Shown here: piece after piece, positions 1-37,424 of the stretch
Layout of the letters: each line of letters starts with the position of its first letter
Numbering within the stretch: the stretch's first letter is position 1
DNA from: Succinatimonas sp.
GTDB taxonomy: Bacteria > Pseudomonadota > Gammaproteobacteria > Enterobacterales > Succinivibrionaceae
Direction of reading: 5' to 3'
Assembly (NCBI GenBank): GCA_022779845.1
Contig: JALEXT010000035.1
Span: 1-37,424 of the forward strand
Length of the DNA stretch: 37,424 nucleotides
Translations under genes and position numbers: made by a program
The notes under the pieces: generated by a model
Database searches by the model: none
The model's input: only the letters and a program-made list of their open reading frames with translations
Told to the model about the DNA's origin: nothing

Positions 1-137
1 GGTTGGTGTTGGCTTGAAAAATGTCGGGAAGACGGCAAGATCATCCCCGCCGTCTATTAGTTATTAACAACCGCCGTATGCGGATCCGCACGTACGGTGG
101 TGTGAGAGGGGCGAGCTCTCAGCTCCCCCTACTCGAT
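1..137 (+). mobile_element. 3' end of a group II intron: RT/maturase C-terminal tail, domain V and domain VI
   Basis: Open frame 1-60 (..GWCWLEKCREDGKIIPAVY*) ends at TAG 58-60. Domain V-like hairpin at 70-101: ACCGCCGT..TGCG-GATC-CGCA..ACGGTGGT. Domain VI-like hairpin at 106-130: AGGGG-C-GAGCT-CTC-AGCTC-CCCCT. It is followed by the typical intron 3' end CTACTCGAT (about 129-137). Confidence 0.85.
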
Positions 138-138
138 C

Positions 139-170
139 TTACAGAATTTAGTTTTTGAATTATTCTGTAA
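139..170. repeat. Perfect 9-bp inverted repeat abutting the intron 3' end, downstream of nfuA
   Basis: TTACAGAAT (139-147) and ATTCTGTAA (162-170) are exact reverse complements. Confidence 0.75.
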
Positions 171-184
171 TTGAGACAAGAAAA

Positions 185-775
185 TCAGGCGTAGGTTTCG
201 TCGGTTTTTACGTGTTCGGTGACATCGACTACATCTTTGATTATGCCGGGAAAAGCCTGATTAAGTTGAGATTTGATGCCGTCTTGTAAGGTGACGCTTG
301 CCAGAGAGCATCCCATGCAACCGCCTTCAAATTTAACCTTGACAATACCGTCGTCGGTGACATCGACGAGTTCAACTGCACCGCCGTGACCTGCAAGAGA
401 TGGGCTGACGGTTGATTTGATAAACATGTCAATTTTATCTTTCAATGTAGCGTCGTCAGGCAAGTTGCTTTTGTTGAGATTAGGTGCATGGAAAGTAAGC
501 AGGTCCTCTCCGTTTTCATCTTTTCCTAAATCAATGACGGAGTCATCTAAATATTCACTTACCGAGCTGTCGATGACGATTTCGAAGCCTTTCATTTGGA
601 AGTGTTCGTCATTTGATGTGATGTATTCTTTAGGGCAGTACAGAATGCCGCACTGTACTCCAGGAGTTCCGACGTTCGTGGCTGTCAGGCGGATGGCAAG
701 CCCTTTCATATTTTGTTTGTTGATAATGCTAAGAAAATATTCTTGGGCTTTGTCGCTTACGGAAATTTTGCTCAT
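185..775 (-). CDS. nfuA: Fe-S biogenesis protein NfuA
   Basis: A-type-like N-terminal domain plus Nfu domain with GGCMGCS CxxC motif; length 196 aa. Confidence 0.93.
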   Translation of the reverse strand: MSKISVSDKAQEYFLSIINKQNMKGLAIRLTATNVGTPGVQCGILYCPKEYITSNDEHFQMKGFEIVIDSSVSEYLDDSVIDLGKDENGEDLLTFHAPNLNKSNLPDDATLKDKIDMFIKSTVSPSLAGHGGAVELVDVTDDGIVKVKFEGGCMGCSLASVTLQDGIKSQLNQAFPGIIKDVVDVTEHVKTDETYA

Positions 776-995
776 AAATTTTTCCTGAAAATTATTTATT
801 CAGGGATTTACTCCCTTTTTTACCGCTGAAATTATAGCAAAGCAGTCAAGCGGCTTTTTTGCAGAGATGAAAGACTGTCCCAAATTTAAGAACTGATTTT
901 GATTTTTAGTCTTACTTTTTAAATGTGATTACAAGTACTTCCATACAGGATTTGAAAAAAGATCACAAAGATGCCGCATAATCATTTTTTTTCTG

Positions 996-1035
996 TAAAA
1001 TTGTGCTAGCAATTTTATGAACCGAGTTCACTCGG
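996..1035 (+). promoter_or_regulatory. Two tandem hairpins in the pckA leader
   Basis: TAAAATTG-tgctag-CAATTTTA (996-1017) and CCGAG-ttca-CTCGG (1022-1035), just before the RBS GGAG (1045-1048). Confidence 0.45.
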
Positions 1036-1057
1036 GGTATTTTTGGAGAAAAACTCA

Positions 1058-2671
1058 ATGAAGTCTTTTGACGATCTTCAGTTAGCTAAGTATGGCATTT
1101 CTTCCGCTGCCAGCATTAAGTACAACCCTAGCTATGAGCAGCTGTTTGCTGATGAGACTGTTGCAGGTCTCGAGGGCTATGACAAGGGCGTTGTTACCAA
1201 CATGGGTGCCGTGGACGTCATGACCGGCGTTTACACCGGCCGTTCTCCTAAAGACAAGTTCATTGTTAAAGACGACACCTCCAAGGACACTTTCTGGTGG
1301 ACTTCCGATTCCTTCAAGAATGACAACAAGCCTCTGTCAACCGAGTCTTGGAATGTCCTCAAGGAATTGGCAGGCAAAGAGCTTTCTAACAAGAATCTGT
1401 ATGTAGTTGACTGCTTCTGCGGCGCTAATGCCAACACCCGTATGAGCATCCGTTTCGTGATGGAAGTGGCATGGCAGGCTCACTTTGTGACCAACATGTT
1501 CATTCGTCCTACCGAAGAGGAACTCAAGAACTTTAAGCCTGACTTCGTCGTTCTGAACGCAGCCAAGGCTAAGGTTGAGAATTACAAAGAGCTGGGCCTC
1601 AATTCCGAGACTGCCGTTGTGTTTAACCTCACTGAGCGTATGCAGATCATCCTCAATACCTGGTACGGCGGTGAGATGAAGAAAGGCATGTTCTCCATGA
1701 TGAACTACTACCTGCCTCTCAAGGGCATCGCTGCCATGCACTGCTCTGCAAACACCAGCAAAGACGGTAAAGATACTGCCATCTTCTTCGGTTTGTCCGG
1801 AACTGGTAAAACCACTTTGTCAACCGATCCTAAGCGTTTGTTGATCGGTGATGACGAGCACGGCTGGGATGATGACGGCGTGTTCAACTTTGAAGGCGGT
1901 TGCTATGCTAAGGTCATTAACCTTTCCAAGGAAAATGAGCCTGATATTTGGAATGCCATCAAGCGCAACGCTCTGCTTGAGAACGTGACCACTGATAAGG
2001 ACGGCAATGTTGATTTTGCTGACAAGTCAGTCACTGAAAACACCCGTGTTTCTTATCCTATTTTCCATATCACCAATATCGTCAAGCCAATTTCCAAGGG
2101 GCCTGCCGCTACTCGTGTGATCTTCTTGTCAGCTGACGCTTTCGGCGTTTTGCCTCCGGTCTCTCTGCTGAATAAGAACCAGACCAAGTATTACTTCCTC
2201 TCCGGCTTTACTGCTAAGTTGGCTGGTACTGAGCGTGGTATTACTGAGCCTACCCCGACCTTCTCACCTTGCTTCGGTGCAGCTTTCCTGTCACTGCCTC
2301 CTACCACCTATGCTGACGTTTTGGTCAAGCGTATGAACGAGTCTGGCGCTAACGCTTATCTCGTTAATACTGGTTGGAACGGTACCGGCAAGCGTATTTC
2401 CATTAAGGATACCCGCGGCATCATCGACGCCATTCTTGACGGTTCAATCGACAAGGCTCCTACCAAGACCATTCCGCACTTCTCCTTCGTGGTTCCTACT
2501 GAACTGCCTGGTGTTGACAGCGGTATTCTCGATCCTCGCGACACTTACAAAGATGCTGCCGAGTGGGAAACCAAGGCTCAGGATCTGGCCCAGCGCTTCA
2601 TCAAGAACTTTGCCAAGTTTGCTGAGTTCGATAAGGACGGCGCTTTGAAGGCAGCTGGTCCTCAGCTCTAA
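1058..2671 (+). CDS. pckA: Phosphoenolpyruvate carboxykinase (ATP)
   Basis: [12 protein letters not shown]-loop, IGDDEHGW and [11 protein letters not shown] motifs. ATG at 1058 preceded by GGAG, preferred over the TTG at 1043 in the ORF track. Confidence 0.97.
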
Positions 2672-2706
2672 TTTGAGTTTTCTTTAAAAACTCACAGCTG
2701 AAATCT

Positions 2707-2746
2707 GAACCCGGTGTGTTAAAAAACATGCCGGGTTCTCTGTTTT
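2707..2746 (+). terminator. Rho-independent terminator after pckA
   Basis: GAACCCGGTGTGTT-AAAA-AACATGCCGGGTTC: 14-bp stem with two G-U pairs, followed by T-rich TCTGTTTT. Confidence 0.8.
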
Positions 2747-2761
2747 GGAGACAAGAATCGT

Positions 2762-3376
2762 ATGAAACTGCCTTATATCACCAGAGACGGCTATGATCAG
2801 TTACATAAGGAGCTTGATTATTTGTGGAACGTAAAACGTCCTGATGTAACAGCTAAGGTTTCTTGGGCGGCAAGTTTAGGTGATCGTTCTGAAAATGCGG
2901 ATTATCACTACAACAAAAGACTTTTGGCTCAAATTGATCGTCGTGTGCGGTTTTTACGTCATTGCCTTAATGATCTGCAGGTGGTTGAATATAACCGTCA
3001 GCAGGAAGGTAAGGTTTTTTTCGGCGCTTACGTAGAAATTGAAGCTGATGATGACGGCTCTGTAATGCAGATCAGAATTGTCGGCGGAGAAGAGATCTTC
3101 GGTCGTAGTAATTACATATCTATCGATTCTCCCATGGCCAAAGCGCTGTTGGGTAAAGCTCAGGATGACGAAGCCGTGGTGAAAACTCCAAAAGGAGATC
3201 GTCTGTGGTACATAAATAAGATCGCTTACCGCACTCCTGAGTGGTTTGAAGAGCAGGATATTTTCGATACCTATATGCAGGATGAAAATCCTGATGAAAA
3301 TATAAAAGTCGAGGAAGTAAGCGAAGAAGAGCAAAAGCGTATTGAACAGGAATACCTTAAAACTTTAGTTAAGTAG
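2762..3376 (+). CDS. greB: Transcription elongation factor GreB
   Basis: GreA/GreB coiled-coil (..GDRSENADYHYNKRLLAQIDRRVRFL..) with extended GreB C-terminus. Confidence 0.93.
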   Translation: MKLPYITRDGYDQLHKELDYLWNVKRPDVTAKVSWAASLGDRSENADYHYNKRLLAQIDRRVRFLRHCLNDLQVVEYNRQQEGKVFFGAYVEIEADDDGSVMQIRIVGGEEIFGRSNYISIDSPMAKALLGKAQDDEAVVKTPKGDRLWYINKIAYRTPEWFEEQDIFDTYMQDENPDENIKVEEVSEEEQKRIEQEYLKTLVK

Positions 3377-3383
3377 TTCCGAT

Positions 3384-3947
3384 TCAGATGAGGGCATCAA
3401 TATTTTGTCCCAATAGCATTCCGCTGCCGGTCGAGTTATAACGTCCGGCTATGGCGTTGAGCCTTTGCATGCCGTCTTTTGACAGCTTCAGTGCAACGGC
3501 AGAAGAGATTTTTGCGTGTAACTCTTTGTTTTTGTGATTATTCGTTAAGGCCGCTTCAGTGTTGATTAATGCCGGAGAATAAACAGCAGGATCACCTGGA
3601 GTTTGCCGGCTCTGCATTGGTGAGTTTGCTGATGCCGATCCGATTTTAGTAGCAACTTTGCCGGAAGCACTTAAAGCACTGCTTTTCTTTTCTTTATCTT
3701 TACTCTGATCTTTGTCGCTTCCTCTTCCCTGTTGGCCGGTATTTTGTATAAGGCTTTGCGATTGGGTATAGAGCAGTGAATTGGTCCCAGTCGTAGAACC
3801 GCTTCCAGTCTGATTTTCCTTCGGAGCATCGGACGTCGGAGCCGGTTTGGGGATCGTTTCACGGTTTTGGTTGTCTTTTTTTGCCTCTTCCGTACCCTGT
3901 GAAAAGACGGGAGGGGCTATGGCTACGGTGAAGTTTGAAACTTCCAT
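3384..3947 (-). CDS. Uncharacterised 187-aa protein with low-complexity Ser/Gln/Lys-rich centre
   Basis: Strong RBS (GGAGGAGAAAAATT-ATG on the minus strand). No recognised family; C-terminal segment ISSAVALKLSKDGMQRLNAIAGRYNSTGSGMLLGQNIDALI. Confidence 0.7.
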   Translation of the reverse strand: MEVSNFTVAIAPPVFSQGTEEAKKDNQNRETIPKPAPTSDAPKENQTGSGSTTGTNSLLYTQSQSLIQNTGQQGRGSDKDQSKDKEKKSSALSASGKVATKIGSASANSPMQSRQTPGDPAVYSPALINTEAALTNNHKNKELHAKISSAVALKLSKDGMQRLNAIAGRYNSTGSGMLLGQNIDALI

Positions 3948-4112
3948 AATTTTTCTCCTCCTATCTCTTCAGTACAGAAAAAACGTGTAAATTCTTAGCT
4001 ATTTTCAATAACGTTTCATTGGAGCATATTAAGACATCACAAAGATACACTACCCCTTATCTTATTTAACGTAGGTTGAAGCTTTTTCTTGAGGCGGAAA
4101 TTAAAAAATTAT

Positions 4113-4928
4113 TTACTTAATGTTATTTAAGAAATTTATGACGCTTTGTGCAAAAGCTTTTTTTTCAGTTATGAAAGGAAGATGAGCAGATCGTTCGAAT
4201 ATGTGTACACTTGTATTTTTTGAGTTTGCTAGCAAAGAAGCCTGTTCTGGCGGCACCAGAAGATCTTGTTTACCGAAAAGATGTAATTTCGGAATTGATA
4301 AGTTCATTAAATTTTCTCTTTCATCTCCTAAAGTCATATGTTCGATGCCGTTTTGAAGAACTTCGTATGAAGGAATTGTGAATCTTGCAAAGCTTGCTTT
4401 AATAGCTTCTCCTCCTGCTCCTATTCCTTGAATGGCGTAAAACAGTTTGATCAGTCGTTCTGCATTTTTTGCGTTAAACGAATTGTTCAACTTTCGTATG
4501 TAGCGTTGGTTAAATCCTGGGTTGCCTTTTTCGTCGGGAAAACGCGGAGAGCCGCATATCGTGATCAGAGCTGACGGCATAAAAGATCCGAGAGAACATG
4601 CTTTTATGGCATAAAGTGTTGAAAGTGACCAAGACATCAAAACGGAGTGTGGCGGAACCGTATTGGAAATAAGTTTGGCTACTGAATCAAAATCTTTGGA
4701 AAATTCAGCCAGAGATGCACTTAATCCGTATCCAGGCAGATCAATGAGCATCACTCTGAAAGAAGGAAAAAGTTCAACTAAAGGAAGGGTAAATTCAGAG
4801 TCAGCTGCCCATCCGTGGGTCACGGCCAGCACTTTGCCGTGAGGATCTCCTGCGAGTCTGTAACCCAGCCGTTTACAATTTGCGCTTGCGGCCGGGAAAA
4901 TGGGAGTATTTTGCTCCGGATCAAACAT
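4113..4928 (-). CDS. Alpha/beta hydrolase, BioH-like (pimeloyl-ACP methyl ester esterase candidate)
   Basis: HGWAADSEF oxyanion region, IDLPGYGLS, nucleophile SWSLS, FGKQDLLVP, SAHLPFI catalytic His. Start ATG at 4928 overlaps the ribB stop. Confidence 0.75.
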   Translation of the reverse strand: MFDPEQNTPIFPAASANCKRLGYRLAGDPHGKVLAVTHGWAADSEFTLPLVELFPSFRVMLIDLPGYGLSASLAEFSKDFDSVAKLISNTVPPHSVLMSWSLSTLYAIKACSLGSFMPSALITICGSPRFPDEKGNPGFNQRYIRKLNNSFNAKNAERLIKLFYAIQGIGAGGEAIKASFARFTIPSYEVLQNGIEHMTLGDERENLMNLSIPKLHLFGKQDLLVPPEQASLLANSKNTSVHIFERSAHLPFITEKKAFAQSVINFLNNIK

Positions 4929-5571
4929 TATGTGCTTTGCGATAAGCAATGAGATCACTGATGGTTATGACGGTCAGATCATGCTCAAGAGCAAAAGCAC
5001 ATACTCGCGGCAACTTTGCCATTAAACCGTCTGGAGCGCAAAGTTCGCAGAGAATACCGGCAGGAATAAATCCGGCAAGTCTTGCCAAATCCACGGAAGC
5101 CTCGGTATGTCCGTCACGTTCCAGTACACCGCCTTTTTTGGCAATCAGCGGAAAAGTATGACCAGGGCTTGCAAGATCTGATGGAGAGCCTTCAGGGTTG
5201 ATGGTTGCCTTGATGGCCTTAACACGATCCGGTGCGGATACGCCGGTGGTTACGCCGTGGGCGGCATCTACACTGACGGTGAAAGCCGTTCCGTAGACAG
5301 AAGTATTGTGGGATACCATAAGCGGCAGGTTCATGCGTTTGGCCTGATCTTCTTCAATACATACGCAGACAATGCCGGAGCATTCACGGATCATAAATGC
5401 CATTTGAGCATCGGTTACCGTTTGAGCTGCGTAGATGAGATCGCCTTCATTTTCACGATCCTCATTGTCGACTACCAAAATGCCACGTCCTTTTTTCAAT
5501 TCCGCAATGGCATTTTCAACACGCTCGTCAGAGGTACGGCCGAAGGTTTCCAATAAATTAGCTGTAAACAT
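4921..5571 (-). CDS. ribB: 3,4-dihydroxy-2-butanone-4-phosphate synthase
   Basis: DNEDRENEGDLIYAAQ, GHTFPLIAKKGGVLERDGHTEASVDLARLAG; length 216 aa. Confidence 0.95.
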   Translation of the reverse strand: MFTANLLETFGRTSDERVENAIAELKKGRGILVVDNEDRENEGDLIYAAQTVTDAQMAFMIRECSGIVCVCIEEDQAKRMNLPLMVSHNTSVYGTAFTVSVDAAHGVTTGVSAPDRVKAIKATINPEGSPSDLASPGHTFPLIAKKGGVLERDGHTEASVDLARLAGFIPAGILCELCAPDGLMAKLPRVCAFALEHDLTVITISDLIAYRKAHNV

Positions 5572-5772
5572 TGAGACCTCGAGAAATCAGCTGTTCAAGA
5601 CATCCTGCTCCGCAAATACAGGGGAGCCCTACGATCGTTAAAATAGAATATTCGGGCCAGATCTTGTTAAAGACTTACGGTGAAACCGTATTTATTGCAT
5701 TAGATGATCTGCATTGCCCGCGGATCATTTCCAAACAAGTGCACAGTATAGCATCGTTGTCAGCTGTCACTT

Positions 5773-5806
5773 TGTAAATCCTTAAGATGAATTCTAAGGA
5801 TTTACA
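5773..5806. repeat. Perfect 12-bp inverted repeat between the MFS gene and ribB
   Basis: TGTAAATCCTTA (5773-5784) and TAAGGATTTACA (5795-5806), 10-nt spacer, no adjacent T-run on either strand. Confidence 0.75.
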
Positions 5807-5847
5807 TAGTATTACGTGAAAAAAGCTTAACTGTATCAGTCTGTTGC

Positions 5848-7062
5848 TTAATCTTCTTGAGTTTCAGTATCCTCAGGTTCCTTTAGCATGAAAAGTATGA
5901 ATGAAGCGATTACCAGTGCGGGCAACAGCGTGATGCCAAGAGCAAAGCTTAAACCGAAATAATCAGCGACAAATCCCGTGAGTACCGACAGTATATAACC
6001 TACACCGAAGGTAAACCCCAACATCATCGAGGTAGCAAAAGCGGCTGCAGAACGTGACAGCATGCGTTCTGCCCAGACTATAGCTACCGGTGTAGAGCCG
6101 TAAACCGATGCGCCGACTACGAACAAAGCCAGATAAGTTATCAAGTTAAGATCAGGTTGCCATAAAAAGACGGCAATTCCGGCAAAGCAGCTTGCATAGG
6201 TACTCAGAATAAGAAATTTAAGCCCGAAGCGGGTGGAAAGTCCGCCTATTGCCAAACCTCCGGCAGCTGTACCTATTAACATGGTTGTTACGGCACCTGC
6301 GCTTTGCATGGTGTCAAAGCCGTGATTTTTAAAGAGTAGTGGTAGATAAATAAGAAGAGCGCAGTAACAAAGGGAACGCAGCGCAAAACTTACTGTAAAC
6401 CAGATGAAAGGCCCGTTCTTCATCAGAGCTTTAATGTCGACATTTTTTACATGAGATGAGGACAGATTTTTTTCTTTGGTATGCAGTTTTCGCATGTAAA
6501 TTACGCAGGCAGTAAGTACTGCCGGAAATGATAAATAGAAGAGTTTGTCGTCGGTAAAGTGTTCTAAAAACAAGGCTACAACTAGAGGCGCAAAGGCAAA
6601 ACCTATATTGCCTCCAGCAATGAAAATAGATGTTGCCAGAACATCACGATGTTTAGGTGTGACTTTCGGCATGATCCCTCCTGCTACGGGATGGAATGTC
6701 GAGGCACACATACCAGACAGAATGATTGTGGCTATCAGTATCCAGGTGCTTGATGCCAGAGTTACCAGACAAATGAAAATACCGCCGAAAAGTATGGATA
6801 ACGGCATGGTCCAATTAAGGTTATATCGTACGGCGGCAAGACCTATAACAGGTTGAATGAAGTTAGCCAGTATTTGGAATGCCATAAACAAAGCACCGCA
6901 TTCTGAATAGGAAAATCCGAAACGCAGAGCCAAAACCGGTAACAGTATAGGGAGAATGTCACAGTAAAAATCCGAGGCTAAATGAGCCCATCCCATGACA
7001 GATACATTGATCCACCCGCTTGAAGGTTTATTTATTTGAATGGCGTTATTGTTGGATGTCAT
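5848..7062 (-). CDS. MFS transporter, fosmidomycin-resistance (Fsr)-like
   Basis: 12-TM MFS pattern; GWAHLASDFYCDILPILLPVLALRFGFSY resembles Fsr. ATG at 7062 preceded by AGGAAG. Confidence 0.75.
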   Translation of the reverse strand: MTSNNNAIQINKPSSGWINVSVMGWAHLASDFYCDILPILLPVLALRFGFSYSECGALFMAFQILANFIQPVIGLAAVRYNLNWTMPLSILFGGIFICLVTLASSTWILIATIILSGMCASTFHPVAGGIMPKVTPKHRDVLATSIFIAGGNIGFAFAPLVVALFLEHFTDDKLFYLSFPAVLTACVIYMRKLHTKEKNLSSSHVKNVDIKALMKNGPFIWFTVSFALRSLCYCALLIYLPLLFKNHGFDTMQSAGAVTTMLIGTAAGGLAIGGLSTRFGLKFLILSTYASCFAGIAVFLWQPDLNLITYLALFVVGASVYGSTPVAIVWAERMLSRSAAAFATSMMLGFTFGVGYILSVLTGFVADYFGLSFALGITLLPALVIASFILFMLKEPEDTETQED

Positions 7063-7084
7063 GTTACTTCCTAAACCCTGAAAT

Positions 7085-7957
7085 TCATTGATTGTTCTTA
7101 ACACGCAGATCTTCAAGATCTTTTTGGCTGAAAATATAAGTGTGACCGCAGTGTTGGCAAGTCATTGACGTTCCGTGATCGGCTATTAAAGAGTCTAAAG
7201 CAGAAGGAGCAAGCGAGCTTAACGCTTTTTCACAGCGTTCGCGTGAGCATATACAACGAAAACTTGGAGTTTTGGGAGGGAATACTCTTACCTGTTCGTG
7301 GGCAAACAGTCTGCCTAAGCATTCTGCTGGGGACAAAGTCATGATTTCTTTTTCGGTCATGGTGGAGGTCAGTATCGACAGGTGCTCAAGCGATTCCTGA
7401 TTTCCGGCAATCTCCGGGATCACCTGCAACATAATGCCGGCACTGCTTCTGTTTTGATCATCAGACCATATGAAAAAAGTAGTAGGTAATTGCTGAGAGT
7501 TTTTAAAATACCCTTCAAGTGTTGCGGCTATGGATTTGGAATCAACTGAGACTATGCCTTGCCATTTGTTTTTGGGATCGTCGGCAGGGAAAATCGTTAA
7601 CACCAAAACGCTGCCTTGGCCGGTCAGATTACCAAAGCTCAGATCATCAGGACACGGGGTATCTTCTTTTAGTTGAGCCGAGCCGTAAAAACTCAAATCT
7701 CCGCGAATATTTACAAGTGCGTATTTTATGGGCGAATCCTGTCCGCCGCGAATTTGTACCATTACTTCCGAACCGTCTTTTAGCGTTGCCGCAAAAAGCA
7801 CGGCAGATGCTGCAAGTTCGCTCATCATGGTGCGTACGCATTTTGGATAATTTCTGCCTTTGAGCATTTGGGCGCAAGGTTCGTCAAGTCGCAGTATTTC
7901 CCCGCGAACGCCGTGGTTATCGAAAAGAAAACGGGTAATACTACTAAGATTTTTCAT
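7085..7957 (-). CDS. hslO: Hsp33 redox-regulated chaperone
   Basis: C-terminal zinc site CIC-X29-CQHC; N-terminal Hsp33 fold sequence (VRTMMSELAASAVLFAATLK). Confidence 0.95.
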   Translation of the reverse strand: MKNLSSITRFLFDNHGVRGEILRLDEPCAQMLKGRNYPKCVRTMMSELAASAVLFAATLKDGSEVMVQIRGGQDSPIKYALVNIRGDLSFYGSAQLKEDTPCPDDLSFGNLTGQGSVLVLTIFPADDPKNKWQGIVSVDSKSIAATLEGYFKNSQQLPTTFFIWSDDQNRSSAGIMLQVIPEIAGNQESLEHLSILTSTMTEKEIMTLSPAECLGRLFAHEQVRVFPPKTPSFRCICSRERCEKALSSLAPSALDSLIADHGTSMTCQHCGHTYIFSQKDLEDLRVKNNQ

Positions 7958-7961
7958 GATT

Positions 7962-8372
7962 TTATTCCTGATTTTGACTGTATTTTATGTCAAGAAGCTG
8001 ACGGCGTTCCTTTTTGTTCGGTTTGCTGTCAGGATGAGGAGCCAACAGCGCGTTGATACGGAGCTGTTCTAGCTGTTTGGTTCTTTGCTTTATGCTCTCT
8101 TCTGTTTCTTTATAAAGTTTTTGGGCAACAGGTGCCGGACCGCGTACATCAGATAACTCCAAAACCTCTACTTCCGTACGTAAACCGCCGCGCAGCAATT
8201 TTATTTTGGCACCGATTTCTACCGTTCTTGAAGGTTTTGCCCGTACACCGTTGTAGTCGACTTTTCCTCCGTCGATCATTTCGCGTGCTAAAGATCTGGT
8301 TTTATAAAATCTGGCGGCCCAAAGCCATTTGTCCAGTCGCAGATCTTTATTCTTGGAAGTTGGGGCTTTCAT
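7962..8372 (-). CDS. hslR: Ribosome-associated heat shock protein Hsp15
   Basis: S4 domain LRLDKWLWAARFYKTRSLAREMIDGGKVDYNG; adjacent to hslO. Confidence 0.93.
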   Translation of the reverse strand: MKAPTSKNKDLRLDKWLWAARFYKTRSLAREMIDGGKVDYNGVRAKPSRTVEIGAKIKLLRGGLRTEVEVLELSDVRGPAPVAQKLYKETEESIKQRTKQLEQLRINALLAPHPDSKPNKKERRQLLDIKYSQNQE

Positions 8373-8472
8373 AAAAAAACACCTGATGAGCAGATTTGAA
8401 AACTGTTAATATCCGGGTGCAGAGTATACCAGTCGTAAAGCAGAATTTAGAGTAAGGATGTAGGAGCTGGAT

Positions 8473-9045
8473 ATGGCAGATTTTTCGGCATTACAAGCTC
8501 AGTTGCCGCAGGTCTTGGCAAAACGCAGTCATAAAATGTCGCGTTTTTTTACAGTCGAAGAACTTGATCTTAAATTTTCCAACGGAACTCAGATGACATA
8601 TGAGCGTTTGGGCGGAGGAAACGGGGCTGTAATGGCAGTTCCTTTTGACGGCAAATATTTTTTGATGAGTTCTGAATATGCTTGCGGTTTCGAACGTTAC
8701 GAGCTGGGATTTGTCAAAGGAAAAATAGACAAGGGGGAAAGTCCGGAACAAGCATTGGCAAGAGAGCTAGGAGAAGAACTTGGTTACGGATTCAGACATT
8801 GTGTGAAGTTACGTGATGAAATGACAGTTGCGCCTGGAATGCTGTCGTTGCGCATGCATTGTTTTTTATGTACGGATCTTTATAAACATCGTCTTGATAG
8901 CGGAGATGAACCAGAACCGATAGCATTAGTAAAGGTTACACCGGATGAGGCTAAAGATTTGATATTTGCCAAGGATTCCCCTCTTACGGAGTCGAGAGCT
9001 ATTGCCTGCCTTGCACTTTCGTTGCGCGCTTTGGACTTCATCTGA
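8473..9045 (+). CDS. nudE: ADP compounds hydrolase NudE (Nudix)
   Basis: Nudix box GFVKGKIDKGESPEQALARELGEELGYG; RBS AGGAG. Confidence 0.88.
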   Translation: MADFSALQAQLPQVLAKRSHKMSRFFTVEELDLKFSNGTQMTYERLGGGNGAVMAVPFDGKYFLMSSEYACGFERYELGFVKGKIDKGESPEQALARELGEELGYGFRHCVKLRDEMTVAPGMLSLRMHCFLCTDLYKHRLDSGDEPEPIALVKVTPDEAKDLIFAKDSPLTESRAIACLALSLRALDFI

Positions 9046-9179
9046 CGAGAGTGCACCTTTTTTGTTAATATACGCAGGTTAAAAAATTTTTCATGCATCA
9101 GCTTACGCAGCCTTTTTTCCAAGGGTTACCGACAGGATGACGACCGCGCCTAAGAACATGATGCTTCACGGAGAAATAC

Positions 9180-10085
9180 ATGCGTCATTTACTGACCGGC
9201 TTTGAATTTACTCAGGATGAGTATTTGGACATCCTGGATACCGCTGCGGCAATGAAGAAAGATCCTAAAAAGTACGCACATGTGCTTGAGGGAAAAAGCG
9301 GCGCTATCATGTTTGAAAAACCGTCTCTTAGAACCAGAACCACTTTTGAACTGGCTTTTTATCGTCTGGGAGGTCACGGTGTTTATCTTGATCTTCAAAA
9401 CGGAGAACTGGGTAAACGTGAAACCATAGGTGATTATTCACGCAATCTGTGCCGTTGGGTAGACAGTTTGGTAGGACGCGTCTTTTCGCAAAGAACTCTT
9501 GAGGAACTGGCTCAATACGGTTCGGTACCGGTTATAAACGCTCTGTCTGATATGTATCATCCAGCTCAGGCTATGGCAGATTATCTGACTGTAAGAGAGC
9601 ATTTGGGCAAATTGCAGGGCGTTAACCTTTGCTATATGGGAGACGGTAACAACGTTACCAATTCCTTGCTGGTGGCAGGTGCCATTTTGGGAGTCAATGT
9701 CGATTGCTGCGTGCCGGAAGGATGCGGCCCTGACGTGCAGGTATTTGCCAAAGCTTCTGAAATTGCCTCCGCACAAGGTTGCAAACTGAGAGTTTTTAAC
9801 GATCCTAAGGATGTGCGCGCCGACGTGCTTTATACCGATACTTGGGTATCTATGGGTGATAACACTCCTTTGGACAGTGTTAAAAAGAAATATATGCCTT
9901 ATCAAATCAATGATGCTTTGGTAGCATCTTCCGGAGCTCAGATAGTCATGCATTGTCTGCCTGCACACCGAAATTACGAGATCACTGATGAAGTCATGGA
10001 CGGAAATAAGAGTGTAGTGTTTGACGAGGCGGAAAACCGTCTGCACATTCATATGTCCGTATTGTCAAAGTTAATTAAAGCTTAA
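9180..10085 (+). CDS. argF: Ornithine carbamoyltransferase
   Basis: FEKPSLRTRTTFE carbamoyl-phosphate motif and HCLPAHR motif. Confidence 0.93.
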   Translation: MRHLLTGFEFTQDEYLDILDTAAAMKKDPKKYAHVLEGKSGAIMFEKPSLRTRTTFELAFYRLGGHGVYLDLQNGELGKRETIGDYSRNLCRWVDSLVGRVFSQRTLEELAQYGSVPVINALSDMYHPAQAMADYLTVREHLGKLQGVNLCYMGDGNNVTNSLLVAGAILGVNVDCCVPEGCGPDVQVFAKASEIASAQGCKLRVFNDPKDVRADVLYTDTWVSMGDNTPLDSVKKKYMPYQINDALVASSGAQIVMHCLPAHRNYEITDEVMDGNKSVVFDEAENRLHIHMSVLSKLIKA

Positions 10086-10100
10086 TTGAGGAACTTATAA

Positions 10101-11327
10101 ATGTTAGAGAAAACCAACAAGCAGTATAAAAAAGTTCTGCTGGCTTATTCAGGAGGTCTTGATACTTCCACCATCGTCCCTTGGCTTAAAGAGAATTTCG
10201 GTTGTGAAGTGATCTGTTTCGTTGCCGACGTCGGTCAGGAACGTGAAGATCTTGAAGGTATCGAAGAAAAAGCCAAGGCTTCAGGCGCTTCCAAGTGCAT
10301 TATCAAGGATTTGCGTGAAGAATTCTGCAATGATTATGTCTTTGAAATGATGAAGACTGGTGCTCTGTACGAAGGTACTTATTTGCTAGGTACCGCCATT
10401 GCCCGTCCTGTCATTGCCAAAGCCATGGTTGAAGCTGCTTTGGAAGAAGGAGCTGATGCCATCTCTCACGGAGCTACCGGTAAAGGCAATGATCAGGTGC
10501 GTTTTGAAAGCGCTGTTGCCGCTTTGGCTCCTCAGCTCGATGTGATCGCTCCTTGGCGCATTTGGAATTTGCAGTCTCGTGAAGAATTGTTGGCTTATCT
10601 TGCTGAACGTCACATTCCTTGCAAAGCTTCTTTGAAGAAGATTTACAGCCGCGATGCCAACTGCCTGCACATTTCCACCGAAGGCGGTGAACTTGAGCAT
10701 ACTTGGAATCCCGCTTCTGAGAATGTCTGGGTTTGGACTACTGATCCTGAAAAAGCTCCCGATACTCCTGAGACTCATGAACTTGAGATCAAGGAAGGTA
10801 AGGTTGTCGCCGTTGACGGCAAAGCTCTCTCCGCTTTCCAGGTTTTGGATCTGCTCAACCAATACGGTGCCCGCAACGGAGTGGGTCGTATCGACATTAC
10901 CGAGAACCGTCTGGTCGGCATGAAATCACGCGGTTGCTATGAAACTCCGGGCGGTACCATCATTTATGCAGCTTTGCGCGCTATCGAACAGCTGGTCCTC
11001 GACAAGTCCACTTTCGAGTATCGTGAGAAGCTGGCCGTTGATTTTTCACAGCTTGTGTATGACGGACGCTGGTTCACCCGTCTGCGTGAGATCCTTCAGG
11101 CTGCAGCTGATGAAATCGCCAAAGATGTCAACGGTAAGGTAGTGGTCAAACTCTATAAGGGCAATGTTTCCGTGATCCAGAAGGACTCTCCGAACAGCCT
11201 CTTTAACTTTGATTTCGTGACTTTCGGTGCTGATCACGTTTACAGCCAGCATGACGCAGAAGGCTTCATCCGTCTGTATTCTTTGCCGGCACGTATCCGT
11301 GCAATCAATGCCGCTTCTAAAAAATAA
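10101..11327 (+). CDS. argG: Argininosuccinate synthase
   Basis: [12 protein letters not shown]-loop, [15 protein letters not shown] motif. Confidence 0.97.
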
Positions 11328-11368
11328 TTTAGAAGTGTAGATTTCTCAGATTAAAAATAAGATCAACA

Positions 11369-11403
11369 AAAAGGGGAAACGAATTGATTTTCGTTTCCCT
11401 TTC
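11369..11403 (+). terminator. Terminator-like hairpin after argG
   Basis: AAAGGGGAAACGAA-ttgatt-TTCGTTTCCCTTT, one bulged G; short T-tract. Confidence 0.7.
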
Positions 11404-11439
11404 GCGTGTTTAGAGAGCGGAGGATGATAACGTGATATG

Positions 11440-11478
11440 AATGCTATTAGCATTATTTCTTTTGCGATAAAATTATCG
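11440..11478. promoter_or_regulatory. Two palindromes upstream of the cellulose cluster
   Basis: AATGCTA-T-TAGCATT (11440-11454) and CGATAA-AA-TTATCG (11465-11478). Confidence 0.4.
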
Positions 11479-11524
11479 GATTGATCTTCTTTAAAGCCGT
11501 TACGCATATTTTCTGGAGAAAGGC

Positions 11525-12088
11525 ATGCCTGATAAAGTAGAGCACCTTGGTGAGGATAAGTTTGTCAGAGCTTATGCGGACGAAGGCGTAAGTTTTAGAA
11601 ATTTTGAACAGAAAGTTTTAAAAGAAGCTGACTGCCGCAATTCAGGATTTGCTTTGGTACGGCAGATGGCCGGACAAAAAGAAACGCTGATAAATCAAAG
11701 TGAATTAGGGCAAAGTCCTGCTATTAAAAATCGTAATTCCGTGATGGAACTTATTCACGGCAACGACAAAAGATCAAAGGAAAGAGAAGAATCTGTGCAT
11801 GTTTTGCAAAGCTCAGGTAATCTGCCGCGGCGGCGTAGTAGCCTCAAGGCTTTTTTAACACAGCACTCTGTCATTGCTGAACAGGAGCCGATCGTAAAAG
11901 AGAGAGCTACTTCCCTGTCCGTACGAGGAGCAGGAGATAGCCCTGAAAAAAGTACAGACGATAAAGTAATTTCCAAAACAAGTTATGCAAAAACTTTGTT
12001 CAGTTCTTCGCACGATGGAAATTATGCGACTGCAAATCAGGATGAACCGTTGCAGGACATTTACAAGAGATTGATGAAATGCCAGTAA
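11525..12088 (+). CDS. Uncharacterised predicted-disordered protein at the head of the bcs cluster (BcsO/BcsP/BcsH-type accessory candidate)
   Basis: RBS GGAGAAAGG, overlaps bcsQ by 10 bp. Polar, low-complexity, with recurring short motifs SVMELIHG, SLKAFLTQ and PLQDIYKR. Confidence 0.65.
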   Translation: MPDKVEHLGEDKFVRAYADEGVSFRNFEQKVLKEADCRNSGFALVRQMAGQKETLINQSELGQSPAIKNRNSVMELIHGNDKRSKEREESVHVLQSSGNLPRRRSSLKAFLTQHSVIAEQEPIVKERATSLSVRGAGDSPEKSTDDKVISKTSYAKTLFSSSHDGNYATANQDEPLQDIYKRLMKCQ

Positions 12089-12867
12089 TAAGTATCTGTT
12101 CTCCCAAAGGCGGAGTAGGAAAAACCACATTAGCGGCTAATTTGGCTTATGTTTTTTCACGCTCCGGTACCAGAGTTGCCGTGGTGGATTTTGATCCGCA
12201 AAATTCTTTGAGATTGTACTTCGGCCTGTCTTTGTCAGATGATCGTGGTTTCGTAACCATGCCGCAAAAAGATTGGGCTTCTGCCTGTGTCAATGTGGAT
12301 AAAAACCTTTTTGTGCTTCCTTTTGGTAAATCTACTAAAGAACAGCGGATGTTACTTGATGAGGCAATGGCTCAGGATAATTATTTTAAAACGGTACAGG
12401 GATCTTTATTTTCCAATAAAGATTTACTGGTAATTGCTGATTTTGCTCCAGGGTATTCTCAGGCTTTGGAATCGGTTTCAAAAGTTTCAGATATGCAAAT
12501 TGTGCCTTTGCTTGCCGATGCGGCTTCGGTGTCACTGTTTTCGCAATTACTTGCAGGAGGTCTGATGGACGGAGTGATCAACGGAGGTCACGGATATCAC
12601 ATCGTCATCAATCAGGCAGATAACCGCATCAAGCTCAATCGGGAAATTCAAAGCTTTGCCGAGCAAAATTTCAAAGACAACCTTTTGGGAACCGTTCATC
12701 GTGATACTTCGGTAAGTGAAGCTGCTGCTCAGCAGATCCCAGTTTGCGATTACAACAAGAATTCGGCTGCGGCTTTTGATATTGATGTTATTGCCAAGAA
12801 AACCGCCGCAATCCTAGGCTTTGATGTTAAGCAAGGCACAATGATCATCAACCCTCTGCGTCATTGA
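12079..12867 (+). CDS. bcsQ: Cellulose biosynthesis ParA/MinD-like ATPase BcsQ
   Basis: KGGVGKTTLAANLA Walker A motif, VVDFDPQNSLRLYFG; directly upstream of bcsA. Confidence 0.9.
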   Translation: MPVISICSPKGGVGKTTLAANLAYVFSRSGTRVAVVDFDPQNSLRLYFGLSLSDDRGFVTMPQKDWASACVNVDKNLFVLPFGKSTKEQRMLLDEAMAQDNYFKTVQGSLFSNKDLLVIADFAPGYSQALESVSKVSDMQIVPLLADAASVSLFSQLLAGGLMDGVINGGHGYHIVINQADNRIKLNREIQSFAEQNFKDNLLGTVHRDTSVSEAAAQQIPVCDYNKNSAAAFDIDVIAKKTAAILGFDVKQGTMIINPLRH

Positions 12868-12882
12868 GCAAAAGGGAATTTT

Positions 12883-15006
12883 ATGAAAAATTCAGTGTTT
12901 GCCGCACTTTTTGTCGTTTGTGTGGTGTTGCCGGTATTGGTTTTGGTGGTTATAGCTCCTATGAACGCGCAAAACCAGTTCATTTTCGGCATGTGTATGG
13001 TTATAGCCTGTCTGATCGCGAATTTTTGTTCTAAGAAACACTTTGTTTCTTTTTGCATGTTGTTGGCGTCGGTCGTATGTTCAACCCGTTACATGTTTTT
13101 CCGTGCGACGCAGACTTTATCATTCCCGTCATGGATAGATACCATTTTTGGCGTTTTGCTCTTCGGTGCTGAAATCTATGTATACGGCGTATTGCTTTTA
13201 AGTTTCTTTCAGCTTTCATGGTCATTAAACCGCAAGATCGTGCCCATGCCTGAAGATGTGAACAAATGGCCTACGGTTGACGTATATATTCCTACTTATA
13301 ACGAATCGTTGGATGTAGTACGCGATACGGTGTTGGCTGCTCAGTGCCTTGAATATCCCAAAGACAAGATAAGAATTTATCTTTTGGATGACGGGCGTCG
13401 TCGTGAGTTTGCGACTTTCGCAACCGAAATCGGGGTAGGTTATATCACGCGCTCTGACAATAAGCATGCCAAGGCAGGAAATCTTAATCATGCAATGACC
13501 CTCACCCACGGTGAGCTCATTGCTATTTTTGACTGTGATCATATTGCAACTAAAATATTTTTACAGTCGACTGTAGGTGCTTTTATTACTGATCCCAAGC
13601 TCGCGCTTATTCAAACCCCCCATCATTTCTATTCACCCGATCCTATCCAGCGCAATCTCTATTTAGGAAGAGATATTCCTCCTGAGAATGCCATGTTCTA
13701 CGGTCCTATTCAGCGCGGTAACGATAATTGGAATGCTACCTTCTTTTGCGGTTCCTGTGCCGTGATCCGCCGCAGTGCGTTAGATGAGATCGGCGGCTTT
13801 GCCGTTGAGACCGTGACTGAAGACGCACATACGGCTTTAAAGTTACAACGCAAAGGATGGAAAACAGCTTTTCTTGACCATATTTTGGCAGGCGGTTTGG
13901 CTACCGAGCGTCTGGTTTTGCATTTGAAACAGCGAAACCGCTGGGCCCGCGGCATGGTGCAGATTTTCAGACTGGATAATCCTTTGTTCGGTAAGGGGCT
14001 GACTTTGGCTCAAAGACTTTGTTACCTTTCTGCCACCAGTTATTTTTTCTTTGCACTTCCCCGTGTGATTTTTATGGTTACTCCGATTTTGTATCTGCTT
14101 TTCGGGATCTCCATTGTGCACGGTTCGGTAAGTCTGCTTTTGGCTTATGCTGTCCCGCATCTTATTCTCTCGGGGTTATCAGGTTCAAGATTGTACGGAC
14201 GCTATCGTTACAGTTTCTGGGGACAGATTTACGATACCGTACTGTCATTTCATCTGGTTTTGCCTACCGTGGCAACTTTGTTTTTCCCTCATCACGGTGA
14301 TTTCAACGTAACTGATAAGGGACAAACGGTTGATAAAGCCTACTTTGATGCGCTGTCGGTACGTCCTCACCTTATAGTTGCGTTTTTGCTGGCTTTTTCC
14401 ATCGTATTCAGCGTAGTTAAGATCTTTTTGCCCAGTTATTTCGAAACTCAGCTCGGCCCCATGTTGCTGAATGTTTTTTGGGCCATGGTAAATCTTTTGC
14501 TACTGATAGCTGCAATTTGCGTAGGACGCGAGACAGCCAACAAACGTAAATTGCAACGTTTGAATGTCGAGCTTCCTATTAATGTCTATCAGCAAAGCGG
14601 AATATGCTCAAGAGCCGTCATGAGGGATATTTCCATGGGCGGCTGTCGTGTGGACAATTTTTCCATAGGAAATGCCGAATTGAATCTGGATGAGGATCCC
14701 ATTACCGATCTTGAGATCCCTACGGGTAATGCAACTGTATGTGTCAATGTGAAACGTATCGTAAGACCTATGCAGGGTGAAGATGAATTTTTAAGATTCA
14801 GTTTTGAAAATGTCGATATAGATACCCGCAGAGAGTTTGTTCGACTTATCTTCTCAAGAGCCGATGCGTGGGTGCGACCTGAATACAAGCAGGATAATCC
14901 GGTGCGTTCTTTCTTTACCGTATTAGCCTGTATTTATGATTCTCTGTTTCCAAAACGAGCTCCGGCCGGTAAAAAACAGGAAGCTGCAGGAGAAAGCCAT
15001 GCTTAA
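12883..15006 (+). CDS. bcsA: Cellulose synthase catalytic subunit (UDP-forming) with PilZ domain
   Basis: GT2 motifs LLDDGRRREF, FDCDH, TEDAHTALKL, QRNRWARG; PilZ RKLQR and DISMGG; multiple TM segments. Confidence 0.97.
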   Translation: MKNSVFAALFVVCVVLPVLVLVVIAPMNAQNQFIFGMCMVIACLIANFCSKKHFVSFCMLLASVVCSTRYMFFRATQTLSFPSWIDTIFGVLLFGAEIYVYGVLLLSFFQLSWSLNRKIVPMPEDVNKWPTVDVYIPTYNESLDVVRDTVLAAQCLEYPKDKIRIYLLDDGRRREFATFATEIGVGYITRSDNKHAKAGNLNHAMTLTHGELIAIFDCDHIATKIFLQSTVGAFITDPKLALIQTPHHFYSPDPIQRNLYLGRDIPPENAMFYGPIQRGNDNWNATFFCGSCAVIRRSALDEIGGFAVETVTEDAHTALKLQRKGWKTAFLDHILAGGLATERLVLHLKQRNRWARGMVQIFRLDNPLFGKGLTLAQRLCYLSATSYFFFALPRVIFMVTPILYLLFGISIVHGSVSLLLAYAVPHLILSGLSGSRLYGRYRYSFWGQIYDTVLSFHLVLPTVATLFFPHHGDFNVTDKGQTVDKAYFDALSVRPHLIVAFLLAFSIVFSVVKIFLPSYFETQLGPMLLNVFWAMVNLLLLIAAICVGRETANKRKLQRLNVELPINVYQQSGICSRAVMRDISMGGCRVDNFSIGNAELNLDEDPITDLEIPTGNATVCVNVKRIVRPMQGEDEFLRFSFENVDIDTRREFVRLIFSRADAWVRPEYKQDNPVRSFFTVLACIYDSLFPKRAPAGKKQEAAGESHA

Positions 15007-17449
15007 TCGCTTTTTTGGATCTTTTGTTAACAAAGTTTTTTTGAGTCTGGCTCTTACCTGTTTTTCTTGCAGCGTCTTTGCCGAGGATTTTGATTACAGA
15101 AATTTGCACAACAATATGTCCAAAGCCACGGATCCTGATGCGCAAAATGCCGCTCCGCATCTTCCGAAGGTGATAGAGGAGATCCTGTTGCAGTCAAGAC
15201 CGCTTGACGACGGACAACCGGCTGTTCAGAACGAGACGAATGCAGCGGATAAAAGCGATGAGATCCTGAGCAAATTAAACACTCATGACGACAGTCTCAA
15301 CGCTTATTCTTCTTCTTATACCTTTGATAAGTTGGGGTTTCGTGACGGCGTAAAAATGGCTGCAGGGCAGGACGAGAGTAATATAGGCTTTACCCTGCCC
15401 ATTGATAAAATGGTAAGTTCGGCAAGGCTTGAAATTTACGTTCAGCAGACTGAAGCCATGGCAGAGCGTCATCCTCACCTTAAGGTAAAGCTTAATGAAC
15501 AGGAGCTGGGAACCATACCTCTGACTTCAAAGGAACTCACAAGCTATGAGCTTACGGTACCTACCGAATATCTGTCTGAAGATAATTCTCTGGTCTTTCA
15601 GGTAGTGGATGATAAGGAATTCAGTTGTCTCATAGACTACAGTGACAAATACCTTATTACAGTGGATCCCAAAAGTCATCTGGATATAGACGGTTACATA
15701 CTGTCGCTTGATCCCAATCTTTCAGTTTTTCCTCTGCCTTTTTTGGACAGTTATGAAAATGACAAGACCACGGTAAATTTTGTTTTGCCGGAGCCTTTGA
15801 CACCTGAAATAGTGCACGGTGCGGTGATGCTGGCGTCATACTTCGGAATAAAAGCTGAATACCGGGGCGTAGGGTTTAATACTTCGCTTGATACCCTGCC
15901 GGTGGGTAATTCAATAATATTCGGACATCCTAAGCAGACCGTTGCCGGCATAGAGCTTCCGGCCAAAGCCGGTGTTTATATGAAAGACAACCCTTTCTAT
16001 AAACCCTATAAAAACGTTTACGTAGTGGCCTCTTCAGATGAAGATTTCGTCAATGCGATCCTGACGCTTACCGAATCTGAGAAGAATGTGGAAACTAATT
16101 TCCTGCCCATCAAGGCTTATCCTAAGGAAATACATCAACCTTATGATGCTCCTTACTGGATAAGTGCCAATCGTAAAGTATATTTACATGAATTGCTGCG
16201 TAAAGATCAGAGTTTGCTTACTCGCGGTTTTTTTCATGCTCCTTTGGATATAGCATTCCGCTCTGCTCCTGATCTTTATCAGATTTACGGAAGCCCCAGC
16301 GATCTTTTCATATCCTATGAATTTCCTCCTGATTACCTCGACGAAGAAGCCTCAGGTCTTGACGTGAGCATTTCCGGAAATTATCTGGATAAACTTCCGG
16401 TGAATAAGAAAGGCTTGCTTGAAAATCTTTGGCGTCTTTGCGGAGGCAACGGACGCGAAAACGAAAGACATATACCTTTGCAACCTACATATGTATACGG
16501 TGACAACGAGCTACGATTCTTCTTTGATACGAGGCTTAAGCGCGGTACCGCCTGTGATGTGATGCGCGATACCAACATCAAAAGCGTAATAGACGAGAAA
16601 AGTTACATCGATCTTTCCAATTCGGTACATTTTGCGCGCATGCCGAATTTGGCCTTTTTTGTCGGTGCCTCTTTCCCTTTTACCCGTTATGCAGATTTTT
16701 CTCATACGGCCTTGTTGCTCCCTGATCATGCCACGGTGTCGGAACTTGATACGCTTTTTAACTTGATGGCAAGAAGCGGTAATGCCACCGGAACTATGGT
16801 AAGTGCCGATAAGGTGTATTTAGGATCGCAGATCCTGAATGAAAACAAAGAAGTTTTTAAGGGCCTCGATCTTATGGCGGTGGCTACTTTGAAACATCGC
16901 GAATATTTACAGAAGTTATTGGAAGGTTCGTCTTTTGAACTTAACAGCGGAGATCTCAACATTGTTGAGTACGGAATGTTCTCCTTAAAGGGCGGATTGA
17001 TGTCGAGTCTGGAGCGCTTTTTAACCGGAGATTTCCGTTCTGAAAATGCCGATGCCAATCGGTACGTGCGTACTAATTCCGCATGGCGCGGATTCTTATC
17101 GCTTATTTCTCCTTTTGACAGGGAAAACGTTGCAGTTTTGGTTACCGCCACCTCAGATGACGAATTGTCCCGTTTGGGAGACGATCTTGATAATCGCGAA
17201 ATTAATAAGAGTGTGACAGGAGATCTCAGCGTGATCTCAGGACAGGACAAGGTCATGAGTTACAGCGTAGGGGATTATATCTATCAAGGCGAGGTAAGTA
17301 CTGCTTTTAAGGTATTGTTCTTTGCCGGTAAACATGCTGTATGGCTTTGTGTGGTCGGATTCTTTATTTTGGTTATTTTTTCGGTAATCGCATCAAGATG
17401 CCTGCGTAAGCGTGCACAAAAGCGTCTTAGGGTTGCAACGGGCAAATGA
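14999..17449 (+). CDS. bcsB: Periplasmic cellulose synthase subunit BcsB
   Basis: Signal peptide MLNRFFGSFVNKVFLSLALTCFSCSVFA, BcsB-like body, C-terminal TM helix. Start overlaps the bcsA stop by 8 bp. Confidence 0.93.
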   Translation: MLNRFFGSFVNKVFLSLALTCFSCSVFAEDFDYRNLHNNMSKATDPDAQNAAPHLPKVIEEILLQSRPLDDGQPAVQNETNAADKSDEILSKLNTHDDSLNAYSSSYTFDKLGFRDGVKMAAGQDESNIGFTLPIDKMVSSARLEIYVQQTEAMAERHPHLKVKLNEQELGTIPLTSKELTSYELTVPTEYLSEDNSLVFQVVDDKEFSCLIDYSDKYLITVDPKSHLDIDGYILSLDPNLSVFPLPFLDSYENDKTTVNFVLPEPLTPEIVHGAVMLASYFGIKAEYRGVGFNTSLDTLPVGNSIIFGHPKQTVAGIELPAKAGVYMKDNPFYKPYKNVYVVASSDEDFVNAILTLTESEKNVETNFLPIKAYPKEIHQPYDAPYWISANRKVYLHELLRKDQSLLTRGFFHAPLDIAFRSAPDLYQIYGSPSDLFISYEFPPDYLDEEASGLDVSISGNYLDKLPVNKKGLLENLWRLCGGNGRENERHIPLQPTYVYGDNELRFFFDTRLKRGTACDVMRDTNIKSVIDEKSYIDLSNSVHFARMPNLAFFVGASFPFTRYADFSHTALLLPDHATVSELDTLFNLMARSGNATGTMVSADKVYLGSQILNENKEVFKGLDLMAVATLKHREYLQKLLEGSSFELNSGDLNIVEYGMFSLKGGLMSSLERFLTGDFRSENADANRYVRTNSAWRGFLSLISPFDRENVAVLVTATSDDELSRLGDDLDNREINKSVTGDLSVISGQDKVMSYSVGDYIYQGEVSTAFKVLFFAGKHAVWLCVVGFFILVIFSVIASRCLRKRAQKRLRVATGK

Positions 17450-17457
17450 GGTCAAAC

Positions 17458-20400
17458 ATGTCTAAGAAATATTCGATGATAGGATTTGAAAAAACCGTTT
17501 TGGCCTTGGCTGTTGCCTTTTGCTGTCATGGAGCACAGGCTTCCTATGAAGATGATCAAAGGCAATTACAATCTGCCAGAATGGCAATGAGTCAGCCTCA
17601 AAATGAAACGGCATCGGAAACTCAAAATCAAGTACAAAAAGCAGATGCGGTTGTATCTGGAAATAAACAAGTTCAGACAAAAGCGGAGGAGGCCTCAGAC
17701 CGAAACGAAGTGCAGTCGTCTTTTGCCGATAAGATGATGGAGCCTGAACAGACAGTTGAAAATCCTAATAATGTTCAGAACAACACGACATCACTGACGG
17801 CAACGCTGTTGAAACAAGCTTACTTTTGGCACGATAAAAAACTGCATAACAAAGCCATGCAGACTTTAAATCGTCTGCTTATGGCCGATCCTCATCATGA
17901 GGAAGCTTTGTTTTTGATGTCGCTATGGTCTTATGAGAACAATGACGAGGAAACCGGCAATATCTACAGAGATCGTTTGGCACGTTTGGCTCCTAACAGT
18001 GATTATTTGCAGCAATTGGATAATCACCGCGGTATGTCTGATCTTTCAGGAGAACTTTTAAGTCATGCCAGAGCATTATCGTCTTCCGGAAACATAGCAG
18101 GTGCATTGCGCGAATATCAGAAGCTTTTTCCGGGGGCGGTGCCGCCTAAAGCATTGGTGTCTGAGTACTATCTGACAATGTCAGGAGATCCTAATTATTA
18201 TGATCGTGCCAAAAACGGTGTTACTGCTTATATCAGGCAGAATCCGCATGATGTCAATGCACAGATCACTTTGGGAAAAATCTTAAGCTATCGTCAAAGT
18301 ACCATACGTCAGGGTATAGAACTTCTGGATTACTACGCACCAAAATACAAGGAAGCTGATCTTGCCTTAAAGCAGGCTTTGATGTGGTTTTCTCCTTCAG
18401 AGAGTGATCATAAGTATTACCAAAATTATTTAAGTCGTCATCGCGGTGATAATGAAGTCGCGCGGCATTATGACGAGGTGACTTTGGGAAATCTTTCCAA
18501 AGAAGCTTTTGACAAGAGCAAGACCGACAAAGAAGATGCCATTAACGATTTCAAACGTATTCTGAGCAAAGATCCGCGCAATCAGAATGCTCTTGAAGCC
18601 GTGGGTTATCTGTATATGGAGCTTAAGAATTATCTTCAGGCTGCAGAATACCTTAATCAGGCGGCAGCATCAGGCGGGAGCAAGGCTCCGAAACTTAAGC
18701 ATGACGCGTTGCTGTGTCAGGCACGTTTCAATGCCGAGAACGGAAGAGATCAGGTTGCCTTGTCGCAGCTAAATGATCTGTTAAAAGACAGTCCTTATGA
18801 TGCAGATGCTTTGATCTTTAAGGCAGAACTTGCCAGAAAAAACAAACGTTATCCTGAAGCCGAAGAAGCATTGAGAACAGCGCAAAGTGCGGATCCTTCC
18901 AATGTAGGAGTACAGGAGTTACTGTATTACGTTTTAAAGGAAGGCGGGAAGAGTGCAGAAGCTGCGGCGCTTTTGTCCAATATGGATCGTGCTTTGGCAG
19001 AAAAGATCCGTGAAAGCTCCAGAGTACATGTATATGTGGATCCCATCCCCGGGATCAGATCTCATGCAGAAAGTCTTAAAGACGGTCGGGGCAATGCTCA
19101 GGCTTTGGATTACTTGCGTACGCAGTTGCGCTCGCATCCGTCTGCTACCTGGCTGCACTATGATTTGGCTCTGGCAGAGCAACAAAGCGGTGATTTGGCA
19201 GGAGCATATGCGGAGCTTAATTATCTTAACCGGGCAAATGCCAGTGATGAGGATTTGTTTGCTGCTGCTTCACTGCAAATGGAATTTAAAGAGTACGAGC
19301 AGGCTTTGGCATCTTTAAACCGCATAAAATCAGCATCTCCCAAAGTAAGGGAAATGCGTGCAACGCTTAAAACCGATCTGCTTTTTTCCGATGTGGAAAG
19401 TTATATAGCTTCAGGAAACAATGCTGCGGCCTTAAATACTTTAAGAAGTTCCGGATTTAAGACCTCGTCGTTGCAAAAGAGGCAGCTTGGGCACCTCGCT
19501 TATCTTTATCTGCGTGCCGGAGACAAGGACAGAGCTTTGGATCTGGCAAATCTTGCCATGTCGCGACCTGCTTCAGGTAATGAAGGTTTGGCCGATCTTG
19601 CTGATATCATTTCCGTATACAACGGTACCGGAAATTACGAAAAAGCCAGAGCATTGACTGAAAATCAGCGCGTGATTGCCAATTCTTCCGGTGAAGAGCT
19701 CGACAGACTTAAAAACGGTGAAAGCATACGCCAAGCCGACGCATTGCGAGAGAGCAACCGTTCGGCAGATGCTTATGATCTGCTGTTCCCGCTTATTCAG
19801 AAATATCCGGATGATCCTGATCTGCAGATGGCTATGGCCAGACTCTATCAGGACAACGGAATGTACGATGAGGCAGCCTCACTTTACAGTCGCGTGCTGG
19901 CAGTCTCCCCAGAGGATCAGCAGGCTGTTGAAGGTGCGATGAACGCTGCTTTGGGGCGTGAGGATTATCGTGGAGCAGCCGATCTTGGTCAGAGACTGCG
20001 CAATACCGACGATCCGCGTACTTTGACCCTTTTGGCCCGTATCGATGCTAAAAATCATGAATACAAAGAAGCCATAATCAAATTAAAGCGCGCGCGAGGC
20101 CTTTTGGACGGACGTTATGATGATCCTAAACCTCTGCCCATAGGACAAGACGGATATACCGCACAGGAAATTGCTCATATGCCGGGCAATCCTTTTCATA
20201 ATCGCGGTGCCGCTCCTACTAAAGCACAGGCTATCAAAGCGCTGCCGTGGGAAGTTCAAGATACTCAGGGACCCAAAGCTTCACCTTGGGATGCTCAGGC
20301 TGGTGCCAGCTATGCAACTTCGTCTTTAAATGCAGCCGATCGTGCCGAAACATTAAATTCGGTGAACTTCATGTTGCGCGATCTTGAAGATAAAGTCGCG

Positions 20401-21753
20401 ACAACTATGAATGTTGCTTTGGAAGCCAGACAAAAAGACGGAGAAGAAGGCTTTAGCAAGGTATCGGTTGTGGAAGTTCCGCATACCGTAAGTACTCCTG
20501 TATTAGGCGGAGCCAAACTCTCTGTCACGGCTGATCCTGTGAGTATGCATTCTGGGGATGTTGCCTATGACAGCGCCAGTCGTTTCGGCTCTCAGGCACT
20601 GAGCGTCGGTGTTACCAATATGGTCACCAGAGTTCAGGCGCTGCAAAACGCTTATAAAGGCATGAATGCAACCGAATGGGAAAACTATAAAACCAACAAC
20701 GTTTGGCTTAACGCTTTGGATCCCAATGACTTGCAAACTTTATTGACCACTTCTCTAAACGGTGCTGATTTTGCTCTTACTTCGGCACAGGGAAGAGCCA
20801 ATCTCATTAAATATTTCGATCAATTTAGTGATGTCAAACAGGTAATGGCGGCTGTCAATGCCTTAGAACATATTTCAACTGGCATGTATACGGCAAAACC
20901 TGCACGTACCACCGGAGTCGGCTTTGACATAGCTTTAAGCAATGATAATTACAGGTTCGATTTGGGAGCAAGTCCGGTAGGTAAAGACAGCACTACCGTA
21001 ATAGGCGGAGCATCTTATACTTTCGATTTAACCCGCAACAGCTCTTTGAATATTACGGCAGAACGTCGTGCTGTCAAAGATTCGATTTTGAGCTATTACG
21101 GTTATACCGACGAGTATTCTGGAAAATACTGGGGCGGAGTTACCAAAAACGGCGGCAGTCTGACTTATTCTTATGATAACGGTTATTTGGGAAGCACTTT
21201 AAGCGGCTCTTTCTATCGCTACTTGGGAGAAAATGTACGTTCGAATAACAGCGTCGGCGCCGATGCTTCCGTATACGTGCATCCTTTCAAACCAACCATG
21301 TACGAGGACATGACGGTAGGATTATCGCTTTCATATCTTAATTTCCAGCATAATGAAAATAACTTTACCTTAGGCAACGGTGGTTATTTCAGTCCGCAGA
21401 ACTATTTCATCGCATCAATTCCTTTTTCTTACTTAAAACGTACGGAAAATTCGGTATTTAACGCTTCGTTAAACTTAGGTTATCAGTCTTATGAGACGAA
21501 TGAAGAACCTTATTTCCCGCAGCATCCTGATTTACAAAGCGATCTTGATGATCTCGTATCATTAGGCTTCCTAGAAACCTCGCATTATGCACATGGTAAT
21601 GAATCCGGTGTCGGCGGCAGTGCGCATTTAAGTTACGACTATTATCTGACTGACTGGCTAAAAGTCGGAGCAGCCCTGAATTATTCGACATTCGGCGACT
21701 ATAACGAGATGTCCGAAATGATTTATATCAAATCGGTATTGGGAGGGCTTTGA
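17458..21753 (+). CDS. bcsC: Cellulose export protein BcsC (TPR periplasmic scaffold plus outer-membrane barrel)
   Basis: Signal peptide, many TPR-like repeats, C-terminal barrel-like region with BcsC position and order; 1431 aa. Confidence 0.93.
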   Translation: MSKKYSMIGFEKTVLALAVAFCCHGAQASYEDDQRQLQSARMAMSQPQNETASETQNQVQKADAVVSGNKQVQTKAEEASDRNEVQSSFADKMMEPEQTVENPNNVQNNTTSLTATLLKQAYFWHDKKLHNKAMQTLNRLLMADPHHEEALFLMSLWSYENNDEETGNIYRDRLARLAPNSDYLQQLDNHRGMSDLSGELLSHARALSSSGNIAGALREYQKLFPGAVPPKALVSEYYLTMSGDPNYYDRAKNGVTAYIRQNPHDVNAQITLGKILSYRQSTIRQGIELLDYYAPKYKEADLALKQALMWFSPSESDHKYYQNYLSRHRGDNEVARHYDEVTLGNLSKEAFDKSKTDKEDAINDFKRILSKDPRNQNALEAVGYLYMELKNYLQAAEYLNQAAASGGSKAPKLKHDALLCQARFNAENGRDQVALSQLNDLLKDSPYDADALIFKAELARKNKRYPEAEEALRTAQSADPSNVGVQELLYYVLKEGGKSAEAAALLSNMDRALAEKIRESSRVHVYVDPIPGIRSHAESLKDGRGNAQALDYLRTQLRSHPSATWLHYDLALAEQQSGDLAGAYAELNYLNRANASDEDLFAAASLQMEFKEYEQALASLNRIKSASPKVREMRATLKTDLLFSDVESYIASGNNAAALNTLRSSGFKTSSLQKRQLGHLAYLYLRAGDKDRALDLANLAMSRPASGNEGLADLADIISVYNGTGNYEKARALTENQRVIANSSGEELDRLKNGESIRQADALRESNRSADAYDLLFPLIQKYPDDPDLQMAMARLYQDNGMYDEAASLYSRVLAVSPEDQQAVEGAMNAALGREDYRGAADLGQRLRNTDDPRTLTLLARIDAKNHEYKEAIIKLKRARGLLDGRYDDPKPLPIGQDGYTAQEIAHMPGNPFHNRGAAPTKAQAIKALPWEVQDTQGPKASPWDAQAGASYATSSLNAADRAETLNSVNFMLRDLEDKVATTMNVALEARQKDGEEGFSKVSVVEVPHTVSTPVLGGAKLSVTADPVSMHSGDVAYDSASRFGSQALSVGVTNMVTRVQALQNAYKGMNATEWENYKTNNVWLNALDPNDLQTLLTTSLNGADFALTSAQGRANLIKYFDQFSDVKQVMAAVNALEHISTGMYTAKPARTTGVGFDIALSNDNYRFDLGASPVGKDSTTVIGGASYTFDLTRNSSLNITAERRAVKDSILSYYGYTDEYSGKYWGGVTKNGGSLTYSYDNGYLGSTLSGSFYRYLGENVRSNNSVGADASVYVHPFKPTMYEDMTVGLSLSYLNFQHNENNFTLGNGGYFSPQNYFIASIPFSYLKRTENSVFNASLNLGYQSYETNEEPYFPQHPDLQSDLDDLVSLGFLETSHYAHGNESGVGGSAHLSYDYYLTDWLKVGAALNYSTFGDYNEMSEMIYIKSVLGGL

Positions 21754-22199
21754 TGAGCGCTTTTTTCGTATCGGAAAATCAGGGACGCGGAATGCTTGAA
21801 CTTTTGATCCTCATGGTTCAGAAGATGAGTCGTAACGCTTCTGGAGAAGACGTATGCGATTTTCTTTACGATATAGGTGAAGATCTGGCAAAACATTATC
21901 CTTTGGGGCATCCAGAACGACTGGGGGCCTTGCATCTTGAGATGAACGACAGGCTCAAAGCATTGGGGCTTGGGGTATGCGAACTTACGGATTGCGCTCA
22001 GGCACTTAAGATAGTTCATCGTAAAGGACCGGTCTGTAAGGATCCTGAATTTGCCGCCGACTGGCAGCGTTTTTTTGCAGCTTTGCTTTGCGGTTTGTAC
22101 AACATGTGGTTTTACCAAAGCGGAGCTCCTGCGGCTTTGGGATGTAAAGTAGACTCGCAAAACGATGTAACAACGGTGCTTTATTTTAAAAAAAGGTAA
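21753..22199 (+). CDS. bcsD: BcsD-like cellulose synthase subunit
   Basis: About 148 aa; LHLEMNDRLKALGLGVCELTDCAQALKIVHRKGP and FAALLCGLYNMWFYQSGA resemble the BcsD family. TGATG coupling to bcsC. Confidence 0.82.
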   Translation: MSAFFVSENQGRGMLELLILMVQKMSRNASGEDVCDFLYDIGEDLAKHYPLGHPERLGALHLEMNDRLKALGLGVCELTDCAQALKIVHRKGPVCKDPEFAADWQRFFAALLCGLYNMWFYQSGAPAALGCKVDSQNDVTTVLYFKKR

Positions 22200-22207
22200 A
22201 AAACATT

Positions 22208-23227
22208 ATGTTCGGAGTGTTTGAAGCATCGATGCGAAAAATCTTGTCTTTAATCGTATTAAGTACTGCGTTTATCTTTGTGTCTTTCGTGCAGGCTTCA
22301 GCTTGGGATGATTACAAAGCCCGTTTTGTAAGTTCAGACGGTGCAGTTATAGACAGCGGCAATAACGGCATGTCGCATTCTGAAGGACAGGGCTATGCAT
22401 TGATGTTTGCTCTTATGTACGGTGACAAAACAGTGTTTGATAAGGTTTTGTCCTGGAGCGAACACAATTTGCAAGATCCTAAAACCGGTCTTTTTTACTG
22501 GGCTTATCGTCGTGACGGCGGGGATCCGATAGCAGATCATAATAACGCTACCGACGGAGATCTTTTTATAGCTTGGGCTTTGATGAGAGCCGGAGCCAAA
22601 TGGAGGGATCCTGCTTATACCAAAAAAGGTGAAAGGCTGGCTCAAACCATTTCTTCATTGCTTGTTACCAATTTCGGCGGTTTTAAAGTACTGTTACCGG
22701 GATTAAACGGATTTTTGTACAACGACAAGGTATTTTTAAATCCTTCTTACTACATTTATCCGGCTCTTAAGGATTTGGGAACCTTTACTTATATGAAATT
22801 GTGGGGAGAGCTTGCTTCCGATTCAAAAAGTTTGATGAATTTAAATCGGAATTTTACGATACCTTTGTCGCCTGACTGGATAAAACTCATGCCTGACGGC
22901 AGCATTATGACAGCAGAGCAATGGCCGGCACGATCAAGTTATGATGCCATCAGAGTGCCGTTGTATCTTTACTGGGGAGATCCTGCCTCCCCTGAGCTTA
23001 AAACTTGGAAAGATTATTTTGCCCGTTTTTCACCTGACAATACCCCGGCTTGGGTAAACGTTGTCACGGGACAAAGTGCCGAATATGCTATGACCGGCGG
23101 TTTGCGCGCGGTACGAGATTTGATACAAGGCAAATTTTACCAAGAGCCTGAGATCAAGAGCAGTGACGATTACTACAATGCCAGTTTGAAGATGCTTTGT
23201 TATGCGGCATGGTGCGATACTCACTGA
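22208..23227 (+). CDS. bcsZ: Endoglucanase BcsZ (GH8)
   Basis: Signal peptide, SEGQGYALMFALMYGD, NNATDGDLFIAWALMRAG, SSYDAIRVPLYL. Start may be 22232 instead. Confidence 0.93.
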   Translation: MFGVFEASMRKILSLIVLSTAFIFVSFVQASAWDDYKARFVSSDGAVIDSGNNGMSHSEGQGYALMFALMYGDKTVFDKVLSWSEHNLQDPKTGLFYWAYRRDGGDPIADHNNATDGDLFIAWALMRAGAKWRDPAYTKKGERLAQTISSLLVTNFGGFKVLLPGLNGFLYNDKVFLNPSYYIYPALKDLGTFTYMKLWGELASDSKSLMNLNRNFTIPLSPDWIKLMPDGSIMTAEQWPARSSYDAIRVPLYLYWGDPASPELKTWKDYFARFSPDNTPAWVNVVTGQSAEYAMTGGLRAVRDLIQGKFYQEPEIKSSDDYYNASLKMLCYAAWCDTH

Positions 23228-23284
23228 TACTTGGGTACAATAAGCGGGATTTTTAACTATTTTTCAGCATGGAGACAACAGATC

Positions 23285-24667
23285 ATGGCTTTATGGGGCG
23301 GCAGATTTACAGAAGGTCCTGACGAGAGATTCAAAAATTACAATGATTCGCTGAAGTTTGACTATCGCATGGCCCTCGAAGATATCGAAGGCTCCGAGTG
23401 TTGGGCAGATGCAATTCACGAAGCGGGAGTGCTTACTGATCAAGAATGCATCGATCTGAAAAAAGCTCTGACCGAACTTCATGAGGAAGCAGAGAACGAC
23501 ATTCATGCCATAGCCTCTGCAGGAGACGAGGATATCCACTCTTATATCGAACGTCGTCTCATCGAAAAAGTCGGCAATCTCGGAAAAAAATTACATACCG
23601 GCCGCAGCCGTAACGATCAGGTGGCTTTGGATCTGAAACTTTGGTGTCGCAAAGCTGTGGACGGGATTTCCAAAGCACTCGTGCATTTGGAGCGTGAATT
23701 GGTAGCCACGGCAGAACGTTATCAGGGTAAGGTGTTCCCTGGATATACTCATCTGCAGCGAGCCCAACCGGTAACCTTCAGCCATTGGGTATTGGCCTAT
23801 GCTCAGATGTTCGAACGGGACTATCAGCGTTTGCAAAACGCCGCCGAACTTATGTCCACATGTCCTTTGGGATCTGCAGCTTTAGCCGGAACTGCCTATA
23901 AGATCGATCGTGAGAAATTGGCACATGCTCTTGGTTTCAAACATGCCACCGCCAACAGTTTGGACGGAGTTTCCGACAGAGATCACGTTATGGAATTGCT
24001 TTCCTGTGCGTCAATCTCCATGATTCATCTCTCGCGTCTTGCAGAAGATCTAATCATCTACAATTCAGGCGAAGCCCGTTTTGTAACCTTGTCAGATAAA
24101 GTTACTTCCGGTTCATCGTTAATGCCGCAGAAAAAGAATCCTGATTCTTTGGAGCTTATCCGCGGCAAGTGCGGCCGAGTGGTGGGAGCTTTGACCGGCA
24201 TGCTGGTAACTTGCAAAGCTCTGCCGCTTGCCTACGATAAAGATTTGCAGGAAGACAAAGAGCGTCTTTTCGATGCAATCGATACCTGGCATGACAGTCT
24301 TTATATGGCAGCATTGGTTTTTGAAGGTCTGAAGCTTAACGAAGAACGTGCTTTGGATGCGGCCAAGGGCGGATATTCCAATGCTACTGAGCTTGCAGAC
24401 TATTTAGTCTCCAAAGACATCCCCTTCCGTGAAGCTCATTCTATAGTAGGCAAAGTGGTGTTGCATGCCATTTCAGTGCAAAAACCTTTGGAAGAGCTGA
24501 GCGTTGACGAATTCAGACAGTTCTCGGATGTGATCGGTGACGATGTCTATGCGCCTTTGCAGATTGAAAACATTCTGAACAAACGCGATATCAAGGGGGG
24601 TACCGCTCCTGCGCAAAATGCCGTTGAAATAAAAGTATTCAAGGATTTGCTGGCCAAACGAGTCTGA
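23285..24667 (+). CDS. argH: Argininosuccinate lyase
   Basis: [16 protein letters not shown] start, [20 protein letters not shown] signature. ATG at 23285 with GGAG. Confidence 0.97.
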
Positions 24668-24696
24668 TTAATTTAGTTGAATTAAACTCGAAAGCG

Positions 24697-24727
24697 GGGG
24701 AGAGCGTCGGCTCTCCCTCTTTGCTTT
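24697..24727 (+). terminator. Rho-independent terminator after argH
   Basis: GGGAGAGC (24698-24705) / GCTCTCCC (24710-24717), then TCTTTGCTTT. Confidence 0.85.
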
Positions 24728-24732
24728 AAAAC

Positions 24733-25926
24733 TCAGTCACGATATTCTGCAGCCAGTTTGTAAATCTTCTCACAGTCACTGCGGTGCAGTTTTACAAAAT
24801 GTCCTTCAAAACGTTCATGATCATCTACGCCCAACATATCAAGAAGTTTCGGAATGTCTTCGCTGTGAGCTCCTATTTGCTCAAAATTCAAAGGCATGCC
24901 TATACGCTTTAAGAAAGCTCTTAAGGCGGCAATTCCTGCTTTTGCAGTACGTTCGGGTTTTTCGTAGTCCATGCTTATGCCGAACACTCTTACGGCAAAC
25001 TGTGCAAAACGCATGACATCGTGTCTTAAGCAGTATTCCATCCAAGCAGGGAACATGACGGCAAGTCCTGCTCCGTGAGCAACGTCATACAAAGCCGACA
25101 ACTGATGTTCAAGGTGATGAGTAGCCCAGTCCTGCTCGCGTCCTACTCCGCAAATATTATTGTGAGCCATGGTTCCTGCCCACATCAGGTTGGCTCTGGC
25201 GCTGTAATTGTCAGGTTCGGTTATGGCCACAGGAGCGTTGGCAATGATGGAGCATAACAAGCCTTCACACATTCTGTCGGTTACATCGACATTTTGGGTA
25301 TTTGTAAAATAACGCTCCATGATATGAGCCATCATGTCGGTAACCCCGCAGGCGGTTTGATATGCTGGTAAAGTAAAGGTCAGTTCAGGATCCATTACGG
25401 AAAAAAGAGGCACGTTAAAATCGCAACCTAAACCGTTTTTGACGATATTGCCGTTAATTTCTTTTTCTATGACAGCACTGTTGGAACCTTCCGAGCCTGC
25501 TGCGGGAATGGTGAGTACTACTGCAGTTTTCAGGGCTTTTTGAGGTTTGGATTTGCCTAAGAAAAAGTCAAAAAAATCTCCTTCATAGGGGATACCTAAG
25601 GCAATGGCTTTGGCTGTGTCTATAACGCTACCTCCGCCTACTGCAAGCAGAAAGTCTGCATTTTCCGATCTTCCGAGTTCTATGCCTTTATACACAAGAT
25701 CGGCACGAGGATTCGGTTTTACTCCTTCAAGGCTTACGTAGGAAATGCCGGCTCTTTCAAGCGAAGAACAAACGCGCGCGAGTAATCCCGAGCGTTTGGC
25801 AAAGTTTCCTCCCGAAACTACCAAGGCTTTTTTAAAACCGTATTCTTTGGCATAACTGCCGGTGTCATTTTCACAACCGTGTCCGAAAATATAGCGGGTA
25901 GGACGGTAGAAATCAAAATTGTTCAC
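24733..25926 (-). CDS. Iron-containing alcohol dehydrogenase (butanol dehydrogenase-like)
   Basis: GGGSVIDTAKAIA, DMMAHIMERYF, HHLEHQLSALYDVAHGAGLAVMFPAWM metal-site motifs. Confidence 0.9.
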   Translation of the reverse strand: MNNFDFYRPTRYIFGHGCENDTGSYAKEYGFKKALVVSGGNFAKRSGLLARVCSSLERAGISYVSLEGVKPNPRADLVYKGIELGRSENADFLLAVGGGSVIDTAKAIALGIPYEGDFFDFFLGKSKPQKALKTAVVLTIPAAGSEGSNSAVIEKEINGNIVKNGLGCDFNVPLFSVMDPELTFTLPAYQTACGVTDMMAHIMERYFTNTQNVDVTDRMCEGLLCSIIANAPVAITEPDNYSARANLMWAGTMAHNNICGVGREQDWATHHLEHQLSALYDVAHGAGLAVMFPAWMEYCLRHDVMRFAQFAVRVFGISMDYEKPERTAKAGIAALRAFLKRIGMPLNFEQIGAHSEDIPKLLDMLGVDDHERFEGHFVKLHRSDCEKIYKLAAEYRD

Positions 25927-25951
25927 ATGGCTCTCCTTGTTTTACTGTTTG

Positions 25952-26419
25952 TTAATGTATTCCGGTGGAACCGAATCCCCGTTGTCCGCGTGAAGAATTT
26001 GCTCCGAAATCATCACAGATTTTAAAATCTGCAAGTAAAACGTGCTGAAATACCAATTGAGCAATGCGATCTCCGGGAGTCACGGTAAAACTTTTATCTG
26101 ATCGGTTCCATAAAGGCACCATGATCGGGCCCTGATAGTCAGAATCTATTACTCCGGTAAGATTGGCCAGTACTATGCCGTGTTTATAACCAAGACCAGA
26201 TCGTGGATAAATAAATCCAGCCACCGAAGGATCTTTGATGTAAACGGCAAATCCTGCAGGGGTTAAGATCGTTTCCCCCGGTTTGATTACGGTTTCATGT
26301 TCAAACATGGCTCTTATGTCCACCCCGGCAGAGCCCGGGGTCGCATAGGAGGGTAACGGAAACTCGCTTCCTAATCGCGGATCGAGGATCTTTAAGGCAA
26401 TGTCCATGCGTTCCATCAT
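25952..26419 (-). CDS. dut: dUTP diphosphatase
   Basis: [49 protein letters not shown]. Confidence 0.95.
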
Positions 26420-27726
26420 GCCTGCCCTTTTTTGACGCGTTCGAAGATCAGATCACAAAAACTGGCTGCCAAAACATTTTTGTCCTGAACGCCGTAACGA
26501 GCGGCAATGCCGTCTCTGTCAAAAATCATTAGTTCGTTTTGATCGCTGTCAAAGCCTATGTTGCTATGCTGTACATAATTTAAAGCGATGAGGTCGAGAT
26601 TTTTATCCGCAAGTTTGCGCCGGGCGTGCTCTTCGCCGTTTTGTGTTTCAGCGGCAAAACCTACGGTGAAAGGACGGTTATTTTCAAGTTTTCCCACGGT
26701 TGCCACAATATCCGGGTTGCGAACGAGTTTGATGGTAAGTCCGTCGCGGTGATCGCGTTTTGAAATTTTCTGCGATTCAATATGATCGGCACGATAATCA
26801 GCCACCGCGGCACATCCTATGAATACATCGCATCCTTTTAAGTTGTCCTCGACTGCGTGCAGCATTTCAAGAGCTGATCTTACGTCAATGCGGGTGATCC
26901 CCTCCGGAGTGTCGAGTTTGACGGGACCTGCTATCAGTACAACCTGTGCACCCAACGCTTTGGCTGCCGCACTTAAGGCAAATCCCATTTTTCCCGAGCT
27001 GCGGTTGGTAATAAAGCGTACCGGATCCAAGTCTTCTACAGTAGGACCTGCGGTGATCACAACTTTTAGACCGGCTCCCGAGGCTTTGCCGAGTAATTTG
27101 GTCTGAGTGAGCATGGCCGTGCGTTTGGGTGTCGGTAACAGATCCTGCGGTACGTAGGTTATGCCTTCAGGAGAAATATCGGAATTTAAAATCTTGATAA
27201 TGTAATTTAAGATTTCGGCAGGTTCCGGCATACGACCGTCGGCATTTATACCGCAGGCCAAATCTCCGGTAGCAGGCTGCATGATGAGCATGCCGCGGCG
27301 CTTTAAGGTTTCAAGATTTTCGACTGTGGCCGGATTATGCAGCATATGAGTGTTCATAGCCGGGACCACTACGGTTTTGCAGGTACAGGCCAAAACGGCG
27401 GCGGTCAGCATGTTGTCGGCAAATCCTGCGGCCATTTTGGCGATGGTATTGGCAGATGCCGGTGCAATTACCGCCAAATCTGCATTGCCTGCTAAAGCTA
27501 TATGTCCTATTTTGTCGGCATCTTCGAAAATATCCACCGGCACGGGATGTCCGCTTAAGGCTTCAAGTGTTGCAGGTGCTACCAGTTTGCAGGCAGAAGA
27601 GGTCATCACCACGTGAACTTCGGCGCCCTGTTTTACCAGCATGCGGCACAGAGTACAGGCCTTGTAGGCGGCGATACTGCCGGTGATCCCAAGAATGATT
27701 TTGCGATTTTTTAATTGCAGGTTCAT
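26416..27726 (-). CDS. coaBC: Bifunctional phosphopantothenoylcysteine decarboxylase/phosphopantothenate-cysteine ligase
   Basis: [47 protein letters not shown]. Confidence 0.96.
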
Positions 27727-27821
27727 GGCCTAATCCTTCCAAAACAGCAGATCAGTCGATTTTCTTGCGGATATTTTCAAGATTAATCGCAGACAACTGA
27801 TCAATTAATAACTTTTCTGCA

Positions 27822-28203
27822 TATAATACGCATTTGCTGAAAAACGCTGACGTATTAATTCATCGGCGGAGCATTTTGCGGTGATCTTTAACGGTGATTA
27901 ATCACGATGATAATCATAGATCAGATCAGGCAAGAACGTTCCGCGGGTCTTAAGCAGTGATGCCGCCTAAGACCGAAGCTGTACCGAAGACATTACGGGA
28001 ACAGTTGAAAACGAGGCTCGCAGAGAGATACGGGACTGCCATTGCAGGGTAGCGTTTTACTGATCTCCGGTTTTGAACACGGAGATCATAAGGCATAAGC
28101 ACCGGGCAGAGCCCGGACGTCTGCGGGAAGATCGCGGGAAACCGTGACGGTGTCAGGAAAAACAAGGAATACGAGTTTTGTCTTAGTCTTTTGTCAAAAG
28201 ACT
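27822..28203 (+). other. Structured intergenic region; candidate non-coding RNA
   Basis: TATAAT at 27822-27827. Perfect stems: GGTCTTA/TAAGACC, TGATCTCCG/CGGAGATCA, CCGGGC-aga-GCCCGG, AGTCTTTT-gtc-AAAAGACT. No convincing ORF on either strand. Confidence 0.35.
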
Positions 28204-28221
28204 GTGACTTGGGCGCTTTTG

Positions 28222-28230
28222 TGCTAGAAT
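28222..28230 (+). promoter_or_regulatory. Extended -10 promoter element for rpmB-rpmG
   Basis: TGC-TAGAAT upstream of the rpmB leader. Confidence 0.5.
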
Positions 28231-28322
28231 ATGCGCACTTTGTATTAACCTTAACACATTAATTTTGGTTGCAGCTCTTAGGTGCTGTGACCCGTAAAGT
28301 ATTTTTTGGAGTGTGAACTAAC

Positions 28323-28559
28323 ATGTCCAGAGTTTGCCAAGTTACGGGCAAGCGCCCGGCTGTGGGTAATCTTCGTTCCCACGCAAAGAACGCTGCAAAG
28401 CGTCGTTTCCTGCCCAATCTGAAGTATCACCGCTTCTGGGTTGAGAGTGAAGGACGTTTTGTCCGTCTGCGTGTAACCACCAAAGCTATGCGTACCATCG
28501 ATAAGCGCGGCATTGATGCTGTTCTGGCTGATATGCGTGCCAAGGGCGAAAGAGTCTAA
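28323..28559 (+). CDS. rpmB: 50S ribosomal protein L28
   Basis: [33 protein letters not shown]. Confidence 0.98.
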
Positions 28560-28570
28560 GGGAGGCTATT

Positions 28571-28741
28571 ATGGCAAAGAAAGGCGGCCGCGAGAAGATC
28601 CGTTTGAATTCAACTGCCGGTACCGGTCATTTTTATACCACCGACAAGAACCGTCGTACCACCCCGGGTAAGCTCGAGATGATGAAGTATGATCCGGTTG
28701 TGCGTATGCACGTTTTGTATAAAGAAGGCAAGATCAAGTAA
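28571..28741 (+). CDS. rpmG: 50S ribosomal protein L33 (missed by the ORF track because of its length)
   Basis: [64 protein letters not shown] at 28561. Confidence 0.98.
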
Positions 28742-28760
28742 TTTGATCAGTCTTTAAGAA

Positions 28761-28797
28761 GACCCCGTCCCTCACAAGGTGCGGGGTTTTGTTTTTT
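28761..28797 (+). terminator. Terminator after rpmBG
   Basis: GACCCCG...CGGGGTTTTGTTTTTT. Confidence 0.8.
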
Positions 28798-28811
28798 CAA
28801 AGGAGAAAAAC

Positions 28812-29630
28812 ATGCCTGAATTACCGGAAGTCGAAGTCACCATGCGCGGGATCCGACCGGAAATGCTGCATGAAAAGATCAAAAAGATTTGGTATGACGA
28901 CAAGAAGCTTCGCGAGCCTTTTTCAAAAGAGCTGCACTTTCTTGAAGGCGCACGGATCGACGAGGTGGGTAGGCGCGCCAAATATATAGTCGTAAAAACC
29001 GCACAAGGCTCTTTGATCATCCATCTTGGCATGACAGGACATCTTTCTATTTTAAAAGAAGCTCGGGAACGTAAAAAACACGATCACTTTGAAGTGGAGC
29101 TTGAAGACGGAGTGATCATACGTTACAACGACGCGAGACGTTTTGGTCTCATAGCTTATCTGACTCCTGATCTGGATCCTGAAAAAAGTCGTTATTTAAA
29201 GGATTTGGGACCTGAACCGCTGTCAGAAGCATTTAACGCAACTTATCTGCATAATGTCTTGAAAAAACATCAGAAGGCTGTAAAACAGTCTGTTATGGAT
29301 GCCGCCGTGGTTGTCGGAGTAGGAAATATCTACGCATCTGAAGTACTTTTTTTATCAAAGATCGATCCGCGACGCAAAGCGTGCTCTTTAACCTTTGAGG
29401 AATGTGAAAGACTAGTTGATGCAATTAAATTAACGCTTACGCATTCCATAGAAAAAGGCGGAACAACTATCATCAATTTCCAGGGAGCTGACGGGAAGCT
29501 CGGATATTTCGTGCAGGATTTAAAAGTTTACGGTCATGCTGGTGAGCCTTGTAAAGAGTGCGGAACCGTCATTGAAAGCGTACTCTTAGGACAGCGCAGT
29601 ACTTATTTTTGTCCGCATTGTCAGCATTGA
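28812..29630 (+). CDS. mutM: Formamidopyrimidine-DNA glycosylase
   Basis: MPELPEVEVTMRGI N-terminus, GVGNIYASEVLF, C-terminal zinc finger CKECG..CPHCQ. Confidence 0.97.
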   Translation: MPELPEVEVTMRGIRPEMLHEKIKKIWYDDKKLREPFSKELHFLEGARIDEVGRRAKYIVVKTAQGSLIIHLGMTGHLSILKEARERKKHDHFEVELEDGVIIRYNDARRFGLIAYLTPDLDPEKSRYLKDLGPEPLSEAFNATYLHNVLKKHQKAVKQSVMDAAVVVGVGNIYASEVLFLSKIDPRRKACSLTFEECERLVDAIKLTLTHSIEKGGTTIINFQGADGKLGYFVQDLKVYGHAGEPCKECGTVIESVLLGQRSTYFCPHCQH

Positions 29631-29738
29631 TCCGGTTGCAAGTTACCGTATCGTTGCGGGAAAAAATACTGACAAAAGTGTTCAATAATTATGATGAGAG
29701 CTTTATCACCCGATAGCTGATAAATAAAAACTCGTGAC

Positions 29739-29764
29739 AAACGGCATAAAAAAGCCGTTTTCTC
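29739..29764. terminator. Terminator after mutM
   Basis: AAACGGC-ataaaaaa-GCCGTTTTCT. Confidence 0.75.
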
Positions 29765-29829
29765 CAAAAACATCTTCTAAACTTCGGTGAAGATGCCGAT
29801 TTTAAGAGAATGACATTGACAGTCGGCAG

Positions 29830-29853
29830 GATGAAATCTTTTAAGATTTCATC
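29830..29853. repeat. Perfect palindromic hairpin downstream of coaD
   Basis: GATGAAATCTT-TT-AAGATTTCATC. Confidence 0.7.
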
Positions 29854-29898
29854 CAAAAGCTGGAGGATCCTGAAATTTCTCCATTTACAGAGGGTATA

Positions 29899-30381
29899 TC
29901 AGGGAAAATACCTGCGGGCAAGAGCCACTACGCTTGGCGGAGCGAATTTTGAGATGTCGCCTCGGTGTATGACTATATCGCGTACGAAGGTTGACGAAAT
30001 GAAGGCGAGATCTCCTGAGGCCGGCAACATGACGATTTCTACTTCGGGCATTACCATGCGATACATGCCGGATAGCGACATTTCGTAATCGTAATCGGCA
30101 ACGGTACGGATCCCGCGGATAAGAACTCTGGCTTGGTGTTCTTTTAAAAAATCAGGCAACATGCCGGTAAAACCTTCTACTTCGATGTTTTCCCGATCTT
30201 TTACGCTTTCTTTTATTGCATTTACGCGTTCTTTTAACGGAAAGAGAGTGTGTTTGGCAGGACTTTCGGCTACTGCGACGATCACACGACTAAAAAGCAA
30301 CGATGCGCGTTTTATAAGATCGGCATGTCCTAAGGTCATGGGGTCGAAGGTACCGGGAAAAACAGCGGTAATGTCGTTCAT
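29899..30381 (-). CDS. coaD: Phosphopantetheine adenylyltransferase
   Basis: AVFPGTFDPMTLGHADLIKRA, RGIRTVADYDYE, ISSTFVRDI. Confidence 0.96.
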   Translation of the reverse strand: MNDITAVFPGTFDPMTLGHADLIKRASLLFSRVIVAVAESPAKHTLFPLKERVNAIKESVKDRENIEVEGFTGMLPDFLKEHQARVLIRGIRTVADYDYEMSLSGMYRMVMPEVEIVMLPASGDLAFISSTFVRDIVIHRGDISKFAPPSVVALARRYFP

Positions 30382-31451
30382 TCTGAAGCCTCATCGGGAA
30401 GATAGTGTTCAACAGCCAGATCAAATGCATCTTTTACCATATCTATGCTTATATGCGTCATGGCAAGGGGATCGCGTACCCGATAACGCCACGGTATATG
30501 TCTTCTGCTGCCGTATTCTTTTTTGGCAAGATCACGATATACGCTGACCCAGAGATCAGGGTAACGCCATGATCCGACACGTTTGGGGTTGTGCACGGCA
30601 AAAAGCCCTATTACCGGAGTACCCAAAGCCGAAGCTAAGTGCATGGCAGCACTGTCCGGGGAAAGTACCAGTGCTGCCGATTGAATGAGAGCTGCCAAAG
30701 AGCGCAGCGAAGTTTTTCCGCAGAGATTTAAAACTTTAGTTTTGCATAATGAGGAAACTTCGGAACAAAGTTGCAGTTCCAAAGGTGATTTGCTTCCTGC
30801 AAGTACTACGAAGAAACCTCTTTGTGAGGCATGATCCGCAACTGCGGCATAGCCCTGTGCAGTCCAGTTTTTCTGAGCTTTGGCAGAGGACGGGGTGATG
30901 ACGAAAAGTTTTTCTTTGTTGCCCATATCCTCGTAAGGGTGCAGCTCTTTTGCACTTAAACGAAAATCCCATCGCGGGTTTAAATCTCCGAAACCTGCTT
31001 CGCGGGCGAAAGCCATGAATCCTGCAAGCACATGAGGATTGGCCGGTGACGGAACTTTGCGGTTTATAAAAAAACACTGTCCTTCGCGTGAGCGCTCTTT
31101 GTCGTAACCGAATTTATTTTTTGCTTTTATATTTAAAGAGCACAGTGAAGCTTTAAGAGAGGTTTGCAGGTTAAGCAAGGCATCAAAGTTTTGCCCTTTT
31201 AAACTTTGATGAAGTGACCTTAATGCATTGAAGGTTCCGCGGGAAAAATCAACGGGTAACATGGGAACGAGATCGCTTCCTTGTTCGGTTCGAAAAAGAG
31301 GTGCGAAACGTTTGTCGATGATCCACAACACGCGAAGAGACGGATCTTTATTTTTTACGGCACAGATCATGCCAAAGGCGTTGATACAGTCGCCTAATGC
31401 GGTGAGTCTTAAGACGCACAGCGATGACGGTTTTATACTCATGGACGGCAT
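30378..31451 (-). CDS. GT9 heptosyltransferase, OpsX/WaaC-like
   Basis: LCVLRLTALGDCINAFG, SREGQCFFINRKVPSPANPHVLAGFMAFA, PDSAAMHLASALGTPVIGLF. Start codon uncertain (31451 or 31442). Confidence 0.82.
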   Translation of the reverse strand: MPSMSIKPSSLCVLRLTALGDCINAFGMICAVKNKDPSLRVLWIIDKRFAPLFRTEQGSDLVPMLPVDFSRGTFNALRSLHQSLKGQNFDALLNLQTSLKASLCSLNIKAKNKFGYDKERSREGQCFFINRKVPSPANPHVLAGFMAFAREAGFGDLNPRWDFRLSAKELHPYEDMGNKEKLFVITPSSAKAQKNWTAQGYAAVADHASQRGFFVVLAGSKSPLELQLCSEVSSLCKTKVLNLCGKTSLRSLAALIQSAALVLSPDSAAMHLASALGTPVIGLFAVHNPKRVGSWRYPDLWVSVYRDLAKKEYGSRRHIPWRYRVRDPLAMTHISIDMVKDAFDLAVEHYLPDEASE

Positions 31452-31582
31452 TTTAGCAGAAGGGGGAAAAAATAGTGGCCGTGCCTGCTCTCTTCTTAGG
31501 ATGAAGAGGGAATGAGCAGAAAATGATCTAAAATATGTGGAGAAGATCACAAAACAGGTTTCGCCAGCAAAGGACTACGGAG

Positions 31583-32296
31583 ATGAACATAAGAACGGTA
31601 AAGGAAGGGGACTACCTCTATGTGGTAGATACGCAGTCCGATCTTGCTCATTCCCCGTTATCAGTATTTTTTGATCAGCACGGTTCACTGTTGAAAAATG
31701 CCGAAAGAAAAGGCGGTCGGGGAGATGCTCTGATTTTTAAAGCCGGCAGTAAAAAAGTGGTGATGAGACATTACCGCCGCGGAGGATTGGCAGGACATCT
31801 TCTAAAAGATCGTTTTTTTCTGATTGAACCGCATGCTCACAGGGCTTTTGACGAATTCAGGCTGTTACGATACATGGTAAAAGAAGGTTTGCCGGTACCG
31901 TCTCCTCTTATAGCCCGTGAGAAAAAGTGCGGCTGTGCTTTGATTCAGGACATACTGATAGAGGCTTTGGATGCTGAAGATTTGGCTCATATATTGCGTA
32001 AAAGAGCTTTGTCGCAAATAGAAATGCTTCGTCTCGGCGGTATGATCAAAGCATTTTTCGAGCACGGTATCGAGCATACTGATCTTAATATACGCAATAT
32101 TCTGTTAGATGATCACGGCAACTTTTATCTCATCGATTTTGATAAATGCTTTTTAAGCTATCCTGACATGCAACGCCGCAGTGAGATCGTTTCAAGATTG
32201 CACCGCTCTTTTCTCAAAGAAAAGAACAAATATGCAGATGCGATACATTACAAAGATGAAGATTTTGCACTTATACAGGGCAGAGCGCTGTCATAA
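31583..32296 (+). CDS. kdkA: 3-deoxy-D-manno-octulosonic acid (Kdo) kinase
   Basis: VMRHYRRGGLAGHLLKDRFFL, HTDLNIRNILLDDHGNFYLIDFDKC kinase motifs. Confidence 0.88.
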   Translation: MNIRTVKEGDYLYVVDTQSDLAHSPLSVFFDQHGSLLKNAERKGGRGDALIFKAGSKKVVMRHYRRGGLAGHLLKDRFFLIEPHAHRAFDEFRLLRYMVKEGLPVPSPLIAREKKCGCALIQDILIEALDAEDLAHILRKRALSQIEMLRLGGMIKAFFEHGIEHTDLNIRNILLDDHGNFYLIDFDKCFLSYPDMQRRSEIVSRLHRSFLKEKNKYADAIHYKDEDFALIQGRALS

Positions 32297-32365
32297 AGCG
32301 CATAAATCGTATAATCTTTAAAAAAGTCTTATGCTTTTTTGTCAAACAGCGAAAAGGAGCACTTT

Positions 32366-32911
32366 ATGAAAAAGACCTTGGTAATCGTGGATCATCCTCA
32401 TTTTGATCGTTCGGTGATCACACGCCGCTGGGTTGAGGAATTGCAGAAGTATCCTGATGAATTTGTAGTTCACAAGTTGCAAAGCTCTTATCCGCGCGGG
32501 CAGATCGATCCTGCTATGGAGCATTCGCTCATCGATAACAACGGTACCGTGGTGTTTCAGTTCCCCATGTACTGGTTCAATTGCCCTCCGCTTTTAAAGC
32601 AATGGTTTGATCAGGTTCTGACCTCGGATTGGGCTTTCGGAAAGGGGCACAAGTTGGAAAATCGCAAGATGGCCATAGCATTTTCCTGCGGCAGCGGAGA
32701 GAGTGATTACAGCCCAGAAGGCAAGCATCATCGTTCTGCTGACGATTATCTTCTGCCTTTGGTTCATTCCATTGAATATTGCCATGCAACTTTTGCCGGC
32801 ACTTACAGTTTTTTAGGAGCGGCCAATCCTGAAAAGGCTACCGTTGAAAACATAGCTGAAAGTGCCAGAGGATATGTGGAATTTCTGCGCGGAATAGCTA
32901 CTGCTGACTGA
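32366..32911 (+). CDS. NAD(P)H oxidoreductase, KefF/quinone-reductase-like flavodoxin-fold protein
   Basis: LVIVDHPHFDRSVITRRWVEEL, QFPMYWFNCPPLLKQWFDQVLTSDWAFG. Confidence 0.85.
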   Translation: MKKTLVIVDHPHFDRSVITRRWVEELQKYPDEFVVHKLQSSYPRGQIDPAMEHSLIDNNGTVVFQFPMYWFNCPPLLKQWFDQVLTSDWAFGKGHKLENRKMAIAFSCGSGESDYSPEGKHHRSADDYLLPLVHSIEYCHATFAGTYSFLGAANPEKATVENIAESARGYVEFLRGIATAD

Positions 32912-32934
32912 TTTTCTGCAGCGTCAGCTAAAAC

Positions 32935-32963
32935 AAAGCCGGAACATCGAAGGTTCCGGCTTT
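32935..32963. terminator. Bidirectional-looking terminator between the kefF-like gene and dgoK
   Basis: AAAGCCGGAAC-atcgaag-GTTCCGGCTTT (11-bp perfect stem). Confidence 0.85.
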
Positions 32964-33008
32964 GTCGTGTTCAAGGAAGGCTGAACTTGGCAGCCTTCAT
33001 CAAAAAAA

Positions 33009-33914
33009 TCAGACCAAAGCGTCCGCTATAGGGAGAATACCGCCTAAGAAGGCTTCGTCACCGTTGACGCAGTAAGAGTCAAGACCGGCCAGTTTGAGCC
33101 CCTTGACGTAACGGGCATTCAGGAAAGGACTGGCGATCAGGCCGATGGGACCGTCATCTTTGGTGAACTTGAAGATCTTCTGCATGGAGGCGATTTCAGA
33201 GCCGATGAGCAGACCTGAGAGGAATTCACCTACGTGCGAAGGTTTGATGCCGCCCAAGATATTGGCTCCGCGGATCTCAAAGAGACGGGGAATGATGTTG
33301 TTTTCGCAGTAACCGCGCTCAAGGCCTGCTTCATAGTCGGCAGCGGATTCTTCCTGCTCTCCGGCGCCTAAACCTACCAATGAATATTTCATCATGATGC
33401 TGTGGATCTCGCCGGTCATGGCGGTGCGGAATGATTCTACCTTAAGACCGTCGCAAAGCACCCATTTGCAGTGAGTACCGGGCATGAGGAACACTTTGGA
33501 AGGATGCTTCTTAAGAGCACCAGCAAGCTGAACTTCTTCGCCGCGGATCACGTTGTAGTTGTCAGGATCACGCACGCAGATACCGGGAACGATGCGGATC
33601 TTGTAGCCCTTTGAATGGGTGACTTCGGTAAGGTGATCAGGAAGCTGGTCGAGTTTGACCGGACAATCCAGATACTGAGCATCAGCCCAGCCGTTAATGG
33701 AACCGACCATACCGGACATCACTACGGGAAGAGGGCCGTATTTTTGCATCCACTCGGCAGTCAGGCGATCGAAAGCACCTTCGCAATCTTTACCGCGTAC
33801 GGTGGTTACGCCTTCGTGGGATTTTTTCTCTTCGATCTGTTTGCCGTTTATATACAAAAAGGCACGGATATTGGTTGAACCCCAGTCGATTACGATATAG
33901 CTCTTCTCTGACAT
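33009..33914 (-). CDS. dgoK: 2-dehydro-3-deoxygalactonokinase
   Basis: IVIDWGSTNIRAFLY, VMSGMVGSINGW, LMPGTHCKWVL, FRTAMTGEIHSIM. Confidence 0.93.
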   Translation of the reverse strand: MSEKSYIVIDWGSTNIRAFLYINGKQIEEKKSHEGVTTVRGKDCEGAFDRLTAEWMQKYGPLPVVMSGMVGSINGWADAQYLDCPVKLDQLPDHLTEVTHSKGYKIRIVPGICVRDPDNYNVIRGEEVQLAGALKKHPSKVFLMPGTHCKWVLCDGLKVESFRTAMTGEIHSIMMKYSLVGLGAGEQEESAADYEAGLERGYCENNIIPRLFEIRGANILGGIKPSHVGEFLSGLLIGSEIASMQKIFKFTKDDGPIGLIASPFLNARYVKGLKLAGLDSYCVNGDEAFLGGILPIADALV

Positions 33915-33953
33915 GGTGAAATCTCCTAAACAATGAAAATGGTTATGTTGTGT

Positions 33954-34595
33954 TTAAGCTATGGCTTTTACGAATTCGGCAGCAGCATGCTCTATTTCAT
34001 CAAATGCTCCAGCTGCGGCACGTTTTTTGTTGATGATGTTGGATCCTATGCCGGCAGAGCAGCAGCCGTTGTCCAAAAATGCTTTTACGTTTTGAGCGCT
34101 TACGCCGCCTACTGCCATCAAAGGAATATGATTGATGGGGCCGCGTACGGCTTTAAGATAGTCAATACCGAGAATGCCTGCAGGGAAAACTTTGACTATG
34201 TCTGCGCCTTCATTGTAAGCAGTAGCAATTTCAGAAGGGGTGAACGCTCCCGGAACGGCTATCATATTCAAAGTTTTGATGGCGTGAATGACGGCGATAT
34301 CCACATTGGGAGCAAGTGCAAAATCAGCACCGGCGTCACGGGCGGCTTTTGCCTGATCTACGGTCATGACGGTACCTGCACCTACACAGATCTGATCTCC
34401 GAGTTCTTTTTTTATTAAGGCTATGGAATCGGGGGTATCTTTCAAGCAGTTTTTTGAGGCCTGATCGAAGGTGATTTCCAGGCAATGAATGCCGCTTTTG
34501 AGAATGCGCTTGGCGGCTTCAAGCAGATCCTGACCGTAAACCTGGCGGGAAATGGACACCAAACGGTGTTCTTTGATGAAATTCAAAGCATCCAT
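33954..34595 (-). CDS. dgoA: KDPG/KDPGal aldolase family protein (DgoA by neighbourhood)
   Basis: CVGAGTVMTVDQAKAARDAGADFALAPN, VKVFPAG, MAVGGVS; adjacent to dgoK. Confidence 0.82.
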   Translation of the reverse strand: MDALNFIKEHRLVSISRQVYGQDLLEAAKRILKSGIHCLEITFDQASKNCLKDTPDSIALIKKELGDQICVGAGTVMTVDQAKAARDAGADFALAPNVDIAVIHAIKTLNMIAVPGAFTPSEIATAYNEGADIVKVFPAGILGIDYLKAVRGPINHIPLMAVGGVSAQNVKAFLDNGCCSAGIGSNIINKKRAAAGAFDEIEHAAAEFVKAIA

Positions 34596-34616
34596 GTAAA
34601 GTACCTGTGAATCTTA

Positions 34617-34666
34617 TTGTCTAGTATACTGGAGTTAATCTCCATAATGATGGACGTATTATAGTC
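34617..34666. promoter_or_regulatory. Dyad-rich dgo promoter/operator region
   Basis: AGTATACT (34623-34630), GGAG-ttaat-CTCC (34631-34643), TCCAT-aatg-ATGGA (34641-34654), TATAAT on the minus strand (34658-34663). Confidence 0.5.
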
Positions 34667-34785
34667 CTAAAATTTTCATTAATTGAGGTCATCTGCTGTC
34701 TTTTGCAAGATCCGTGAAAAATACGTAACACGGATCACGCTTTGGCTGGCAAAAAGGTCTGAAGAAATCTTTAAAAAAGTTTTCT

Positions 34786-36066
34786 TCAGGATATGAGTTC
34801 CTCTACAGCAGATAAAGTTTTGGCAACGGCACCGCGACCGTTGTGTAAAAATTTCAAAGCCTTTTCTCCTGCATCTGCTGTTTTATCAGGAGCATTTAGG
34901 AGTTCGTTACAGATTTTTTTTAGTTCTTCCGTATCTTTTGCCACAAAAGCAGCCTTTGCATTTATAAGACCTGAGAATTCGTTTTTAAAATTATGGAAGT
35001 CGGGGCCGGTTACGGAGGCTATGCCGTAACAGGCTGGTTCCAAAGGATTGTGTCCGCCGATGTTAACGAAGCTCCCTCCCATGAAGGCTAAATCAATCAT
35101 GCCGAAATATAAGGCTATCTCCCCCATGGTATCGCCTATTAAGATCCCTCCTTTAAAGTCGCTGAGTTTTAAAAGCTCACTCTTTTTTTGATAGCGTAGC
35201 TTTTTAGATTCAAGAAAGTCACAGGCAAGCGTTACTCCTTCCTTATGCCTCGGAACCAGGATCAAAGAAAGAGAAGGATTTTCTTTTAAAAGTTCAAGAT
35301 AGGTTTTGATGATCAGCGTTTCTTCGGTTGCATGGGTACTGATGGCTCCCAATACCGCACCTTGAAGTGTTTTTCTGACTTCTCTGCCTAAATTGAAACG
35401 TTCGCTGTCTTTTTTCAGATCGTATTTGAGATTGCCGGTAACAAAGACTTTTTCGGAAGGAACTCCTATTTTGCAAAAGCGTTCGGCGTCTTCTTTTGAG
35501 GCACACATTACTTTAGTCAGATTGGAACAAATGAGAGCGCGTACGGCGTTTTGATGTTTTAAATAAGCTTTAACATTTTTCTCCTGCATTCTGGCACTGA
35601 CCAGAATGTTTTGACACCCGTATTTTTTAGCAGCCAGCATTTTCTCAGGCCACAATTCGGTATCGACGGTGAGCATAAGACAAGGATGCAGTCGTTTGAA
35701 AAATCTTCTTACGGCAAAAAACTGATCAAGAGGAGCATAGCAACTTTCAATACCTTCAATTTTGGAGAGCACGCCGTCTCCTGTGGTGGTAAGCGTGGTG
35801 ACTACCGTCCTTACCTCAGGATGAGCTTTGACAAAGGCGTTTATCAACGGTTTTAAGGCATTGGCCTCCCCCATGGAGGCTGCGTGAAAGATCACGCATT
35901 TTCCTTTTCGGAACGGAGGCAGGTTAAGTCCCAGCAATTGCCAGAATCTTCGTCCGTAAGGGGGATCGCGTCTTCGGTGCCAGGCAAGGTAGCAGGCAAC
36001 CGGTAATACCGCTGCGCTTGTTAATAGACGATAAGTACAAAGCATTAAAAAGGAGTTGCAATGCAT
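34786..36066 (-). CDS. waaA: Kdo transferase WaaA
   Basis: FHAASMGEANALKPLI, DTELWPEKML, FMGGSFVNIGGHNPLEPACYG. Confidence 0.95.
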   Translation of the reverse strand: MHCNSFLMLCTYRLLTSAAVLPVACYLAWHRRRDPPYGRRFWQLLGLNLPPFRKGKCVIFHAASMGEANALKPLINAFVKAHPEVRTVVTTLTTTGDGVLSKIEGIESCYAPLDQFFAVRRFFKRLHPCLMLTVDTELWPEKMLAAKKYGCQNILVSARMQEKNVKAYLKHQNAVRALICSNLTKVMCASKEDAERFCKIGVPSEKVFVTGNLKYDLKKDSERFNLGREVRKTLQGAVLGAISTHATEETLIIKTYLELLKENPSLSLILVPRHKEGVTLACDFLESKKLRYQKKSELLKLSDFKGGILIGDTMGEIALYFGMIDLAFMGGSFVNIGGHNPLEPACYGIASVTGPDFHNFKNEFSGLINAKAAFVAKDTEELKKICNELLNAPDKTADAGEKALKFLHNGRGAVAKTLSAVEELIS

Positions 36067-37094
36067 CAGAGTAAAGCCTCAAGTTTTTTGATCACCAGAT
36101 CCGGAGTGATCTTTTTTAAGCAGGCGTAAGTTCCGAAACGACAGGTTCGTTTAAAACAAGGATGACATGGTTCGTTAGATTCTACGCAACAGGCTTTGTC
36201 CGACAACGGAGGAGTATAGACGGTGGAGGTGGATCCGAAGATGTCAACCTGCACTACTCCTGCGGCAGCTGCCGTGTGCATGAGTCCTGAGTCGTTGCAG
36301 ACGGCGGCCTTACAGGCTCCGGTAAGATCCAGTGCTTCTTCTATATTGGTTTTGCCTGCAATGTCATAAAAAAAAGCAAGTTTTGCAGGATCTTCTATGG
36401 CATTGCGTACTTTTGCTATGGTCGGGGCATCTTTTAGCGTTCCGAGGCCGAGCACCGCACCGCCTTTTTCTATCCACCAACTGCTGACTTTTGCAAAATA
36501 TTCAACGGGCCAGAGTTTTGCAGGTCCGTAATTGGCACCGCATCCTAAAGCAAGAAGCGGTCTTTCTAATGAGATCTTGAGTCTTTTTAATAATTTTTCG
36601 TCAGGCGGGAGGATCTTTAACTGCGGATATTGAAAAGAAGGAAGATCTTTTGAGCAGGTTACTTCTTTTTGAGAATAAGCCAATGCTACGTAACGATCGA
36701 CCATGCGCGGATAGTCCTGTTTGTTAGAGCGCAGGTGATTTAGCAACAGGTATCGCGATTCACCTTTAAATCCGCGTCGATCGGGAATACCGGCAAAGAA
36801 AGCGGGAAGTGCGGATTTTAAGGAATTGGGTAAGACAAAACAGGTGTCGTAATTTCCTTTTTTAAGACGCAGTCCTTCTTTAAAGCGTTTGATAAGGTCG
36901 AACTGACCGTGAGCAAAAGGATTTGTTAAAAAACCGTTGATTTCATTCATGCGGTGCAATACCGGCATGGCATAGGCAGGGGCATAAACATCGATGACGC
37001 AGGCAGGATATTTTGCGCGTATGGTTTTTAGAAGGCTTTGCATCATGATGATGTCGCCAAGCCACGAAGGGGTGATGATAAGTACGCGCTGCAT
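36066..37094 (-). CDS. waaF: ADP-heptose:LPS heptosyltransferase II
   Basis: LIITPSWLGDIIMMQSLL, LGCGANYGPAKLWPVEYFA, NDSGLMHTAAAAGVVQVDIFGST. Confidence 0.94.
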   Translation of the reverse strand: MQRVLIITPSWLGDIIMMQSLLKTIRAKYPACVIDVYAPAYAMPVLHRMNEINGFLTNPFAHGQFDLIKRFKEGLRLKKGNYDTCFVLPNSLKSALPAFFAGIPDRRGFKGESRYLLLNHLRSNKQDYPRMVDRYVALAYSQKEVTCSKDLPSFQYPQLKILPPDEKLLKRLKISLERPLLALGCGANYGPAKLWPVEYFAKVSSWWIEKGGAVLGLGTLKDAPTIAKVRNAIEDPAKLAFFYDIAGKTNIEEALDLTGACKAAVCNDSGLMHTAAAAGVVQVDIFGSTSTVYTPPLSDKACCVESNEPCHPCFKRTCRFGTYACLKKITPDLVIKKLEALL

Positions 37095-37287
37095 GTAAAT
37101 CTCCGATGGTTTTCCGTAATGATTGTCTTAATGATTTTAATCGTCGCGACCTTTCTTACCAAGCGGAGAAAATTAAAAGTATCGTACAAAGCGTGCGTGA
37201 AGGCAGTGAGTTTTTTTCAACTTGCGGTGCGGTGTTAAAATTGAAAAGCGTTTCACGGCGCAATCATCATTTTTTTGAGGGCTGAAC

Positions 37288-37424
37288 ATGATCATAGTTA
37301 CAGGCGGCTGCGGTTTTATCGGATCCAATATCGTCAAGGCATTGAATGACAAAGGGATCAGCGACATCCTGGTGGTGGATAACCTCACCGAAGGTCATAA
37401 GTTTTCCAATTTGGCCGATCTTGA
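37288..37424 (+). CDS. hldD: ADP-L-glycero-D-manno-heptose-6-epimerase, N-terminal part (truncated by window end)
   Basis: [45 protein letters not shown].. Rossmann motif with HldD-like sequence. Confidence 0.88.

Follow-up and report, generated by a model that had tools for sequence, protein, structure and literature searches.

In Escherichia coli, BcsR contacts BcsA through a hairpin plug (residues D21, L25, F29, L31, I34 and Y36) and BcsQ through two C-terminal helices (PMC11470070). The N-terminus of BcsP resembles BcsR and has been modelled likewise, BcsD is recruited by BcsP, and BcsH is proline-rich (PMC11470070). Here we describe P0001, the first gene of a bcs operon, which, judged by sequence comparison, is a fast-evolving gene related to bcsO, and most probably its orthologue, in a type I (BcsD-containing) Succinivibrio operon.

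The window, by which we mean the whole stretch of 37,424 nucleotides analysed, was placed by genome searches in the genus whose named collection members are Succinivibrio. P0001 is a plus-strand ORF (11525–12088) with an ATG start that encodes 187 aa, and its end overlaps the start of bcsQ (ATG at 12079) by exactly 10 bp, giving the overlap ATGCCAGTAA at 12079–12088. The gene order is P0001–bcsQ–A–B–C–D–Z, all on the plus strand, with bcsQ at 12079–12867 (PF06564, E=6.4e-31), bcsA at 12883–15006, bcsB at 14936–17449 (PF03170, E=3.4e-130), bcsC at 17446–21753 (PF05420 and TPR models), bcsD at 21750–22199 (PF03500, E=1.7e-11) and bcsZ, a GH8 endoglucanase, at 22208–23227 (PF01270, E=6.2e-76). 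An earlier sequence-only reading had placed a 187-aa frame, overlapping bcsQ by 10 bp, at the head of the cellulose operon, and both statements were borne out: the end of argG (11327) is followed by an inverted repeat, the operon and then argH.

The operon sits within 10101–24667 between argG (10101–11327) and argH (23231–24667), as if inserted into an arginine cluster, while a relative (L036) has another upstream neighbour, a chemotaxis-receptor-like ORF. The inverted repeat between argG and the operon (11374–11399, GGGAAACGAA...TTCGTTTCCC) is terminator-like on the minus strand, and a search for a sigma-70-like promoter upstream of the P0001 gene found none. The Rfam scan gave no element near the bcs operon and a group II intron match (RF00029, E=3.4e-6) at 69–137, near the left edge of the window. 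bcsD overlaps the end of bcsC, and the ATG directly after its listed TTG start, at 21753, is the likelier start; the nearest solved chain to its product is the BcsD of Enterobacter sp. 638 (8pog, E=4.6e-12). A second BcsQ-family match in the window genome was weak (E=7e-11), like MinD/ParA-type background.

We recovered 16 scaffold ORFs directly upstream of bcsQ in members of the genus, where BcsD was present in 17 of the 19 members searched. The three motifs named by the sequence-only reading, SVMELIHG, SLKAFLTQ and PLQDIYKR, lie at aa 72, 106 and 175 as it had stated, and its exact motif pattern occurred three times in P0001 against 0.05 expected from composition-preserving shuffles. Its suggestion that the motifs be checked in orthologues also turned out in its favour, the order being the same in the closest ones, with 24 occurrences of the pattern over 16 relatives where 1.6 were expected and no more than 6 arose in any of 500 shuffles. 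We call the first two motif A (aa 72–79, 11738–11761), which is kept in close relatives, and motif B (aa 106–113, 11840–11863), and the third, extended by one residue to PLQDIYKRL, box D (aa 175–183, 12047–12073), all on the plus strand. Two more conserved boxes, absent from that reading, were found on the same strand: an N-terminal box, or N-box (aa ~10–51, 11552–11677), with the pattern ...F13...V22.F24..F27...NSGFALVRQMA, and box C, YAKTLFSS or 'YxxLF' (aa 154–161, 11984–12007), of which L158 and F159 are invariant across 16 relatives.

The closest eight relatives share an N-box of the form V-x-F-x-x-F ... NS-x-F-S-L-x-R-x-x-A, motif A as SV-x-E-L-I, motif B as RSSL-x-x-FL, box C as Y/F-x-x-LF-x-S and box D as S-LQDIYKRL, separated by polar, variable linkers; other relatives reach 463 aa through linker growth, and one longer relative (L067) has four copies of the originally described pattern. 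An AlphaFold2 model built with P0001 and 21 relatives gave a mean pLDDT of 60.6, with linker stretches partly below 50 and helices at 6–18, 34–38, 43–58, 72–77 (A), 106–113 (B), 151–159 (C) and 176–186 (D), so that P0001 is predicted to be largely disordered, with helices forming at the conserved boxes. A conserved C-terminal Cys-Gln/Arg was rejected as a protein motif, since the terminal CQ follows from the TGC CAG TAA forced by the overlap with bcsQ and is lost where the genes do not overlap.

Direct searches gave no indication of kinship. Neither P0001 nor its relatives matched a Pfam or NCBIfam model, the PDB contained no match to P0001, and the one weak NCBIfam match, to RNase RNM (E=0.047), was dismissed as noise. 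PF17037 (CBP_BcsO) did not match P0001 or 15 relatives at E≤10 and had no match in the genus by genome search, and PF10945 (BcsR) was likewise not found in P0001 or its relatives; the HMMER comparison with CBP_BcsO that the sequence-only reading had suggested was thus negative when run directly, the kinship being visible at the profile level only. PDB searches with a BcsP and with a BcsO profile returned nothing relevant, the latter meaning that the PDB sequences searched include no solved BcsO or BcsO peptide.

Profile–profile comparison gave a different result. A PF17037 search of the order provided six bcsO loci, all with the gene position and 10-bp bcsQ overlap of P0001, the overlap being identical in every Enterobacterales bcsO locus tested, and their products aligned with P0001 over the N-box, motif B, box C and box D. 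Motif B aligned with BcsO 'GSILDSL', box C with BcsO 'RFGALFRS' (comparable to BcsP 'SILGKLF') and box D with BcsO PLKPLLEKI and BcsP SLQSMFERL. With the full set, hhalign matched BcsO over the whole length with E=3e-8 (Prob 95), and each conserved end matched by itself: the N-terminal 60 aa with E=3.2e-7 (best of 40 column shuffles, 0.032) and the C-terminal 45 aa with E=2.2e-6 (best of 40 column shuffles, 0.049). P0001 shows profile homology to BcsO at both conserved ends, and it overlaps the downstream bcsQ in a bcsD-containing operon. The BcsQ of the window is closest, outside Succinivibrio, to that of Enterobacterales bcsO operons (identity up to 48%), and the genes upstream of those Enterobacterales bcsQ matched PF17037 in 21 of 22 cases and PF10945 (BcsR) in one.

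BcsP gave weaker matches than BcsO. BcsP-type genes were taken from one large-genome family as PF10945 matches adjoining bcsD, and with the wide set hhalign gave E=6e-5 for the N-terminus and 1.8e-4 for the C-terminus. The N-terminal match was obtained with the wider set only and did not reach significance when the close set A3 was used; the C-terminal SILGKLF...SLxxxFxRL box was found with E=1.8e-4 and 8.9e-5 (shuffle minima 0.004 and 0.13, respectively). The plan of BcsR, a short plug and BcsQ-binding helices only, does not describe P0001, which has 187 aa with a linker and C-terminal boxes.

The low pairwise identity to BcsO (10–17%), together with the lack of a direct HMM match, could also be explained if P0001 were a disordered protein particular to this lineage and without kinship to BcsO, having taken the place of bcsO by non-homologous replacement. 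We consider this highly improbable, given that the N- and C-terminal profile matches are independent and in the right order and that the overlap geometry is identical. Because of the profile match, the shared position and overlap, and the kinship of BcsQ, we regard P0001 as a divergent form of BcsO that belongs to a BcsR–BcsP–BcsO superfamily. The suggestion of a possible new family consequently lost its support, as profile–profile comparison and the shared overlap and position assign the protein to the BcsO group. We do not call it a formal member of PF17037, since the Pfam test failed and its linker, with few prolines and polar and charged residues, is not proline-rich as is that of BcsO.

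To evaluate what the N-box might do, we aligned it with E. coli BcsR (YhjR). The box aligned with the hairpin plug of BcsR, BcsP and BcsO (F13, Y17, V22, F24 and F27) and with their W-LL helix (NSGFALVRQMA); the positions aligned to the plug of BcsR are hydrophobic or aromatic in P0001 (F13, Y17, V22 and F24). The key Asp21 of BcsR is not clearly kept in P0001, where G or E stands beside a three-residue insertion, and it is kept in most relatives. On the side of BcsA, the c-di-GMP arginines R696 and R700 and the hinge R792 are kept in the window protein, while R367 is replaced by Lys (E. coli numbering). The residues of P0001 and the kept BcsA partner R792, with R367 as Lys, support a plug role for the N-box, suggesting that it acts like the plug of BcsR or BcsP and may dock on BcsA and BcsQ.

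To evaluate the C-terminal helix, we collected a set of named loci with a BcsQ alignment, spanning gamma-, beta- and alphaproteobacteria, and then sought BcsD in those genomes. Nearly every gene upstream of bcsQ in the named loci ends in [P/S]L-x-x-[V/L/I][F/L/M]-x-x-[L/I]. The strict box D pattern was present in 72 of 82 upstream genes in BcsD-positive genomes and in 3 of 10 in BcsD-negative ones (Fisher, p=2e-4), a test that ignores shared ancestry and uses a pattern defined after part of the sequences had been inspected. In the named, widest-sampled subset (L159–L192), box D was found in 24 of 25 BcsD-positive cases and in none of the six BcsD-negative ones (p about 1e-5 by the same test, with the same disregard of ancestry), the six being Vibrio xiamenensis, Roseicella, Neoroseomonas and three Siccirubricoccus, so that three belong to one genus. 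In a later genome set, six BcsD-positive cases agreed (in one of them the final position carries a conservative substitution), as did the BcsR-type genes of BcsD-negative genomes. Within single BcsD-positive genomes, BcsR-like genes of second bcs clusters likewise had no box D, as seen in five Succinivibrio species and in two Enterobacterales whose genomes contain bcsO as well. The exceptions were a Sodalis without BcsD that keeps box D and the BcsP–BcsQ fusions found in G186, G317 and G884, three BcsD-lacking genomes in which a box-D-like helix adjoining BcsQ is kept.

Two side observations concern these loci. The five Succinivibrio relatives with a second bcs cluster and BcsR-like gene (L057–L061, in G036, G043, G044, G045 and G039) have in that cluster a BcsQ with a degenerate P-loop, for example GINGNVGTSS. 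The loci L074, L076 and L208 encode natural BcsP–BcsQ fusions in BcsD-lacking genomes, and in each the P-loop of BcsQ is directly preceded by a box-D-like helix.

The association suggests that box D may dock BcsD, a proposal for which we judge the case to be about evenly balanced; the scaffold identity of P0001 is considerably more secure. A different partner for box D would be BcsQ itself, which P0001 would then tether at both ends, leaving BcsD to dock on motifs A–C or elsewhere. The BcsD-lacking fusions, which keep SLQSLLGKL, RLSDLLREL and GLQSLLAKL just ahead of the BcsQ P-loop, and the dependence of BcsP expression or stability on BcsQ (PMC11470070) agree with such a tether, but BcsR binds BcsQ without a box D (PMC11470070) and the six BcsD-lacking genomes have bcsQ and an N-box gene without it, making the tether distinctly unlikely. 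The sequence-only reading, for its part, had treated the motifs as equals, and motifs A, B, C and D, with their common S-hydrophobic-x-x-hydrophobic form, could be equivalent multivalent docking sites, one per BcsD subunit. Their enrichment, the helix predicted at each and the four copies in L067 are compatible with this, yet outside Succinivibrio only C and D are well conserved, A being lineage-specific and B weak in BcsO, and we regard equivalence as somewhat unlikely.

Taken together, our results make it probable that P0001 is a divergent bcsO relative whose N-box would plug onto BcsA and BcsQ, whose linker bears helices and whose box D would capture BcsD. In the division of labour that we propose, the N-box would hold the synthase side, the disordered linker of variable length would carry the short amphipathic helices A, B and C, and the C-terminal helix of box D would capture BcsD and so bring it beneath the synthase as a scaffold inside the cell. 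The earlier idea of a multivalent scaffold or tether for BcsQ and/or BcsD fits this in its disordered, multi-motif part, given the conserved motifs, the predicted disorder with helices, the co-occurrence with BcsD and the kinship to BcsO and BcsP; its new-family part does not. More tentatively, and with slightly more doubt than confidence, we suggest that BcsR, BcsP, BcsO and the unnamed alphaproteobacterial genes upstream of bcsQ may all belong to a single superfamily of adaptors with two working ends, where a BcsR-like plug would hold the synthase and a portable C-terminal helix, box D, would be a grip on BcsD, gained or lost with bcsD and multiplied along the Succinivibrio linker. From the comparison of BcsD-positive with BcsD-negative operons, the likely BcsD-binding element would be a C-terminal helix of nine residues, a prediction that concerns a single peptide. 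A formerly 'unknown protein' ties a gut and rumen lineage to the BcsO/BcsP scaffolds, and P0001 shows how such scaffolds escape standard models.

Among the described systems, BcsH/CcpAx of Komagataeibacter/Gluconacetobacter can be likened to the proposed P0001 by description only, as a disordered partner organizing BcsD; P0001 is not proline-rich, unlike the described BcsP and BcsH. BcsR (PF10945, E. coli YhjR) shares with P0001 the hairpin plug and W-LL helix region of the N-box and the position upstream of bcsQ, but it stops after the N-box, with no linker, box C or box D, and belongs to type II operons without bcsD. The betaproteobacterial BcsP has the same two-ended plan as P0001, with a BcsR-like N-terminus, a long variable linker, a bcsD partner and SILGKLF...SLQSMFERL near the C-terminus, although it has a C-terminal extension, a bcsD placed upstream in L070 and the weaker profile match. 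BcsO (PF17037) of Enterobacterales type I operons differs from P0001 in its proline/alanine-rich linker, where that of P0001 is charged and polar and has motif A in addition, and in sequence, its Enterobacterales members being 10–17% identical to P0001, which the Pfam model misses. The two nevertheless share the place directly upstream of bcsQ, the identical 10-bp overlap, a bcsD in the operon, the N-box, an S-I-x-x-x-L motif, an F-x-x-L-F box and a C-terminal L-x-x-L/I-L/Y-x-R/K-I/L box.
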